A DNA stretch of 64,000 nucleotides from Haloglycomyces albus DSM 45210 (lineage in GTDB: Bacteria > Actinomycetota > Actinomycetes > Mycobacteriales > Micromonosporaceae). The position numbers were made by a program, and so were the translations under genes. The stretch lies in assembly GCF_000527155.1 (NCBI RefSeq), contig NZ_AZUQ01000001.1, positions 607,891 through 671,890 on the forward strand, in the 5' to 3' direction. The notes under the pieces are model-generated. The model was not told the DNA's origin. It did not search any database and worked only from the letters and a program-made list of their open reading frames with translations. Positions 1 through 64,000 of this stretch are shown here, one piece after another (within the stretch, counting starts at the first letter, position 1; every line of letters begins with the position of its first letter).

Positions 1-50
1 TCGTCGCCGTCGAGCTCGACGACGGGACCGTTGACTTTGATCTTAGCCAT
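1..50 (-). CDS. icd: NADP-dependent isocitrate dehydrogenase, N-terminal fragment
   Basis: Only the first 16 codons lie in the window; the gene runs off the left edge. The peptide MAKIKVNGPVVELDGD is the characteristic start of the dimeric NADP-dependent isocitrate dehydrogenase of actinobacteria and eukaryotes, which makes 2-oxoglutarate and NADPH in the TCA cycle. An AAGGAGGC ribosome binding site sits 7-8 bases before the ATG, so the start is well supported. The gene is divergent from the peptide-binding lipoprotein gene. The identification rests on a short but distinctive stretch. Confidence 0.8.
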   Translation of the reverse strand, partial: MAKIKVNGPVVELDGD

Positions 51-77
51 CGTGGTGCCTCCTTATAGCTTTATAAC

Positions 78-104
78 AGTACAAGCGTACTGGATTTATT
101 CCAG
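78..104. promoter_or_regulatory. Two overlapping dyads in the icd upstream region
   Basis: AGTAC-AAGC-GTACT (78-91) is followed at once, sharing two bases, by CTGGA-TTTAT-TCCAG (90-104). Both are perfect 5-bp inverted repeats 28-54 bp upstream of the icd start and in the divergent gap towards the lipoprotein gene. Such dyads are typical of repressor binding sites, but no regulator can be named from the sequence. Confidence 0.35.
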
Positions 105-246
105 TGATGATCAATAGGCCGTTCGAGATGCCTGTCACGTCAAGTAGGCTGTAGGCCTATAATCTTTCAAGAAAGCTTATAGATCGCTTATGCCCCATAT
201 CGCCATGTGACGATATATGGCGTCTCCCCAGGGAAGGAAGCTGCCC

Positions 247-2022
247 ATGCCTCAAGAAAGCCGTTCCTTGACCCGCCGCGGCATACTGCGGGCGGTCGGG
301 ATAACGACCGTCGGCGGTACCGCGCTCGCGGCGTGCGGCTCGGAGGACGACTCCCCGACCGAATCGCTGTTCTCATTCGCCTATGGCTACGACTTGGATT
401 CCTTTAATTTCAATACCTTGTTGGGTAGTCAGAGCCTGTTGGAACAAGCGGCGATCGTCGAGTTGTTCCGTCCCTCAATAGCCATGTTGAACTGGGACAA
501 CTACCAATGGATTCCCCTAACCGCCGAAGAGGTTTCCTGGGAGTCGGATGACCTGATCATCAAGCTCCCGTCCGGCATGCAATGGTCGAACGGTGATCCG
601 TTCACCGCCAAAGACATCGCCGGAAGTCTCAATGTCGAGCGGGTGATGAATTCCGACAGTGCGGTGGGATGGTCCGACATCACCGAGGTTCGTGTCGCCT
701 CGGACCGCGAGCTCGTCATCTCGTTCACCCGCCGTTACCAGGGCATTGAAGTCGATGTGCTCCGCACCCGGATCAGTCCCTATTCCCTGTACCACGAGTG
801 GATGGATCGAGCCGAAGCTCTCCTCGCAGAGGACAGGGGGTACGGCTCAAACGAGCAGAAGAAACTCGACGAGGAGCTCGGCGCCCACCGCCCCGGACAG
901 GCGGACTTCCTCACCTACGGTCCTTATCGGCTCGAATCCACCGGCAACGACGTCATCAGGTTCGAACGCCACCCTGAGGGACGATTCGGTTCCCAGGTCA
1001 CCTTCGCCAAGTGCGAAGTGCGCAACGCCGACAACAAGGAGGCCACACGTCTCCTGCTCAAGCAGGAAATCGACTACTCCACCCACGTTCTCAGCGCCGA
1101 CAGTCGCGACATTCTCCATGACGTGGAGGGGATCGTGGAGCTCAATACCGAAGACCTCGTGGGTGTGGGACTCATGCTGAATCTCGAACGTCGTGAGGAA
1201 TACCAAGACCGTCGTTTCCGACAGGCGCTTCTCCATATTTTGGACCGGGAATTCATCGCCGAAGCGGCGCTGGGAATCAACGGCTACTACCTGCCCACCG
1301 CCGACTGTGGTCTACCCAATCGGCACATCGAACAGATCTATGACCCCGACGAGGTCGATTCGCTCATCCGCTACGACACCGATCACGAAGCCGCCAAACG
1401 ACTCTTGCGCGAGCTCGACTGGAGCGAAACCGAGGACGGCTGGATCGACGAGAACGGTAAGTTGGTCTCGGTGTCCGTCAGCGCCCCGGACGGATGGCAG
1501 GACTTCGAAGTCATCGCCAGGGAAGTCGCCGATCAACTCCGCTCGTTCGGGATAGACGCCGAGGACACGCGCATGGACGGAACCGATCCCTGGACGCAAT
1601 GGAACAAAGGTGATTTCGAAATATCCGTACGCCACTGGGGAAACCCGACCGTCCCCTATCACTACGGATCGTGGACGATGGCATGGTTTACCGACAACAA
1701 CCGCACCGATGCGGAACCCGGCATGTCGTTCCCCACCGATGAGGTCGACACCAGCGAATTCGGGCAGGTCGATTTGAATGAGCTCTATCGTCAAGCACGG
1801 GAAGGCGACACGGAGACGCAAGCGGAAGCCAATCGAAAGCTCGGCATCGTGTTCAACGAGACCCTGCCGCGAATCCCCATCGCGCTCAACGCGCGCATCA
1901 CCTACGGCATCGAAGGTGTCCGAGCCAAGGAAATCGATCCGGGCGAGTTCACCAACAACAACGTTTACGAGGACAACCCGATCATGTTGCGTCTCATGCG
2001 TGGAGAACTGGAGCTCGCCTGA
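247..2022 (+). CDS. Extracytoplasmic peptide-binding lipoprotein (ABC transporter family 5 solute-binding protein)
   Basis: A 591-residue solute-binding protein of the oligopeptide/nickel (family 5, OppA/DppA) type, which captures peptides outside the membrane for an ABC importer. The N-terminus has a twin-arginine motif (LTRRGIL, residues 8-14), a hydrophobic stretch and a lipobox ending LAAC with Cys30 as the lipidation site. The body shows family features such as WSNGDPFTAKD and the long two-lobe architecture. I chose the ATG at 247 because GGAAGG lies just upstream; an in-frame ATG at 217 has no ribosome binding site. No permease or ATPase gene adjoins it, so it appears to be an orphan binding protein, or its partners are elsewhere. 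Convergent with the P5C dehydrogenase gene, with a shared terminator. Confidence 0.85.
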   Translation: MPQESRSLTRRGILRAVGITTVGGTALAACGSEDDSPTESLFSFAYGYDLDSFNFNTLLGSQSLLEQAAIVELFRPSIAMLNWDNYQWIPLTAEEVSWESDDLIIKLPSGMQWSNGDPFTAKDIAGSLNVERVMNSDSAVGWSDITEVRVASDRELVISFTRRYQGIEVDVLRTRISPYSLYHEWMDRAEALLAEDRGYGSNEQKKLDEELGAHRPGQADFLTYGPYRLESTGNDVIRFERHPEGRFGSQVTFAKCEVRNADNKEATRLLLKQEIDYSTHVLSADSRDILHDVEGIVELNTEDLVGVGLMLNLERREEYQDRRFRQALLHILDREFIAEAALGINGYYLPTADCGLPNRHIEQIYDPDEVDSLIRYDTDHEAAKRLLRELDWSETEDGWIDENGKLVSVSVSAPDGWQDFEVIAREVADQLRSFGIDAEDTRMDGTDPWTQWNKGDFEISVRHWGNPTVPYHYGSWTMAWFTDNNRTDAEPGMSFPTDEVDTSEFGQVDLNELYRQAREGDTETQAEANRKLGIVFNETLPRIPIALNARITYGIEGVRAKEIDPGEFTNNNVYEDNPIMLRLMRGELELA

Positions 2023-2058
2023 GACGACGACTCTCACGAATCCGACTCCGGACACGAC

Positions 2059-2095
2059 TCGGCGGGGCGGCCTCACTGGAAACCGCCCCCGCCGA
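2059..2095. terminator. Bidirectional hairpin between convergent genes
   Basis: TCGGCGGGGCGG pairs with CCGCCCCCGCCGA across a 12-base loop, with one bulge. It lies 37 bp after the lipoprotein stop and 16 bp after the convergent pruA stop. There is no strong U tract, as is common in high-GC actinobacteria. Confidence 0.6.
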
Positions 2096-2110
2096 TATCG
2101 TGACTCTTAT

Positions 2111-3739
2111 TTAACCCTGGTGCGGGTAGCTCCATTCGCGCGGAGGAACGAAGTTCTCCTTGATCGAGCGCGGGCTGACCCAACGCACGAGGTTCTGCCA
2201 GGAACCGGCCTTGTCGTTGGTACCGGAACCACGGCCACCGCCGAAGGGCTGCTGGCCCACCACGGCACCGGTCGGCTTGTCGTTGATGTAGAAGTTGCCC
2301 GCCGACCAACGCAGTTCGTCCATGGCGCCGGCGATCGCCTCGCGGTCGTTGGCGAAGACGCCACCGGTGAGCGCGTACGGCGCTACATCGGCCGCCTGCC
2401 GAACCACGGAGTCGAAGTCCTTGTCGTCGTATACGTAGACGCTGGTGATCGGACCGAAGTACTCCTCGCGGAAGACCTCGTGTTCCGGATTGGTCGCCTC
2501 GATGACCGTCGGCTGAACGAAGTAGCCCTCCGAGTCGTCCGCCGTACCACCGGCGATGACGTTGGCTTCGCTGTCGTCGGCCAGACGCTTGAACAGAGCG
2601 GTGTGCTTGTTGTAGGCGCGCTCGTCGATGACGGCACCACCGAAGTTGCTGAAGTCGCTGACGTCGCCGTACTTGATCTGCGAAGTGATTTCCAGCAGAC
2701 GGTCGCGCAGGCCGTTTTCCCACAGGCTGCGCGGCATGTAGGTACGCGACACCGCCGAGCATTTCTGCCCCTGGTATTCGAAGGCACCGCGTGCGGTCGC
2801 CACGGCCAACTGCTCCAGGTCGGCGCTCGGGTGAGCGACGATGAAGTCCTTGCCACCGGTCTCCCCGACCAGACGCGGGTAGGCACGGTACGAGGAGATG
2901 TTTTCGCCGACGGTCTTCCACAGGTGCTGGAAGACGCGGGTGGAACCGGTGAAGTGAATACCACCCAGGTCGGGATCGGCCAGGACGACGTCCGAAATAT
3001 CGGGCCCGGGGCCGGTCACCATGTTGATGACACCGTCGGGCAGCCCGGCCTCGGCCAGGATCTCCATCAAGAAGCTCGCGGCGAACTGCTGTGTCGTGGC
3101 GGGCTTCCACACCACGGTGTTACCCATCAGTGCCGGGGAGGTCGGTAGGTTCCCGGCGATGGCGGTGAAGTTGAACGGAGTAACCGCGTAGACGAATCCG
3201 TCGATCGGACGGTGGTCGGTACGGTTCCACATTCCACGGGACGATTCGGCCTGCTGACGGTAGATCCGCTCGGCGAACGCGACGTTGAAACGCAGGAAGT
3301 CGATCAGCTCACAGGCCGAGTCGATTTCAGCCTGGGCGGCGGACTTCGACTGTCCCAGCATCGTTGCGGCGTTCAGCGCGTCACGGTAGGGCCCCGCGAT
3401 CAGCTCGGCCGCGCGTAGGAAGATCGACGCCCGGTCGGCAAAGTCCATCGTCGCCCAGGTGCGTTTGGCACCCTTGGCGGCGGCAACGGCCTGTGCGGCC
3501 TGGGAGCTGGTAGCCGCATGGGTCACACCGAGCACGTGGGAGTGTTTGTGAGGTTGGACGACCTTAATGGCCTCCCCCTCGCCCCGACGCCAATCGCCTG
3601 CGATAAACATGTCAAGGTCATGTTCTTTGGAAGCAAGCTCACTGAGTTTGGCCTGCAGACTGGCGCGCTCCGGAGTCCCCGGGGCATAGGTATTAACTGG
3701 TTCGTTCTTCGGAGTAGGGACGGTAAACAAAGCGTCCAT
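2111..3739 (-). CDS. pruA: L-glutamate gamma-semialdehyde (1-pyrroline-5-carboxylate) dehydrogenase
   Basis: A 542-residue aldehyde dehydrogenase that oxidises glutamate-5-semialdehyde (from P5C) to glutamate with NAD in proline catabolism. The superfamily core is intact: the N-terminal half carries the NAD-binding region, GETGGKD lies at about residues 292-298, and the catalytic cysteine is Cys327 in GQKCSAVSR. Length and the C-terminal PRSIKENF stretch match stand-alone P5C dehydrogenases rather than bifunctional PutA. The start at MDALFTVP is preceded by GGGAG at a suitable distance; an ATG nine codons upstream has none. No proline dehydrogenase gene is adjacent in this window. Confidence 0.93.
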   Translation of the reverse strand: MDALFTVPTPKNEPVNTYAPGTPERASLQAKLSELASKEHDLDMFIAGDWRRGEGEAIKVVQPHKHSHVLGVTHAATSSQAAQAVAAAKGAKRTWATMDFADRASIFLRAAELIAGPYRDALNAATMLGQSKSAAQAEIDSACELIDFLRFNVAFAERIYRQQAESSRGMWNRTDHRPIDGFVYAVTPFNFTAIAGNLPTSPALMGNTVVWKPATTQQFAASFLMEILAEAGLPDGVINMVTGPGPDISDVVLADPDLGGIHFTGSTRVFQHLWKTVGENISSYRAYPRLVGETGGKDFIVAHPSADLEQLAVATARGAFEYQGQKCSAVSRTYMPRSLWENGLRDRLLEITSQIKYGDVSDFSNFGGAVIDERAYNKHTALFKRLADDSEANVIAGGTADDSEGYFVQPTVIEATNPEHEVFREEYFGPITSVYVYDDKDFDSVVRQAADVAPYALTGGVFANDREAIAGAMDELRWSAGNFYINDKPTGAVVGQQPFGGGRGSGTNDKAGSWQNLVRWVSPRSIKENFVPPREWSYPHQG

Positions 3740-3992
3740 CGGATTCTCCCATCGATTTGAAAGCATTTACTCGGGTTCGACCTGTGAATCGCAGGATAAC
3801 GTATCCCGATAACACTAACGTAACGGACCTGATTCCCACTGTTCAGCACCCTCAATTCTGAATTTAGCGCGACTTCGCCCCGCGGCGCTACCACCTGAGA
3901 CGAAAGAATCCCCTTCCGCCGCCGATAGACATAGGCAACACGTCGACCCGGCGTTGATGTACTTCTAATCTGCCTCTCCGTATGGTGAGGGA

Positions 3993-4895
3993 GTGACGGA
4001 CTTGATTACCCCTGATAAAGGGGATACGACGACCGAACCCGGTTCAAAGGTACAGGTGGCCATCAGCGCCCTGATCGCCATGTGCTCCTGGTCCTGGCTG
4101 ATCTGGACCCTGATCTCGCTGGGCAACGTCCTGTCCATGGGCGGTCGTCTGGATCAGACCGGCATTGTCCTTGTCGCCTCCACTCTGACTCCACCCACCC
4201 TGGCCGCCACGTGGGCGGGAGCCGCCACCGGCCTACTCCTCCGCGCGTGGAAGGGGCCGCGCCCGCTGTCCATCCCCATAGGTGGCCTCAGCGTGGGAAT
4301 TCTCTCCTGGGTCGGTATCTTCGCCTACTTCGCCGCCGACCCCATTATTGCGACCATCATCGGGGCTCTGCTCCTCACCTGCGCTCTCATCGGATCTCTC
4401 TTCGCCGTTCCGCACCATCAGGAAAAGATTCGGGCAGCGCTCCTCGCCACCGCCGTCTTGATGGTGTTCATGATCCTGCGCGGTTGGCTGAGGCCGAAGA
4501 CCGAGCAGTTCTTCAGCGAAGCCCTGGACAATTACCAGGCCTGGGCGACCTATCTACCTCTGGTCGCGGGCCTCGTCATCGGGATCGCCACGTTCGTCTA
4601 CCTTCGACTACGGCAACGCCAGACGACTCTGTACGGTTACGTCTTCGCCGCCGCCACCCCTGGGCTGATCTGGTTGATCGCCGCCATCGCCACACAGGTA
4701 GGAGCGGAGTTGCTGGTCCACCAGCTCGCCGACGGCCTCAACCCGCTCGACCAAGCGTCACTCCATACCTCGGGGCGTTATGAGTACAACGGGGCGATGA
4801 CCGTACTGTTCACTGGAACCGTCACGGCGATTCTGGCCTACGGGCTCTTGATTCCGAAAAGCTCGTCCAAGACGACGGCCAACTCCGACGGGTGA
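3993..4895 (+). CDS. Polytopic membrane protein of unknown function
   Basis: A 300-residue protein with a short hydrophilic N-terminus followed by about seven hydrophobic segments separated by short charged loops. I do not recognise the family and no catalytic motif is evident. The GTG start has a TATGGT box at 3981-3986, six bases upstream, so the mRNA is probably leaderless; GAGGGA lies too close to the start to work as a normal ribosome binding site. Its last 58 bases overlap, tail to tail, the end of the DUF6912 gene on the other strand. Confidence 0.75.
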   Translation: MTDLITPDKGDTTTEPGSKVQVAISALIAMCSWSWLIWTLISLGNVLSMGGRLDQTGIVLVASTLTPPTLAATWAGAATGLLLRAWKGPRPLSIPIGGLSVGILSWVGIFAYFAADPIIATIIGALLLTCALIGSLFAVPHHQEKIRAALLATAVLMVFMILRGWLRPKTEQFFSEALDNYQAWATYLPLVAGLVIGIATFVYLRLRQRQTTLYGYVFAAATPGLIWLIAAIATQVGAELLVHQLADGLNPLDQASLHTSGRYEYNGAMTVLFTGTVTAILAYGLLIPKSSSKTTANSDG

Positions 4896-5308
4896 TACCA
4901 GTCCAGAATCCGCTCTTCCAGCGCTTCCGCATCGACCGATCCTTCGGTTAGTTCGGCGCGAATCGTCGCCGCGACCTCGGCGTCGTCGACATGGATGGCC
5001 GCCACCTTGGGAAGTTTCACCGAACCCGAGGCTTCGGCGGCCGCCGTTTCCGGAATTTCACGGAGAAACCTGTCGGGGAGATCGGCGCTGACAACCACCC
5101 GCCGCGGATGATCTCGGCTCACCAGGTCGATGGACGCCTGAGCGGCCTCGGCGAACGCCGTGTACTCCAAGTCCTCGCGCGCTGCCTTGGGAAACGCCTG
5201 TGTGAGTGCCGAGGTCACCAGATATACGGGTGCGTCGAGTTGAACCTGCCCTCGATCCAGCAGTTCCCGCAACATTTCTCCATTGGCCGGCACATGTATT
5301 CGCGACAT
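4838..5308 (-). CDS. DUF6912 family protein
   Basis: A 156-residue cytoplasmic protein that resembles the actinobacterial DUF6912 family: an early LRELLDRGQ segment, a central EDLEYTAFAEAAQAS helix, then RRVVVSADLPD and a C-terminal acidic helix. Function is not established. The start at MSRIHVPANGEML fits the family; an in-frame ATG further upstream would add a poorly conserved leader, and neither has a convincing ribosome binding site. The 3' end overlaps the convergent membrane-protein gene by 58 bp, so each transcript is antisense to the end of the other. Confidence 0.75.
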   Translation of the reverse strand: MSRIHVPANGEMLRELLDRGQVQLDAPVYLVTSALTQAFPKAAREDLEYTAFAEAAQASIDLVSRDHPRRVVVSADLPDRFLREIPETAAAEASGSVKLPKVAAIHVDDAEVAATIRAELTEGSVDAEALEERILDWYHPSELAVVLDELFGIKSP

Positions 5309-5389
5309 GCTTGAATTGTCGCCCATTGCCGCCGATGACATACGTCGCCCCGGTGGATTGCGAGGCCGTCAACCCACCGGGGACATCGT

Positions 5390-6769
5390 TTAATGCAGAA
5401 ACGCGAAATACCCGAGGAATACCAGCATCAGTACATAGGTCACCGGGTGGACGTCTCTCCAGCGGCCTCGCGCGACCATGACGAGCGGGTAGAAGAGCAG
5501 CCCCAAGGCGATTCCATTAGAGATGGAGTAGGTCAAGGGCATGGCGATGACGGTCAAGAAGGCCGGGATGGCGTACTCCAGGCGACTCCATTCAATGTTT
5601 CCCAGCGATTTGGCCATCAGAATGCCGACCACGATCAAAGCGGGAGCGGTGACCTGCTCGGTACCGGCGATGACGGCGAATACCGGGAAGAAGAAGGCGG
5701 ACAATCCGAACCATGCCGCCACCACGACCGAGGTCAGGCCGGTACGTCCCCCGGCCGCGACTCCTGCGGTGGACTCGACGTAGGCGGTGGTGGTGGACGT
5801 ACCGATGACCGCTCCCGACATGGTGGCGATGGAGTCGGCACCCAATGCTCGCCCGGCGCGCGGAAGTCGGCCCTGTTTGTCCAAGAGTTCTGCCTGGTTG
5901 GCCACCGCGATGAGGGTCCCGGAGGTATCGAAGAAGTCGACGAACAACATGGTCAGCACCACAATGATCATCTGCGAGGTAAAGGCCTCCGGGAAATGTT
6001 CGATCGCCTGGCCGAATGTTTGGTCCAGGCCACCGGGCAGCGCCACGACCCCCGACGGCGCGTCGACCACTCCCGCGATCACTCCGACTAGAGCGGTCAC
6101 GGCGATCCCGTAGAGAACCGCTCCCCTCCAGCCGATAACCAGAAAGATCACGGTGACGATCAGGCCGAACAGGGCCAATAGGGTCGCCGGCTCCCGGAGG
6201 TCGCCCAGAGCCACAAGGGTGTCGGGGTTCCCGACCACGATACCGGCGTTCTTCATCCCGATGAACGCGATGAACAGTCCGATACCGGCTCCTACGGCCA
6301 GTTTCATCTGCATGGGAATGGCATTGATGACGTATTCGCGAATTCCGGTGATCGCCAGAAGGAAAAACACGATTCCGGAAATCAGCGTTCCCGTCAGAGC
6401 CACCTGCCATGGAATACCCATCCCGAGTACCACGCTGTAGGCGAAGAAGGCATTGAGTCCCATCCCGGGAGCCAAGGCGATCGGGTATTTGGCCCACAGT
6501 CCCATCACCAAGGTTCCCACCACCGCCGACACCGCGGTAGCGGTAAAGACCGCCTGCATGGGCATACCCGCGGCCCCCAGATCCCCTTCGTCTCCCAGAA
6601 CGAGGGGATTGACCGCCAATATATAGGCCATCGCCAAGAAGGTGACCGTACCGGCGAGGACCTCCCTGCCCATATTACTGTGGTGCAGACTCAAACCGAA
6701 ATAGCGATCAATAACGTTGGTGGGCTTTGTATGCTGTTCCGGTGCGGTGGACGCGGCGTCTTCAGCCAT
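5390..6769 (-). CDS. NCS2-family purine permease (AzgA-like)
   Basis: A transporter of about 459 residues with 12-14 hydrophobic segments, of the NCS2/AzgA branch that imports adenine, hypoxanthine and guanine by proton symport. Supporting stretches include YFGLSLHHSN near the N-terminus, the NPLVLGDEGD loop, GLNAFFAYSVVLGMG and the FVDFFDTSGTL motif. I chose the ATG at 6769 because GGAG lies nine bases upstream; ATGs at 6784 and 6817 are alternatives with weaker signals. Exact purine specificity cannot be read from the sequence. An adenosine deaminase at 27.4 kb could feed the same salvage pathway, but they are not linked. Confidence 0.87.
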   Translation of the reverse strand: MAEDAASTAPEQHTKPTNVIDRYFGLSLHHSNMGREVLAGTVTFLAMAYILAVNPLVLGDEGDLGAAGMPMQAVFTATAVSAVVGTLVMGLWAKYPIALAPGMGLNAFFAYSVVLGMGIPWQVALTGTLISGIVFFLLAITGIREYVINAIPMQMKLAVGAGIGLFIAFIGMKNAGIVVGNPDTLVALGDLREPATLLALFGLIVTVIFLVIGWRGAVLYGIAVTALVGVIAGVVDAPSGVVALPGGLDQTFGQAIEHFPEAFTSQMIIVVLTMLFVDFFDTSGTLIAVANQAELLDKQGRLPRAGRALGADSIATMSGAVIGTSTTTAYVESTAGVAAGGRTGLTSVVVAAWFGLSAFFFPVFAVIAGTEQVTAPALIVVGILMAKSLGNIEWSRLEYAIPAFLTVIAMPLTYSISNGIALGLLFYPLVMVARGRWRDVHPVTYVLMLVFLGYFAFLH

Positions 6770-6817
6770 ATCCGGCAACTCCATATCGTTGTGCGGCGCC
6801 CCGGGCAGTAGGCGCAT

Positions 6818-7276
6818 AAGGACAGATTAGGGCGTATATTGACACGTCGCTGAACCACACCCAATTTAACCGTTGCCCGGGAAGGGATGGTCAGCCCCTC
6901 TGCGAAGCGTCACTCAATTCGCTGGACCCACACTCGTGTGCGGAAGACCTCTGGCCCGAGCGGCTTGTCTGTCCCGGTGGATCTCCAGACCGTCGCAACG
7001 GCCACCGCCCGAACGCGCCGACCTTGTTCCCGCGCCCGTCCGATTCGACGGTCACGAGCCCATGCCACGGTCGACGGCGACTCCTCACGCAAGTATGGCC
7101 GGGCTGATGGGACAGCCCGGCCAATGGGTATGAAGAGAAGACACCATCGTCTCATTTGTGGAGACGCTTTTCAGCCGAATTCGACAAGTGCGCCAAGAAC
7201 TTTGATTCCAATGATGTTGGGATTGATCCGGGGGCGAACATCATGGGCACCTATCAGTCGGATCGGCTACGACACT
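6818..7276. other. Intergenic stretch with two hairpins
   Basis: About 460 bp without a convincing gene. A perfect 10-bp hairpin, GGCCGGGCTG-ATGGGA-CAGCCCGGCC, lies at 7097-7122 and probably terminates the secreted-protein gene whose stop is at 7277. A smaller stem, CGTCTC-N7-GAGACG (7148-7166), is followed by CTTTT on the plus strand. I saw no riboswitch consensus upstream of the purine permease. Confidence 0.5.
7097..7122 (-). terminator. Hairpin downstream of the 7277-7810 gene
   Basis: Perfect 10-bp GC-rich stem with a 6-base loop, about 155 bp after the stop codon of the small secreted protein gene. There is no U tract. Confidence 0.5.
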
Positions 7277-7810
7277 CTATTGAGCGCAGTCGGTCGGTTC
7301 ACTTCCCAACACCGACACGCCGCACACGTTGATTTTGCCCGCGCCACGGAGGTCGATGGTGGCCAGTGCGATACCACTGTCGCCGCCAACCGGTTCCTCG
7401 GAAGCGGGAATCGAGTTGTCACAGTTCTGGTTGTCCACCGGTTTGTCGGTGGCGATGTTGATTCCGCATACCTGTATCTGACCGGCGTTACGGGCATCGA
7501 CGTTGACCAGCGAGAGGGCTCCACTCGCCGGTGTCTCCGCTTCCGCGGACTGACGCCGCTCGGCCAATTCGTCACCGAGATAACGCTGGTCGTCACAGGC
7601 CGGATCGGCGGGGGCACCGTAATTCTGCAGTCCGCAGAACGTCGGCATGTCGAACTTGTCCTGTTCGATTTTGACGAGGCGGAAACCGCCCGATTCCTCC
7701 GCTCCCTCGGGAGCGGCCATTGCTGTACCCGCTGTCATGGCCAAGGTTCCCGCGGTCGCAACCGTCAGGGAGGCCACTATCGTCGAGGCAGCTGTGAGAT
7801 TCTTCTGCAT
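7277..7810 (-). CDS. Small secreted protein with CG...C modules (chaplin-like), third member
   Basis: A 177-residue exported protein. It has a Sec signal peptide (MQKNLTAAS, a hydrophobic core, then TAMAA near residue 33). The mature part carries three spaced two-cysteine modules: TFCGLQNYGAPADPACDD, QVCGINIATDKPVDNQNCDN and NVCGVSVLGSEPTDCAQ. The second and third are preceded by an SLVNVD/ALATIDL beta-like segment, as in the two proteins encoded upstream. The modules recall the C-terminal part of chaplins (CG..., ending N-x-C-x-N) but are shorter. ATG at 7810 is chosen because AGAGGA lies five bases upstream. It is the most diverged of the cluster. Function is inferred only: a surface or aerial-structure protein. 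Confidence 0.75.
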   Translation of the reverse strand: MQKNLTAASTIVASLTVATAGTLAMTAGTAMAAPEGAEESGGFRLVKIEQDKFDMPTFCGLQNYGAPADPACDDQRYLGDELAERRQSAEAETPASGALSLVNVDARNAGQIQVCGINIATDKPVDNQNCDNSIPASEEPVGGDSGIALATIDLRGAGKINVCGVSVLGSEPTDCAQ

Positions 7811-7878
7811 AATCATCCTCTTTGCCGGGCAAGTTCGTTGCGTTCGGCTGGCATCGTTCGATTTCCGCTGTAACGACG

Positions 7879-7908
7879 AAGGTGCTTACCGCAATGGGTA
7901 AGCACCTT
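7879..7908 (-). terminator. Hairpin after the 7934-8386 gene
   Basis: Perfect 12-bp stem AAGGTGCTTACC / GGTAAGCACCTT with a 6-base loop, 26 bp after the stop of the minus-strand gene. It separates the third module protein from the two upstream ones. Confidence 0.7.
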
Positions 7909-7933
7909 CCAGTCACAGCGAACAAGTGCCTCT

Positions 7934-8386
7934 TTAGAGGTCACCCATGTCGTTCATGAGCATGTTCTTGTCGCCACCGTTGTCACCGTCACCGTTGCCG
8001 TCGTCCGGAAGTCCGGGGCCCTCGGTGATGTGGTCGGTGTTGTCGCAGTTCTGGTCGACCGACGTGGTGAGCGCGTTGCCACCACAGATCTGCCAGTGAG
8101 CGAAGTCCGAGATGTCGGCGTTGACGACCGACACGTCGCCGGCGTCCACACCGGACTGAGGCCCCTCGCCGATGTGGTCACGGTTGTCACAGTTCTGGCC
8201 GTACGAAGTGGTCAGAACATTGATGCCACAGATCTGCCAGTGCAGAGCGCTGGAGGCATCGATGTTGGCCAGGCTGACCGAACCGGCGTCGACGCCGGAG
8301 TTCTCGGCGGCCATGGCCGGAGTTGCGGCACCCGCGACGGCCAGTCCAGCGGCCGCTACCGCTGCGGTGGAAAGCGTTTTACGCAT
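7934..8386 (-). CDS. Small secreted protein with two HWQICG...QNCDN modules
   Basis: A 150-residue exported protein: signal peptide MRKTLSTAAV...ATPAMAA (about 26 residues), then two tandem modules of about 45 residues. Each reads SGVDAG-x-VS, an N-x-D segment, HWQICG, 11-12 residues and QNCDN, ending in DHI-x-EGP. A low-complexity tail rich in Gly, Asp and Asn follows (GNGDGDNGGDKN). The paired cysteines 12-13 residues apart suggest one disulfide per module. The start has AAAGGA upstream; an in-frame ATG further out lacks a signal-like beginning. Closely related to the neighbour at 8412-8780, so tandem duplication is likely. The role is unknown; the closest analogy I can draw is to chaplins. 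Confidence 0.82.
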   Translation of the reverse strand: MRKTLSTAAVAAAGLAVAGAATPAMAAENSGVDAGSVSLANIDASSALHWQICGINVLTTSYGQNCDNRDHIGEGPQSGVDAGDVSVVNADISDFAHWQICGGNALTTSVDQNCDNTDHITEGPGLPDDGNGDGDNGGDKNMLMNDMGDL

Positions 8387-8411
8387 TGTCAATCCTTTCG
8401 CGAGTAACTTT

Positions 8412-8780
8412 TTACTCGGTGATGTGGTCGCGGTTGTCACAGTTCTGGTCGAGCGACGGGCTCACGGCCACGTTGCCGCCACAGATCTGCCAGTGAGCGG
8501 CGCTCGAGATGTCCAGGTTGCCCACTGAGACTTCACCGGCGTCTACACCGGACTGAGGTCCTTCACCGATGTGGTCACGGTTGTCACAGTTCTGCCCGTA
8601 GGACTGGGCGAAGGCGTTGATGCCACAGATCTGCCAGTGAGCGGCGCTCGAGGCGTCGACGTTCAGCAGGCTGACGTTACCGGCGTCGACGCCGGAGTTC
8701 TCGCCCGCCATGGCCGGAGCGGCAATACCGAGAGCGGCTACACCAGCAGCGGCGGCAGCGGAAGTAACAATCTTGCGCAT
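8412..8780 (-). CDS. Small secreted protein with two HWQICG...QNCDN modules, first copy
   Basis: A 122-residue exported protein starting MRKIVTSAAAAAG with a signal peptide ending near APAMAGE. The mature part is nearly all two modules: SGVDAGNVSLLNVDASS then HWQICGINAFAQSYGQNCDN, followed by SGVDAGEVSVGNLDISS then HWQICGGNVAVSPSLDQNCDN, ending DHITE. AAGGAA lies ten bases before the ATG. Only 25 bp separate its stop from the start of the next module protein, which suggests co-transcription or recent duplication. The repeats are so close at DNA level that the same 13-20 base words recur several times in 8.0-8.7 kb. Confidence 0.82.
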   Translation of the reverse strand: MRKIVTSAAAAAGVAALGIAAPAMAGENSGVDAGNVSLLNVDASSAAHWQICGINAFAQSYGQNCDNRDHIGEGPQSGVDAGEVSVGNLDISSAAHWQICGGNVAVSPSLDQNCDNRDHITE

Positions 8781-8805
8781 GTTGTCTGTTTCCTTCGTTT
8801 TAGGA

Positions 8806-9669
8806 TCAGTGGGCGGAGGCCCACGCGATTTTTCTGACAATGTCGGCACTTGACCGTGCGCGACGTACTGCTCTGTCGATGACGGATGGAATGAACACGA
8901 GTGTCTTCACATCAATCAGCGATGCCACAGTCATATCCGAATAGGACTGAACTCGTTTTGACATGACTCGTGCGCGGCTGGGAGTCCGACTGTTCACACC
9001 CGCCCGTGCGACTGTTGTGAGCGTTGCGTCCTCAGAGGTCGTCAAGTGGGTACGTGAGTCCCTCGGCGGTGCGACTCTCCTCCGAGTCCGCGTTCCCGAT
9101 ATAAGCCACTCAGCGACCCATGCCATGGGTCGAGCGTGACCGTGGGAATCACTGTCTGCGACAGTGGAGACGACAATGGCGATCGCGGGTTCCAGGTTCC
9201 TGGAGGACCCTGTATACACATTGCCGTCCAAGTCAATGTTCAATGACGTTGTCAGTACCGTGTCGACGCTGGGTTCGCGTCGCAGGTACGGTCGTAGAGA
9301 AAATCCGCCGTGTGCGTCAGAGGCGACCGGTTCAGAAACCGACGACGAGAATCGCGCCCGACCGTGGCCAGACACCCAGTGAACAGACCGAATTCCATGC
9401 GCCTCAAGCTTGTGGCTGCACCGGTGTCGCACAGCCGCCATTTCGGCCAGAATATGGTTGGCAAGCCCAGAGTGGAACTCACTTGACCGTTCACTGATCG
9501 CACGGGACATGGCGATCGATTTCGTTTCGGCACCGATTTCACCGACTGCGTTGGCGTCACACTCAAGGCGATCGGTACGGAACGAAGTCGAAACGATACT
9601 CCTCGGTCGGTACGCGACGCTGTGCCGCCTCGCGCCACATTCAACGCGCCATTGACCGTGGTGAACCAT
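8806..9669 (-). CDS. Hypothetical protein upstream of the module cluster
   Basis: A possible 287-residue protein of unknown function. The best argument for it is the ribosome binding site: AAAGGAGG sits 5-12 bases before the ATG at 9669, one of the strongest in the window. Its stop lies 25 bp before the first module gene, in the same direction. The protein is Arg-, Ser- and Thr-rich, has no signal peptide, no membrane segment and no motif I recognise; codon use is less biased than in neighbouring genes. It could be a regulator or assembly factor for the module proteins, a decayed gene, or spurious. No other frame in this stretch is better. Confidence 0.45.
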   Translation of the reverse strand: MVHHGQWRVECGARRHSVAYRPRSIVSTSFRTDRLECDANAVGEIGAETKSIAMSRAISERSSEFHSGLANHILAEMAAVRHRCSHKLEAHGIRSVHWVSGHGRARFSSSVSEPVASDAHGGFSLRPYLRREPSVDTVLTTSLNIDLDGNVYTGSSRNLEPAIAIVVSTVADSDSHGHARPMAWVAEWLISGTRTRRRVAPPRDSRTHLTTSEDATLTTVARAGVNSRTPSRARVMSKRVQSYSDMTVASLIDVKTLVFIPSVIDRAVRRARSSADIVRKIAWASAH

Positions 9670-9958
9670 TCCGCCTCCTTTCCTTTGATCGCAGTGACAT
9701 TCCGACGAATTCACTCGGTCCTCATCGAACCGCTTAGGGCGTTGTGCCCCTTGCACTAAATAGAACGAACCACGGGAAAAGGGGGATACGGCTGAAATAG
9801 GATTTTTTGGCGCATAATAGGTGAAATCTCCTCTTGTCGTTTAAACATCGCCCACCACCTGGGGTTTCGCCGGCGATCCTCGTGCCCGAGGGTGGCGATG
9901 CGATTACAGAATATGTTGTATTCCACAACCACACGTGTCGGGCGTATAACACGACAAA

Positions 9959-9995
9959 GGCGGTCGTGAGCCCAGAAATTCGACTCACGACCGCC
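9959..9995 (-). terminator. Hairpin after the secreted protease gene
   Basis: Perfect 12-bp stem GGCGGTCGTGAG / CTCACGACCGCC with a 13-base loop, 50 bp beyond the protease stop codon. Confidence 0.65.
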
Positions 9996-10045
9996 CTAAA
10001 GGGACTGTATTGGATCAGTAAACGGACGTTACCTGATTTTGCCGC

Positions 10046-11317
10046 CTAGATATGATCCTTGATCTCCGGATAGATCAGGTGCGAGCTGACACCCGAATTG
10101 GGGCATCCCCCGAAATGATGTAGCGCGACGACCTTATGCGATTGACTCGACAGCACCGGCGACCCGGAGGAGCCGAACTCGGTGTCGCAGTAATAGGCCA
10201 CGTCCGTGCCCTCGATGTAGCCGTCATACCCGACCCCCGAGACAACGCAGTTACCGCCGTCAGAGGACGATTCCACCGCGATTTCCGTCGGTCGCCCACC
10301 CGGATGCTGCGGGATGTAGATCTCCTCTCCACGTCGCGTCCTGTCCTTCTCCAATTCGAGATGGCCGAGGTCGTCGACGGCGGAGAAGTCGCTGACCGAG
10401 AACAGGGTGTAGTCCAGGTTCCGATTGGTCTTGATGACCGACTGACCTCGCACCTTTGTCGGAGTCCGAGGAGTCGTATTGGTACACGAACGACAGTCGT
10501 AGTCGAACCACACCTCGGTCCGTTTGGCCTCCCAATCCTGACTGAAACAGTGATTGTTGGTCAGCAGGCGATTGCGCTCGCTGACCTTGAAGGCGGTGCA
10601 GAGGACGGTACCGTCGACCAACAGTCTGGCGACGGGATCGGTCTGTCGCACCATGGTGGGATGGCTGTCCTCATAGCACGGTGCGGGACGTCGATCGACC
10701 GTGCCGCAGTTGCTTTCCGGGCTACGGGTGGAAGCGGCGTGATCGAGCATGATGTCGTCGATCGCTTTCCGGCCGTATCCGTAGGCGACCTCGTCGATTG
10801 AGACGCCCAGATCCTTCGGAGTCACCGACGGCTCGTGGACCGACAACTCCACCAGGGCCCGATCGCCCGTCACCGACATCGCCCAATCGTCGACGACCGT
10901 TTCGGTATAGGTGTGCACCTCCGAACGGTCCGGATTGTAGACGGTCAGCGAATCGCCGTCCATGAGCGCCAATTTTTCGAAATGCACCTTGACGTAGGAG
11001 GCGCCTTCCTCAACGAATTCCAGTACCCGGTTTCCATCGGAGTACTCGTCATAGTCCAGAGACTTATCGACCGAAATCCTTTCTCCGACCTGGATGACGG
11101 AGGAGAGGGCGTCGTCGACCTCCACCGAGTCCACCGAATCGGTGATCCGCTCTCCCACAGCCACATCGAATCCGAGACGAAGGGCCACAGCGTTCGGAGT
11201 CACCGTCACTGCCACGATCAGAGCCACGACCGCCGCAAGCGAAGAGACAACTATCTTTCTCCTCCGACGGCGCGACGAGCTCGGCGTGGACCCGGTTCCA
11301 GGTATCTGTGAAGGCAC
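10046..11317 (-). CDS. Secreted trypsin-like serine protease
   Basis: A 423-residue extracellular endopeptidase. After an Arg-rich N-terminus (RRRRRK) there is one hydrophobic signal or anchor segment, then a propeptide-like region of about 150 residues and a chymotrypsin-fold catalytic domain. The triad is visible: His256 in LLTNNHC, Asp302 in NLDYTL and Ser384 in FGSSGSP, the last resembling glutamyl-endopeptidase and other bacterial S1 proteases. Eight or more cysteines in the catalytic half suggest disulfides. GTG at 11317 is preferred because AAGGGGGAG lies just before it; an ATG ten codons upstream has no such site. Candidate substrates nearby are the module proteins, but this is only proximity. 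Confidence 0.87.
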   Translation of the reverse strand: MPSQIPGTGSTPSSSRRRRRKIVVSSLAAVVALIVAVTVTPNAVALRLGFDVAVGERITDSVDSVEVDDALSSVIQVGERISVDKSLDYDEYSDGNRVLEFVEEGASYVKVHFEKLALMDGDSLTVYNPDRSEVHTYTETVVDDWAMSVTGDRALVELSVHEPSVTPKDLGVSIDEVAYGYGRKAIDDIMLDHAASTRSPESNCGTVDRRPAPCYEDSHPTMVRQTDPVARLLVDGTVLCTAFKVSERNRLLTNNHCFSQDWEAKRTEVWFDYDCRSCTNTTPRTPTKVRGQSVIKTNRNLDYTLFSVSDFSAVDDLGHLELEKDRTRRGEEIYIPQHPGGRPTEIAVESSSDGGNCVVSGVGYDGYIEGTDVAYYCDTEFGSSGSPVLSSQSHKVVALHHFGGCPNSGVSSHLIYPEIKDHI

Positions 11318-11407
11318 AATCTCCCCCTTGACACGATGATGATTCATCGGTTCAACGATTCACTGAGGCCTGGGTTACTTGACGCGACGACTTTTCACCC
11401 ATACGAA

Positions 11408-11445
11408 AACGGGTGCGACGACTGGGAGGAGTCGCCGCACCCGTT
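11408..11445 (-). terminator. Terminator of the maltose transport operon
   Basis: AACGGGTGCGACGACT pairs with AGTCGCCGCACCCGTT around a GGGAGG loop with one internal mismatch. It lies 41 bp after the malG stop codon. Confidence 0.75.
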
Positions 11446-11485
11446 ACGGTCCCGCCCGAGCCGAACTGGACGGTCTGTGCCGGTG

Positions 11486-12367
11486 CTAGCCCTTCACGGC
11501 TCCGCCGGTCAATCCGGAGACGATATAGCGCTGCAGGCTGAGGAAGATGGTGACGGTCAATACCGAGGCCAATAGCGTTCCCACGGCGAACATGCCGCGA
11601 TAACTCTGATCGGCGTGCTCCCCCACCATTGTTTTCAGTCCCAAAGCCAGCGTCCATTCGCTGCGGTCGGTCAAGAAGACCGACGCCAACACGAAGTCGT
11701 TCATGGTGCCCACAAAGGCGAGGATGCCGGAAATGGCGATGATCGGCGCCGCCAGAGGCAGGATCACCCGGAAAAAGATCTGGGCGTGGCTGGCACCGTC
11801 GATACGCGCCGCTTCGTCCAACTCCTTGGGAATCGTGTCGAAGAATCCCTTCATCAGCCAGGTGGAAACGCCGAGAGCACCACCCATGTACACCATCAGA
11901 AGGCCCAGCCGGGTATTGAGGCCCATGGCCGGGTAGTAATCGCCGATATTGCTGAACAGAATGTACAACGCCACCATGGCAAGGAAGGCGGGGAACATCT
12001 GAATCAGCAAGAGAAACAGCAGATACGGGCGGCGCCCACGAAATCGGAAACGACTGAACGCGTATGCCGCCAGCGAGGACACCAGAATCGAGAGAAACGC
12101 CGCCGTACAGGCGATGACGATTGTGTTTCCATACCATTCCAGGAAGGGCGTCTGCGGATCGCTGAACAGCCGCTTGAAACTGATGAGGCTGAACCCGTTG
12201 GGCATCAGGCTTTCCGACGGCAGGGTGCCCTTGGGATTGAACGCTCCCACCACAATGTAGAGAATCGGAATCAGGGCGTACAGACACACCACTACGGCCA
12301 CGGCATGGCGCCAACCGTTGGTTTTGAGCCATTTGCGGAACGGCGGCTTGTTAGTCGTACGGCTCAC
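11486..12367 (-). CDS. malG: Maltose/maltodextrin ABC transporter permease MalG
   Basis: A 293-residue inner-membrane permease of the carbohydrate uptake-1 family, partner of MalF in importing maltose or maltodextrin. It has six hydrophobic segments and the EAA loop that contacts the ATPase (ELDEAARIDGASHAQIFFRV, about residues 190-210). The start codon overlaps the malF stop by four bases, so the genes are translationally coupled. Third gene of malE-malF-malG. No ATPase gene follows; a MsiK-type ATPase at 50.4 kb is the likely energy source. Confidence 0.9.
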   Translation of the reverse strand: MSRTTNKPPFRKWLKTNGWRHAVAVVVCLYALIPILYIVVGAFNPKGTLPSESLMPNGFSLISFKRLFSDPQTPFLEWYGNTIVIACTAAFLSILVSSLAAYAFSRFRFRGRRPYLLFLLLIQMFPAFLAMVALYILFSNIGDYYPAMGLNTRLGLLMVYMGGALGVSTWLMKGFFDTIPKELDEAARIDGASHAQIFFRVILPLAAPIIAISGILAFVGTMNDFVLASVFLTDRSEWTLALGLKTMVGEHADQSYRGMFAVGTLLASVLTVTIFLSLQRYIVSGLTGGAVKG

Positions 12368-13935
12368 TGGAACACCTCTTCTTGCTTAGCGGTGAAGCGG
12401 AACATCGCCGCCGACATCGTCGCCACGATGAGGAAGATAAAGATACTGATGGCTGCGGCGAAACCGTAATCCGGATTCACACCTTCGAACGCCATACGGT
12501 ACGTATAGCTGATCAACAGGTCGGTGCCACCGACCTCGTCGCCCACCCGCAAGGGATGACCACCGGTGGTCAGGATGATGGCGTTGATGTTGTTGAAGTT
12601 GAAGGCGAACGCCGAGATCAACAGAGGAGTCAGCGATACCAGCAGCAGTGGCAGGGTGATCGAACGGAACGCCCGGAAGCCGCTCGCTCCGTCGATACGG
12701 GCCGCCTCCAGAGTGTCGCTGGGGAGAGCTTGCAAGGCCCCCAACGAAATCAAGAACATGTACGGGAATCCGAGCCATAGATTGATGAACAGCACCATGA
12801 AACGCGCCGTCCACACTCCGGACAGCCAGTTGACGTCCCACCCCAAGGCGTTGTTGATCAGGCCGTATTCATTGTTGAACATCTGCTCCCACACCATGAA
12901 CATCCCAAACGCCGGCATCGCGTACGGCAGGATCATGATCGTGCGATAGAGCTTGGTGCCCTTCATGTCCGGTTTGTTCAACGCCATGGCACAGGCCAGG
13001 CCCAACATGAACGTCAGCAGTACCGAACCGGCGGCGAAACCGACGTTCCAGAGGAATACCCGAGCGAAGGGATTACGGATGTCGGGATCGGTAAAGACCT
13101 TGGTGAAGTTGTCCAGGCCCACATTGACCTTCCAACCCGCCAAGGCGCGTTGCCCGTCCTCGTTGTAGAAGGCACCGCGATCGTTGTTCGCCGTCCACAC
13201 TTCCCCGGTGGCGGAGTCGGTGATGCAATCGCATTCGGCATCGTAGCTTCGACTGGAGGTGCCTTCAAAGGCGGTGAAGCCCTGCACGTTGATGCCGCCA
13301 CCGTCATCGGTGGGCACGGCGATGGCCTCCACTTCGTCGATTCGCTCGTTGACCTCGGTCTTCGGCCAGATCCGATAGCCTTCGGCATCGGTGATGCGCC
13401 CCTCCGCGTCCACGTCCGTTTCCGAATCGGGGAGAGAGTCGAGGCCCTCGTTGTCCCCCACCCACCGACTGTCGTCGGCGGTATTGGTGAGCAACAAGGC
13501 GAGGTCGCCCTCACTGGACTCCCCCACGGCGTACAGATACGTCGGTGAATCAGGGTCGCGTTGGAGCCCGGCGGCGATGGTGGCGTCGATGGCTCCGTCT
13601 TTATCGAGTCGGTGACCGTCACCGTAATTGGTGACGGCGGTCGTGGCGGTCATGATGACCGGGACGATCTGGAAGAACAGAAGCAGAAGCGTTCCCGGAA
13701 CCAGGTATTTGAGGGGTATGAAGCGACGTTGCAGGTAAACGTAGTAGACAATAGCTACTACGGCCGCTTCGACGATCAGCCAACCCCAGGCCTGTTTGCT
13801 GATCAATGGCAGTGCGGCCCAGACAGCCAGGGCCGTTGCCAGACCAAGTGCGGCGATTTTGAGAAGGGCTCCGCTGACGGTCGTGCTGGCGCGGGCTGTC
13901 TGAGCCACAGCCGAAGTCTCAGTGCGCTTGGTCAT
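12364..13935 (-). CDS. malF: Maltose/maltodextrin ABC transporter permease MalF
   Basis: A 523-residue permease, long because of a large extracytoplasmic insertion. Three hydrophobic segments lie in the first 120 residues, then a loop of about 170 hydrophilic residues rich in Asp and Glu, then the conserved permease core with the EAA loop (LEAARIDGASGFRAFRSITL). Such an insertion is typical of MalF and contacts the binding protein. The loop contains a Cys pair (DAECDCITD). It follows malE by 17 bp and overlaps malG by 4 bp, consistent with one transcript. Confidence 0.9.
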   Translation of the reverse strand: MTKRTETSAVAQTARASTTVSGALLKIAALGLATALAVWAALPLISKQAWGWLIVEAAVVAIVYYVYLQRRFIPLKYLVPGTLLLLFFQIVPVIMTATTAVTNYGDGHRLDKDGAIDATIAAGLQRDPDSPTYLYAVGESSEGDLALLLTNTADDSRWVGDNEGLDSLPDSETDVDAEGRITDAEGYRIWPKTEVNERIDEVEAIAVPTDDGGGINVQGFTAFEGTSSRSYDAECDCITDSATGEVWTANNDRGAFYNEDGQRALAGWKVNVGLDNFTKVFTDPDIRNPFARVFLWNVGFAAGSVLLTFMLGLACAMALNKPDMKGTKLYRTIMILPYAMPAFGMFMVWEQMFNNEYGLINNALGWDVNWLSGVWTARFMVLFINLWLGFPYMFLISLGALQALPSDTLEAARIDGASGFRAFRSITLPLLLVSLTPLLISAFAFNFNNINAIILTTGGHPLRVGDEVGGTDLLISYTYRMAFEGVNPDYGFAAAISIFIFLIVATMSAAMFRFTAKQEEVFQ

Positions 13936-13952
13936 CGTCTCACTTTCGGGGG

Positions 13953-15239
13953 TTACTCGGCTTTTTGAGATTCGACTTGTTCACGTACCACCTGAGCAGC
14001 GGTCTCGGCTGCTTCTTCACCGGTAGACGCTCCGTCGACCGCGTCGGCGATGGCACGCCCCAGCGGCTCCCAAACGGCTCCCATGGCGGGAATGTTCGGC
14101 ATGGGGATGGCGTCCTCACCGGCGGCGGCAAAGCCGGCGGCCACATCGTTGCCGTCCGTGTAGCTCTCGGCGGCCTCCAAGTGGGCGGGGACGCGGTTAC
14201 CGTCCACGGCCAGGATGTCGATGAATTCCTCGTCCATCAATGCGGTGGTGACGAAGTCAAGCGCGGTGGCCTTGTTGTCGCCCTCCGGGTTGACATAGAA
14301 GCCTTGAGCCCCGAGGAAGGGAGCGGCGGGCTCCTGACCGTCGAAACCGGGGATGGCGCCGACCTCGAAGTCGACTCCGGCATCACGAACGGTGTTGATG
14401 GCCCAGGGCCCGGAGATCAGGTAAGGCGCATCGCCTTCGGTGAACAGTTCGAAGGCGTTCTCGTGGTTCACCGAGGTGGAGAGAACGTCGTCCGCCCCCA
14501 GTTCAGCGAACTTCTCCAAGGCGTCGATGCCGCCCTGGGAGTCGATACCGATGTCATCGGCGTCGAACCCTTCACTGGGGTCGTATCCGAACAGGTAGCC
14601 GCCCATGGACGAGTACAGCGGATACGCGTGGTAGGGATCGCCGTCCTTGCCTTGCGGCACGATCAAACTGCGATCGGTACCGGCGGCCTCGGCGTCGGCC
14701 AGAAGGTCGTCGAAGGTCTCGGGCTGCTCGGGCGCCAGTTCGGTGTTGCGGATGAGCCCCAGATTCTCTACGGCATATGGGAAACCGTAAACCTGCCCGT
14801 CCACCGTATAGGCGCTGACGGCCGTGGAGTTGATCGCGTCGCGCTGCTTGTCGTCGAGGAAGATCGGTTCGGCCCCTCCGGCGGAGACGAGCGCACCGGC
14901 CCAGTCGGGAGCCCCTACGACGATATCGGGGCCCTCGTCCTGTTCGATGGCGGCAAGGTAGGACTCTTGCAGTTCTTCGGCGTATTCCTTGACTTCGACG
15001 TCGATATTGTAATCGGCCTGCACGGCCTCAATGGCGTCGTTGATGATCGGCCCTTGAGTTTCGTCGGCCCAGATGACGAGTTCCTGACCGTCGAAGTCGG
15101 TCCCCTCGTCACTTGAGTTGGAGTCGTCGTCGCCTCCTCCGCACGCCGAAGTGGCGAGCAGGGCGGAGGCGGCGATCCCCGCGCCCCAGGCACGCGGATG
15201 GAACAGAAGTGGGGTGCTTGTGGTTTGCTTTCGCTGCAT
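13953..15239 (-). CDS. malE: Maltose/maltodextrin-binding lipoprotein MalE
   Basis: A 428-residue extracytoplasmic sugar-binding protein (family 1). The signal peptide ends at a lipobox-like TSAC followed by a Gly/Asp/Ser-rich linker (GGGDDDSNSSDEG). Family features include LVIWADETQGP near the mature N-terminus, FPYAVENLGLIRN and the C-terminal WEPLGRAIADAVDGA helix. First gene of the malEFG operon, divergent from the LacI-type regulator gene, with several operator-like repeats in between. Cyclic or linear maltodextrin preference cannot be decided from sequence. Confidence 0.9.
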   Translation of the reverse strand: MQRKQTTSTPLLFHPRAWGAGIAASALLATSACGGGDDDSNSSDEGTDFDGQELVIWADETQGPIINDAIEAVQADYNIDVEVKEYAEELQESYLAAIEQDEGPDIVVGAPDWAGALVSAGGAEPIFLDDKQRDAINSTAVSAYTVDGQVYGFPYAVENLGLIRNTELAPEQPETFDDLLADAEAAGTDRSLIVPQGKDGDPYHAYPLYSSMGGYLFGYDPSEGFDADDIGIDSQGGIDALEKFAELGADDVLSTSVNHENAFELFTEGDAPYLISGPWAINTVRDAGVDFEVGAIPGFDGQEPAAPFLGAQGFYVNPEGDNKATALDFVTTALMDEEFIDILAVDGNRVPAHLEAAESYTDGNDVAAGFAAAGEDAIPMPNIPAMGAVWEPLGRAIADAVDGASTGEEAAETAAQVVREQVESQKAE

Positions 15240-15267
15240 GGGTTCAGTCTCTCCTCATTGAGATCAT

Positions 15268-15298
15268 CCTTGCGGCCGCTTCAAGGAACACCGCAAGG
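15268..15298. promoter_or_regulatory. Candidate MalR operator near malE
   Basis: CCTTG-N9-CAAGG (15268-15286) overlaps a perfect 8-bp inverted repeat CCTTGCGG / CCGCAAGG (15268-15275 and 15291-15298). It lies 29-59 bp before the malE start. CTTG...CAAG half-sites fit LacI-family operators controlling maltose genes in streptomycetes. Confidence 0.5.
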
Positions 15299-15380
15299 TG
15301 TATCTTCGCAGGCTAATTAAGATATCCACACCACATGCGTGAATGTCTCGTGTAATTGACATTACCCACACCATCAAAAT

Positions 15381-15440
15381 GTTGCAAGTACTGGAAATCT
15401 TTGCAACCAAATTGTTAACAACTTTCAGATACGCTACTCT
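15381..15440 (+). promoter_or_regulatory. Promoter and candidate auto-operators of the LacI-type regulator
   Basis: GTTGCAA (15381-15387) and TTGCAAC (15401-15407) form an inverted repeat 13 bp apart; TTGCAA recurs on both sides. The palindrome TTGTTAACAA (15412-15421) contains a plausible -35 hexamer TTGTTA, 17 bp before a TACTCT -10 box (15435-15440). The -10 box is seven bases before the ATG, so the transcript is probably leaderless and a bound repressor would block it. Confidence 0.5.
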
Positions 15441-15447
15441 GGAAACC

Positions 15448-16443
15448 ATGCGCCTACGACTCACCGATGTTGCTGAACAGGCCGGCGTCAGCGAAGCGAC
15501 CGTCTCCCGGGTCCTCAACAACAAACCCGGAGTTGGCACTCGCACCCGGAACAACGTGCTGACCGCCCTCGACGTTCTGGGTTACGAACGTCCGCCCACT
15601 CTCCGGCGGCATGCCGTCGGCCTCATCGGACTGATCGTCCCCGAACTCGACAACCCCATCTTTCCCCTCTACGCCCAGACGATCACCACGGTCCTCTCCG
15701 GCTCCGGCTACACGCCGGTACTCTGCACCCAATCCCCCAGCGGGGTCAGCGAGGACGAATACATCGACATGCTGACCGAGCGCGGAGTCGCCGGAATCAT
15801 GTTCGTCTCCGGGCTCAATTCCGATACCCACGCCGAGGTGGATCGCTATCACGAACTCATCGACAAGAATCTCCCCTTGGCCTTCATCACCGGACAGCCC
15901 AAGGGCATCGACGCCCCGACCTTCAGCGCCGACGACACGCACGCGGCCCGCACTGCCGTGGAACATCTCGTCAGCCTGGGGCACAGCGATATCGGGCTCA
16001 TCTCCGGACCGGAAAAATTCTGGCCGGTCAAACGCAAGATCGAAGGCTACCAACAGGGCATGCGCGACATCGGCCCCGAGCGGATCGAGTTGACCCTCTT
16101 CAGCGAGCAGGGTGGCTACGCCGCCGCCGAACGGCTACTGGACAAGGGAGTGACCGGCATACTCTGCGGCTCGGACATGATGGCCCTGGGTGCCGTCCGC
16201 GCGGCCCAAAACCGGGGCCTGTCGGTCCCCGGGGACGTATCGATTGTCGGCTACGACGACTCACCCCTCATCTCCCACACCTCTCCGTCACTGACGACTC
16301 TGCGGCAACCGGTGCGTGACATTGCCACCGCCGCCACCCGCGCGCTCCTCGAAGCCATCGACGGAGCCTCCACTCCGACAGCGGAGTACCTCTTTCGCAC
16401 CGAACTCATCGTTCGTTCCTCAACCGGCGCACCGCGCACGTAA
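15448..16443 (+). CDS. malR: LacI-family regulator of the maltose locus
   Basis: A 331-residue repressor. Residues 3-26 form the helix-turn-helix and hinge (LTDVAEQAGVSEATVSRVLN, then NKPGV), followed by the periplasmic-binding-protein-like effector domain (GLIVPELDNP, VSIVGYDDSPL near the end). Its position between the divergent malE operon and the alpha-glucosidase gene indicates control of both by a maltodextrin-related ligand. The ATG at 15448 begins the canonical LacI N-terminus; longer in-frame starts would add non-conserved residues. The gene name is by analogy with Streptomyces MalR. Confidence 0.85.
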   Translation: MRLRLTDVAEQAGVSEATVSRVLNNKPGVGTRTRNNVLTALDVLGYERPPTLRRHAVGLIGLIVPELDNPIFPLYAQTITTVLSGSGYTPVLCTQSPSGVSEDEYIDMLTERGVAGIMFVSGLNSDTHAEVDRYHELIDKNLPLAFITGQPKGIDAPTFSADDTHAARTAVEHLVSLGHSDIGLISGPEKFWPVKRKIEGYQQGMRDIGPERIELTLFSEQGGYAAAERLLDKGVTGILCGSDMMALGAVRAAQNRGLSVPGDVSIVGYDDSPLISHTSPSLTTLRQPVRDIATAATRALLEAIDGASTPTAEYLFRTELIVRSSTGAPRT

Positions 16444-16465
16444 CCTCCAGAAAGGACACTCCGGT

Positions 16466-18031
16466 ATGGATCTCAAATGGTGGCAGGACACCGTCATCTA
16501 TCAGGTGTACCCCCGCTCGTTCAAGGACGGCAACGACGACGGCATGGGCGATCTGCCGGGCGTCACCGAACGCATGCCCTACCTCGCCGCTCTCGGGGTC
16601 AATGCGATCTGGCTGTCCCCCTTCTACACCTCGCCGCAGAACGACGCGGGCTACGACGTCGCCGACTACCGCGACATCGACCCGCGGTTCGGTACCCTCG
16701 CGGACTTCGACCACATGCTCAAAACCGCCCACGACAACGACATTCGCATCATCGTGGACGTGGTTCCCAACCACACCTCCAGCGACCACGCCTGGTTCCA
16801 AGCGGCTCTACAGGCGTCGCCGGGGAGCCGGGAACGGGAGCGCTACCACTTCCACGACGTCGACCCGAGCGACCCCGACACCCCGCCCAACAATTGGCAG
16901 TCCATTTTCGGCGGGCGTGCCTGGTCGAAGACCGACGACGGAAAACAGTGGTACCTCCATCTGTTCGACTCCAGTCAACCCGACCTCAACTGGGACAACC
17001 CGGAGGTGAAAGCGGAGTTCGAATCCATCTTGCGTTTCTGGCTCGATCGCGGTGTGGACGGCTTCCGTATCGACGTCGCCCACGGAATGGTGAAGGCCCC
17101 CGGGCTTCCGGACACCGGCGGCGACGGCTCGATCGAAATGATCGGCACGACGCAGGCACCCTTCTTCGACCAAGACGGCGTCCACGACATCTACCGTTCA
17201 TGGCGTCCCATCATCGACGAGTACGACGGGGACCGGATCTTCGTCGCCGAAGCGTGGACCGACTCCGCCGAACGGCGAGCGCTGTACCTACGCCCCGACG
17301 AACTGCACCAGGCGTTCAACTTCGACCTGGTGTTGGCCGATTTCCAGGCCGAGGCGTTCCAGACGGCCGTGGACACCGAAATCGCCAACAACTCCGGAGT
17401 GGGCGCTCCCTGCACCTGGGTGCTGTCCAATCATGACGTGCAGCGTCATGTGACCCGCTACGGCGACGGTGAGGTCGGTCTGGCGCGGGCCCACGCGGCC
17501 ACGGCGTTCCTGCTGGGGCTGCCGGGCGTGGTGTACGTCTACCAGGGCGAGGAATTGGGACTCAACGAGGTCCTCGACCTGCCCGCCGACGTACGTCAGG
17601 ACCCCACGTTCCACCGCACCGGCGGCGAACAGATCGGACGCGACGGTTGTCGTGTTCCCTTGCCTTGGGAGAACAGTGGACCGTCGCTCGGCTTCGGCGA
17701 CGCCTCCGGGTGGCTGCCCCAGCCGGAGGGATGGGGCGAGAAGTCCGTTGCCGCGCAAGAGGACGACCCGAACTCCACGCTCAACTTCTACCGTCGGGCG
17801 ATCGCACTACGGCACGAGACCCGCGCGGAGCGTTCCGGGACGGTGTCCTGGCTCCCACATTCGAAGTCGGACGTACTGGCCTTTGACAACGGAGCCCTGG
17901 TCTCAGTGACCAACTTCGGTTCCGAGGCCGTCTCCATCGCCGACCTCATGGAAGGCCGCGAAATCGCCCTGTCCACCCAGGCGGTGGAGAACGGGAATCT
18001 CCCCGGCAATGCCGCCGTGTGGCTGAAGTAG
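16466..18031 (+). CDS. Alpha-glucosidase, glycoside hydrolase family 13
   Basis: A 521-residue cytoplasmic enzyme releasing glucose from maltose or short oligosaccharides imported by MalEFG. The GH13 signature regions are present: VVPNHTSSDHAWF, GFRIDVAHGM with the nucleophile Asp, FVAEAWT with the acid/base Glu, and LSNHDVQRH with the transition-state Asp. The start DLKWWQDTVIYQVYPRSFKD is typical of alpha-glucosidase/oligo-1,6-glucosidase enzymes. AAAGGA lies about ten bases before the ATG, and the gene follows the regulator by 22 bp, so the two are probably co-transcribed. Exact linkage preference (alpha-1,4 or alpha-1,6) is uncertain. Confidence 0.9.
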   Translation: MDLKWWQDTVIYQVYPRSFKDGNDDGMGDLPGVTERMPYLAALGVNAIWLSPFYTSPQNDAGYDVADYRDIDPRFGTLADFDHMLKTAHDNDIRIIVDVVPNHTSSDHAWFQAALQASPGSRERERYHFHDVDPSDPDTPPNNWQSIFGGRAWSKTDDGKQWYLHLFDSSQPDLNWDNPEVKAEFESILRFWLDRGVDGFRIDVAHGMVKAPGLPDTGGDGSIEMIGTTQAPFFDQDGVHDIYRSWRPIIDEYDGDRIFVAEAWTDSAERRALYLRPDELHQAFNFDLVLADFQAEAFQTAVDTEIANNSGVGAPCTWVLSNHDVQRHVTRYGDGEVGLARAHAATAFLLGLPGVVYVYQGEELGLNEVLDLPADVRQDPTFHRTGGEQIGRDGCRVPLPWENSGPSLGFGDASGWLPQPEGWGEKSVAAQEDDPNSTLNFYRRAIALRHETRAERSGTVSWLPHSKSDVLAFDNGALVSVTNFGSEAVSIADLMEGREIALSTQAVENGNLPGNAAVWLK

Positions 18032-18043
18032 CCTCGTCGTTTG

Positions 18044-18078
18044 CATTGAGCCGCGCAGCCCTACTGTGCGGCTCAATG
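18044..18078. terminator. Bidirectional terminator between convergent genes
   Basis: CATTGAGCCGCGCAG pairs with CTGTGCGGCTCAATG (one G-U) around a five-base loop. It lies between the alpha-glucosidase stop (18031) and the convergent stop at 18093. Confidence 0.75.
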
Positions 18079-18092
18079 TGTTTCCCTCGAAT

Positions 18093-18644
18093 TTAAACGC
18101 CCGGCCCCCGACGACGCAGTTCGTCGACACTGGTCATAGCGTCACGCAATTCCGCGAACCAGTCCTCGGCATGTTGTTCCACCAGCCGCACGCACCAGGC
18201 GAGCGCGTCCGACCGCGAGGACGCCACACCCGAACCGACGAGGGTGTCGAGGACGAGTCGTTCGGGCTGTCGCAGACGAGCGGTGACGGGAACCGACTGG
18301 TGCGTGAAGACCATGGTGGTTCCCCCACAGCGCGCGCCCCAGGAGGCTTGCCGTTGATAGCGGTATTGAACTTGCTGGGCCACTTGAACGCGAAGGTCGC
18401 GGGTCGCTTCACGAAAGCGGGAGATACGGCCCTCTTCGGTCGCGGCGCGGTCGGAGTCGGTGGCGTCGCCGGGATGTTCGGGAGCCGGCAGGGGGCACAC
18501 GATGATCATTTCGTCGCGGTCCACGGTGAGCTCGGGTAGCCCGGCTATCCAACCGTCCGGGATGATGCCGTAGATCCAGGCGGCGGCGTCATCGGTGGCG
18601 GGTAGCGGCCCGTAATGCCATGAGGCCGTGTTCTCGTGTGCCAT
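18093..18644 (-). CDS. Conserved hypothetical protein, possible C-terminal ribbon-helix-helix-like segment
   Basis: A 183-residue soluble protein I cannot place in a family. The N-terminal part has WHYGPLPATDDAAAWIYGII and a PDGWIAGLPELTVDRDEM segment; the middle is helical and rich in Arg and Gln. The last 55 residues (VLDTLVGSGVASSRSDALAW onward) resemble the alpha-helical half of ribbon-helix-helix proteins, but this is a weak impression. AGGAG lies upstream of the ATG at 18644. It is downstream of, and in the same direction as, the unknown 412-residue gene, so it may share a transcript. Confidence 0.65.
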   Translation of the reverse strand: MAHENTASWHYGPLPATDDAAAWIYGIIPDGWIAGLPELTVDRDEMIIVCPLPAPEHPGDATDSDRAATEEGRISRFREATRDLRVQVAQQVQYRYQRQASWGARCGGTTMVFTHQSVPVTARLRQPERLVLDTLVGSGVASSRSDALAWCVRLVEQHAEDWFAELRDAMTSVDELRRRGPGV

Positions 18645-18777
18645 GCGAAGGTCTCCTCGATGGTGCTGTGCGGTGGTGGTCGATCCGCTGGATATGGAAC
18701 AACCAGGTCCTTCGAGGATTACAGGTGTGTGCCACCCTCGCAAATATCCAGTTGAAGCGGTGGTTCAAAACTCCTTG

Positions 18778-20016
18778 TCAAGCGAGGCACGGGCAATAGT
18801 AGATCGCTACGGCGTGACGGTCGACGACCTCACCACTGTGTGCCCAGCGTTCGTATACGCCGCGTTCGACCGCATTCACGTTCAGCTGCGCGAAATCGTT
18901 CATATTGGGCTGTACGAGACGCAATCGCAGCCATTCGTCGCGATTGTCCACCACCACGCAGTCCACCCCCTTCCACGTGGCCTTGACGTAGAAACGCTGC
19001 GGCGCCGCGACGGTCGTAGGCGTGGTGTTGCCGGGAAGGAAAGTAACGAAGACGTCGTTGTCGAACCGGTTGCGCCCGAACCCCAGATCCGCGATCGCCG
19101 CTACCTGCCGCCCTTCGTGAACGGCCACCAGTCCGCTCCACGGGTTCGGTTCCACGAAGAACCGAGTGCGGTTACCGGTGTTGCCGGGTATTCCGCCGAG
19201 CAGGCGACGCCATTGGGAACCCGCCATGCGTTCCCAAGTACCTGAGGTCGCTTGGTACTGGAAAAGCGGTACTTCCTCCCCTTGACCGGTATAGGCGACG
19301 ATCTCGGCCCCACTGGTCAGCGGGATCTCGGCGAAATCGGCGGTGGCGAACTCGGGAACCAGTTCGGTCGGCGACGGGAGGAATCCGGTTCCCACGATGA
19401 GCGCGCCCCGGCGCTCGCGGCTGCGGAGTCCGGGCAGTCCGGGGAAGGTGGTGACGTCGGTGGGCACGTAGTCGGTCTCGGATACGGCGTTCCATCTCAG
19501 GGCGTAGGAGATCGTCGCTCCGATGTCGGGGTCTCCGGCGAGCGCCTGGCGTTGCTCCGGAAGGCGCAGATGTGCGGTGTCGAACTCGCGGAAGCAGATT
19601 CCCGACACCGTGGCGGCGGAGTTGAGTTGCCGCGAGACTTGGGCGGCGCTCATCGGTTTCATCATGCGCGTGCCGCGTCGGACGCGGGCGGTGCTGCGTA
19701 CGTTCCGCACGAGGTCGCGTTCCGGGGCGGTCAGATTGACCTTCTGAGTGAGGTTCTGGAGCGTCACGCTGTCGGTATGGGAATGGATGGGAAGTGACAG
19801 CGGTACGTCGGGATAGGCCACGTAGGGCTCGTCGGGCTGAATGACTTCGGTTCCGTGCACGTAGCGGTGGAAGCAGCGCTCGTACGGTGTGAAACCTTCG
19901 GCGGGATAGGGTGTGAACAGTTCATAGGCGGCACCGTCGGCCAACAGGCGGGCGTCGTATTCATGGCCCTGCCAGGAAGCGACGGTGTCACTCGGTATCG
20001 TTGCTGTTGTAACCAC
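18778..20016 (-). CDS. Hypothetical protein, 412 residues
   Basis: A soluble protein with no signal peptide or membrane segment and no recognised domain. It has an ADP-ribosylation or papain-like feel in neither motif nor length, so I give no function. The C-terminal third is rich in beta-type strands and aromatic residues (GRNRFDNDVFVTFLPG, RFYVKATWKGVDCVVVDNRD) and ends YYCPCLA. I prefer the GTG at 20016 because TAACAT lies eight bases upstream, suggesting a leaderless start; an ATG at 20082 is an alternative. The gene follows the zinc-finger coiled-coil gene closely and may be co-transcribed with it. Confidence 0.65.
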   Translation of the reverse strand: MVTTATIPSDTVASWQGHEYDARLLADGAAYELFTPYPAEGFTPYERCFHRYVHGTEVIQPDEPYVAYPDVPLSLPIHSHTDSVTLQNLTQKVNLTAPERDLVRNVRSTARVRRGTRMMKPMSAAQVSRQLNSAATVSGICFREFDTAHLRLPEQRQALAGDPDIGATISYALRWNAVSETDYVPTDVTTFPGLPGLRSRERRGALIVGTGFLPSPTELVPEFATADFAEIPLTSGAEIVAYTGQGEEVPLFQYQATSGTWERMAGSQWRRLLGGIPGNTGNRTRFFVEPNPWSGLVAVHEGRQVAAIADLGFGRNRFDNDVFVTFLPGNTTPTTVAAPQRFYVKATWKGVDCVVVDNRDEWLRLRLVQPNMNDFAQLNVNAVERGVYERWAHSGEVVDRHAVAIYYCPCLA

Positions 20017-20091
20017 GGTTACCGATGTTACGAACCGTGCATGAACATGTAATGAATTATGTTTGACGCGAAGGCAACACATGGCTGATGG

Positions 20092-21171
20092 TTAGTTCTC
20101 TTTTGGTGTCGATTCCATTTCGGAGATACGGGAGGTCAATTCCCTCAGTTCCGCTTCGATCTCGGAGTTCCGCGTTGACAAAGCCACGCCTTCCTCGCGG
20201 GCCATATCCAGCTTGACGTCCAAACGGGTCTTCGCTTCCGCAAGTTCGTCACCGCGAGTGCGCGCCTGCTGGAGTTCCTCCCGCAATTGGGCATCGTTGT
20301 GCCGAGCCACCGCCAACTGCCCGATCAGCTCTTCGATGCGCTCATCGCGCTCCGAAATCGTCGACTTGGCCTGTCCGGTTTCGTCTTCGGCAACCCGCAT
20401 GCGTTCTTGAGCTCGCTGTACTTCGGCGTCGGCGCGCGTCACGGTTTCATGCGCCTCAGCGCGAGCCTGCTCAGCTGCGGCGCGGTGTCGCTCCGCTTCC
20501 GCCTGTGCCGATTGAGTCGCCTGGCGGGCTACGTCTTCCGACTCCTCGGCGGACCGCATACGTTCTTCCGCTTGACGGGCGGCCGTTCGCGACGCCTCGG
20601 CCTCACTCCGGGCCCGGTCGCGTTCCGCTTCAGCCTCGGTCACCTGTTCCTCGGCCTGTGCGACCGTCTCCTCGGCGGCGTGAATCCGTTCCTCGGTCTC
20701 ACGTTTCAACGCCACACCGGCGTCGACGGCTTCCTTGGCCCGCTTTTCCGCCTCCTCGGTGACCTCCTGGGCGGCTTTAAGATCGTGGCGGAGCTGTTCG
20801 TTCTCCGCCTGGGCGTCGGTCAACCGCGAGGTGAGTTCATCGCGTTCGGCGCGAGCGGCGGTGACGGCATCGGCCGCTTCGGCGCGCACGCGCGCCAGCC
20901 GGGCCTCCACTTCGGCGGGGTCCGTTTCCGCCTGGAGGGCTTCCGCCAAGGGGGCCAACGCCGACGTCAAGGATTGTTCGACGTGTTCGTACAGCTCTTC
21001 GGCGCGGGCCAGCGCGCCTTCCAGGCCGGGGGTGGCACGCCGAAGTTCGCGTTGGCGCTTGGCCTGTCCCGCGCAATCGCCTTCGGGGCAATAGATCCGA
21101 GGCCGTCCCCTGCCTCGTTGTTGCGGGATCGGCTTTCCACATCGCTTACAGAGAGTGACTTCCTGTGCCAT
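20092..21171 (-). CDS. Zinc-finger coiled-coil protein
   Basis: A 359-residue protein with an N-terminal four-cysteine motif (LCKRCGKPI, then YCPEGDC, about residues 7-33) joined to a nearly uninterrupted coiled coil of about 300 residues rich in Glu, Ala, Arg and Gln. The Cys arrangement and the GRGRPRIYC segment could bind zinc and DNA or RNA. The heptad-rich rod suggests a scaffold or chromosome-associated protein. The coding strand is strongly biased, which confirms the frame. TAGACT (21178-21183) lies six bases before the ATG with no ribosome binding site, so translation is probably leaderless. Function is unknown. Confidence 0.78.
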   Translation of the reverse strand: MAQEVTLCKRCGKPIPQQRGRGRPRIYCPEGDCAGQAKRQRELRRATPGLEGALARAEELYEHVEQSLTSALAPLAEALQAETDPAEVEARLARVRAEAADAVTAARAERDELTSRLTDAQAENEQLRHDLKAAQEVTEEAEKRAKEAVDAGVALKRETEERIHAAEETVAQAEEQVTEAEAERDRARSEAEASRTAARQAEERMRSAEESEDVARQATQSAQAEAERHRAAAEQARAEAHETVTRADAEVQRAQERMRVAEDETGQAKSTISERDERIEELIGQLAVARHNDAQLREELQQARTRGDELAEAKTRLDVKLDMAREEGVALSTRNSEIEAELRELTSRISEMESTPKEN

Positions 21172-21242
21172 CGCCTCAGTCTAGTCGTCGCTCATTGTTC
21201 GGAATACGGGCGCGGGTCCATTTGAGATCCAATACGGACAGA

Positions 21243-21953
21243 CTATTTAAAGCCACGGTGCATGGCGATCGAACCACCGGCCAGGTTCCGCCAGGCGACC
21301 TTACGGTATCCGGCGGCGATGATCCACTGGGCGAAGGAATTCTGGTCGGGCCATTCCAATGTCGTTTCCGCCAGGTACTTATACGCCTCCGGGTCGGAGG
21401 AGACGATTTTGCTGGCCCAAGGAAGAAGGTGCTTGACGAACACGCGGTGGCCCAGTTTGGTCACCTTGTTCACGGGAGTCGACGTTTCCAGAAACACCAG
21501 TCGCCCACCGGGTTTGAGGACACGATAAGCTTCGCGAAGTATTGCATGGGGATCGTTGCTGTTGCGGATAAAGAACATACCGGTGACGGCGTCGAACGAA
21601 TCGTCGGCGAACGGCAGGGCCGTGGCGTCGGCGGCCACCAACGGTACGTCACGGTTGCCGTGTTCGCGCATCATACCGATGGAGATGTCGACCCCGATGA
21701 CGTCGGCCCCGGAGGCGGCCAGCTCGGCGGTCGAGACCCCGGTGCCCGCACCGAGGTCCAGGCAGCGCTCGCCCGGCCGCAGGCTCAGCGCCTCGCGAGT
21801 CAATCGCCTCCAGCGCTTGTCCTGGCCCGCGAAGGTAATCGTATTGGTGCGATCGTATTTGGGAGCCACTCGATCGAACATGGCCGCGACCCGTGGTGCC
21901 GCCTTGTTCGAAACGGTCGGCGAGGGTTCTGGATTTTGTCGTGGTTCGGTCAC
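21243..21953 (-). CDS. menG: Demethylmenaquinone methyltransferase
   Basis: A 236-residue SAM-dependent methyltransferase for the last step of menaquinone synthesis. Class I motifs are clear: LDLGAGTGVSTAELA (SAM binding), GVDISIGM and DSFDAVTGMFFIRN. The AAMFDRVAPKYDRTNTITF start and GQDKRWRR segment are typical of the UbiE/MenG family. I chose the GTG at 21953, which gives family length; the ATG at 21986 falls inside the terminator hairpin of an upstream small RNA. No good ribosome binding site is seen for either. The amidohydrolase gene on the same strand upstream may act in the futalosine branch of the same pathway. Confidence 0.9.
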   Translation of the reverse strand: MTEPRQNPEPSPTVSNKAAPRVAAMFDRVAPKYDRTNTITFAGQDKRWRRLTREALSLRPGERCLDLGAGTGVSTAELAASGADVIGVDISIGMMREHGNRDVPLVAADATALPFADDSFDAVTGMFFIRNSNDPHAILREAYRVLKPGGRLVFLETSTPVNKVTKLGHRVFVKHLLPWASKIVSSDPEAYKYLAETTLEWPDQNSFAQWIIAAGYRKVAWRNLAGGSIAMHRGFK

Positions 21954-21978
21954 GTAACCAGGGTTGCATACGGACATA

Positions 21979-22095
21979 CAAAACATCCGCCGGAGCCCAC
22001 GTGTGTGGAATCCGGCGGATCAAGGGGCTGGGGGCCGCGTGCCCTCCGGGGGAGTGCGGTTCAGGGGGACTCGGGTGGTAGACACGCGACCCGCC
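21979..22095 (-). ncRNA. C-rich structured small RNA, 6C-like
   Basis: The minus strand of this gap contains several runs of four or five C in predicted unpaired regions. GGGTCGCGTGTC (near 22092-22081) can pair over 12 bp, with G-U wobbles, with GGCACGCGGCCC (near 22044). Inside is GAGT-CCCCCTGAACCGC-ACTC, a hairpin with a C-rich loop. It ends in a strong terminator: ATCCGCCGGA pairs with TCCGGCGGAT (22020 to 21986) followed by TTTTGT. These features fit the actinobacterial 6C RNA family, known for C-rich hairpin loops. An AT-rich TAATAA lies just upstream. Family assignment needs a covariance search. Confidence 0.55.
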
Positions 22096-22380
22096 AGTAG
22101 GTCTTTTATTATTTGTTATGTCTCCAGGATGCCGGAAGGGATCTCCCAATTCCATGCTTGATTCCGAACCGTTATGCTACGTAATCAAAGCGATAGGAAT
22201 TTAGTGCAGACAGTCACATTTTCGAAGCAATTTTGTACCGGCACGAGCTGAATGTTCCGAATTACCGTTTCAAAGAAGCGACAGGCCGAGTACCGAATGG
22301 CTACCGCTGAGTGTGTAATTATTCTATCAAGCGCATGTTGACGCATAACCGGTGCACCCCGCCGAGGCGGATACAGCTAT
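22096..22380. other. AT-rich gap between the small RNA and the deaminase terminator
   Basis: No gene is supported here. The part nearest the RNA is AT-rich and probably holds its promoter; the rest shows no repeat or conserved motif I recognise. Confidence 0.4.
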
Positions 22381-22406
22381 GGCCGGGGCACCCAGGCGCC
22401 CCGGCC
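22381..22406 (-). terminator. Hairpin after the amidohydrolase gene
   Basis: Perfect 9-bp stem GGCCGGGGC / GCCCCGGCC with an 8-base loop, 24 bp beyond the stop of the minus-strand gene. Confidence 0.65.
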
Positions 22407-22430
22407 GTCCACATTAAATGAAAATCCGGA

Positions 22431-23678
22431 TCAATCGTGCTTGTGAAGACGCCCTTTTGTCACCGTCGCCGTGCATTGTCCGGCGGATTTCTCCACAAAA
22501 CTGCGGTACGGGTTATCGCCCGGTTTGATCGCGAAATGCGCGAGGTCGGCGCGTTTGCCTTCCGCCAATTCACCGATATCGTCGCGGCCTAGAGCACGCG
22601 CGCCTCCTTGAGTAGCCGCACGAACCAGCCATTCGCTGAGGCCTTCACCGGAATCGCCTTGGGACAGGGCCGCCTGCCGCAAAGGCAACAGCTCCCCCGC
22701 CACGTCCAGATCGGGTGACGAGGCTCGGGAGTCTGTACCGATGGCGATGGAGTTGCCCTCCGCGCGGTAGGCCGCTACCGGCGGCACGCCCGCTTCCAAA
22801 CGCTGGTTGGACCGGATGCAGAGCGCCACCGACGTATTCGCCTCGCGGAGTAGACGACGGTCCTCGGCGTCGAGATGGACGCCGTGGGCAACGTGGCAAT
22901 CGTCGCCCAGCCAGTTGAGCTTGTCCGCTTCCACGGCCGGGGAATGATCGGCGCCGCGCGATTCTGACAGATCCATCGTGAGACCGGCGCGCCGCATCAT
23001 GAAAGAGAACGGGCCCGCCCCGCGCCGCACGTAAAGGTCCTCGTGCCCTGACTCCGCCAGGTGCGGGTGGAGACGCAGTTCCAGGGTTCGCGCCAGTTCG
23101 GCGAGTGACGAAGCGACCGAGCTCGAGAGGGTGTAGAGGGCGTGTGGGCTCACGCCGATGGCGATATCGTCATTGTGTTTGGTCGCCCGGGTTTCGGTCA
23201 GGACGTCGCGCCACTCGCTACGGTTCGTCTCCCACGTCGTGTCGTCCTGAAACAGCGCTTCCCAGTACAGAATGCCGGTCAGGGGTGAATCGAGCAGGGC
23301 CGGGAACGCCGCAGCAGGGGTGACGATGTCGGCCACGGCCGTCGTCCCATGGCGCAGCGATTCCTGTACACCCGCCCGGGCCGACTCGGCCCAGTCGTTC
23401 TCGTCCATTTCTGGATTGCGCACCGCGAACTGCTGAATCCATTCAAAGAACTCTTTGTCGGACTCGTACATGTCGGTGTAGCTGCTGTAACAAAGGTGGG
23501 TGTGGGCATTCACCAACCCGGGGGTAAGCATTCCGTCGAATCGGGTCACTTCACCGTCGGGAGCATCGTCGGCGGGCCCGACATAGGCAATATATCCGTC
23601 GTCGTCCACCGCGACGGCACCATCGGCGATCGGGTCACGTCCGATGGGAAGAACCATGGGAGCGGCATAAATGTGCAT
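22431..23678 (-). CDS. Amidohydrolase-family deaminase, possible aminodeoxyfutalosine deaminase
   Basis: A 415-residue metal-dependent hydrolase of the cytosine/adenosine-derivative deaminase branch. The metal ligands are visible: NAHTHL near residue 63, HPHLAESG, VAHGVHLD and GTDSRAS. Relatives act on S-adenosylhomocysteine, 8-oxoguanine or 6-amino-6-deoxyfutalosine. Lying one small RNA upstream of menG, on the same strand, it may be the aminodeoxyfutalosine deaminase (MqnX type) of the futalosine menaquinone route, but the substrate is inferred from context only. The ATG at 23678 gives family length, and TACCCT lies seven bases upstream, suggesting a leaderless start. Confidence 0.8.
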   Translation of the reverse strand: MHIYAAPMVLPIGRDPIADGAVAVDDDGYIAYVGPADDAPDGEVTRFDGMLTPGLVNAHTHLCYSSYTDMYESDKEFFEWIQQFAVRNPEMDENDWAESARAGVQESLRHGTTAVADIVTPAAAFPALLDSPLTGILYWEALFQDDTTWETNRSEWRDVLTETRATKHNDDIAIGVSPHALYTLSSSVASSLAELARTLELRLHPHLAESGHEDLYVRRGAGPFSFMMRRAGLTMDLSESRGADHSPAVEADKLNWLGDDCHVAHGVHLDAEDRRLLREANTSVALCIRSNQRLEAGVPPVAAYRAEGNSIAIGTDSRASSPDLDVAGELLPLRQAALSQGDSGEGLSEWLVRAATQGGARALGRDDIGELAEGKRADLAHFAIKPGDNPYRSFVEKSAGQCTATVTKGRLHKHD

Positions 23679-23771
23679 GACTTCGAGGGTAGAGCGTGAG
23701 AGGGAAACCCACCAACTCCGGTCCAAGGGGTAAACAGAAACTTGATCGGATCCCGCATCCTACTGCGCATA

Positions 23772-24879
23772 TTGAGGCGGAACTTGATCGTTCCTCATTC
23801 GTTGGTCCTTGATATGAATGATTCTCCCGGCATGGACATGCGGCGATTGTCGCCTGTCGCCCAAGAAGCCCTGCGCCTGCGCGTGATGCACGCTGTCGTT
23901 AACGGCATGGACCCTGATGAGGCCGCCCGAGTGTTCTGCGTATCGACCAATTCCATCGCCAACTGGCAAGACCGATACGAACAGGGAGGAGGGGACGCGC
24001 TCCGGTCGCGACGGCCGGGCCCCGGGCCGCCGGCCTGGCGAGGGCACCAGAATGTCCGCCTGGGAAGAAAAGGCCATCCTCGACAGTCTCCTGATACACA
24101 CACGCCTGAGGATGTCGGCATGGACGGCAGGCTCTGGACCGCCCGTTCAGTCGCCGGCCTGGCCAGAGAACTGTTCGGAGCCATCTACACCGATCGAGGC
24201 ATGCGCAAACTCCTGACACGGTGGGGGTTCAGCTTCCAGCGCCCGGACAAGCGCGCCGTGGAGGCCGATTGTGAATCCCAGCGCGTGTGGGTCGAACAGT
24301 CCTGGCCTCTGCTGCGGCAGAGACCGACAGACGAAGGAGCGCCGATTGTCTTCGCCGACCAGGTCGGGATCCACTCCGACCTTTATGGCCGCACCTGGGG
24401 ACGCCGGGCCCATACCCCGGTTCTGCCCCAGACGGGAAACAGATTCGGCATCAACGCCATGAGCGCCATCTCCATGCAAGGAACGATGATGTTCACCGCC
24501 TGGCAAGGCTCTTTCACGACCGACGTGTTCCTGACGTTCCTCAACCGCCTGATCACCACAGTGGAGCCGACCATCCACCTCGTGCTCGACGACACTCCGT
24601 ACACCGGTCTAATGCCGTCCGGAACTGGGTAGCCACCCGTTCGGAGGCGATTGAACTGCACTTTCTGCCTCCATATTCTCCTCAGTTGAACCCCGACGAG
24701 ATGGTCAACGCCGACCTCAGACGGGATCTGGCCGACCAGTCCATAACCAATGTACGACGGATGAAAGCCGCTGTACGGTCGTTCTTCTGGAGCGTTCAAA
24801 AGCAAAGCGACCGAATCAAATCATACTTCCACGGCAAGCACGTCAGATACACACTAAGAACCACCTAGCTCCGACTCAA
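23772..24879 (+). mobile_element. IS630-family insertion sequence
   Basis: An 1108-bp element. The ends are imperfect inverted repeats: TTGAGGCGGAACTTGATCGT at the left matches the reverse complement of the right end, TTGAGTCGGAGCTAGGTGGT, with 17 of 22 positions identical over 22 bases. Both ends are flanked by TA (23770-23771 and 24880-24881), the target duplicated by IS630 elements. The single transposase gene inside is frameshifted, so the copy is probably not autonomous. It sits between the deaminase gene and the toxin-immunity remnant. Confidence 0.8.
23814..24868 (+). pseudogene. IS630-family transposase, frameshifted
   Basis: Frame 1 runs from the ATG at 23814 through an N-terminal helix-turn-helix (MDPDEAARVFCVSTNSIANW) and the first two catalytic aspartates (VFADQVGIHSD; LVLDD), then reads into TGLMPSGTG and stops at 24632. 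The C-terminal part continues in another frame: VHRSNAVRNWVATRSEAIEL, LHFLPPYSPQLNPDE with the catalytic Glu, and the tail to 24868. A single missing base near 24597, after the codons for DDT, explains both halves. Everything needed for a DDE transposase is otherwise present, so the lesion looks recent. Confidence 0.85.
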
Positions 24880-24937
24880 TATCACTAACTATGATCTACC
24901 TCCATACAAATGCCAGGTTGCAGAGGCATTCACGCAA

Positions 24938-26014
24938 CTAGTCTTCCATTGAGCCGTCTCCAAAACGATCTCGACAGTACTTTACCCAGTCGTCCTCCGA
25001 ATCGGCATACGACCACGGACGCGAACCCGGTACATCCCAATCAATCCGATCATCCGGCCATTCGGAAAACGCCGGTTCGCCACACCACCCGAGCTCATCA
25101 CGACGAAACAGCTCCCCATACTCTTCACCAGCGGACGTCAAGAAAATACTCAGTCTCGTCAGGATGTTCTTTCCCCAGGTAACGTAGTCCATAACCGATT
25201 CAAACCGTGGCAGACGTTCGACAACGTCCCCGTCGATCCGCATCACCAGCAACCCCTGATCTGACAGTATCTCCAAGGTTTCCAAACCGATCAGCGCTGA
25301 CTCGCCACGATGGAAGCGCGCAACGTCCCTCACCTCGCGACGCTTTGCCAAAAACCCCCCGAAATCGGTCAGTTCAAAAGGATAGCCTTCCACCAACTCC
25401 GGCAAATACTCGACCGGAGAGTCCACCTCAGCCGCGAACCAAGGTAGTGTGAGGTATCTGTGTACAGAAACGGCGGCCAATGCTTCAACCTCCATCAGAC
25501 TAATGGGGTTCTGCGCCATACGCCGCAACAGCAGTTTTGCAGCGATCTCACGATAGATAGCGGACTTTTCGCGATATGCCTTTTCAGTCGACGCAAACTG
25601 TATCCAGTAATCGTTGGTTGCCCAGTAGGAATTCGGTAGCTTACGCACCCACTCTTCCAGTGCTGCAATCTGTGCGGCCATATTGTCATACTTGTCTTCG
25701 CAGTAGTGGATAACCGCATAGCCCTCTTTAAGGAGAGCTATAATCGCATTGAACGCATCTCGAACCGCGTCGTAAACCCATTCGCCCTCCAAGTCCTTCG
25801 GGTCAGGATCGGATGGCACTTTTCCGTCATACAATATTCCAGGAAATTCCGGGCGCGACTCATCGTGGAATACAATCCCTTCACGACCAAACCGATAAAC
25901 GGAATAGACCATTATTCCAAGAGAATAAAGTTCATGCTCTCCCGGTCCGACATCTTCAGCTTCCAACACGGAATCAACGAGGATAGCTCTCTTTAGGCTT
26001 TCAAAGTATTCCAT
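24938..26014 (-). CDS. Putative immunity protein of a polymorphic toxin cassette
   Basis: A 358-residue cytoplasmic protein, acidic and rich in aromatic residues, with no signal or membrane segment and no family I recognise. Its start is six bases after the toxin stop codon (TAG at 26021-26023), the usual toxin-immunity spacing. Base composition is more AT-rich than the surroundings, in line with horizontal transfer. Hydrophobic helical stretches (YDAVRDAFNAIIALLKEGYA; EIAAKLLLRRMAQNP) suggest an all-alpha fold. GGAAGCC just before the ATG gives a weak ribosome binding site. The immunity role is inferred from position only. Confidence 0.65.
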   Translation of the reverse strand: MEYFESLKRAILVDSVLEAEDVGPGEHELYSLGIMVYSVYRFGREGIVFHDESRPEFPGILYDGKVPSDPDPKDLEGEWVYDAVRDAFNAIIALLKEGYAVIHYCEDKYDNMAAQIAALEEWVRKLPNSYWATNDYWIQFASTEKAYREKSAIYREIAAKLLLRRMAQNPISLMEVEALAAVSVHRYLTLPWFAAEVDSPVEYLPELVEGYPFELTDFGGFLAKRREVRDVARFHRGESALIGLETLEILSDQGLLVMRIDGDVVERLPRFESVMDYVTWGKNILTRLSIFLTSAGEEYGELFRRDELGWCGEPAFSEWPDDRIDWDVPGSRPWSYADSEDDWVKYCRDRFGDGSMED

Positions 26015-26020
26015 GGCTTC

Positions 26021-26979
26021 CTACTTACCAGGCTTCGGAATATGCACTATGTTTTCTTTACTTCCATCTTTAGGATTAAAGTTCAATGTAGAACCTCCCG
26101 ACTCAATATCAAAACGAAAAAACACAATATCTCCTTCTGGACCATCCGCTCTTTTCTTATTGGAGTTAATGTTGATCACCTGACATCCCACCGAATATCT
26201 ATTCCAGAGGTCCTCAATTTCTCCTTCAGTTTCAGCCTGCCGAATTATCTGACGCTTCTGATTTTTTCCGGACTCCTCGGGATCTTCTTCAGATCTTCCT
26301 TGACCTCATCCTTGCTAAGCGACTCGGGAGAGTCCGGTGATTCAGGCGCACTATCCGAACAGGTATGAGTAAGGAAGTCCCTATCGGCGACCGCCACATG
26401 GTAGGTGTGGTGGTCTTCAACCGTGACGTTGTATACGACCTTCTGTTCGTGCCGAACATCCAGGCTGCCAACCTGAACCCACGTGCCAGAGGAGGTCCGC
26501 AGGAGATGGCCGACCTCAAGGTCAACCGCATCGACCCAATCACCGACCAGGTCACCATCACTTCCGGCGTTCAACGCCAAGTCAGAATCAAAACTCGAAT
26601 CAGTCAGTCCCGCATCGACAGGTGGACCCCCACCTCCGGAACCGGCACCGCTGTCGGTCTGGTGGTCGAGCGAAGTATCACGGTCCTCAAACGAACGCTC
26701 ACCGTTGGAAACGTCGTCTGCTACCTCATCAGCGTCGGCGACCCAAATCGGGTGTCCGTCGGTAGCGGTAATCGTGTCGTCGACTTCGCCGTCTTCGTCG
26801 GTATCAACACCAACATCGACTAGAACCTTGGCGCCAACGCCTACAATCGTCGTGGTTACCTCACGGCTGCCGGTCTCGCCCGACTCTTCATCCGTCGCGA
26901 GAACGTGATCACCGGGTTCGATGCTCTCGATCGATTTCGTAGAACCGTCGGCCATCACGACACCCGAACCTGGAACCAC
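26021..26979 (-). pseudogene. HINT-domain polymorphic toxin remnant, frameshifted and N-terminally truncated
   Basis: The part from 26979 encodes an intein-like HINT domain: VPGSGVVMADGSTKSIESIE, GDHVLATDEESGE, a TDGHP block and, at its end, VYNVTVEDHHTYHV with DFLTHTC. The canonical N-terminal Cys and all delivery domains are missing; a stop codon lies ten codons upstream of the GTG. After HINT the frame stops at 26245. In the -1 frame a C-terminal domain continues (KNQKRQIIRQAETEGEIEDL ... GDIVFFRFDIESGGS ... IVHIPKPGK) to TAG at 26021. One extra A in the A6 run (26262-26267) would join the two. The terminal domain is not recognised. Confidence 0.7.
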
Positions 26980-27290
26980 GATACTCGCATGAATACTATC
27001 TGATTTGAGCTAAGAAAGTAGTTCGCCTTAAGCCGACGCGACGTGGTTGTACAGAGACTTTGGGGCGGTTGAAACGCCCATTGGAGAAATCCATGATGGA
27101 GGACCCTGGTGTTGCAGTTCGGAATATTTGCGTACAACTCTACCAGTGCACAATCGTGAGGGGACTACTGTCCATCGACATGCGGCGAATCCATGAGCTG
27201 TGCTATATCGCAGTTTCTGCGGCGGATATACCGTCGACTGGAAATTAGAAGTCAAGACGCACGCATGATCACCGGATAACGATATGGCTT
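26980..27290. other. AT-rich gene-poor gap upstream of the toxin remnant
   Basis: No gene or conserved repeat is supported. It probably marks where the toxin N-terminus or a larger element was lost. Confidence 0.4.
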
Positions 27291-27322
27291 GGGGCGGTGC
27301 CGGACGAATCCGGTACCGCCCC
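27291..27322. terminator. Strong hairpin after the adenosine deaminase gene
   Basis: GGGGCGGTGCCGG and CCGGTACCGCCCC form a 13-bp stem with one G-U pair and a 6-base loop, about 120 bp beyond the stop at 27444. Confidence 0.7.
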
Positions 27323-27443
27323 AATATGGTTTATTCGAGTGCAGGTCCGTTCGCACCCGGATACCTTTACTCAAGCGGCCGTCAACGATGCCGTGGAACA
27401 TGTGTCACGGCACGCCAAATTATCGAAGTTCGAGCACCGCCGG

Positions 27444-28535
27444 CTAATCAGCCTGGTTTTTCTTATCGGCGAAGAACGGCAGTATCGTCTTTTCCATCAG
27501 CTCAACGCGTTCCGGGTAATGCTGGAACGTCGACTTCACCGCGTTCAACACCTGACGTTCAATGGTCGCCCAGTCCCAGTTGAATGCCGACACCAGCAGA
27601 TGGAATTCACGCGACAACGTCGTATTCGACATGAGCCGGTTGTCCGTGTTGACCGTGGTCCGGAAACCGAGTCGATCGAGCTGATCGATGCCGTGGGTTT
27701 TGATGCTCTTCGCGGCACCGGTCTGAATGTTGGACGACGGGCACAGCTCCAACGCGATCCGCTGATCGCGGACATAGTGCGCCAGATCCCCGGGAACCGG
27801 GTCGCCGTCAATGTACGGAATATCTTCGAGCAGGCGGATACCGTGCCCGATCCGGTTGCAGCCGCACAACTGCACCGCTTCCCAAATGGACCGCATCCCG
27901 TCTGCCTCGCCGGCGTGGATGGTGAAGGGAAAGGACTCTCGCTTAAGGTACTGAAAGGCCTCGAGGTGTTTGCTGGGTGGATTGCCGGCCTCTCCGCCGG
28001 CGATGTCGAACCCCACTACGCCACGATCACGGTATTCAACGCACAGTTCGGCGATATCCATGGAACGATCCTTATGCCGCATGGCGTCAAGAATCGTACC
28101 GATGACGATGGTATGCCCGTCTTTGGCGGCTTGGCGTTTACCCTCGGCAAAACCGTCTAGAACCGCTTCGACGACCTGCTCGAGCGACAGGCCGCGGTCC
28201 TGATGCTGTTCGGGCGCGAAACGAACTTCGGCGTAGACGACACCGTCGGAAGCGAGGTCCTGCGCCGCTTCACTGGCCACCCGACGCAGGGCGTCAGCCG
28301 TCTGCATGACGGCTGTGGTTTGAGCGAAGGTCTCCAGATAGTGGTTGAGGGAACCCGAGTTGGCGGAGTCGGCGAACCAGCGTGCCAAGTCCTTTGGTTC
28401 CTGCTTCGGAAGCTTATGACCGATTTTTCCGGCCAGGTCTACAATCGTCTGCGGACGCAATCCGCCGTCCAGGTGGTCGTGTAGCAGCACTTTCGGTGCG
28501 AGCTGAATGTCAGCCAAGGTAATATTCTCAGTCAC
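27444..28535 (-). CDS. add: Adenosine deaminase
   Basis: A 363-residue zinc enzyme converting adenosine and deoxyadenosine to inosine in purine salvage. The signature residues are all seen: LLHDHLDGG (zinc His pair), FTIHAGE with catalytic Glu, NRIGHGIRL, ELCPSSN and VNTDNRLMS (zinc Asp). Length matches actinobacterial enzymes. The GTG start is preceded, seven bases upstream, by a perfect TACAAT -10 box (28543-28548) with no ribosome binding site, so the mRNA is probably leaderless. Confidence 0.94.
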   Translation of the reverse strand: MTENITLADIQLAPKVLLHDHLDGGLRPQTIVDLAGKIGHKLPKQEPKDLARWFADSANSGSLNHYLETFAQTTAVMQTADALRRVASEAAQDLASDGVVYAEVRFAPEQHQDRGLSLEQVVEAVLDGFAEGKRQAAKDGHTIVIGTILDAMRHKDRSMDIAELCVEYRDRGVVGFDIAGGEAGNPPSKHLEAFQYLKRESFPFTIHAGEADGMRSIWEAVQLCGCNRIGHGIRLLEDIPYIDGDPVPGDLAHYVRDQRIALELCPSSNIQTGAAKSIKTHGIDQLDRLGFRTTVNTDNRLMSNTTLSREFHLLVSAFNWDWATIERQVLNAVKSTFQHYPERVELMEKTILPFFADKKNQAD

Positions 28536-28686
28536 CCGTCAAATTGTAGGTGACCGACAGCGGCCTCTCTTGACGCGGAGCGTCATGGGGCCGCGCGAGT
28601 TACTGCCGAACCTCGGTGCGGAATCGGCCAACCAGCGCCCTACGAAAAACGCCTCCACGCAACCCCGTCTCGAAGAGGGACAAACG

Positions 28687-29349
28687 TCAAAACTGCACCT
28701 GATCCCACGCTGCCGGCGTCTCGCCCGCAAAGGTCACCACCCACTCCAATACCCAACGTCGGTGCCAGATGAGGGAATCGTCCAGCCCACCCGGTGGCTG
28801 ATACCCCGATTGATAGGCCTGATCGCACAGCCAGTCAAGACAGAAGTACAGATCCAACATTTCGGTGGCCTCCGCTGCGGTTCGCGGAGCGTTCAATTGC
28901 CGACCGCGCCAATCCGCAAAACTTTCCGGCAGACGCAAATCCGGTAGGAGCGCGGGAAAATTCTCTTCACACGGACGCCGTGGATCGAGATGATCGACGA
29001 GACCCAGTACCCATGCCAACGCGTAAAGACTCTCACACTGTTCTGAAAACCGCATTCGGTCACCACGCCCACCCGCTATGAATCCCCATTCACTCGGCAC
29101 CAGATGGTCGAGAATGTGAGCATCGAGCAACCATCGCATCGCCAAATCTTCCGGCATATTGAAAACCCGCGCCTGAATCACATTAATAATTGCCAAGCGT
29201 GATTCGATTTCAAATGTGGATCGCAATTGAGGACTCTGACCTTGCGGAAACAACAACTGGAAGTGGCTCGGCACGGTAAGGCCAAAGGAACGAAGTTGGT
29301 GCATGGTTGCCTGCCGCATGGTCAGCGGACTCACGGCTAGTGACGTCAT
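28687..29349 (-). CDS. DUF4272-like protein
   Basis: A 220-residue soluble protein resembling DUF4272 proteins: an early RSFGL block, RLAIINVIQARVFN, the ALAWVLGLVDHLDP centre and RHRWVLEW near the end. In such proteins W and L residues line a helical bundle; the biochemical role is unknown. GGGGGA lies five bases before the ATG. It is the only gene between adenosine deaminase and the glycosyltransferases and shows no functional tie to either. Confidence 0.7.
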   Translation of the reverse strand: MTSLAVSPLTMRQATMHQLRSFGLTVPSHFQLLFPQGQSPQLRSTFEIESRLAIINVIQARVFNMPEDLAMRWLLDAHILDHLVPSEWGFIAGGRGDRMRFSEQCESLYALAWVLGLVDHLDPRRPCEENFPALLPDLRLPESFADWRGRQLNAPRTAAEATEMLDLYFCLDWLCDQAYQSGYQPPGGLDDSLIWHRRWVLEWVVTFAGETPAAWDQVQF

Positions 29350-29632
29350 AGGTCCCCCTGGCGCTCATCTCATAGCTTTGGGTAGTGCTGTCGTGGCGAT
29401 CGGTGCGGTGTGGGCCACAGAACTTTTCTTACTCGACTGTAGCGGGCAGCACAAATTGACGTCAATGGGGTCTACGTACCTAGATGAATGGGACTATCAT
29501 TCTGCGTAGCTCTCATTCATATTGCATCCATATTGATTGGACATTCAAATAGGACAATCATGAAATACTGCACCAGAAGTCTGTTGCACAACGCATGTGA
29601 ACAGGACTTACGTATCATTTCTCAGCGCTGTG

Positions 29633-30979
29633 TCATTCCTGGGATACACTTACCTCTTCCCGTTTCATGAGGCGATCAAGGCGACACAGCAAGGATTCAT
29701 AGGAAAAACGGGTCTGCACTTCCTCACGTGCCCGTTCCACCTGACTACGGTACTTTTCCACTGAATCGGCGAATTCCCGCACCGTTTCCTCTACCTCAGC
29801 GGGCTCACAATATATCGCCGCCTCGCCGAAAAGTGGACGAAATCGGGAATCGCACACCACCGGAACGCCCGCTGCCATGGCTTCCATTGGGGCGTAACCG
29901 AATGCTTCACGCGCGTCAGGATCGATGAAGTACACCATGAAATCCAGAGAATGTAGAAACCGCCGAACATCCATGCCTCCGAACGGAATGTCCTCCCAAT
30001 GCGCCGGTAGAGAACCCAGTCGCCGACGCGGAATATCGCTGCCGCCCAAGACTTTGACGGTGATGTCGTCCGCCGTGGGATAGGCCGACCTCAGCTGTTC
30101 GGCGTCTCGAGGCCATTTCAAGGCATGGTCCCGAGCATGGCGGCCGATCACGATGGGGCGGGAAACCTCTCGATGGGGACGCATCGGCCATGCGGCCACG
30201 TCAATGGATTCATACCAATAGTCATCGGACAGGTCCACCTCGCGCATATCGTCCGCATGGTAGGTCTCCAAAGCTTCGCGGACGGCTGGACCCACGGCGA
30301 ACCAGGTATGCGGCCCAAGCCAATTGGAGACGTTTCGCTGCACCGAAGCCACGTCCCATGCCTGGTCGATACCGTGACCGTTTTCGTAGTACTTAAACGG
30401 CGTCTGATTGACGACAACCACCGTTTTATCGGACTTGAGACGCGGCATGTCCTCCCGCAGAGCCAAAGCGACGGTCGGCAAACGAATGATCGTCAGGCGC
30501 GCGTGGATGTCATCGTAGGATCCGAACAGTCGCACCGATTCACCATCGATCATCTCTGCGATCTTGGGGTTCAAGGGCCGGGATATATCCCAACCTCGCA
30601 CCGGATGATGCAACAGCCCCACATTGAGACCCGCATTGCGCATCGCCCGCACTTCTTCCTTGATGGCGGAGGAATTACCCCCGGGCAGGGCCAGATGAGA
30701 GACGACCAGGACGTCGACTGTCGCCCGCACGGCTCGATCGCGCTCCCTCGCATCCCAGCGTCGCCATTCGCTGCGAAGGTTCAAAGCCGCCAATCGCGTA
30801 CGCCGACCGGAACCTTTCATGATCTTTTTGATCCGCTTCTGCCCTCGCTTCGACCAGCCAAAATAGAGCTTTGCCTCCGCATCCTCCAATGCCCGGCGAC
30901 TACCCCGGGACAGCCAGGTACCGGCCCAGGAGCGATCACTCCGCGAGGGAATCCGATCATAAAAGCTGCGTCCGGTCAC
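29633..30979 (-). CDS. Glycosyltransferase, GT4-like
   Basis: A 448-residue cytoplasmic enzyme. After an Arg-rich N-terminus of about 80 residues there is a GT-B fold: VDVLVVSHLALPGGNSSAIK, then a second domain with IGRHARDHALKWPRD, VKVLGGSDIP and the donor-binding EAFGYAPMEAMAAGVPVV. It overlaps the preceding gene by four bases and is clearly paralogous to the C-terminal half of that protein (matching LLHHPVRGWDI / IIHHPVWDWTM, DDYWYESIDV / NDYWYAVVDV). It probably adds sugars to a cell-envelope polymer such as a teichoic or capsular polymer. Substrate is unknown. Confidence 0.82.
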   Translation of the reverse strand: MTGRSFYDRIPSRSDRSWAGTWLSRGSRRALEDAEAKLYFGWSKRGQKRIKKIMKGSGRRTRLAALNLRSEWRRWDARERDRAVRATVDVLVVSHLALPGGNSSAIKEEVRAMRNAGLNVGLLHHPVRGWDISRPLNPKIAEMIDGESVRLFGSYDDIHARLTIIRLPTVALALREDMPRLKSDKTVVVVNQTPFKYYENGHGIDQAWDVASVQRNVSNWLGPHTWFAVGPAVREALETYHADDMREVDLSDDYWYESIDVAAWPMRPHREVSRPIVIGRHARDHALKWPRDAEQLRSAYPTADDITVKVLGGSDIPRRRLGSLPAHWEDIPFGGMDVRRFLHSLDFMVYFIDPDAREAFGYAPMEAMAAGVPVVCDSRFRPLFGEAAIYCEPAEVEETVREFADSVEKYRSQVERAREEVQTRFSYESLLCRLDRLMKREEVSVSQE

Positions 30980-33900
30980 GATGTCCTCCTCTGCAGAGCC
31001 GGGTTCACCCGAGCCACGCGGTCGAGATACGCCTGCGCGGAGAATCGCTTGCGTACGAAATCCACCGCACGCTGCGACATCGCTCGGTAATAATCCTCAT
31101 CCAGGCGTAGACGATCAATGACGGCCTCCACTTCCGCGGCGTCACAAACGATGGCGCCGTCGCCGAATACCTCATCGAACTCCGGAGGAACCAGACACGG
31201 TAGGCCCACCGCCATTCCTTCGACGACCGTGCGCCCGAAGGCCTCTCTGCTCATTTCCGAGCGAAAGAAGACCAAGGCGTCCAGCGAGCGCAGAAACTCC
31301 GATACCTCTCTCGTGCCGAAGTCGAAAACCGTCCAGTTCGAGGGGAGCTTTCCGCCCAGCAGCTGCTTGGGGACGGTGGCACCACCGAGCACGTGGACTT
31401 CGATGTCGTCGCGTTCGGGGTATATCTGCTTCAGTCGCGTTGGGTCTTCCGGCCATTTTCCCGCGGCGTCACGCGAGTGACGGCCGATCCGGAATACGTC
31501 GCCGGTCCGCCGGGGCGGTTCGGCCACGTCGTCGACGTCGACGACGGCGTACCAGTAGTCGTTGCTGATGGGGAGGTTGATGATTTCGTCGGAATGGTCG
31601 GTTTCCAAGGAGTCGCGCACTTGGGGGCCCTGGAGGAACCATTGGTGTGCGCCCGCCCAGGCGCAGAGGTTGTTGTACACCGTGGAGATGTCCCAGGTGA
31701 GGACCCTACCGCGGTCGGCGTAGTACTCATAGGGGGGTTGGTTGACCACCAACACCGTGCGTTCGGGGGTGAGGTGTGGTCGGTCCTCCAGCGGTGTGGT
31801 CATGAGTTTGGGGTAGCGAATGATCTGGAGGTGGCAAGTGGCGGAGTCGCCGGTGTGCAGTTCGGTGGCCAGGCCGTCGTCGAGGAGCGTCTGGATCTTG
31901 GGGTTGAATGTGCGTTTCATTGTCCAGTCCCACACGGGATGGTGGATGATTCCGACTTTGTATCCGGCTTCGGCCAGGGTTCGCATTTCCATGGCGTTTG
32001 ACGAGGAGGTGCCGCCGGGCATGTTGAAGTTCGATACGAATACCACGTCGTAGTGTGTGGTTTCGCCGCCGCGTAGGGGAAGCTGCGCTAGGCCGTGGTC
32101 GGCCAGTTCGGCCGCCTGTAGTCGGCGGGACATGGGTGACCAACGGCTGCGCGATATGCCCAGCAGTTTCTTGCTCGCTGTGGTGGAGAACCCGCCTTGG
32201 AGCCGTTCGGCCAACCAGGTGAGGTCGCTGCCGTCGCGCCCAAAGCGGCGCCGGACCGGTGCGGGTGAGCGGTCGACCGCTCCTTTCGCCGCCGATCGCG
32301 TGAGGGAGGTGAGTTTCCGTGGTACCGCTTTCGCTCGTCCGATGTTGCGACGCACCGGTCGTGGCAGTCGCTGAACGGTGGTGCGCAGGCGACCACGTTT
32401 CCGTGCGCCCGCATAGGTGGCCTGGTACGTCCCGGGTACCTCGGCGGTGAGTCCATGGTCTACTTCAACCGCTCGTGCGGTGTGGGAGTTTGGAGTCAAA
32501 ACCGTGCCCTTACGTAGACGTTCGGGGTCGATCCAGGGGATTCGATGGTCGAGTGCGGCCCGCAGAACCATATGGGACAAGCGGCGGCTGCTGCGGTTGG
32601 CCTTCCAATCCGGGTAGTGGGCCAGTGCGATGTTTCTGCCCGCGTCGGCGGATTGAATCGCTTGGTGTAGAAAGCGTTCGTAATACGGCCCGTGCTCTCC
32701 CCAGTCGGCGAGGTAGACCTCGTCGAATTCGGTGGGATTGTAGTGTTTGTCGCGCAATTGTCGTGGGGCGTAGAAGGCGCGAGGGACCATGTTTCGGCTC
32801 ACGTGGGCGTTTTTGGCGTGCAGGTGTTCCTGCCAGTGGCTGAAGGCGGATTCGTAGGCGAACCGATACGGCTGTATCCACTGAGCACGGATTTCACCCG
32901 ATGAGAGACTTCCGGGGTTTTCCCGTAGAATGCCGTGTATTTCGTCGAGTCGATATGTGCGGTCGGTCCCGAAGTATTTCTGTATCCGCATGCGATATTC
33001 GCTGTCGGCTCCCTTGCGGGTGAGGTCGAAGTACCCGATTTTGTCGAGGACTTTCTTGCGCCGGAACATCGCTGAGGTGGACCGGTATTCGACCGGAGCG
33101 ATGCCGGGATTGAGTGCCGGTTCCAGGGTCGTGTCCAAGCGGATTGCCTTGGACAGCGTCATGACGAGTCTGGGGTCGTCGCGCAGGGGTCGTACTTGTC
33201 GTTCCAGCCATTGGGGATGCATCCAGTCGTCCGAATCGAGTCCGGTGACGTAGGTGCCTCGGGCGACGTCGAGCGCACGGTTTCGCGCCGCGTAGGTACC
33301 CATGTTCATCGGCTGGCGGAACAAGTGGATGCGGTCGTCGAAGGCCTCTACTTCCTCAAGAGACCGTTGATACTCCGCACCGGAGGCGTCATCGACGATC
33401 AGTAGTTCCCACCGCTGCCAGGACTGCGCCAGGACCGACCGCACCGCTGTTGTCAGGGCTTGTCCAGGGCGGAAGGTGGTCATGATGATCGAGATGAGTG
33501 GTCCACCGCGAACCGGGGCCGTGTCCGGGCCGCGCAGACTGTCGATTTCGGCGGGTGATTCGGCGGTAAGGCCGGTCCAGTCGGTGCAGAGCTCCAGTCG
33601 CCGGAGGACGTCGCCGTGGGTGTGAACGGCTTGGCGTAGCTCGGAGAGTCTGCGGAGGGGATCGTCCGGAGTTCGGATCGAAGTAAGAGCGTCGGGGTCG
33701 GTGGTAGCCAAGAGGGTGGCGTAAACGTCGCGAAGTTCGTCGTCCCACGTGTGAGGATAGTGGTCCAGAAGCTCGCGGGCGAGTGCTCGGTCGTTGCCGT
33801 GCAGCGGCTGCATTGCCAAAGTACGGGCAAGTTCGGTACGGGCGGTGGGATGATCGTGTTGCGCGAGATCGGCCAAGAGGTGACGCCCGACGCGGCTGAG

Positions 33901-34056
33901 AGAGGCTCGAGCATTCCTACCGAGCTCGACGATCTGGGTCGGCTCAGTGATTGTCGCCAGAATGTCAGCAATACCGTCGGACAGTGGTTCGGGGGTGGTA
34001 TCCCATTCGTTCAAATTCGAGATCCCCACCGTCGCTTTTGCTGATTCAATGACCAT
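30976..34056 (-). CDS. Two-domain glycosyltransferase, GT2 plus GT4-like
   Basis: A 1026-residue protein with two catalytic modules. Residues about 185-300 are a GT2 domain (ISIIMTTFRPGQALTTAVRS, LLIVDDAS, GLDSDDWMHP with the DxD-like motif). Residues about 660-1015 are a GT4-like domain (VFVSNFNMPGGTSSSNAMEM, IGRHSRDAAGKWPED, REAFGRTVVEGMAVGLPCLV). A 30-residue basic linker joins them (RTTVQRLPRPVRRNIGRAK). No signal or membrane segments are seen. TATGGT lies six bases before the ATG, suggesting a leaderless transcript that also carries the next gene. The architecture points to making a repeating wall or capsule polymer; sugars are unknown. Confidence 0.85.
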   Translation of the reverse strand: MVIESAKATVGISNLNEWDTTPEPLSDGIADILATITEPTQIVELGRNARASLSRVGRHLLADLAQHDHPTARTELARTLAMQPLHGNDRALARELLDHYPHTWDDELRDVYATLLATTDPDALTSIRTPDDPLRRLSELRQAVHTHGDVLRRLELCTDWTGLTAESPAEIDSLRGPDTAPVRGGPLISIIMTTFRPGQALTTAVRSVLAQSWQRWELLIVDDASGAEYQRSLEEVEAFDDRIHLFRQPMNMGTYAARNRALDVARGTYVTGLDSDDWMHPQWLERQVRPLRDDPRLVMTLSKAIRLDTTLEPALNPGIAPVEYRSTSAMFRRKKVLDKIGYFDLTRKGADSEYRMRIQKYFGTDRTYRLDEIHGILRENPGSLSSGEIRAQWIQPYRFAYESAFSHWQEHLHAKNAHVSRNMVPRAFYAPRQLRDKHYNPTEFDEVYLADWGEHGPYYERFLHQAIQSADAGRNIALAHYPDWKANRSSRRLSHMVLRAALDHRIPWIDPERLRKGTVLTPNSHTARAVEVDHGLTAEVPGTYQATYAGARKRGRLRTTVQRLPRPVRRNIGRAKAVPRKLTSLTRSAAKGAVDRSPAPVRRRFGRDGSDLTWLAERLQGGFSTTASKKLLGISRSRWSPMSRRLQAAELADHGLAQLPLRGGETTHYDVVFVSNFNMPGGTSSSNAMEMRTLAEAGYKVGIIHHPVWDWTMKRTFNPKIQTLLDDGLATELHTGDSATCHLQIIRYPKLMTTPLEDRPHLTPERTVLVVNQPPYEYYADRGRVLTWDISTVYNNLCAWAGAHQWFLQGPQVRDSLETDHSDEIINLPISNDYWYAVVDVDDVAEPPRRTGDVFRIGRHSRDAAGKWPEDPTRLKQIYPERDDIEVHVLGGATVPKQLLGGKLPSNWTVFDFGTREVSEFLRSLDALVFFRSEMSREAFGRTVVEGMAVGLPCLVPPEFDEVFGDGAIVCDAAEVEAVIDRLRLDEDYYRAMSQRAVDFVRKRFSAQAYLDRVARVNPALQRRTS

Positions 34057-34552
34057 TGACGCACCATAAAGAGAAGGATATTACGATTCGGGGTGACAGT
34101 ACCACCGATTCGGCGAATCACCGGCCTTCGATCATGGGGTCGCATCATGTATCACAGCTGGACAAGGCCCTTGCCGATTACTTGAATTCCGCCTAAATCC
34201 TAAAGGTACGTCAGCCGTCCAAACGGTATCCGGAAAGTGAATCGATGCGATGATAAGAATTCCCCGACGGACATCGGTCCACCGGGGAATCGTATGTATA
34301 AGAAGACGACGCCGATTTAGTATGGATCGGACGGTTCGATTGGCCGACGACGTGCCTCACGTGACACCGTGCGTTCATCCTGGTCGCGGTCGTGCGTGTC
34401 GACCGCGGAAACACCACGTCGATTCGTCACCCACATTGGATTCAAAGTGTGTGCCTGCGGGTGGCCGCGAGGTACCGCAGCGGTTCCACCGATAACCCCG
34501 ACGTCTGCACTTGAGGCTCTCACCTGCGATTATCGGTTTCGCTCGGCCGACC
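34057..34552. other. Intergenic region with a cruciform-type hairpin
   Basis: About 500 bp with no supported gene. It has a nested hairpin at 34259-34290: ATTCCCCG, inner GGAC-ATCG-GTCC, then CGGGGAAT. This may terminate the EspC-like gene at 34553, though it is about 265 bp away. Confidence 0.4.
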
Positions 34553-34876
34553 TCAGGCCATTCCTTCGGCGTTACCTTTATCCCGTATATTCTTCGACTG
34601 TGCCTTATCGGTGTCCCGATAGTTCTTGGCCGCCTTCTCCACTTTTTTCGCCACGCCTTCCAGCGCTTGTTTGTCTTCCTCGACCTGATTGCGGATCAAC
34701 TCGACCCCATTGAAGTAGATACCGGCGAATACCAGGCCTGGCATGCCCCACGCCCACCAGTCCGGATTCGACTCCTGCATATAATCCAGCAGATTATCGA
34801 TCTCATCGCCGGATTTGCGAATCTTCTCCGCACCCGATTCCAAGTCGTCCGGTTCCGCCGCCACGTCGTTTGACAT
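34553..34876 (-). CDS. WXG100/EspC-like type VII secretion-associated protein
   Basis: A 107-residue helical protein of the size and shape of WXG100 or EspC-like type VII substrates. It reads as two helices around a central SNPDWWAWGMPGLVFAG turn, with a long amphipathic second helix (NQVEEDKQALEGVAKKVEKA). A YxxxD motif (YRDTD) near the C-terminus matches the type VII export signal. GGGAGG lies seven bases upstream of the ATG. It is divergent from the 306-residue WXG protein gene and shares its promoter region. No ESX core genes (EccC, EccD) occur in the window. Confidence 0.65.
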   Translation of the reverse strand: MSNDVAAEPDDLESGAEKIRKSGDEIDNLLDYMQESNPDWWAWGMPGLVFAGIYFNGVELIRNQVEEDKQALEGVAKKVEKAAKNYRDTDKAQSKNIRDKGNAEGMA

Positions 34877-35078
34877 GTAATCCCTCCCGTCACAAGCTCG
34901 CCCGAGTTCCCAGACCCGGATCAACTTCACCTACTCGCTGTCATTGAAAGCAAACCTCTTGTGCGCCAAGAGACTTGCCTGCCCCGTCCCTCAGTGGTCG
35001 CACCGCTGTGCGACCAGGTTTGAGAGCGTAATTCATAATAATCATGGTACGCAATAGCGGAATATTCAGGGAGACAAC

Positions 35079-35999
35079 ATGTCCGAAGTCGACAAGCCAG
35101 ATTGGCAAGACAACGCACCAACGAAACCGAAGTCGGTTCTCGGCGGTGACGTCGACGGAGTGTCCAGCTTCATCGACGGCCAAAAGGGAGCGCAGAAGTT
35201 CCAGGACAAAGTAGCGGGCACTCTGGGCAGCACCATGGGTGCGGACCTCGGCAGTTCCATCAACCGAACCACTGCCACTACCCCCAAGAGCCTCACCGAT
35301 TGGGGCAACATCCAGACCATGTGCCAATCGCTCATGGCCATCGGCAAGAAGATTATGGGTGAGGCCGAGGATTTGGCCAGTGACGCTTCTAATGAGCCGG
35401 TTATCAGCCCAACGGAACTTGTCGGTCAATTCGTCGACGTCATCTTGGCGCTCCTGCCACCGCTGGAGGATCTCCTCCAGTTGGTCACCGGTAACGAGCA
35501 GGCGATGCAAGGATCGGCGGACATGTGGATGGCCGTGGTGGACGGTGCCGGACAAACCGGTGACTACATTAAAGAAGTCGGCGAGGCCGCTCTGGACGGT
35601 TGGGAGGGTGAAGCCTCCGATAAGGCACGTACCCGAATCGAAGAAGTCGGCAACGCCGTCAGTGTGACCGGAATGTGGGGGTACGCCGTCGGCATTGGAC
35701 TGGCCGCCTATGCCCTCCTGGCAAAGTATCTGTTCGCCAAGCTGAAGGAATTCATCTCCGGGCAGATCTGGCATTTCATTTCAAAGGACGTACCCACATT
35801 GGTCGGTAGCGCCGGGATCGCCACACCTGCGGTCGCCGCCAGCCGAGCGGCGCAGATTGCCATCAAGGTCATCGATGCCATCACGTTGATTCAAGCGGCC
35901 ATCACCATCTTTGAACTCGGATCGGAACTGTTCGACATGATCAAGGACATTGGCGGTCTCATCGGAGAGGCCACCGGGTTCCTCTCGTCGGAGGCGTAA
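35079..35999 (+). CDS. WXG-motif protein with hydrophobic C-terminus, likely type VII substrate
   Basis: A 306-residue protein. Residues 1-115 are hydrophilic with Gly- and Ser-rich parts; about 120-190 are helical and include the WxG motif (DGWEGEAS), as in WXG100-like domains. The last 100 residues hold two hydrophobic stretches (VTGMWGYAVGIGLAAYALLA; AIKVIDAITLIQAAITIFEL), as in some large ESX-secreted proteins. GGGAG precedes the ATG. It leads a likely operon with two YbaB-family genes. Export or membrane insertion is inferred. Confidence 0.7.
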   Translation: MSEVDKPDWQDNAPTKPKSVLGGDVDGVSSFIDGQKGAQKFQDKVAGTLGSTMGADLGSSINRTTATTPKSLTDWGNIQTMCQSLMAIGKKIMGEAEDLASDASNEPVISPTELVGQFVDVILALLPPLEDLLQLVTGNEQAMQGSADMWMAVVDGAGQTGDYIKEVGEAALDGWEGEASDKARTRIEEVGNAVSVTGMWGYAVGIGLAAYALLAKYLFAKLKEFISGQIWHFISKDVPTLVGSAGIATPAVAASRAAQIAIKVIDAITLIQAAITIFELGSELFDMIKDIGGLIGEATGFLSSEA

Positions 36000-36025
36000 C
36001 GCCTCCCTTATTAGACAGGTATCAC

Positions 36026-36454
36026 ATGGATCCATCAAACATCAGTACCAAGATCGAAGAAATGCAGTCGGCCGCTGCCCGCATCGAAGGTGAATCGGTA
36101 TCGGAGGACCACGCCGTCACCGTTCGAGTCGGAGTCAGCGGCACTATTAACGACCTCGAACTCAACCACCGCGCCTTCGAAATGAAAGGCGACGAGCTTG
36201 GCGAGCGCATTGTTGCCACGTACAAAGCCGCCCGAGTCGAAGCGAAACAACAGTTGTCGGAGGTCCAGGCCCAAGTGATGGGCGGCCCCGCACCCGATTA
36301 CGGCGCCAGCGCCGAGGAGGTCGGCCTGGATGACATCCGTCGCCGTCTGAGAAAGGACACCGAATTATGCCGGAACGAAGTTCCTTCCCCGCTGATTTCG
36401 ACAGCGCCATGCAGCACATGGAGGAGATCCGTCAAAACGCCGAGCAGACATTGA
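36026..36454 (+). CDS. YbaB/EbfC-family protein, first copy, with an odd C-terminal extension
   Basis: A 142-residue protein. The N-terminal 110 residues fit YbaB/EbfC nucleoid-associated proteins: a helix (STKIEEMQSAAARIEG), a short sheet (AVTVRVGVSGTINDLEL) and a long C-terminal helix. Such genes commonly lie beside WXG100 genes in actinobacteria. The final 30 residues (from DTELCRN) overlap the next gene by 88 bp, and look like an out-of-frame reading of it (STAPCSTWRRSVKTP). A lost stop codon or an indel near 36360 is possible. Confidence 0.72.
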   Translation: MDPSNISTKIEEMQSAAARIEGESVSEDHAVTVRVGVSGTINDLELNHRAFEMKGDELGERIVATYKAARVEAKQQLSEVQAQVMGGPAPDYGASAEEVGLDDIRRRLRKDTELCRNEVPSPLISTAPCSTWRRSVKTPSRH

Positions 36455-36771
36455 CGACATACCTCGAGGTGCAGGAAGAGCTCGGCGCCGAGGTGACCGA
36501 GGTGCAGTCCGACGACGGCACCATCACCGTCACCCTCGACGCCAACGGCGATCTCGCCACGTTGTCGATCGCCGACGAGATCATGCGGCTGAAGGGGAAT
36601 CTGACTCCCAAGATCATTGCGGTCGTGGAGGAGGCTTTCGCAACGCACGCTTTGCGACAGGCCGACATCGCCCAGCGTATGTTCGACAACCTCGACCTGT
36701 CCACGGCCACCGCGAGCGGACTGTCCTCTGAAGCCGTAACGCGAGCGCGGGACAACCTGAATTCGCAGTAA
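36367..36771 (+). CDS. YbaB/EbfC-family protein, second copy
   Basis: A 134-residue YbaB-like protein, one of two in tandem. It has an N-terminal helix (DSAMQHMEEIRQNAEQTLTT), beta segments (GTITVTLDANGDLATLSIAD) and C-terminal helices. Family members bind DNA as dimers; next to WXG proteins they may have another role. AAAGGA lies about nine bases before the ATG, within the end of the first copy. The two copies are quite diverged, so the duplication is old or both are kept for a heterodimer. Confidence 0.8.
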   Translation: MPERSSFPADFDSAMQHMEEIRQNAEQTLTTYLEVQEELGAEVTEVQSDDGTITVTLDANGDLATLSIADEIMRLKGNLTPKIIAVVEEAFATHALRQADIAQRMFDNLDLSTATASGLSSEAVTRARDNLNSQ

Positions 36772-36823
36772 TACGATTTCGTTGCGGGCCGGACCGCGAG
36801 ATTGGGACCGTGCGCATGAGGTG

Positions 36824-36854
36824 AGGCCACCATGACAGGAGCGTATGGTGGCCT
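36824..36854 (+). terminator. Terminator of the WXG-YbaB operon
   Basis: Perfect 10-bp stem AGGCCACCAT / ATGGTGGCCT with an 11-base loop followed by TTA; 53 bp after the second YbaB stop codon. Confidence 0.7.
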
Positions 36855-36917
36855 TTACTCGGCCACATCATACCGGCATACTGTCATGCGACCCCTGAGT
36901 TAATGGAGTACCTCATC

Positions 36918-37766
36918 GTGAACACCGCACAGGACGACTACACCGCACTTTTCATCATGGGCCCCATCATTGCGCTCGTCGCACTCGGTTTGGGCTTTAT
37001 GGTGGTTCGCGGAGCCATGCACGGCCATCGCCTCAAACAAGGTAAGAAGGGACTTGAAACCGAGGGGCGGTATCTGCCCGGCGAGGCACAACGACGGGGG
37101 TGGCAGTACGCTCCCCGCGACGACAGGGCACTGACGCTGACCACCTTCGGGTCGGTGGAGCGGGCGACTCCAGCGGGTTCTCCGCAGCCGGGCTCCACCC
37201 CGCAACGGTCCAACGACAGTTCGCAGGATTTCGGACTCGGATTCGTTTTCGCCAATAACCCCACTACGGCCGCTGAGCATGTCATGAACTTCTCGGGGAA
37301 TTTCGGTCAGTACACGATCTTCCAGCATCGGTATAACGACGCGACGCGAACCATGGACGAGCGTTACGTCTATGAGGAGAAACCGGCTGAGGCCAATTAT
37401 CGTTCGGTATTCGCCGTACGGCTGCCCACGGTCACGCCGTTTTTGTACCTCACGCGACGTTCGCGAACCAGCGTCGACTTTCTGTCGTACGACATTAAAG
37501 TGGAAAACCACCGTTTCAACAAGAACTACTTCGTCTTCGGACACAGCCGACGATTTGCCAGCGATATCGTTCATCCCCGCTTTGTGGAGTGGATCGTGGG
37601 CAGCGAATTCGACCTGGGGACTCGGTTCGTTCTGCACAACGGGTGGTGTCTGGTTACCTTCGACCGCATTCTTCGCGCTCACGAACTCGACGCGGGAATC
37701 GGGGCTTTGGAGGGATTCCGTTCCCACATCCCCGACTTCGCTTGGGAGATGGAATACCAGGGTTGA
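36918..37766 (+). CDS. Membrane-anchored hypothetical protein
   Basis: A protein of 282 residues with one N-terminal transmembrane helix (ALFIMGPIIALVALGLGFMV), then a short basic segment and a large soluble domain with no recognised motif. It has a Pro/Ser-rich linker (GSPQPGSTPQRSNDS) and several aromatic beta-like strands. The GTG at 36918 has GGAG nine bases upstream; an ATG five codons earlier has no site. Standing just beyond the WXG-YbaB terminator and before the ABC-F gene, it may be tied to either or to neither. Confidence 0.72.
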   Translation: MNTAQDDYTALFIMGPIIALVALGLGFMVVRGAMHGHRLKQGKKGLETEGRYLPGEAQRRGWQYAPRDDRALTLTTFGSVERATPAGSPQPGSTPQRSNDSSQDFGLGFVFANNPTTAAEHVMNFSGNFGQYTIFQHRYNDATRTMDERYVYEEKPAEANYRSVFAVRLPTVTPFLYLTRRSRTSVDFLSYDIKVENHRFNKNYFVFGHSRRFASDIVHPRFVEWIVGSEFDLGTRFVLHNGWCLVTFDRILRAHELDAGIGALEGFRSHIPDFAWEMEYQG

Positions 37767-37866
37767 TCGATCCGCCGCCGAACGAAGCGCTTATGTACGC
37801 TTCTGGCGGCTGTGTCCGTTTCCTACCGCAGGGGACGGCTCTCAGCTGCTGGTAGCCTTGGCAGAC

Positions 37867-39651
37867 GTGTCCACAGCTAACCTCATTAACCTCGAAGCAG
37901 TCAGCAAGGCCTATCCCGATTTGACGATCCTCGACTCCGTTTCACTCGGCGTCAATGCTGGTCAGCGCATCGGCGTGGTCGGTCGCAACGGTGACGGAAA
38001 ATCCACCTTGCTCAACATTCTCAACGGCGGTACCGAGGTCGATTCGGGCCGTGTCGTCCGCACTCGTGGCACGAATGTCGTCACTTTGGGGCAGAGTGAT
38101 GAATTGAACGATGGGCACACGGTCAAGCAGGCGTTGTTCGGCGACAGTGACGAGCACGAGTGGGCTTCCGACGCCGGTGTCCGCGAGGTTCTGACCGGAC
38201 TCTTCAGCGGTATCGACGCCCCCATGCTCACCGAGGGGCTGCACAGCATGGTGAAGACTCTCTCGGGTGGGGAACGTCGTCGCGTGGACCTGGCTCGCGT
38301 CTTGACGTCGGGTGCGGACGTTCTACTGCTGGACGAGCCCACCAACCACCTGGATTTGGAGGCGATCGACTGGCTCGGTCAGTACTTGACCAAGCTCAAG
38401 GCCGCGATCGTCACCGTCACCCACGACCGTTGGTTTTTGGACCAGGCCGTCACCCGAGTCTGGGACATCCAACGCGGCCAGATCTATGACTACGAGGGCG
38501 GTTACTCCGAGTACGTCCTCTCTCGCGCCGAACGTCAACGGCAGGAAGCGGTCGCTGAGGAAAAGCGCCAGAATTTGATGCGCAAGGAACTGGCCTGGCT
38601 GCGTCGCGGCCCTAAGGCACGTACCTCGAAGTCGAAGTTCCGTGTCGACGCCGCCAATGAACTCATCGCCAATGAACCGCCGCCTCGCGACGACGCGGAA
38701 TTGATGTCCTTCGCCACCGCTCGCCTGGGAAAGACGGCGTTTGAGATCCAGGACGCCACCATCACGGTCGGCGACTTGACGCTGTTTGAGCACCTTACCT
38801 GGATTCTGCCGCCCGGGAAACGGATCGGCCTCGTGGGCGTCAATGGGGCCGGAAAGACCACCCTGTTGCGCACACTCGCCGAGGCGACGGAGGAAAAGCA
38901 GCCTGAGCAGGGGCGCATTCGTGTGGGCCGAACGGTCAAGCTTGCCTGGTTGAGCCAACATCTGGAGGATTTGAACCCCGGTTGGCGGGTTCTGGAGGCC
39001 ATCGAACAGGTGGCTAAACGCATTCAGCTGGGGAAGAAGGAAATGTCGGCCTCCCAGCTGGCGGAGCGACTCGGGTTCGTCGGCGGACGGCAATGGACCC
39101 ATGTTCGCGACCTTTCGGGGGGCCAGAAACGTCGCCTGCAGTTGGCGCGATTGCTCATGGCCGAACCGAACGTCCTCTTTCTCGACGAACCGACCAACGA
39201 TCTCGACATCGATACCTTGACTCAGCTGGAAGACCTACTGGACGACTGGCCGGGCACGTTGATCGTGGTCAGCCACGACCGGTATTTCACCGAGCGGGTC
39301 AGCGACGAAATCTGGGCCGTACCCGGGGATCGGGACTTGAGAATGCTCCCGCGCGGGATCGAGGAATACCTGGACATGCGTCGTAACCAAGAGAGTGCAA
39401 CGCCGCAGAAGTCCGCTGGAAACGGCGCGAAGGCCCCGTCTCAAGCGACCATCGATCGGGCCACGCAGAAGGAGATGTCGAAGTTGGAGCGGAAGCTCGA
39501 CAAGATCGAATCCAAGATCGCTTCCCTGCACGAGGACATGGCCACGTACGCCACCGACGGCGATAAGTTGGGCGAGCTACAGTCTCAGCTTGCGGACTTG
39601 GAATCGGAACGTAATTCCCTCGAAGAACGGTGGCTTGAACTCGCGGAGTGA
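37867..39651 (+). CDS. ABC-F family ATPase, Uup-like
   Basis: A 594-residue soluble protein with two ABC ATPase domains and no membrane segments, of the ABC-F group that acts on ribosomes. Domain 1 has GRNGDGKST, LSGGERRRVDLARV and LLLDEPTNHLD; domain 2 has GVNGAGKTT, LSGGQKRRLQLARLL and LFLDEPTNDLD. A charged linker joins them (AEEKRQNLMRKELAWL). The C-terminal coiled coil (SKLERKLDKIESKIASLHED) resembles Uup rather than EttA. The GTG at 37867 has TAGCCT eight bases upstream, suggesting a leaderless start. Whether it is a housekeeping translation factor or antibiotic-resistance factor cannot be told; the Uup-like tail favours housekeeping. Confidence 0.88.
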   Translation: MSTANLINLEAVSKAYPDLTILDSVSLGVNAGQRIGVVGRNGDGKSTLLNILNGGTEVDSGRVVRTRGTNVVTLGQSDELNDGHTVKQALFGDSDEHEWASDAGVREVLTGLFSGIDAPMLTEGLHSMVKTLSGGERRRVDLARVLTSGADVLLLDEPTNHLDLEAIDWLGQYLTKLKAAIVTVTHDRWFLDQAVTRVWDIQRGQIYDYEGGYSEYVLSRAERQRQEAVAEEKRQNLMRKELAWLRRGPKARTSKSKFRVDAANELIANEPPPRDDAELMSFATARLGKTAFEIQDATITVGDLTLFEHLTWILPPGKRIGLVGVNGAGKTTLLRTLAEATEEKQPEQGRIRVGRTVKLAWLSQHLEDLNPGWRVLEAIEQVAKRIQLGKKEMSASQLAERLGFVGGRQWTHVRDLSGGQKRRLQLARLLMAEPNVLFLDEPTNDLDIDTLTQLEDLLDDWPGTLIVVSHDRYFTERVSDEIWAVPGDRDLRMLPRGIEEYLDMRRNQESATPQKSAGNGAKAPSQATIDRATQKEMSKLERKLDKIESKIASLHEDMATYATDGDKLGELQSQLADLESERNSLEERWLELAE

Positions 39652-39986
39652 CGAGCAATGGTCTCCGGCCGGTATCACCTGAGGGTGGTATCGGCATTTT
39701 TTGACGGTTCCGTGATGTTCCTTGCACGCCAACAATTGTGGCGCGACAATTAACTGTCAAATAGTTGACAACCAATGTCCATAACACCTCAGGTGCCCAA
39801 AACCGCGCGGTAACTTCGATGACCTACTCTCGGTAATATCCAAACCACTACTAAACTCACTATTTACATCTATAAAATTCTGCATTAGGCTCTTTCCTTG
39901 AGTGGCTTCGGCCACGATCGCACTATTGCGTAGGTCAACCCTCCGCAATAACGCAACTGGACAAACGAATGAGAGGGCCATCCCTA
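39652..39986 (+). promoter_or_regulatory. Leader region of the subtilisin gene with a 7-bp dyad
   Basis: About 330 bp without a gene. TATTGCG (39924-39930) and CGCAATA (39944-39950) form an inverted repeat with a 13-base spacer, 36-63 bp before the protease start. AT-rich sequence precedes it. The dyad may be an operator or mRNA structure. Confidence 0.4.
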
Positions 39987-41552
39987 ATGTCACAGAGAAG
40001 ACTCCTGCGAAGAGCGGGTGCCGGCCTCTTTGCCGCCACCATTGCGGCCGCAGGCGTAGCCGCCGGCGCAACCAGCGTACAGGCGGAGGACGCCGAGCCG
40101 GACCTACGCGGAACCGCACACTCGGCCGCAATCGACAACGAGTACTTCGTCGTCTACGAAGACCGCTTCTCGACCATGAACTTTGAGGCGGAAGCCAAGT
40201 CACAAGGCGTCGAGGACATCAAGACCTACAGCGTACTCAACGGCTTCTTCGGGGAAATGTCGGAGAAGCAGGCCGAAGCCTTCGCTTCTCAGCCTGGGGT
40301 TGACTATGTGGAGCAAAACCGCGAGATCTCCATCAACGCCTCCGGTAGCCAAAGCAATCCCACGTGGGGACTGGACCGCGTAGACCAGCGCGACCTTCCC
40401 ATGGACGATACCTACAACTGGGATAACGATGGAAACGGCGTGCACGCCTACATCATCGACACCGGTATCAACACCAGTCACCAAGAGTTCTCCGGACGCA
40501 CCGCGCCAGGTTACGACGCTGTCGGTGGCGGAACCGACGACTGCAACGGACACGGCACGCACGTGGCCGGTACCGTCGCGGGATCCGAATACGGTGTCGC
40601 CAAGGAAGCGACCGTCGTACCCGTCCGCGTCCTGGACTGCAACGGTAGTGGCTCCTTCGACGGTGTCGTGGACGGCATCGAGTGGGTTGCCAACAACGCC
40701 AACAAGCCGGCCGTGGCCAACATGAGCCTTGGCGCCGACAACTCCAGCGCGCTGAACGACTCGGTCGACAACGCCGTCGCCAGCGGCGTGACCTTCGCCG
40801 TGGCCGCCGGTAACGGCGACAACGACGCCTGCAACAACACGCCCGCCGGTGCCAACGACGTCCTGACCGTCGCCGCCAGCGACAGCAGTGACGGTAAGGC
40901 CAGCTTCTCCGCATGGGGTTCCTGCATTGAGGTCTTCGCTCCCGGAGTCAACATCACCTCCGCGTGGCACACCTCTGACAGTGCGACCAACACCATTAGC
41001 GGTACCTCCATGGCCAGCCCGCACGTGGCCGGCGCTGTGGCCATTTACCTGTCCGAGAACCCCAGCGCTTCGACCACCGAGGTCGAAAACTGGGTCGTCG
41101 ACAACGCGAGCACCAATAAGATCAGCAACCCCGAGGGTTCCCCGAACCGTCTGCTGCACACGCTGCTCGACGGTGACGGTGGAGGCGACGAGCCCCCGCC
41201 GGACCCGGGCGAATGCTCCGGTGTCAACACCACCTCCACTCCCATCCCGGACAACTCGACCGTTACCAGCACCATTGAGCTGGACTGTGACGGTGGAACC
41301 GTCTCCACCGGTTCGGTCAGCGTTGACATCTCCCACACCTACCGTGGTGACCTGGAGATCAACCTGATCGCTCCGAACGGCGACACCACCAACCTCAAGA
41401 TGAACGGTTGGGACAGCGGTGACGACGTAGTGGAAACCTACCCGGTCTCCTTCAACGACATTCCGGGCGACGGAACCTGGACCCTGGAGATCATCGACCA
41501 CTACTCCTGGGACACTGGAACGCTGAACGAATGGAGCCTTAGCTTCGGCTAA
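39987..41552 (+). CDS. Secreted subtilisin-family protease with P domain
   Basis: A 521-residue extracellular serine protease. The parts in order: signal peptide (to about residue 30, SVQAE), an I9-type propeptide (about 45-115, EYFVVYEDRF ... VDYVEQNREI), the S8 catalytic domain (about 125-385) and a C-terminal P domain (from about 410). The triad is visible: Asp in AYIIDTGI, His in NGHGTHVAGT and Ser in GTSMASPHVAGA; the oxyanion Asn is in AVAAGNGDN. The P domain shows SVDISHTYRGDLEINLIAPN, as in proprotein convertases. GAGAGGG precedes the ATG at 39987, better than the in-frame ATG at 39969. Presumably degrades external protein or matures surface proteins. Confidence 0.92.
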   Translation: MSQRRLLRRAGAGLFAATIAAAGVAAGATSVQAEDAEPDLRGTAHSAAIDNEYFVVYEDRFSTMNFEAEAKSQGVEDIKTYSVLNGFFGEMSEKQAEAFASQPGVDYVEQNREISINASGSQSNPTWGLDRVDQRDLPMDDTYNWDNDGNGVHAYIIDTGINTSHQEFSGRTAPGYDAVGGGTDDCNGHGTHVAGTVAGSEYGVAKEATVVPVRVLDCNGSGSFDGVVDGIEWVANNANKPAVANMSLGADNSSALNDSVDNAVASGVTFAVAAGNGDNDACNNTPAGANDVLTVAASDSSDGKASFSAWGSCIEVFAPGVNITSAWHTSDSATNTISGTSMASPHVAGAVAIYLSENPSASTTEVENWVVDNASTNKISNPEGSPNRLLHTLLDGDGGGDEPPPDPGECSGVNTTSTPIPDNSTVTSTIELDCDGGTVSTGSVSVDISHTYRGDLEINLIAPNGDTTNLKMNGWDSGDDVVETYPVSFNDIPGDGTWTLEIIDHYSWDTGTLNEWSLSFG

Positions 41553-41586
41553 AGCAGTTCGAATCGTTCGAGTCTAATGGAGATAG

Positions 41587-41622
41587 ATTGAGGGGCGCGG
41601 CTTTGCAGCCGCGCCCCTCAAT
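41587..41622 (+). terminator. Subtilisin terminator
   Basis: ATTGAGGGGCGCGGCT pairs perfectly over 16 bp with AGCCGCGCCCCTCAAT, with a TTGC loop; 35 bp after the stop. It can also serve the convergent gene at 41658. Confidence 0.85.
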
Positions 41623-41657
41623 TCGTTCGCTAGGTTCATTCCGACACGGAATGAGGT

Positions 41658-41996
41658 CTACATGAAAACCGCTACTCCGACCGTCACGAGCGCGAGACCG
41701 CCGATGGCGTAGAAATGACCGGAATTGACCGGATCGCGTTTCTTCCACCACGGAATAATGACCATAACGGCCAGAAGCACGGCGAGAACGGCCTTGATTC
41801 CGATTTTCATATGATCGGCATCCGATCCCGCCAGTCCGGTAAGGAAAATTCCGGTCACCAGCTGCACGGCCACTCCGAGCAACATGGCGAAATTGATCGT
41901 GAATTTCTTGGCGAACACCGCCGCGAGCCAACCGCCCACCAGGGCGGCAAACCCAAGCAAGTGGATATAGCGAAGAATAAGCTGCAATACGTCCAT
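41658..41996 (-). CDS. Small membrane protein
   Basis: A 112-residue protein with three or four hydrophobic helices (LQLILRYIHLLGFAALVGGW; FAMLLGVAVQLVTGIFLTGL; AVLAVLLAVMVIIPWW; FYAIGGLALVTVGVAV). Related small helical-bundle proteins are widespread in actinobacteria but of unknown function. ATG at 41996 is preferred; the longer frame starts with TTG and has no support. The gene converges on the subtilisin gene and lies beyond the clpC-distal repeats. Confidence 0.68.
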   Translation of the reverse strand: MDVLQLILRYIHLLGFAALVGGWLAAVFAKKFTINFAMLLGVAVQLVTGIFLTGLAGSDADHMKIGIKAVLAVLLAVMVIIPWWKKRDPVNSGHFYAIGGLALVTVGVAVFM

Positions 41997-42088
41997 ATCC
42001 GTGAGTATTTCAGAGACCGCCACGTCCAAAGGGACTGCAAAGCTAACTTAAGCCTGCCGTCACAGCTCCTCAACAGGACAAACAAAAA

Positions 42089-42119
42089 CGGCGGAAACGA
42101 AACCGGTTCGTCTCCGCCG
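42089..42119 (-). terminator. Rho-independent terminator on the minus strand
   Basis: CGGCGGA and TCCGCCG form the outer stem, with ACGAA/TTCGT inside; reading on the minus strand it is followed by TTTTTGTTTG, a true U tract. It probably ends transcription coming from clpC and the repeat region downstream of it. Confidence 0.75.
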
Positions 42120-42255
42120 CCTCTTATCAGATTCAAATCAACTCAACCTGAGCCGAACTACTTTAACCAAGCTCCTCACCAGGAAACCACAATCCGAGCG
42201 ACCCGGATGTCCAATGCAAATCCCGCGCTCTGCCACCTTCCAATCGACAACCTTC

Positions 42256-42481
42256 CAGCGAAGCGCAGAAGCGGTAGAGCTGGCTCCACCGCCAAATGAG
42301 CGCTGCCGTCACGCCGTCCCCAGGGACGAGCCAACCGGCGAGCCGCCAACAACGCGCCGTAGGCGCGTGTGCAGCGGCGGTAGAGCCGGCTATGTCTCCT
42401 TAAGAGCTCAACCACGGCACTTTCCCCAGGGGCGAGCCAACTGGCGAGCTTCGAACGAAGTGGAGAAGCGGTAGAGCTGGA
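42256..42481. repeat. Structured tandem repeats downstream of clpC
   Basis: Two units of about 106 bp share a 26-bp box beginning CCCCAGGG (42318-42343 and 42424-42449, differing at two places) and a box AGAAGCGGTAGAGCTGG (42267-42283, 42464-42480; variant with GCGGCGG and CCGG at 42372-42389). Between the boxes each unit carries a different small hairpin: ACGCGCC-GTA-GGCGCGT in one, CTTCG-TT-CGAAG (minus strand) in the other. Change of sequence with kept pairing suggests selection on RNA or DNA structure. No protein reading is convincing. On the minus strand it would lie in the clpC 3' UTR. Confidence 0.6.
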
Positions 42482-42486
42482 GAGGA

Positions 42487-42597
42487 GCTCAGCCACTGCA
42501 CAGTGCGTTGAATAGTGGGGTTCTCAGGTTCCACGCGTGCTCACGCACGCGGGGTTCTGAGAACGCCGCTAGGCAACGTGCTGTGCAGTGGCTGAGC
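42487..42597. repeat. 111-bp long inverted repeat abutting the clpC stop codon
   Basis: A 24-bp arm starting GCTCAGCCACTGCACAG (42487-42510) matches the reverse complement of 42574-42597 at 22 of 24 positions. The interior has a second dyad, GTTCTCAG ... CTGAGAAC, and a central GCGTG-CTCA-CGCAC. The right arm ends three bases from the clpC stop. It could be a clpC terminator or a small MITE-like insertion. Confidence 0.65.
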
Positions 42598-42599
42598 GG

Positions 42600-45224
42600 T
42601 CACGCACCACCCTGTCCGGACATGCCGCCTCGCGGCCCCGAGCCGGGGCTCTTCGGAGGTGGCATGGTTCCACCGGAACTGGGGTTCTTCGGTGCCGTAG
42701 AATGGCTGAGCGCCTCGACGACGTCGTCCACCACTTCATCGGTGTCGGGCTTTTCGTCGCCTCGGAACGTGATGTGGGTGTTCTCGACATCGTACGGGTC
42801 GCCGTCGACGTCCACGACCACGATTTGACCGGCACCAAGCTCTCCGAACAGGATCTTTTCGGACAGAACGTCCTCGATCTCGCGCTGGATCGTGCGACGC
42901 AACGGCCGAGCACCGAGCACCGGGTCGTAGCCCTTGTGACCGAGGTACTTCTTGGCGTTGTCGGTCAGTTCGAGCGCCATGTCCCGGTTGCGCAGCTGCT
43001 CTTCGATGCGCAGGGTCATGAGGTCCACGATCTCGACGATTTCGTCCTCCGCGAGCTTCGGGAACACGATGGTGTCGTCGATACGGTTGAGGAACTCGGG
43101 CCGGAAGTGGTTCTTCAGCTCGTCCGAAACCGTGTTCTTCATGCGTTCGTAGTCGTTCTCGTCTTCGTCGCCTGCCTGGAAACCGAGCGAGACGGCCTTG
43201 CCGACGTCGCGGGAACCCAGGTTGGTCGTCAGAATCAGAACGGTGTTCTTGAAGTCCACGATGCGACCCTGACCGTCGGTGAGTCGACCGTCCTCCAGAA
43301 TCTGGAGCAAGGTGTTGAACACGTCCGGGTGGGCCTTTTCGATCTCGTCGAACAGAACCACTGAGAACGGCTTGCGCCGTACCTTCTCGGTCAGCTGGCC
43401 GCCTTCGTCGTAGCCGACGTACCCGGGAGGGGCACCGACCAGACGCGAGACGGTGTAGCGGTCGTGGAATTCGCTCATGTCCAATTGAATGAGCGATTCT
43501 TCGGAGCCGAAGAGGAACTCGGCCAGCGCCTTGGCCAGTTCGGTCTTACCGACACCGGACGGACCGGCGAAGATGAACGAACCGGACGGACGCTTCGGGT
43601 CCTTCAGGCCGGCACGCGTACGACGGATGGCCTGACTGACGGCCTTGACCGCATCGGTCTGTCCGACGATGCGCTTGTGCAGCTCGTCTTCCATGCGCAG
43701 CAGACGGGTGGTCTCTTCTTCGGTCAGCTTGTAGACCGGGATACCCGTCCAGTTGGCCAGGACTTCCGAAATCATTTCCTCGTCGACTTCGCTGACCTGG
43801 TCCAGGTCACCGGCCTTCCATTCGCGTTCACGCTCGGACCGCTTGTCCTGCAGCTGCTTCTCCGAGTCACGTAGACGCGCGGCAGCTTCGAAGTCCTGCC
43901 CGTCGATGGCCGCTTCCTTCTCCCGGCGGGTTTCGGCGATCTCCTCGTCGATCTCGCGGAGGTCCGGCGGAGCGGTCATGCGGCGGATACGCATCCGCGC
44001 CCCCGCCTCGTCGATCAGGTCGATGGCCTTGTCCGGCAGGTAACGGTCGGAGATGTAGCGATCGGCCAGCGTGGCCGCCTGTACCAGGGCGCCGTCGGTA
44101 ATCGACACGCGGTGGTGGGCCTCGTAGCGGTCGCGTAGTCCTTTGAGAATGTCGATGGTGTGCGACAGGCTCGGTTCGGCTACCTGGATGGGCTGGAAGC
44201 GACGTTCCAGGGCGGCGTCCTTTTCGAGGTACTTGCGGTACTCGTCGAGCGTGGTCGCCCCGATGGTCTGTAGCTCTCCCCGAGCCAACATCGGCTTCAG
44301 GATGCTGGCGGCGTCTATGGCGCCTTCGGCCGCTCCCGCGCCGACGAGAGTGTGGATCTCGTCGATGAACAGGATGATGTCACCGCGCGTCTTGATTTCC
44401 TTGAGAACCTTCTTGAGGCGCTCCTCAAAGTCACCGCGGTAACGCGACCCGGCCACCAACGCACCGAGGTCCAGCGTGTACAGCTGCTTGTCGTTGAGTG
44501 TTTCGGGGACTTCGCCCTTGTTGATCGCCTGCGCCAGACCTTCGACGGCGGCGGTTTTACCGACACCGGGTTCACCGATCAGCACCGGGTTGTTCTTCGA
44601 ACGGCGGGACAGGACCTGCATGACCCGTTCGATCTCTTTCTGCCGCCCGATGACGGGATCGAGCTTGCCTTCCTTGGCCGCCTGAGTCAGATTGCGACCG
44701 AACTGGTCCAATACGAGCGAGCCGCTCTGCTGCCCCTCGGTGGCGGTGGCTCCTCCCGCGGTTGCTCCGGCGGTTTCCTTGCCGCCCTGGTAGCCGCTCA
44801 GCAGCTGCAGCACCTGCTGGCGCACCCGGTTGAGGTCGGCACCCAACTTGATCAACACCTGGGCGGCGACGCCCTCACCTTCCCGAATCAAACCAAGAAG
44901 GATGTGCTCAGTGCCAATGTAGTTGTGCCCCAGCTGGAGCGCCTCGCGTAGCGAGTATTCCAAAACTTTACGAGCGCGTGGAGTAAAGGGAATGTGGCCG
45001 GAAGGGGCCTGCTGCCCTTGACCAATGATCTCTTCCACCTGCTGACGGACGCCTTCTAGCGAGATACCAAGGCTCTCGAGGGCCTTGGCGGCGACGCCCT
45101 CACCTTCATGGATCAACCCCAGAAGAATGTGCTCAGTGCCAATGTAGTTGTGGTTGAGCATCCTGGCTTCTTCTTGGGCCAGGACGACGACCCGTCGTGC
45201 CCGATCGGTAAAACGTTCAAACAT
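42600..45224 (-). CDS. clpC: ATP-dependent Clp protease ATP-binding subunit ClpC
   Basis: An 874-residue AAA+ unfoldase that feeds substrates to ClpP. Order: two N-terminal Clp repeats ([34 protein letters not shown]), AAA domain 1 with Walker A GEPGVGKT and Walker B ILFIDEIH, the UVR middle domain ([20 protein letters not shown]), AAA domain 2 with GPSGVGKTE and [13 protein letters not shown], and a C-terminal D2-small domain. The ATG at 45224 begins [14 protein letters not shown], the canonical start, with GAGGAG 11 bases upstream. A ClgR-type palindrome lies about 130 bp upstream. Essential in many actinobacteria. Confidence 0.96.
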
Positions 45225-45639
45225 ATATTCGTTGCTCCTCGCGCTATTAACCCTATGGCTATACCTTATCTCTCTCCAGCGATTCTGGCTGGTGCCACGT
45301 ACTGATAACACGGCCTGAGAGGCTGAAATTCCAGCGTCTCCTGCTGTGTCGTTCGCAGCAAGCGAACAGAGGCTGAAGCACTGAAATGCTGGTAAGAAGC
45401 TGGGACCATGGGTGGATGTCAACGGCGGGGGAAGCGGGGGCTGCTTCGGTTCAACCGCTGGTGGTCGTGAACGCCGACCTTCCGGCTCTGGAAGGTGCGT
45501 TGTCCTGGGGTGATGCACTACTGGTGGACGGTTCGACGTTCGCCCGGTCGGCGTGGAGGTGCGGTCCTCACACCGACCGGGTGAATCTGGCGCGAACCTG
45601 GATGATCTGCCGAACTACATTGTGGTGGTCGGTCGGGGT
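45225..45639. other. clpC promoter region
   Basis: A 415-bp gap between clpC and the convergently oriented end of lsr2 (same strand). It contains the ClgR-type box at 45351-45367. A short plus-strand frame here (45386-45643) has poor codon bias and I do not accept it. Confidence 0.5.
45351..45367. promoter_or_regulatory. ClgR-type operator upstream of clpC
   Basis: GTTCGC-AGCAA-GCGAAC is a perfect 6-bp palindrome with a 5-base spacer. It matches the CGC-N5-GCG core of the binding site of ClgR, the activator of clp and lon genes in Streptomyces and Corynebacterium. It is 127 bp upstream of the clpC start. Confidence 0.7.
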
Positions 45640-45999
45640 TTAGGTTGAGGCCTTATCGGCGTGGAAGGCGGCGACGACATCGCCTGGGATACGACCGCGA
45701 GGTGCGATTTGATATCCCTTTTGCTCCGCCCATTCCCGAATGGCCTTGTTCTGTTCCCGGTCGACGGTAGGGGCCTGGCGACGTGATCGCCGACGCGAGC
45801 CACGCCCCGGGTCCACCGAATAACGCCCTAGGCGGGTGCCTGCGGCCTGATACTTGGCCAGGGCATTACGCAGTTCACTGGCATTAGCAGCGGAAAGATC
45901 GATTTCGTAGGCGTCCCCATCGATGCCGAAACGAACGGTTTCATCGCCTTCGCTGTTATCCAGGTCGTCAATGAGGATGACTTTATGCTGTTTAACCAT
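45640..45999 (-). CDS. lsr2: Lsr2 nucleoid-associated protein
   Basis: A 119-residue H-NS-like DNA-bridging protein that silences AT-rich horizontally acquired genes. The N-terminal dimerisation part begins VKQHKVILIDDLDNSEGDET with FGIDGDAYEIDLSAANASEL; the C-terminal DNA-binding part has IREWAEQKGYQIAPRGRIP, with the RGR hook that enters the AT-rich minor groove. An Arg-rich linker (SRRRSRRQ) joins them. GGGAAAG precedes the ATG. Confidence 0.95.
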   Translation of the reverse strand: MVKQHKVILIDDLDNSEGDETVRFGIDGDAYEIDLSAANASELRNALAKYQAAGTRLGRYSVDPGRGSRRRSRRQAPTVDREQNKAIREWAEQKGYQIAPRGRIPGDVVAAFHADKAST

Positions 46000-46715
46000 G
46001 CTCTTTCCCTTCCAAGAACTGGGCGAATTTCGAGTTCTGCCCGTTCCCCGTCAGCGGGATGAACCGCCGTCTTTGCCGAGCACGAACCTGAATTCGTGTC
46101 TAGTTACGGGTATCGTTCTGGACAGGTTTCCTCGGCGTCCGGTATCGCGACGATCGGTCGAAACCGAAAGCGCGATTCATTTATCGAATAGTTCGATAAA
46201 ATCGCCGCAGCCCTTGTGTGTTTACACGAGGTCATTTTTATTGTTTGCTTTGGATGATATATGTCGCCTTTACGGCTCTAATACGTGGGGTCCATTGGCT
46301 ATTCTGATACTCAAGGGAAAACCCTCATCATTACTATTTGGACGGTATCGATCACCGAAATACGAAAGGCCACCCTTCGCTATTGGAAGAGTGGCCCTGA
46401 GGGTCATTAACGTTCTCGCCCTATATGTTCACCGCATCGATTTCGCACGGTAATCGCTATTCAAGTACCATTTACGACCGTGAGGACGGCACGGCCTCCC
46501 TCTACAAACGGCACCGATCCAGGTCGATGACGACGCTCGACGCTTGTGTCGTATAGATCCCGTGTTGTGCGGATTGACGCTTCCATGCCGACGGTGCCCA
46601 TCGCAGCGCGAGGCCCGGGGCCGTCGGCGGTTCGCTGTCATACCGTCGTAGCCGGGCGAAACGAGCACGTGACGGGGACGGGGTGCGGCCTCGCTCCCAC
46701 GAACGAGGCGGCGTT
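46000..46715. other. Long gene-free interval before lysS 3' end
   Basis: About 715 bp with no convincing gene. The middle is AT-rich. A hairpin at 46368-46396 (GGCCAC-C-CTTC / GAAG-A-GTGGCC, loop about 7) could end the lysS transcript or mark a small RNA. I saw no other repeat. Confidence 0.45.
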
Positions 46716-48221
46716 TTACTCCGGCTTGACCAGCGGGAATAGGATCGTTTCCCGAATACCGTTCCCGGTCAGGGCCATGAGTAGGCGATCGATCCCCATA
46801 CCCATACCCCCCGAAGGCGGCATTCCGTATTCCATCGCCCGCAGGAAGTCTTCATCGACGTTCATGGCTTCGTCATCGCCTTGGGCGGCCAGTCGCGCCT
46901 GTTCCTCGAAGCGTTCGCGCTGAATGACCGGATCCACCAATTCCGAGTATCCGGTCGCCAATTCAAATCCTCGTACATAGAGGTCCCATTTTTCGGTCAA
47001 TCCCGGTTCCGTACGGTGTCCTGCGGTCAGCGGCGAGGTGTCTTCAGGGAAATCGAACACGAATGTCGGCTCGTGCAGCTTGTCGGCAACCAGGTGTTCA
47101 AATATCTCTTCGGACAGCTTGCCGTGATTCCAGACTGGATCAACCGACAGTTCAACCTTCTCGGCAATCTCACGAAGTCGCTCGTAGGAAGTGTTGACCG
47201 TAATTTCCTCACCTAGGGCCTCGGAAATGGCTCCGTAGAGAGTGATCTTCTTCCATTCTCCGCCGAAGTCGTATTCCGTACCATCGGACAAAGTGACCTG
47301 GGTGGAACCGAATACCGATTTCGCCGATCCCAGGATGAGGGAGCGGGTCAATTCCGCTACCGAGTGATAGTCTCCATATGCCTGATATGCCTCCAGCATG
47401 GCGAATTCGGGCGAATGCGAGGAGTCCGCGCCTTCATTGCGGAAATTGCGGTTGATTTCAAAGACCCGTTCAATGCCACCCACTACGCAACGCTTCAAAT
47501 ACAGCTCTGGAGCGATACGCATGTACAGATCCATATCGTAGGCATTCATATGGGTGACGAAGGGGCGCGCGGTGGCCCCACCTGGCTGTACCTGCAGCAT
47601 CGGGGTCTCGACTTCAATGAAGTCGTTGTCGTGGAGCTGGTCGCGCAAGGACCGCATGACCTCGGCACGTTGCCGGGCGTTCTGGCGCGCGTCGGGACGC
47701 ACGATCAAGTCGAGGTAGCGCTGGCGAACCCGAGTCTCCTCGGCCAGGGGCTTGTGTTCCACCGGCAGCGGCCGCAGGCTCTTGGCGGTGATCTCGTAGG
47801 AGTCGGCCATGATGGACAGCTCCCCACGCTTCGACGTCACCACTTCGCCGGTGACACCGATATGGTCGCCGATGTCGACGATGTGCTTCCATTCGGCCAG
47901 CGCGTCCGCACCCACCTTGCCTTGCGACAGCATGACTTGGAATTCGGTTCCATCGCCTTCACGGAGACGGGCGAAGCACAGTTTCCCTGCCGTGCGCAGG
48001 AAAATCACGCGACCTGTCGTAGCGGCGACATCCCCGGAATGTTCCCCGGCTTCCAGCCGACCGTACTGTTCCCGCAGCTGCGCCAGGGTGTGAGTACGGG
48101 GGTAGCCGAGCGTGTAGGGTTTCTTCCCCGCCTCGAGCAGTTCGCTGCGCTTACCGCGCCGAATCTGCATCTGCTCGGGAAGGTCTTGGTCGAAATCTGG
48201 AGTTTCATTTTGCTCGGTCAC
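46716..48221 (-). CDS. lysS: Lysyl-tRNA synthetase, class II
   Basis: A 501-residue enzyme charging tRNA-Lys. The N-terminal OB-fold anticodon-binding domain ([20 protein letters not shown]) precedes the class II catalytic core. Motif 2 is [20 protein letters not shown] and motif 3 is [24 protein letters not shown] marks motif 1 entry. The GTG start has TATCCT six bases upstream (48228-48233) with only AAGG overlapping the start, so the mRNA is probably leaderless. It stands alone, with a 715-bp gap behind it. Confidence 0.96.
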
Positions 48222-48333
48222 CTTATTAGGATAAGGTGCCGAGCTGGATTGTTGCTAATCCATACGCCGGTGTCGTATCACACCACAACAAATCGGTCGA
48301 TACCACCGTCCATCGATACCGTTGACCGGGTAG

Positions 48334-49134
48334 TCATCGGTCGGAGTGGAAGGCGAAACTCGAGTACCCCACCACCCGATCGGGCGTGCCGAAGGTATCG
48401 GCCGACGACCCGAGACGCAGCCGTCGCGCCGTCAAGCCGCGTTGTGCGGCCCATTCGAGTAGACCGCGAAGGGCGAAGATGCCACAGGCACGTTCCATGG
48501 AGATACGTCTCGGTTGGAGCGCGACGATCGCCTCGGCCGTCTGCCCGTCGAGCTCGGCGGCGGTGTCGCGGTCGTGGTAGTGCGACAGGTCGGTGGAGCA
48601 CAGAACGACCGTTCCCTCCTCGGCTCGCTCGGCTACCAGACGGTCGATCAGGGTCGCGGTATCGCCGGGGTCGCTCATTCCGACCGCCACGGGAGTGATC
48701 GTGAACCCCTCCGGCAGGATCGACTGGAGAAAGGGCAACTGCACCTCCAGCGAATGCTCCTTGAGGTGCGGTTGAGCCATCGTTGGCGCGGCATCGGTGG
48801 CGCGCAGCCTCACGTCCCCCAGTGGGGTCGACCAGGCCGGTGCGGGGCTGGCGGCATACCCGTGGAGAGGATAGCGATGGCTCGGGCCGAGGAGGATCAC
48901 GTTGGAGAACTCCGAAACGTGACGGGCCATGCGGGCGTACACCTCCGCCGCCACTCCTCCAGAAAAACGCAGGCCGGCATGGGGAACGATATAGGCCTCC
49001 GCCAATGACGTCCTCTCCTCACTTACCGAGACCGACCGCAACAAGGCGTCGACCTCGTCTCGCAGCCCGTTCGGATCGGATTTGTAGAACATTCCGGATA
49101 CGGCAGGGGGACGGACCGCACTTGTATTGGTCAT
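48334..49134 (-). CDS. amrB: AmmeMemoRadiSam system protein B (Memo family)
   Basis: A 266-residue protein of the Memo family, structurally related to nonhaem-iron dioxygenases. It has VRPPAVSGMFY at the start, VPHAGLRFSGGVAAEVYA, LLGPSHR, VAVGMSD and CSTDLSHYHD, which carry the conserved metal-site His, Asp and Cys positions. Together with the following radical-SAM gene (31 bp away) it forms two of the three genes of the AmmeMemoRadiSam system. The AMMECR1 gene is not in this window. The reaction is not established for the family. Confidence 0.87.
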   Translation of the reverse strand: MTNTSAVRPPAVSGMFYKSDPNGLRDEVDALLRSVSVSEERTSLAEAYIVPHAGLRFSGGVAAEVYARMARHVSEFSNVILLGPSHRYPLHGYAASPAPAWSTPLGDVRLRATDAAPTMAQPHLKEHSLEVQLPFLQSILPEGFTITPVAVGMSDPGDTATLIDRLVAERAEEGTVVLCSTDLSHYHDRDTAAELDGQTAEAIVALQPRRISMERACGIFALRGLLEWAAQRGLTARRLRLGSSADTFGTPDRVVGYSSFAFHSDR

Positions 49135-49165
49135 ATTTCTGACACTTTCGAGTTAGGCTCCACTG

Positions 49166-50308
49166 TTATCGCTGAGACGATCGTCCCAGGTATATCGGTT
49201 GACGCTTGGGCCCCCATCGACCTGGAAGACTATGTCCCTCAGGGGGATCAAACCGTCCCGGCAGAGCACGGCCACAGTCGCGGCAGCAACCCGCCTCATC
49301 CAAACGGTACTGCAAAATGCGGTATCGGTCGCGGACGACGACCGCGGTGCCGCAGCCGGGGCAATAGGTCGTCTGGCCCTCCACATCGCGCACGTTGCCG
49401 GTATAGACGAACCGCAGCCCCTCTTCACGGGCGATCTCCCGTGAACGACGCAGGGTCTCCGGTGGGGTGGGCGGCACGTCGCGCATCTTGAAGTCGGGGT
49501 GAAAAGCGCTGAAGTGAAGAGGCACGTCCGGCCCGAGCTCGCGGTAAATCCACCGGCTTTCGCGACGAATCTCCTCGGGGTCGTCATTGTGCCCGGGGAT
49601 CAGCAGCGTCGTAATTTCCGTCCACACATCGGTTTCGTGAATCAAATACGTCAAAGTGTTCAGAACGGTGTTCAACGACGACAGGGTGATCTTGCGATAG
49701 AAGCGCTCATTGAACGCCTTGAGATCAATGTTGGCGGCATCGACGTGTGCGTACAACTCCCGTCGTGCCGCGGGCTCTATGTAGCCGGCCGACACCACGA
49801 TGGTACGCAGTCCGGCGTTCCGGCACGCCTGAGCGGTGTCGGCGGCGTACTCAACGAAGATCGTGGGGTCGTTGTAAGTGAAGGCGATCGACGCGCAGTC
49901 CGCTTCCACGGCGGCGGAGGCGAGTTCGGTCGGGTGAGCCGAGGAGGTCAACGTATCGATTTCGCGGGATTTGGAAATATCCCAGTTTTGACAGAATCGA
50001 CAGCCCAGATTGCAGCCCGCCGTCCCAAAGGACAGCACGGGGGTACCGGGAATGAAGTGGTTCAGGGGTTTCTTTTCGACCGGGTCGACGCAAAACCCAC
50101 TGGAACGCCCGTACGTGGTCAGCACGATCTGGTCGTTCTGCCGGGCACGCACGAAACATAGCCCACGCTGCCCCTCCCGCAAGCGACACGCACGTGGACA
50201 GACCTGGCATTCAATGCGTCCATCGTCCAGGGTCCGCCAGTACTCGGTGCCAATGGTGAATTCATCGGCACCGGGTACCGGGGAACGCGATGCTATGACC
50301 GGTGCCAT
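49166..50308 (-). CDS. amrS: AmmeMemoRadiSam system radical SAM enzyme
   Basis: A 380-residue radical SAM enzyme. Two cysteine clusters are visible: CQVCPRACRLREGQRGLCFV near residue 35 and the radical SAM motif CNLGCRFCQNW around residue 99. A C-terminal cysteine-rich region (YCPGCGTAVV, CCRDCG) suggests a further metal site. TACTCT lies six bases before the ATG and GAGG is too close to act normally, so the transcript may be leaderless. Relatives include PflA-like activases. It precedes the Memo gene in the same operon; substrate unknown. Confidence 0.88.
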   Translation of the reverse strand: MAPVIASRSPVPGADEFTIGTEYWRTLDDGRIECQVCPRACRLREGQRGLCFVRARQNDQIVLTTYGRSSGFCVDPVEKKPLNHFIPGTPVLSFGTAGCNLGCRFCQNWDISKSREIDTLTSSAHPTELASAAVEADCASIAFTYNDPTIFVEYAADTAQACRNAGLRTIVVSAGYIEPAARRELYAHVDAANIDLKAFNERFYRKITLSSLNTVLNTLTYLIHETDVWTEITTLLIPGHNDDPEEIRRESRWIYRELGPDVPLHFSAFHPDFKMRDVPPTPPETLRRSREIAREEGLRFVYTGNVRDVEGQTTYCPGCGTAVVVRDRYRILQYRLDEAGCCRDCGRALPGRFDPPEGHSLPGRWGPKRQPIYLGRSSQR

Positions 50309-50357
50309 ACCTCAAGAGTAGGGCATGCGGAAATTTGGGGCCAACGCGCGGCCGGGC

Positions 50358-51470
50358 TTAATTCAACCGGTGCCCGTCGGTGGCTGAGAACAGGTGTTCG
50401 CGACCGGCTTCGGGAACGATGTGGATCGTCTGCCCCAGACGAGGCACGCGATGCGGATCGCACCGCACGGTGAATCGTTCGCTTTCCAGCGCCGCTCCGG
50501 CCGACCCCTCCGAGGAGGTGGGTTTGCCGTAGACGAAGGCCTCACTACCGAGCTCCTCGACCAGCTCGACCTCCATCTCGAAACCGTCACCCGGCTGTTC
50601 GGACAGGTGGCAGTGTTCGGGACGAATCCCGACGGTCACGGACTTATCGCTGTCCTGTTCCACGCGCCGACGCATCTCCGGGGTCATGGGCAGAGAGGTA
50701 CCGCCGAAACGCGCCCCGTCCTCGTCGAACGGAACGGTCACCAGGTTCATGGCGGGCGAGCCGATAAAGCCGGCCACGAACAGGTTCTCCGGCTTCTCAT
50801 ACAGCACTCGGGGTGTCTCGCACTGTTGTAGAAGGCCGTCCTTCAACACCGCGATCCGGTGGCCCATGGTCATCGCCTCAACCTGGTCGTGCGTGACGTA
50901 GACGGTGGTAATCCCCAGACGCTGCTGCAGGGAGGCGATTTGCGACCGAGTCTGGACCCGGAGTTTGGCGTCGAGGTTCGACAGCGGCTCGTCCATGAGG
51001 AAGACCTGCGGTTCACGCACGATCGCGCGTCCCATCGCCACACGCTGGCGCTGTCCGCCCGACAAGGCCTTAGGTTTACGGTCAAGATATTCGGTGAGAT
51101 CAAGCAGCTTAGCCGCTTCGGTGACCCGCTCGCGGATGACGTTCTTGGGCGTTCGCTTCAGTTTGAGCGCGAAACCCATGTTGTCGAAGACGCTCATATG
51201 GGGATAGAGCGCGTAGTTTTGAAACACCATGGCGATATCTCGCTCTTTGGGCTCCATGTGCGTGACGTCCGTATCGTCGATCCAGATCGACCCGGAGGTG
51301 ACTTCTTCCAGACCGGCAAGCATGCGTAGCGAGGTTGATTTTCCGCAACCGGAGGGTCCCACCAGGACCAGGAACTCTCCCGCTTCGATCTCCAAATCGA
51401 GCTGGTCGACGGCCGGCACATCGCTGCCGGGATACAGGCGACTGGCGCCCTTATAGCTGACTGTAGCCAT
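50358..51470 (-). CDS. msiK: Multiple-sugar ABC transporter ATPase, MsiK/UgpC type
   Basis: A 370-residue ATPase that energises sugar importers. Walker A GPSGCGKST, Q-loop VFQNYALYPH, signature LSGGQRQRVAMGRA, Walker B FLMDEPLSNLDA and the switch VYVTHDQ are all present, and a C-terminal regulatory OB-type domain of about 130 residues follows. It stands alone, with no permease genes, as MsiK does in streptomycetes, where it serves several importers. The malEFG operon at 11.5-15.2 kb lacks its own ATPase and is a likely client. GAAAGGAAG precedes the ATG. Confidence 0.87.
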   Translation of the reverse strand: MATVSYKGASRLYPGSDVPAVDQLDLEIEAGEFLVLVGPSGCGKSTSLRMLAGLEEVTSGSIWIDDTDVTHMEPKERDIAMVFQNYALYPHMSVFDNMGFALKLKRTPKNVIRERVTEAAKLLDLTEYLDRKPKALSGGQRQRVAMGRAIVREPQVFLMDEPLSNLDAKLRVQTRSQIASLQQRLGITTVYVTHDQVEAMTMGHRIAVLKDGLLQQCETPRVLYEKPENLFVAGFIGSPAMNLVTVPFDEDGARFGGTSLPMTPEMRRRVEQDSDKSVTVGIRPEHCHLSEQPGDGFEMEVELVEELGSEAFVYGKPTSSEGSAGAALESERFTVRCDPHRVPRLGQTIHIVPEAGREHLFSATDGHRLN

Positions 51471-51488
51471 GGGTGATTCTTCCTTTCA

Positions 51489-51506
51489 CTGGCAGGTACG
51501 TGCCAG
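51489..51506. promoter_or_regulatory. Inverted repeat before msiK
   Basis: CTGGCA-GGTACG-TGCCAG, 6-bp arms, starts 19 bp upstream of the msiK start. It may be an operator for a sugar-responsive regulator. Confidence 0.35.
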
Positions 51507-51720
51507 ACGATCCGTTGTAAAAGGTCAACTGGGTCAACGACGACGCTCTTCGACGGAATGCCGCCCACTCGCACACGTCTATTATCCGACGAGGCAACGT
51601 GGCATTGACCCAAGATATTCGCTTATTCCGATCCGCCCGGTTGGGCAGGACCACCCCGTGAAGTCGTGAGACAACTTCACAAAGTTAGCTCGGATCCTAC
51701 CTCACCCGGCTGTTCCGCCT

Positions 51721-52392
51721 TCACTGGGGAGCGACCATACGAATCAACGCCACCGACCCCACCTGCCGAGACTCCACTATTTCCAGGGGCCGATCCGGCC
51801 CGAAAGCGAACCGACCGTCTCGCACCAAACGCGGTGCCCGAGAATCACCCACAAAGAAGGGGGCCACCGCCACATGCATCTCATCGACCAGACCGGCCGT
51901 GAGGAATTCGGTGTGGATTCCGCTGCCACCTTCTACCAAGAGGCGCGATACACCATGATCGTCCAAGTACGCGCATATCGCTTCGGCGTCGACCCGCTTT
52001 CCGGAATTCACGACCGTCGCGACCTCCCCCAATCTCGAATCCACCCGCTGAAAGGAGTCGGCCTCGGTGAAGACGATTTTGTCGCTCTCGCCCAAGGCGA
52101 AAAAACGGGCATGGGGATCCAAGCCGTTTCTGGTCACGGTGACCTTAACGGGATTCGGACTTTTACCCGACAACTGCCGCAATTGTTGCCGTTCCGGAGA
52201 TCGCACCATCAAGCGCGGATCATCCTGACGAATCGTCTCCGCCCCCACCAATATCGCGTCGACGGTTGCCCGGAGGCGGTCCACCCGATCAAAGTCGGCG
52301 GCGTCGGACAGGAGGAGACGACGGTCAGAAGCATCGTCCAGATAACCGTCCAAAGACATGGCCGCCGACAGAATCACAAACGGACGTGGCAT
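51721..52392 (-). CDS. RibD-C/dihydrofolate-reductase-fold reductase
   Basis: A 223-residue NADPH-dependent reductase with the RibD C-terminal fold. It has RPFVILSAAMSLDGYLDD, ILVGAETIRQDDPRLMVR, VTVTRNGLDP and LLVEGGSGIHTEFL. Relatives reduce the riboflavin intermediate 5-amino-6-ribosylaminouracil phosphate or similar pyrimidines. No other riboflavin gene is near, so the substrate is uncertain. GGGGAGG lies five bases before the ATG. Confidence 0.85.
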   Translation of the reverse strand: MPRPFVILSAAMSLDGYLDDASDRRLLLSDAADFDRVDRLRATVDAILVGAETIRQDDPRLMVRSPERQQLRQLSGKSPNPVKVTVTRNGLDPHARFFALGESDKIVFTEADSFQRVDSRLGEVATVVNSGKRVDAEAICAYLDDHGVSRLLVEGGSGIHTEFLTAGLVDEMHVAVAPFFVGDSRAPRLVRDGRFAFGPDRPLEIVESRQVGSVALIRMVAPQ

Positions 52393-52536
52393 GCGAACCT
52401 CCCCATCGCTCGATCGTCCCGACGATCATATCGGTCGAGCGACGACCCACACGCCGACGGCGCACGCACCATTGAAGGAATTTTCGCAGCGACGCCATGG
52501 CCGGTCATCGTCACACCCCGAGACTCCAGTGGAGGC

Positions 52537-52857
52537 CTAGGAGACCTTTGCCTCCTGAGGCTCCGACTTCCAACGACGCATCACTCGACGGTCGAAGTAC
52601 AAGGTGAAGAAGGGCGGAATGGAACAGGCCAGGCCGATGGCCAACTCCTTCACCGAGGGGAAATGGTTACGGCAGACCACCAGGACCGAGGCCACGTACA
52701 CCATGAACAGCACCCCGTGAACTGGCCCGAAGATCTGCACTCCGATCTCGTTGCCCGAGCCGAGATACTTGACGAACATACCGGCCAAAAGCCCCGCCCA
52801 CGACACGGCTTCGGCTATCGCAGCTGCTTGAAATACTTTCAAATCTCGCGGAATCAC
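52537..52857 (-). CDS. DUF3817 small membrane protein
   Basis: A 106-residue protein with three transmembrane helices resembling DUF3817: FQAAAIAEAVSWAGLLAGMF, KYLGSGNE, PVHGVLFMVYVAS and a C-terminal FFTLYFDRRVMRRW. Function unknown. GTG at 52857 gives family length and has TATTCT exactly six bases upstream, so the mRNA is probably leaderless; an upstream GTG at 52899 has no such support. It is divergent from the HhH protein gene. Confidence 0.8.
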   Translation of the reverse strand: MIPRDLKVFQAAAIAEAVSWAGLLAGMFVKYLGSGNEIGVQIFGPVHGVLFMVYVASVLVVCRNHFPSVKELAIGLACSIPPFFTLYFDRRVMRRWKSEPQEAKVS

Positions 52858-52917
52858 AGTGGCAGAATAGCAAGCAATACCGAGTAACCTAGGACTCACA
52901 CAAGCGGAAGGAACAGA

Positions 52918-53601
52918 ATGGCCTCAAGCACCCCCGCGCCCGACCCAGGCGATGAACCCTCTCGCATGCCCTGGCTGGCGTTCTGGACCTTCGGCCTCGC
53001 CACACCGTTTATCTTCATCCAGGTTGCTCATCGCAAACCCACGCAGCAAAACAAAACCGCGCTCGCGGTCTACATGGGTTCCTTGGTGGCCACCGTCTGC
53101 ACCTTGGGGATCGCCGGAATCCTCGTGCCGCTCGTGTTGTGGGGCGTCGGCACCGTCCATCTGTTCGCAATACGAGACGACGTCTGGCCGCGCGGGAACC
53201 ACCGCCGCAGCAACCCTCTCGCCGACTTCGACCCCACCAAGCTCTTTTCGCGCTTGAGCGCGACGCCGACACCCATCGACCATGTGGCTCAAGCGAAGCA
53301 GGAAAGGAACGCGGCGAGGGAGACTGTGGCGGACGATCCCATGCTGGCCAAGAAACTCGGGATCGGTCGGCCGGACCTCAACGACCGCGCGGTTGAAGAC
53401 GGCGGACTCGTCGACCTCAATCACGCCCCCGCTGAAGCTCTGATGACTTTGCCCGGCATCAATAAACAGGTCTCCCACGACATCGTCGACTACCGCGAGC
53501 GCCACGGATCGATCGCCGATTTCGGGGAACTAGTCTTCGCCGTCAATGTCAACCCGAAGTTCGAATCCCAGCTCAAAGAGTATGCGATCTTCATTCCTTA
53601 A
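52918..53601 (+). CDS. Membrane protein with ComEA-like helix-hairpin-helix domain
   Basis: A 227-residue protein with two N-terminal transmembrane helices (about residues 20-75), a linker of about 85 residues and a C-terminal helix-hairpin-helix DNA-binding segment (VDLNHAPAEALMTLPGINKQ, then DIVDYRERHG). It resembles ComEA-type domains but has no competence genes next to it, and the topology with two helices differs from classical ComEA. GGAAGG precedes the ATG. Confidence 0.8.
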   Translation: MASSTPAPDPGDEPSRMPWLAFWTFGLATPFIFIQVAHRKPTQQNKTALAVYMGSLVATVCTLGIAGILVPLVLWGVGTVHLFAIRDDVWPRGNHRRSNPLADFDPTKLFSRLSATPTPIDHVAQAKQERNAARETVADDPMLAKKLGIGRPDLNDRAVEDGGLVDLNHAPAEALMTLPGINKQVSHDIVDYRERHGSIADFGELVFAVNVNPKFESQLKEYAIFIP

Positions 53602-53699
53602 CCCTCGAGATCGAACAAGCCAAATGTGTTACATCGAGTACAGTTACCCGTTCCCCGCCGTGCTTCGCACTATCAATTCGGGTAAGATGGGCGGCACAT

Positions 53700-53775
53700 G
53701 CCGACATGGCGCAATTGGCAGCGCAACTGTCTTGTAAACAGTAGGTTAGGGGTTCGAGTCCCCTTGTCGGCTCCA
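53700..53775 (+). tRNA. tRNA-Thr (TGT anticodon), integration site
   Basis: Cloverleaf: acceptor GCCGACA pairs with TGTCGGC; the anticodon arm CTGTC-TTGTAAA-CAG places TGT at positions 34-36; GGTTCGAGTCC forms the T arm; CCA is encoded (53773-53775). TGT reads threonine codons. The 3' half is repeated at 57.3 kb as an att site. Confidence 0.9.
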
Positions 53776-53803
53776 ATTATTCAGCGGCTGAACTGCGGAG
53801 ACG
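53730..53803 (+). repeat. attL: tRNA-Thr 3' end and flank
   Basis: 74 bp starting TCTTGTAAACAGTAGG in the anticodon loop and running 28 bp past the CCA end. It matches 57290-57363 at 69 of 74 positions, four of the five differences being T/C transitions. Such a repeat is the hallmark of site-specific integration at a tRNA gene. Confidence 0.85.
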
Positions 53804-53950
53804 CATCTTCAACATCAACTAGAGCCAGCTGTATATTCCAGTCGATGCCGTACTGTAGCAGGAGCTGTAGCAGAATTACGTATCTTCGCTGAATACAGTA
53901 CGGTTCAATCGCTCAGCTGTGTCCGTCAGTACGTCTGTCGAGACATTCTG

Positions 53951-55887
53951 GTATCGCCTGGTCCTTCCATTCAGGCGCGGGTGCATGATGAGGTAAAGAG
54001 CTTCGCCGCGATGTTCACAGGCTTGCGCGAATCGCAGGCAGCACGTGATCAGCTCGTCGCCGACCTCGGAACCGTCCTCGACGACAACCCATGGATGCAC
54101 GGAATCGACATCGACCTGGAGCAAGGCGGGGGCGAGGAGAACGCGGCCGGGAACGAGGCGATTTTCCAAGCGGTCGCTGATCTCGCGCACGGGGCGGGCT
54201 GCAATGCTCCGCCGCACTCCCGCCGCTCACCATTACCGGGTCGGTGGGTGGAGAGGACTGGTGTCGGTACGACGAACTCGGGCAGATGCTCGACCATGTC
54301 GAGACCATGTCGAACGATTTCGCTTGGCGCGGTTCGACGCCTGGGCCGATTAGTCTCGGCTGGTGGTTGGAGGACGTTTACAACTACGCAGTGACTCAAC
54401 TTGACCCGCAACAGGTTTGCATGGGTCTCCCGCTGTACGGCGGGTTTTGGGTTATCCATCATTATCCGGAAGACCCCGGCGGGATGGTGAGGCAACACGG
54501 GCTCGTACTACGCCGTCGAGGGATTTTTCAACGGCTATCTGGCGTACGACGGGACGTTTGACAACCCGGACGGGTCGGGTTCGACAAGATCGGTTGGTTG
54601 GCGTACCGCGATCATGACAGTTGGTTCGCCTGGGGATTCCTCGGGTGCTACGACTAGGGCGACGTTGTCGGCTTCGACACCGACGCGTTCCAAAAGCGCG
54701 CCTCCATTGTCAGGTACGGCTTGCCTTCGCCCGCAACGCTCTGGGATATGGTCGACAACTCCGTCACCGACGAGTACGCAATGTATGACATTGAACCGCG
54801 CCGGGTACCACGTACCGACGGGACACTTGTCGGCCCCCGTAACGGCTACACGCTCAGTGTTGAACTACTCCAGCGTGACCCGATCGCAGCGACGATCATC
54901 GACGACGTCGCGACCTCACAGTCGCAGGTGGACACGCTGTTCACGCAGTCCGGCGCGTGGAGACACTGGGACCTCGACGGATACACCCAATACCGGGGCA
55001 GCGGTGGGCTCGACTTCGATAATGACTTCGAGTCGCAGTCGCTGTATCTCCAAGCGCGAGTTCAATTTCCCGTCGCGGGTGCGGTCCGGTTGAACATCTG
55101 CGGCATTACGGCCGAACTGTTTTCGGACGGGACGCTGCGGCTCCTGCGCGGCTCAACCGTCCTCGACTCCACGACCGTCGGTGCCATCGAAGTCGGCGCG
55201 CCAGCCGGATCGGGGCGTGCCGTGGTCACGCTGCGCGTGAGGGACTCGACCGCTCGGGTCTATTACTCGGATGCTGAATCGTGGGTACCGCTCGTCCTCG
55301 AGGCCACCCTCGACCCCGTTGCAGGTACTGGAGCGTGCGGCAACGACACCGACGAGGAGATGTGGATCGATCACCTATACCTCGGCGACGGCTGGTGGTA
55401 CCAATCCCGCGAAGCCGTCGATATCGACCTCGACGGGCAAACGCAACTCCTCGGCCGCATCGCCCGCACCGGCATCACATGGGACACCGCTAACCGGTTC
55501 CAACCTGACACCGACGTCGACGAGGAAGACACCCGCACCAACGACACCGTGATCTCGCTCGACTGGGATTTTGAACACTGGAGACCAGCACCGCTCACCG
55601 ACGACACAGGCGTCCGCCTCTGCGTCGTCCCTACAAACCACGACGTATGGATCGGCCGCATCACCGCCGTCGACATGGACGCCGGCGAAATCGTTTATTG
55701 GTCGGTGCGCAAACCATCACTCATTGGGCGGCTCGCGCTAAGCATGACTGGGGATCACCAGCGTTGCGCTGTGGACACTTGGACAGGAGGACGTGCGCAC
55801 CTGGGAGGTACTCCAGGGCGGCGAATTGCCACCCGAAACCAAACGAGGCCACGAATGATCGAACTCAAAACCAACGCAACGCTCTAA
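53951..55887 (+). pseudogene. Phage minor tail protein with GH18 domain, broken
   Basis: Three stretches in different frames belong to one former protein. The first (53951-54195) has GPSIQARVHDEV and HGIDIDLEQG, the GH18 catalytic DxDxE-type motif. The second (about 54244-54460) has EDWCRYDELGQMLDHVETMS and MGLPLYGGF. The third runs from about 54500 (FNGYLAYDGTFDNPDGSG) through an in-frame TAG (54655-54657, after LGCYD) into a 388-residue tail domain ending at 55887 (LQARVQFPVAGAVRLNICGI and others). The 5' end is missing. At least two frameshifts and one amber codon make it inactive. Confidence 0.75.
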
Positions 55888-56183
55888 TCCTCTGAGGTAG
55901 TCAGCAACCACGTCTGAAAAAGATTGGTTGCCAAGACATCTAGAACCTGGCCGAACGCATATAGAAAGAAGGACCCGACCAAACCTTGCAAACCAATGAC
56001 TGGCTCAGCAGTGAGGGGACCTTCGTCAAAGAACTTGGTGATCGACCCGATTGCAACGACGACCGCTAGCAGTTTAAGAACGAATGCGACTCGTTTCGTT
56101 GAACGGTACTCAGCGGGCGGAGTCATTTTAGGGGCAGTTTCTGTATGCACATTAGCAACATAGCAAAAGGGAAAATGACTCAT
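55884..56183 (-). CDS. Small membrane protein in the remnant
   Basis: A possible 99-residue protein with two hydrophobic segments (VAFVLKLLAVVVAIGSITKF; PVIGLQGLVGSFFLYAFGQV) and a short acidic end. It converges on the broken tail gene with a 4-bp overlap. AAGGC lies just before the ATG; a start at 56126 is an alternative. The function is unknown; a phage superinfection or holin-like role is speculative. Confidence 0.45.
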   Translation of the reverse strand: MSHFPFCYVANVHTETAPKMTPPAEYRSTKRVAFVLKLLAVVVAIGSITKFFDEGPLTAEPVIGLQGLVGSFFLYAFGQVLDVLATNLFQTWLLTTSED

Positions 56184-56196
56184 GCCTTGAAGACTA

Positions 56197-57200
56197 GGGC
56201 GTGTTTGAGAAGTTATCTATAAAATCGATGTTAAGAAATAAGCGGTGCTTGGTTTGGATACAAAGGAAGGTCTCCTGATAGTTTTGTTGTGTCGCAAGCA
56301 AAACGACCTCAATGAGACCTTCGTTGTCAACTGTATCAAAGTTGTGGGAACTGACGGACCATCAATGGGTGTTCCTGCAGTAGCACCTGCTAACGCCTAC
56401 GGGTAGCGGTGATCCGGTCACGCGTGATCGCCGAGCACTGTTGAACGGTATCGCTTACCGAGTGAAAAGTGGCGGTCCCTGGCACTACATACCAGCGATC
56501 TATGGCCCATGGCAGACCATCTATTGACTGTTTCGTACCTGGGAGAGGACAGGATGGTGGGCCGTCATCGTCAAAGCCATGCAGATGTTTTTCTATCAGA
56601 ATGGTCGCCTCAGCAGTGATTGGAATGTTGATGGCACCTCGATTCGGGCGCATCACCATGCGGCAGGCGCCCACCATGTAGCAGTGGAGGGCGAACCAGG
56701 CGACCACGGTATCGGTCGATCTCGTGGTGGCCTGACCACCAAGATCCACGCGGTGACCGACACGAACCAAAATGTCCTGTCGTTGACTATCTCTCCCGGT
56801 CAAGCACACGATTCGCTGTTTTTGTGCCCTTGCTGAAGAAGGTTGCCATTGCGACTGGCCACCGCGGTCGGCCGGTGTCCAGGCCAGGATCGGTCAGTGC
56901 CGATAAAGCCTCCACAGGCGGGAAACAGGAAGTATCTGCGGAAACGCGGAATCACAGGGGTGATTCCGGAGAAACGCAATCAGATTGCAGCGCGACAGAA
57001 GAAGGGAAGCGCTGGTGGTCGGCCACCAGCGCTGGATATCGGTGTGTATAAGGAACACAATAACGTAGAACGCCTATTCAACAGATTGAAACGGTTCCGG
57101 GCGGTCGCGACGCGGTACGACAAACTCATGGTCCGCTACATGGCCACCGTGCAGGTAGCGATAATCCTCGATTTTCAACCATAACTTCTCAACCACGCCC
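56197..57200 (+). mobile_element. IS5-family (IS427-like) insertion, decayed
   Basis: A 1004-bp element with near-perfect inverted repeats: the left end GGGCGTGTTTGAGAAGTTAT and the reverse complement of the right end GGGCGTGGTTGAGAAGTTAT differ at one base. TA flanks both ends (56195-56196, 57201-57202). The transposase within is interrupted several times. It was inserted inside the tRNA-integrated remnant, so it is younger than that integration. Confidence 0.85.
56312..57184 (+). pseudogene. IS5-family transposase, multiply interrupted
   Basis: The reading starts LSTVSKLWELTDHQWVFLQ, hits TAG, and continues in frame as RDRRALLNGIAYRVKSGGPW to another stop. After shifts come WNVDGTSIRAHHHAAGAHHV, GIGRSRGGLTTKIHAVTDTN, then GVIPEKRNQIAARQKKGSAG and ERLFNRLKRFRAVATRYDKL. 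These match the order of an IS5/IS427 transposase with its DDE residues (VDGT, NVERL region). At least one nonsense and two frameshift lesions are present. Confidence 0.8.
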
Positions 57201-57289
57201 TAGTTAACTTGGTTAGGCTACTGCAACATACCGCCAGGTCAACAGCATTCAAACTAATTCAAATAAGCGCAGTTTAAGACTTTGATAGA

Positions 57290-57363
57290 TCTTGTAAACA
57301 GTAGGTTAGGGGTCCGAGCCCCCTCGTCGGCTCCAATTACTCAGCGGCTGAACTGCGAAGACG
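57290..57363 (+). repeat. attR: partial tRNA-Thr copy
   Basis: Second copy of the 74-bp att sequence. The 5' half of the tRNA is absent (TTTGATAGA replaces it), so it is not a functional tRNA. Confidence 0.85.
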
Positions 57364-57626
57364 TTTAGTTCGCCGCGGTAACCTCGGTTGGATATACGAC
57401 CGGGGCGATATCCTGCATAAGCACTGAGCACAGCGCTTCAACTCCACATCGGCGAGATCTGAGGGGAACCGGGCGATGACGTCCACCCTGTTCCGCAATG
57501 CACTATTGATCCAGTATCGTGCATCAATTTGCTCACATCCGAGTCCGGCTCTCGACAACCACACCGCACCGCCTGATCCACTCGGTACCATTGACGATTC
57601 CGACCGGCATGGGAAGCGAGACACCA

Positions 57627-58658
57627 ATGGAGCCATTCGCACCGGGACCCCTGGGAACCGATGAAGTTCTATACGCCCGGATGGGAGCGGTCGGGCGTAT
57701 ACGCCTCAACCGCCCACAAGCATTGAACGCACTGACCCACCCCATCATCAATTCCATCCGGCAACAGCTCGACGTCTGGGCCGACGACCCCACGATAAAC
57801 ACGGTCGCCATTGAAGGAGCCGGAGATCGTGGTCTCTGCGCCGGAGGTGACATCAGAGCCATGCGCGACACCATCCTCAACGACCCCGAACACGCCGCAC
57901 GATTCTGGGCGGACGAATACCGCCTCAACCTCGCGATTTCCGAATTCCCCAAACCGTACGTCGCCTTCATGGACGGGATCACCATGGGAGGAGGCATCGG
58001 AGTGTCCACCCACGGTTCGTTCCGCATCGCCACCGACCGTTCCCGCATCGCCATGCCGGAGACCAAAATCGGCTTCTCCCCCGACGTCGGGGCGATGTAC
58101 CGTCTGGCACGGACTCCCGGCGAACTCGGCACCTACCTGGCGCTCACCGGAAACACCATAGACGGGTCCGACGCCGTCTACTGCGGGCTCGCCGATGTCG
58201 TCGTCTCCCACACCGATATCGACGACATCCGCGACCAATTGGCGGCCGGTACGGATCCCGACAACCTCAACCTCACACCGCTGACTCTCGGTTCCTCGCT
58301 TGCCGACAAACGCGACTGGATCGACGCGTGTTTCACCGGCGACGATCCGGTCGCCATCATCGACGCCCTTCGCCACGACACACGTGAAGAAGCTCGTGAC
58401 ACCGCCGACCTCCTCGAGGCGCGCTCGCCGTTGTCGGTGGCCGTCGCTCTCGAAGCAATTCGGCGAGCCGCCAACCTCACATTGGCGGAAGTGCTCGACC
58501 AGGACACAATGTTGGCGCGTAACTCCGTAGGAAACCCCGACTTCGTCGAAGGCGTTCGTGCTCTGCTCATCGATCGCGACAATGACCCCAAGTGGCAGCA
58601 CGACTCGATCAACGACGTCACCTATGACGACGTCAAACGCATGTTCGTATCCGGATAA
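57627..58658 (+). CDS. 3-hydroxyisobutyryl-CoA hydrolase-like enoyl-CoA hydratase family protein
   Basis: A 343-residue crotonase-fold enzyme. GLCAGGDIRAM and GITMGGGIGVSTHGSFRI are the CoA-oxyanion elements; AMPETKIGFSPDVGAMYRLA with catalytic Glu and Asp matches 3-hydroxyisobutyryl-CoA hydrolase of valine catabolism, and the long C-terminus ending KWQHDSINDVTYDDVKRMFV is typical. The ATG at 57627 has GGGAAG upstream; ATG at 57609 is an alternative. No other valine-degradation gene is close. It lies just past attR. Confidence 0.88.
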   Translation: MEPFAPGPLGTDEVLYARMGAVGRIRLNRPQALNALTHPIINSIRQQLDVWADDPTINTVAIEGAGDRGLCAGGDIRAMRDTILNDPEHAARFWADEYRLNLAISEFPKPYVAFMDGITMGGGIGVSTHGSFRIATDRSRIAMPETKIGFSPDVGAMYRLARTPGELGTYLALTGNTIDGSDAVYCGLADVVVSHTDIDDIRDQLAAGTDPDNLNLTPLTLGSSLADKRDWIDACFTGDDPVAIIDALRHDTREEARDTADLLEARSPLSVAVALEAIRRAANLTLAEVLDQDTMLARNSVGNPDFVEGVRALLIDRDNDPKWQHDSINDVTYDDVKRMFVSG

Positions 58659-58662
58659 AAAG

Positions 58663-58699
58663 GGCCCGGCCGATCGGACGGGCAATGATCGGCCGGGCC
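58663..58699. terminator. Terminator between convergent genes
   Basis: Perfect 13-bp stem GGCCCGGCCGATC / GATCGGCCGGGCC with an 11-base loop, four bases after the upstream stop codon. Confidence 0.8.
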
Positions 58700-58760
58700 G
58701 GGGAGAATAAAGCTTCGGTTAATTCTATATTCCTCGATCCACTCACCGCTTTCAACGGCT

Positions 58761-59954
58761 TCACGCGTCCCGCAAAGCAACCGCAGGCTCAGTACGAGCC
58801 GCACGCCAAGCAGGCATGATTCCCGCCAACAGACCGGTCCCGATTCCCAGCACCACACCGCTCAACGGCAACCACCAAGGAGCAACCGGCGTCCACTCGT
58901 TCAACGCCGATACCGTAACGATCGTCAGAACACCACCCGCCATCCCGAACAAGCCGCCCAGCAGACCAACCATGCCCGATTCCATAAGAAACTGAACGGC
59001 AATATGCCGACGGGCCGCGCCAACCGCACGCCGCAGACCGATCTCTCCTCTCCGCTCCAAAACCGACACCAAAGTGGTATTCATAATCCCGACCGCTCCA
59101 GCCAGCAGAGACACTCCACCCAATACCAAGAACAACAACTGAGTATCGGAATCGACCGCCTGACGAACCCCCTGAGGCGGAGGAGTGTATTCCGCTTGGA
59201 TCAAGGCAGGATCATTCGGGCTCAGCGCGAGAGGCGTCTGTTCGGCGACCACCTCCGAAGCACCCGAATCCGTAGCGATCTGGATTCGGCTCGGGTGCTT
59301 GGCACCGAAATTCGCGGCGGCGGTTTTCCCGGGAATGATCACCGATTCCAGCAAGTCCGGTTGCGCGGGCGCCGACGATACGATACCCACCACGGAATAC
59401 GGTGTCCCCTCAATAAACACCACCGATTGAATCGAGATATCAGCGATATTCAACGCACCCGCGGTGGAAGATCCCAACACCGCCACGCGGTCGGCGCGCT
59501 CGCTGTGCCCTACATCGAACCACCTACCCTGCCCCATAACGGCATCGACCGCCGCGGCCAGTCCTGGGGAACCGGCCACCAAGGTCGGAGGAGCCTCAGT
59601 CGCCGCAACGGGATCGGTGATCTCAATAGCGGAAATGTCAAAGTTAGTGCCGATTTCAGTACGCGCCCCAGCAGCCTTCACTCCGTTGAGCACAGTGAGG
59701 TTTTCCTCCGCTTCCCAATCCATCGCCTCCTTCGAGCTGGAAATCCCGTCCGCTGCGGTGGCCGTCACCTGATTGACGGACAGACCATCGAGGCGGGAAA
59801 GGATCTGTGCCCCGGCGGTGGAGGAAATCCCAGACACCGCGATGAGGGTGCCAACGCCAAGTACGGCACCCAAAGCGGTCAAGATGGTCCGACTCGGACG
59901 CGCCGTCACCGACTTCACCGCTTCCTCGAGAAGAGAAACCCATGTCAACGTCAT
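58761..59954 (-). CDS. FtsX-like ABC permease (MacB type, permease only)
   Basis: A 397-residue permease. A first transmembrane helix (TILTALGAVLGVGTLIAVSG) is followed by a MacB-type extracytoplasmic domain of about 240 residues and three C-terminal helices (VLGGVSLLAGAVGIMNTTLV; GMVGLLGGLFGMAGGVLTIV; LPLSGVVLGIGTGLLAGIMP). RRGEIGLRRAVGAARRHI is the coupling segment. It overlaps the adaptor gene by four bases. No ATP-binding protein is encoded here, although such permeases require one. Confidence 0.87.
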   Translation of the reverse strand: MTLTWVSLLEEAVKSVTARPSRTILTALGAVLGVGTLIAVSGISSTAGAQILSRLDGLSVNQVTATAADGISSSKEAMDWEAEENLTVLNGVKAAGARTEIGTNFDISAIEITDPVAATEAPPTLVAGSPGLAAAVDAVMGQGRWFDVGHSERADRVAVLGSSTAGALNIADISIQSVVFIEGTPYSVVGIVSSAPAQPDLLESVIIPGKTAAANFGAKHPSRIQIATDSGASEVVAEQTPLALSPNDPALIQAEYTPPPQGVRQAVDSDTQLLFLVLGGVSLLAGAVGIMNTTLVSVLERRGEIGLRRAVGAARRHIAVQFLMESGMVGLLGGLFGMAGGVLTIVTVSALNEWTPVAPWWLPLSGVVLGIGTGLLAGIMPAWRAARTEPAVALRDA

Positions 59955-61396
59955 GCCTGTGACACCGCGACCCGATCATCAACAGTCAACGAACCATCAC
60001 CGGCGCTCACCTCGACCATCCCTTCGCTGGACAGGCCGAGCTCAACCGTGACATCACGCGCGCCATCACCCGATCCGGCAATGACCCGCACTTTGGTGTC
60101 ACCGTCCCCACTGGTGTACACGGCGGAAATCGGAACCGCCAGCACCTCCCCATCCGTGCTTCCCACTGGGATCCGCACTCGCACATTGGCACTCGTATCA
60201 TCACCGAAGGCGGTGGAAGGTTCAACGGTTACCTCCATCGAGTCGGGAGCGTCGGCAAGTGGTTCAATCGCCGAGACCCGACCTTGTAGCTGTGCCCCAT
60301 TGGTCGAATCCAGCAGTTCAGCTTCATCGCCTTCGCTGAGGAGGTCCGCTTCGCCAGCCGTCACGTGGCTCTCCACCAGTGCCGAAGTGCCCTCCAATAC
60401 AACAGCTCCCGGTTCGGGTGTCCCTCCAATCCGCGCGGACACCTCCGCCACGACTCTTGGAAGATTGGCAATGCTGACGATTTCACCTCGCGGAACGACG
60501 ATTCCGGTCTCCGACCGCAATTCGGAAAGTTCGGACTGAGAGTCCTGGAGAGTTTCACGGGCATCGTCGACCTGATCCTGGAGTTCCTGAGTGTCGGGTT
60601 CGCCGGTCAGCTCTTCCAAAGCGAGTTCGGCGATTTCCAGGTCGTTACGCGCCTGATCCACCGCATCCGCATCGCCGCTTTCCTGCGCGTCCTCCAAGGC
60701 CCGCTCCGCACGAGACACCTCGACCTCAGCCTGTTTGACTTCCAGATCCGACGGCGGCTCCTGTGCTTCCTCCAAGAGCCCCTTAGCGCTTGCCAATTCG
60801 TCCTCGGCGGAGGAAACCTTTTCTTCGGCGGCATCAAGCTCGCCGCGCCGATCGTCGGCGGAGGAAACCGGTGCGTACCCTAGATGTTCATATAGCTCGG
60901 CTACGGCCGATTCGGTACCCGTATCGTAATGGCCGTCTATTGTTCCAGGGGAATGTCCCAGTGCTTCCAAGGCGGCCTCCAGTTGCGCCACATCGTCACC
61001 GTCCATTCCCGGCTCGAGGCTTCGGTAGGTCGGCACCGCTCCTTCGATGAGAAGAATAGGACGACCGGACACCTCCGCGACAATGTCGCCCTCTTCAAGG
61101 GTGTCACCGACTTCGGGGGGAGGACCGGTAATGACCGGTGTCCCTTCCATCGTCGATTCGGAGGAAGGGCTCAGATTCAGCTCCACCGCCTGCGCTTGAA
61201 CGACGTCTCCCCGAGTCGTCACCGCGGATTCGAGGACGACCGATTCGACGGGTGCCGTCACCGTGGAACGTTCGAAATCGTCGCGCTTCGCGTCGCCCGG
61301 ATCGGCGATCAAGGTGGCACCCGCCCAACCCATTCCGGAAGCGATGACGGACGCTCCGGTGATAATCGCCAGCGATTTAGTTCGTGTCCCTGCCAT
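59951..61396 (-). CDS. Periplasmic adaptor (MacA/HlyD type) with peptidoglycan-binding domain
   Basis: A 481-residue membrane-anchored adaptor. An N-terminal helix (LAIITGASVIASGMGWAGA) is followed by a lipoyl/beta-barrel start, a peptidoglycan-binding-1-like segment (DDVAQLEAALEALGHSPGTI, with the DGHYDTGTESAV turn), a long coiled-coil hairpin (about residues 185-290, KVSSAEDELASAKGLLEEAQ and on) and the returning beta domain. It forms the partner of the FtsX-like permease downstream. AAGGATTC precedes the ATG. Such pairs export peptides or lipids or regulate cell-wall enzymes. Confidence 0.85.
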   Translation of the reverse strand: MAGTRTKSLAIITGASVIASGMGWAGATLIADPGDAKRDDFERSTVTAPVESVVLESAVTTRGDVVQAQAVELNLSPSSESTMEGTPVITGPPPEVGDTLEEGDIVAEVSGRPILLIEGAVPTYRSLEPGMDGDDVAQLEAALEALGHSPGTIDGHYDTGTESAVAELYEHLGYAPVSSADDRRGELDAAEEKVSSAEDELASAKGLLEEAQEPPSDLEVKQAEVEVSRAERALEDAQESGDADAVDQARNDLEIAELALEELTGEPDTQELQDQVDDARETLQDSQSELSELRSETGIVVPRGEIVSIANLPRVVAEVSARIGGTPEPGAVVLEGTSALVESHVTAGEADLLSEGDEAELLDSTNGAQLQGRVSAIEPLADAPDSMEVTVEPSTAFGDDTSANVRVRIPVGSTDGEVLAVPISAVYTSGDGDTKVRVIAGSGDGARDVTVELGLSSEGMVEVSAGDGSLTVDDRVAVSQA

Positions 61397-61419
61397 GATC
61401 CGAATCCTTCAGTCCGTAG

Positions 61420-62235
61420 CTAGTCACCCTGGGCTGCTGCCTTCGCGTCCGCAATGAGCTCGTCGTAGGTGTCGGACACGCCTTCCCAGCATTTCGCGGT
61501 GGCCACCGCAGCCTCACGTTCGTACTCCGTAAACTCATCGATGACGGTGGTCGTCGCCTCGGCGTCACCCTCCACCGCGCTCAGCTCTTCCCGCAGCTGA
61601 TCGCTAAGCCCATAGACAAATTCGTCTATATTTGTAGTTTCCCAGCCGTCATCGGCCATACATGCTGACCAATCAGAATTGATATCAGCAAAGCGAGGGT
61701 CGTTGAAAACGTAGTCGGTGAACGTTTCGATCGTGGAAAAGGCCTTTTCGGTTTTCGAGCCGGTCTCTTCCGACATTGTGCGACTGGCCTGTTCCTTGCA
61801 TCCGTCATCGCCGTCCATGGCCTCCTCCCAAGCCAAGTATTCCGTATCGCTCAGCGAATCCACGTGCTCCTTGTTGGGGTCCGAGGCAGGTTCGTCTTCC
61901 CCAGCGGATTCCACCAGACTCTCGACGATTCCAAATCCATCACGACGTGCACGGTCGACCGTAAAATCAATCTCCAAGGGACCGTCGGAGGCGCTGGCCA
62001 TGCCGCCTGGCATGGCCCCATCCGGTGCAGGGGCCGGAAGCGGTGTGTAGTCAAAGCCTTCTTCATTCATACATTGGGCGATGAGTTCCTCTTCCTGATT
62101 CCACTGCTCCACCCGTAGTTCCGTCAGATCGTCAATGGAATACCAATTGTCATCATCCGCCTCCGAAGACGTGCAGCTTGACAGAATCATTGGAACCAGT
62201 AGCGCCCCAAGCGGATACAGGATTCGTTTTTTCAT
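61420..62235 (-). CDS. Lipoprotein of unknown function
   Basis: A 271-residue lipoprotein. MKKRILYPLGALLVPMILSS then Cys gives a clear lipobox (LSSC). The mature part is very acidic, with four widely spaced cysteines (CMNEEGFDY, GCKEQA, SACMADDG, AKCWEGV), a pattern seen in small actinobacterial lipoproteins near MacB-like genes. GGAGGG precedes the ATG. It is directly upstream of the adaptor gene (23 bp), so it is probably part of the same operon. Confidence 0.8.
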   Translation of the reverse strand: MKKRILYPLGALLVPMILSSCTSSEADDDNWYSIDDLTELRVEQWNQEEELIAQCMNEEGFDYTPLPAPAPDGAMPGGMASASDGPLEIDFTVDRARRDGFGIVESLVESAGEDEPASDPNKEHVDSLSDTEYLAWEEAMDGDDGCKEQASRTMSEETGSKTEKAFSTIETFTDYVFNDPRFADINSDWSACMADDGWETTNIDEFVYGLSDQLREELSAVEGDAEATTTVIDEFTEYEREAAVATAKCWEGVSDTYDELIADAKAAAQGD

Positions 62236-62251
62236 TTGTGCAGACCCTCCG

Positions 62252-63232
62252 TCATCGCACTTCGGTCCTGGGGAGTCCATATACCAAGGTGTGGGAGGCA
62301 ATGGCTTTCATCGCCTCTGGCACAGGAACTTCAAGCGAGGTCGTCTCATAGTCGCGGACAATTCCGTAGGAACAATAAAGCGCCTCAACGGGTTTGCGAT
62401 AGAGATCGCTCACCCCGAGTGATTGCTCCACGGCACGTTCGAGGTTGCTTCTGTCGACCTCTATCTCTCGGGCCGACAATCGTGACACGATGGTCGTCAA
62501 ACTACACGCCCGCTTGGCATCGCTTTCATCGTGTGTCATTTCATTAACTTGCGCCAATGCAGTTTGTGTCCGTTCCCGCAGTTCGTCGTGCGAACATTCA
62601 AAGGGGATTCCAAGCACGATGCCTCGGTCAATCTTCCACGCGGAATCCTGTTCGGACCAGGACTCCACATTGCAGGACAGTGAAGACGGAAAGTCGGCCT
62701 TGGCAATACGATCGTCAAAATCGTTGATCCGGTAATCCAATGTCACACCAATGGTCTTTAGTGCAGCATGGTCGACGAGGTCCATTTCGACGGAGTCATC
62801 GTCGATAAGGTGGTCGACGTACGACTTTATAACGTCGACCTGCGGTTCCGTCAGCACCGATTCATGGTGTCGGTGTGCCAGTACCAATGCTTCGGCACTC
62901 GTAATCCCAAACGGCCCCAACTCAATGAACGCCTCTAGACTGATTTTCGAATCAAATCGATCCCTATAACGCTCAAACTCGATTTCCGCCAGAACGCCCT
63001 CGGTATGCTTTCCAGCTACCACCGTGGCGATCGCACCGTAGATCACCTGGAATTCCTGATTACTGCGGTTCAACAGCAAGGTATTCCCCGCCGGAAGATC
63101 CACTTCTTCGAGGGCACTCGGGGACACAGACGGTTCCACGTTTTGCGATCCTTCAGTACACCCCGCGACCAACAGCAGAAAACCGACGAACATCGCCAAC
63201 ATTGAACGGCTCAATGACGAACCTCTTCCCAA
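62252..63232 (-). CDS. Second lipoprotein of unknown function
   Basis: A lipoprotein of 326 residues. The signal reads LAMFVGFLLLVAGC, a canonical lipobox. The mature protein has no recognised motif; three later cysteines are spread out. The start is uncertain: TTG near 63232 gives basic residues before the hydrophobic stretch, and an ATG ten codons further in is an alternative. First gene of a likely four-gene cluster ending in the FtsX-like permease. Confidence 0.72.
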   Translation of the reverse strand: MGRGSSLSRSMLAMFVGFLLLVAGCTEGSQNVEPSVSPSALEEVDLPAGNTLLLNRSNQEFQVIYGAIATVVAGKHTEGVLAEIEFERYRDRFDSKISLEAFIELGPFGITSAEALVLAHRHHESVLTEPQVDVIKSYVDHLIDDDSVEMDLVDHAALKTIGVTLDYRINDFDDRIAKADFPSSLSCNVESWSEQDSAWKIDRGIVLGIPFECSHDELRERTQTALAQVNEMTHDESDAKRACSLTTIVSRLSAREIEVDRSNLERAVEQSLGVSDLYRKPVEALYCSYGIVRDYETTSLEVPVPEAMKAIASHTLVYGLPRTEVR

Positions 63233-63292
63233 CCAAAGGGTGATCCCTGGTCAATAGGAATCACCCGGTACACAATCCGTTATCCAGAACGC

Positions 63293-63817
63293 TTAATAGG
63301 CAACTGCGGTATGAACCACGTCCATACCATTGAAACGGTGTGTAGCCGTTGTCGACGCGTACCTAAACCACGCACTGGTAGCCGAGGTAACCTTGCAGAC
63401 CGTGCCGCCAAAGGAGGTCGCAGCATAATAGGACGACCGCACCATTCCTTGGTATTTACAACCTGTACTCACGACGCTAAAGCTAGCGTGGCCTCCAGTG
63501 CTAAAGCTTCCGGTTGTTTTTCCAAATGAAACTCGTGAGTCCAGGCGAGTGCGACTCGATCCGTAAGCCTTGGAGTACAGCCTAACGTCGGTGGCTTTAC
63601 GTGTGATCGTCCAAAAACCACGATCAGTCACGTGCCGGCCAGAAAACGAAGTATATCCGCCATAGTAGCTATAGCTCCAGGAATCGGAGTCGAAGAGATA
63701 TTCGGTTTCGGCTTGAGCCGAAGCAGGTACGAAACTGAAAACGAGCGCTGTAGCGAGCGCCATCATGAGTAGAATCCGCGATGGGCGACGCAGACTCGAA
63801 GCGAAAGTAGAGTTCAC
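63293..63817 (-). CDS. Small secreted aromatic- and Ser-rich protein
   Basis: A 174-residue exported protein. A GTG start has AAGGAAGG upstream. The signal peptide runs to about residue 36 (SRILLMMALATALVFSFVPA, then SAQAE). The mature part is rich in Ser, Tyr, Thr and Gly with two cysteines (STGCKYQG; GGTVCKVT) that may form a disulfide, and looks like an all-beta domain. No family is recognised. It lies upstream of and in the same direction as the lipoprotein cluster. Confidence 0.75.
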   Translation of the reverse strand: MNSTFASSLRRPSRILLMMALATALVFSFVPASAQAETEYLFDSDSWSYSYYGGYTSFSGRHVTDRGFWTITRKATDVRLYSKAYGSSRTRLDSRVSFGKTTGSFSTGGHASFSVVSTGCKYQGMVRSSYYAATSFGGTVCKVTSATSAWFRYASTTATHRFNGMDVVHTAVAY

Positions 63818-64000
63818 AACTTTCCTTCCTTTGTCATCGGGCTATCCGCACCAACAGGCTACCTATCGGTACGTTTGCATTGTGCGTTCGAATGCTAATG
63901 ACACCATTGGATTAGGGTCAATAGATCATGGCAGGGTTACGCCAATTTCTTTTGGAATACATGGCGCCAAGGGGGCAAATCCCATAAATAGAAATTTATG

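Follow-up and report, generated by a model that had tools for sequence, protein, structure and literature searches.

Genes A, B, and C of the window, i.e., the whole stretch of 64,000 nucleotides from Haloglycomyces albus DSM 45210 analyzed here, encode exported proteins made of tandemly repeated modules that form an undescribed family, unnamed in Pfam and NCBIfam and strongly conserved in Glycomyces. On balance, we lean towards regarding these proteins as surface-coat proteins of a class of their own, present in lineages that form an aerial mycelium. How aerial hyphae and spores are coated outside Streptomyces is little known; the available part of a review reports chaplin-like genes in a few non-Streptomyces lineages and obvious rodlins only in streptomycetes (PMC4255298). 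The window revealed a G+C content of 59.5% in a genome of one contig (3,535,419 bases); the portion of the source at hand gives 60.4 mol% for Haloglycomyces (PMC8289206). The array comprises the following features (positions in the window):

8412..8780, minus strand: gene A, exported protein of 122 aa with two modules (Cys spacing 13 and 14)
8556..8699, minus strand: gene A, module 1 (residues 28-75, C52/C65; 48-residue period)
8415..8555, minus strand: gene A, module 2 (residues 76-122, C100/C114)
7934..8386, minus strand: gene B, exported protein of 150 aa with two modules and an acidic, Gly/Asn-rich tail
8024..8302, minus strand: gene B, modules 1 and 2 (residues 29-121, C53/C66 and C101/C114)
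7277..7816, minus strand: gene C, exported protein of 179 aa with three diverged modules (Cys spacing 13, 15, and 12), at the end of the array

An earlier note on this DNA had proposed three adjacent exported module proteins, two of them near-duplicates and one diverged with three modules. This description was borne out, since the genes were found with two, two, and three modules, A and B being 77% identical and C diverged. The stop codon of A and the likely ATG of B at 8386 are 25 bases apart, and by inspection all three proteins start with a Lys/Arg-plus-Ala-rich signal peptide ending in AMA. Each module in A, B, and C contains two cysteines, the first one followed by Gly, and the A-type module of about 48 residues reads SL-x-N-x-D-A-S, a beta-prone stretch, then HWQ-I-C-G, a short loop, and Q-x-C-D-N. 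Other details of the note held in part. The HWQICG start occurs in A and B only, C having MPTFCG, IQVCG, and INVCG instead, and the Cys-Cys spacing of 13, found in both modules of B, is the commonest form, x(11), but not a rule, as it ranges from 12 to 15 across A, B, and C. Little besides modules follows the signal peptide, with the exception of B, whose acidic, Gly/Asn-rich tail of 29 residues is free of modules. In the arrays of relatives, the third gene is often acidic-tailed as well (e.g., DKGADQGDY), and the counterpart of gene C also sits last.

Database searches placed the three proteins in no named family. Pfam resulted in no family up to E 10 for A, B, or C, so that the comparison with the chaplin family (DUF320/PF03777) suggested in the note gave no match for any of them; NCBIfam yielded nothing above cut-off but noise, and PHROGs no match better than E 0.04. 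A sequence search of the PDB revealed nothing meaningful (best E 0.35), as did that with the genome's own chaplin up to E 10, a plasmid search no match for protein A, and searches of the open-licence PubMed Central literature listed no paper describing the module family.

A search with protein A matched 5 of 61 genomes, G016 only weakly. Using the module profile (E <= 1e-3), 27 of 354 genomes of the same family were matched, namely the own genome, Actinorhabdospora filicis (G007), Phytomonospora endophytica (G025), 21 genomes of Glycomyces (genus g12), G186, G374, and G199. G186 matched with E 8e-11 and harbors the modules HVPVCG and HLPICG, and G374 carries a short, single, real module (E 6.7e-4). 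The match in G199 was rejected as a false positive, since the ORF concerned is unrelated and contains HWQRIG but lacks CG. A class-wide sample gave two matches among 394 genomes, the own genome and a weak one. A scan of named genomes led to 24 loci, all from Glycomyces, Phytomonospora, or Actinorhabdospora. Within Glycomyces, modules were present in 21 of 22 genomes (a total taken from the chaplin search of the same 354-genome set), the exception, G175, being a 3.3 Mb draft in 360 contigs. Inspection of further weak matches revealed no such module in the ORFs of two from the own genome (L004, L005) and none in the frames examined of G513, which like G498 is a weak class-sample match.

Proteins of relatives contain two, three, or four modules with a period of mostly 48 residues. 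An alignment of 56 proteins showed D, W, Q, C, G, N, and the second Cys (CDN) to be invariant and His nearly so, and profile-profile comparison revealed A-type and C-type modules to be clearly related (Prob 99.5%). In all six pairs tested, dN was lower than dS, with ratios of about 0.2 to 0.6, showing that the modules are under purifying selection. The module pattern is not a product of chance, because orthologous arrays in many species, most with three to four genes, contain these modules as well.

A second, long-loop form was found in other genera of the same GTDB family, and as far as can be judged from sequence, it is an undescribed family distantly related to the short-loop modules. In G016, two neighboring exported proteins carry seven WQxCG modules with a spacing of 24. 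Comparison of the long-loop with the short-loop profile resulted in a probability of 93.6% (E 2e-7) and a score of 33.4, which none of 150 CG- and C-keeping shuffles reached (shuffle maximum 23.1). Both forms show tandem modules and, by inspection, signal peptides, and we refer to them together as the WQxCG superfamily. Long-loop matches occurred in 21 of the 354 same-family genomes, with one weak match in 197 genomes of the class. In five loci, with long-loop proteins noted at L027:6548-8500 and L143-L146 in several genera, the long-loop site occupies a fixed housekeeping position by lepA, a hemW-like gene, hrcA, and dnaJ (names by inspection).

Gene order was read at 25 loci with a home-made ORF caller, family names being assigned by inspection and several loci being cut by contig ends. 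In the commonest Glycomyces order, a glutamine-synthetase-like gene and a gene termed c4 (19 loci each) come before the module genes, which were present at 24 loci counting the window. A glycoside-hydrolase-like gene follows at 20 loci, then genes for exported proteins of cell-wall type, one or two in number, at 18, and at 9 of the 25, again counting the window, a permease of the NCS2/AzgA type. Of this order, the window retains the module genes and the permease. As some Glycomyces loci also carry a permease homolog downstream of the array in the same orientation, the gene order suggests that the window array and the Glycomyces arrays occupy an orthologous locus. Two further features belong to this region:

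5390..6817, minus strand: NCS2/AzgA-type permease downstream of the array (cluster c6, name by inspection)
7865..7920, minus strand: long hairpin between B and C, a 13-bp stem continued by a 9-bp stem, without a T run

The hairpin has a folding energy of -38 kcal/mol (z -8.3), and none of 200 shuffles was as stable. The terminator scan did not report it; it is possibly a terminator or an mRNA end. A scan of the array for sigma-70-like promoters found none, and visual comparison of the DNA upstream in relatives and in the window showed no common block except near the start codon.

The c4 product, a secreted Ala/Val-rich protein encoded upstream of the array in relatives, was detected in 4 of 61 of these (G007, Glycomyces sp. 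TRM65418 (G011), G025, and G013), with Phytomonospora and Actinorhabdospora harboring a more distant form of 24% identity and the same APD ending. A homology search did not find c4 in the own genome, nor did a search upstream of A reveal a remnant (one match with E 1.8 in 8850-10046; best E in the window 0.037, located elsewhere). At 8850-10046, where relatives have c4, about 1.2 kb lie without a convincing gene, and the next gene upstream (10046-11347) encodes by eye a secreted trypsin-type serine protease with GSSGSPV near its C terminus.

A c4 homolog was also identified by hmmsearch (2.1e-10) in G374, which we take to be Stackebrandtia nassauensis; of 200 shuffled copies, not one was reported at E <= 10. 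The homolog is followed by three near-identical exported Cys proteins and the 68-residue single-module protein, and a long chaplin lies about 2 kb off. The proximity to developmental genes raised in the note was seen in this one case, and weakly. The three Cys proteins (L114:4853-6153) share SILSDxCxGNWNGP, occupy, after the c4 homolog, the position that the module array has elsewhere, and matched neither Pfam up to E 1 nor NCBIfam above cut-off. In G013, presumably Natronoglycomyces albus, the c4 homolog is kept with no detectable module array (L113:6059-7546).

The genome itself encodes a genuine chaplin elsewhere, near 1224.4-1225.2 kb of C1 (L018:1417-2250), with four PF03777 modules (E 1.1e-34) and a Cys spacing of 14; its match served as the positive control of the Pfam search. 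Across the family, 140 of the 354 genomes and 27 of the 44 genera were positive for PF03777. Strong module matches (E below 1e-8) came from 25 genomes with the short-loop form and 19 different ones with the long-loop form; all 44 were chaplin-positive, compared with 96 of the 310 others, counts that ignore shared ancestry. By genus, strong modules occurred in 11 of 27 chaplin genera and in 0 of 17 without chaplins (Fisher P 0.003, likewise ignoring shared ancestry). The weak matches G199, G374, G185, and G030 were left out of these counts; only G199 is chaplin-negative. Since 16 of the 27 chaplin genera have no strong modules, the link is one-way. G013 also possesses a chaplin and no module match; the part of the source available describes Natronoglycomyces albus as having a 3.94 Mb chromosome, two plasmids, and an aerial mycelium (PMC8289206). 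Taken with the 16 genera, this means that the modules are dispensable for that lifestyle.

The earlier note had likened the modules to shortened chaplin domains, set apart from chaplins by a spacing of 13 rather than about 18. Neither point was confirmed. A widened set, to which all 22 loci (20 from relatives, two from Streptomyces) contributed, comprised 58 chaplin modules; 30 of them have a spacing of 14, 4 of 15, 12 of 16, 8 of 17, and 4 of 18. Streptomyces supplied 4 of the 58, and by eye two short Streptomyces chaplins have a spacing of 18. As same-family chaplins thus have spacings of 14-17, a short spacing is no distinguishing mark, and its use as a sign of chaplin kinship is corrected accordingly. 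Comparison of 155 modules with these 58 resulted in a probability of 3.0%, with 20 of 150 CG- and C-keeping shuffles reaching the score. For A-type modules alone the probability was 0.7%, and for the long-loop form 0.8% (59 of 150 shuffles), while the positive control, spacing-14 chaplins against the remaining ones, reached 99.7%. The first chaplin set (23 modules from 10 of 20 loci, plus strand only), which was also used in the rodlin and long-loop comparisons, led to the same outcome (7.0%; 3.05% without gappy columns; local score reached by 22 and global score by 9 of 150 shuffles). By alignment, the chaplin segment GN(Q/S/T)..AP[IV]Q.P[IV] before the first Cys is absent, A-type modules having AG..SL.N.DAS..AHWQ there. 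With no Pfam match and a whole-family profile signal at the noise of the shuffles, chaplin membership was rejected, and at the sequence level the view that the modules are recognizable as shortened chaplins is not supported.

They might still be true chaplins in which the CG...C-x-N core was inherited and the remainder drifted beyond recognition. The shared CG start, spacings of 12-15 next to 14-17, and the occurrence in the same genomes and genera fit this explanation, as does a weak signal from the 21 C-type and other modules, which alone reached 24% over 11 columns (matched by 4 of 150 shuffles) and 31-44% with the first set. Since A-type and C-type modules are clearly kin, this signal keeps a very remote chaplin kinship among the rivals, but given the noise-level result for the whole profile and for the A-type and long-loop forms, the missing GNQ..AP[IV]Q.P segment, and a positive control that was readily recovered, we consider it unlikely.

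A different function would apply if the conserved His, Asp, Asn, and Cys residues held a metal ion or small ligand, making the proteins extracellular scavengers or sensors. H, D, and CDN-x-DH are indeed nearly invariant in A-type modules, a stricter conservation than a simple structural repeat would seem to require. However, the His before WQ is gone in many C-type (AKWQVCG, QIQVCG) and long-loop modules, where C and G stay, no metal regulator gene was recognizable by eye in the conserved array, and tandem expansion fits a structural protein better, so that binding proteins appear distinctly improbable. Still more doubtful, in our estimation, is a role as precursors from which secreted antimicrobial or signaling peptides are cut. 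Small size, a disulfide-type pattern, secretion, tandem repeats, and linkers between modules would suit such precursors, but modules and paralogs have stayed closely alike across tens of genomes, and dN was below dS in all six pairs, where toxins would be expected to diversify. Neither an immunity nor a processing gene was recognizable by eye in the conserved neighborhood, and the lack of any PHROGs match better than E 0.04 also speaks against it.

Our preference for surface-coat proteins builds on the export signals recognized by inspection, the module architecture, the tandem array, the conservation of the locus, purifying selection, the long-loop subfamily, and strong matches confined to chaplin-bearing genomes among those searched. 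The note had itself considered surface-coat proteins of another lineage; exported arrays in Glycomyces and relatives agree with this as to occurrence, and the function is one we infer. A, B, and C would be exported structural proteins built of modules of about 48 residues, probably of beta structure, in which the two cysteines would form an intramodule disulfide closing a small loop. Several paralogs, presumably made together from one tandem locus, would join on the outer side of the cell wall into a coat or a layer of fibers covering the hyphae and spores of actinomycetes like Glycomyces. There they would act alongside the genome's true chaplin without being chaplins themselves. Two AlphaFold2 models, both of low confidence (pLDDT 49), gave no usable fold; the four-module one was all-beta with strands repeating per module and is too uncertain to use.

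Several observations count against surface-coat proteins. Besides the low confidence of both models and the dispensability seen from G013 and the 16 chaplin genera, partner c4 is missing from the own genome. Unlike a classical hydrophobic coat, moreover, A, B, and C are acidic and hydrophilic in their mature form (GRAVY -0.38, -0.47, and -0.35, respectively), although the own chaplin is negative as well (-0.19), one short chaplin being at +0.05. Given this composition, such a layer could just as well be hydrated or co-assembling as water-repellent. More speculatively, the modules could constitute a third class of actinobacterial exoskeleton protein that arose independently of chaplins and rodlins, with disulfide-stapled tandem beta modules stacking into fibers, two mutually exclusive loop-length subfamilies across chaplin-bearing genera of Micromonosporaceae/Glycomycetaceae, a conserved secreted partner c4, and another Cys array replacing them in Stackebrandtia. 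We put this forward tentatively, as an idea that may well prove wrong.

Compared with known systems, the module proteins resemble chaplins (PF03777, ChpA-C) in being exported, in their tandem modules with a CG followed by a second Cys, and in their presence in the same genomes including the own one; they differ in lacking a PF03777 match and the GNQ..AP[IV]Q.P segment and perhaps in being more hydrophilic. The rodlins RdlA/RdlB of Streptomyces are likewise small and exported, with two Cys and an SLV...QQC.EN flavor, but consist of a single unit rather than tandem modules, with the Cys far apart. Rodlin and chaplin genes adjoin in 2 of 6 loci fetched. Membership in the rodlins was rejected, since nine annotated Streptomyces rodlins reached a profile similarity of only 2.9% to the modules and 0.4% to a two-module alignment. 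CwpA and CwpB of Actinoplanes missouriensis, a relative in the same wider lineage, are also non-chaplin surface proteins and take part in morphogenesis; they are anchored by sortase E, and the excerpt of the source mentions no tandem Cys module (PMC13251363). The long-loop WQxCG proteins, finally, are longer than the short-loop ones, differ from them by the spacing of 24 in the seven modules, and never shared a strong-match genome with them, but have in common homology over SL..WQ.CG, export as judged by inspection, and tandem modules encoded in one or two adjacent genes.
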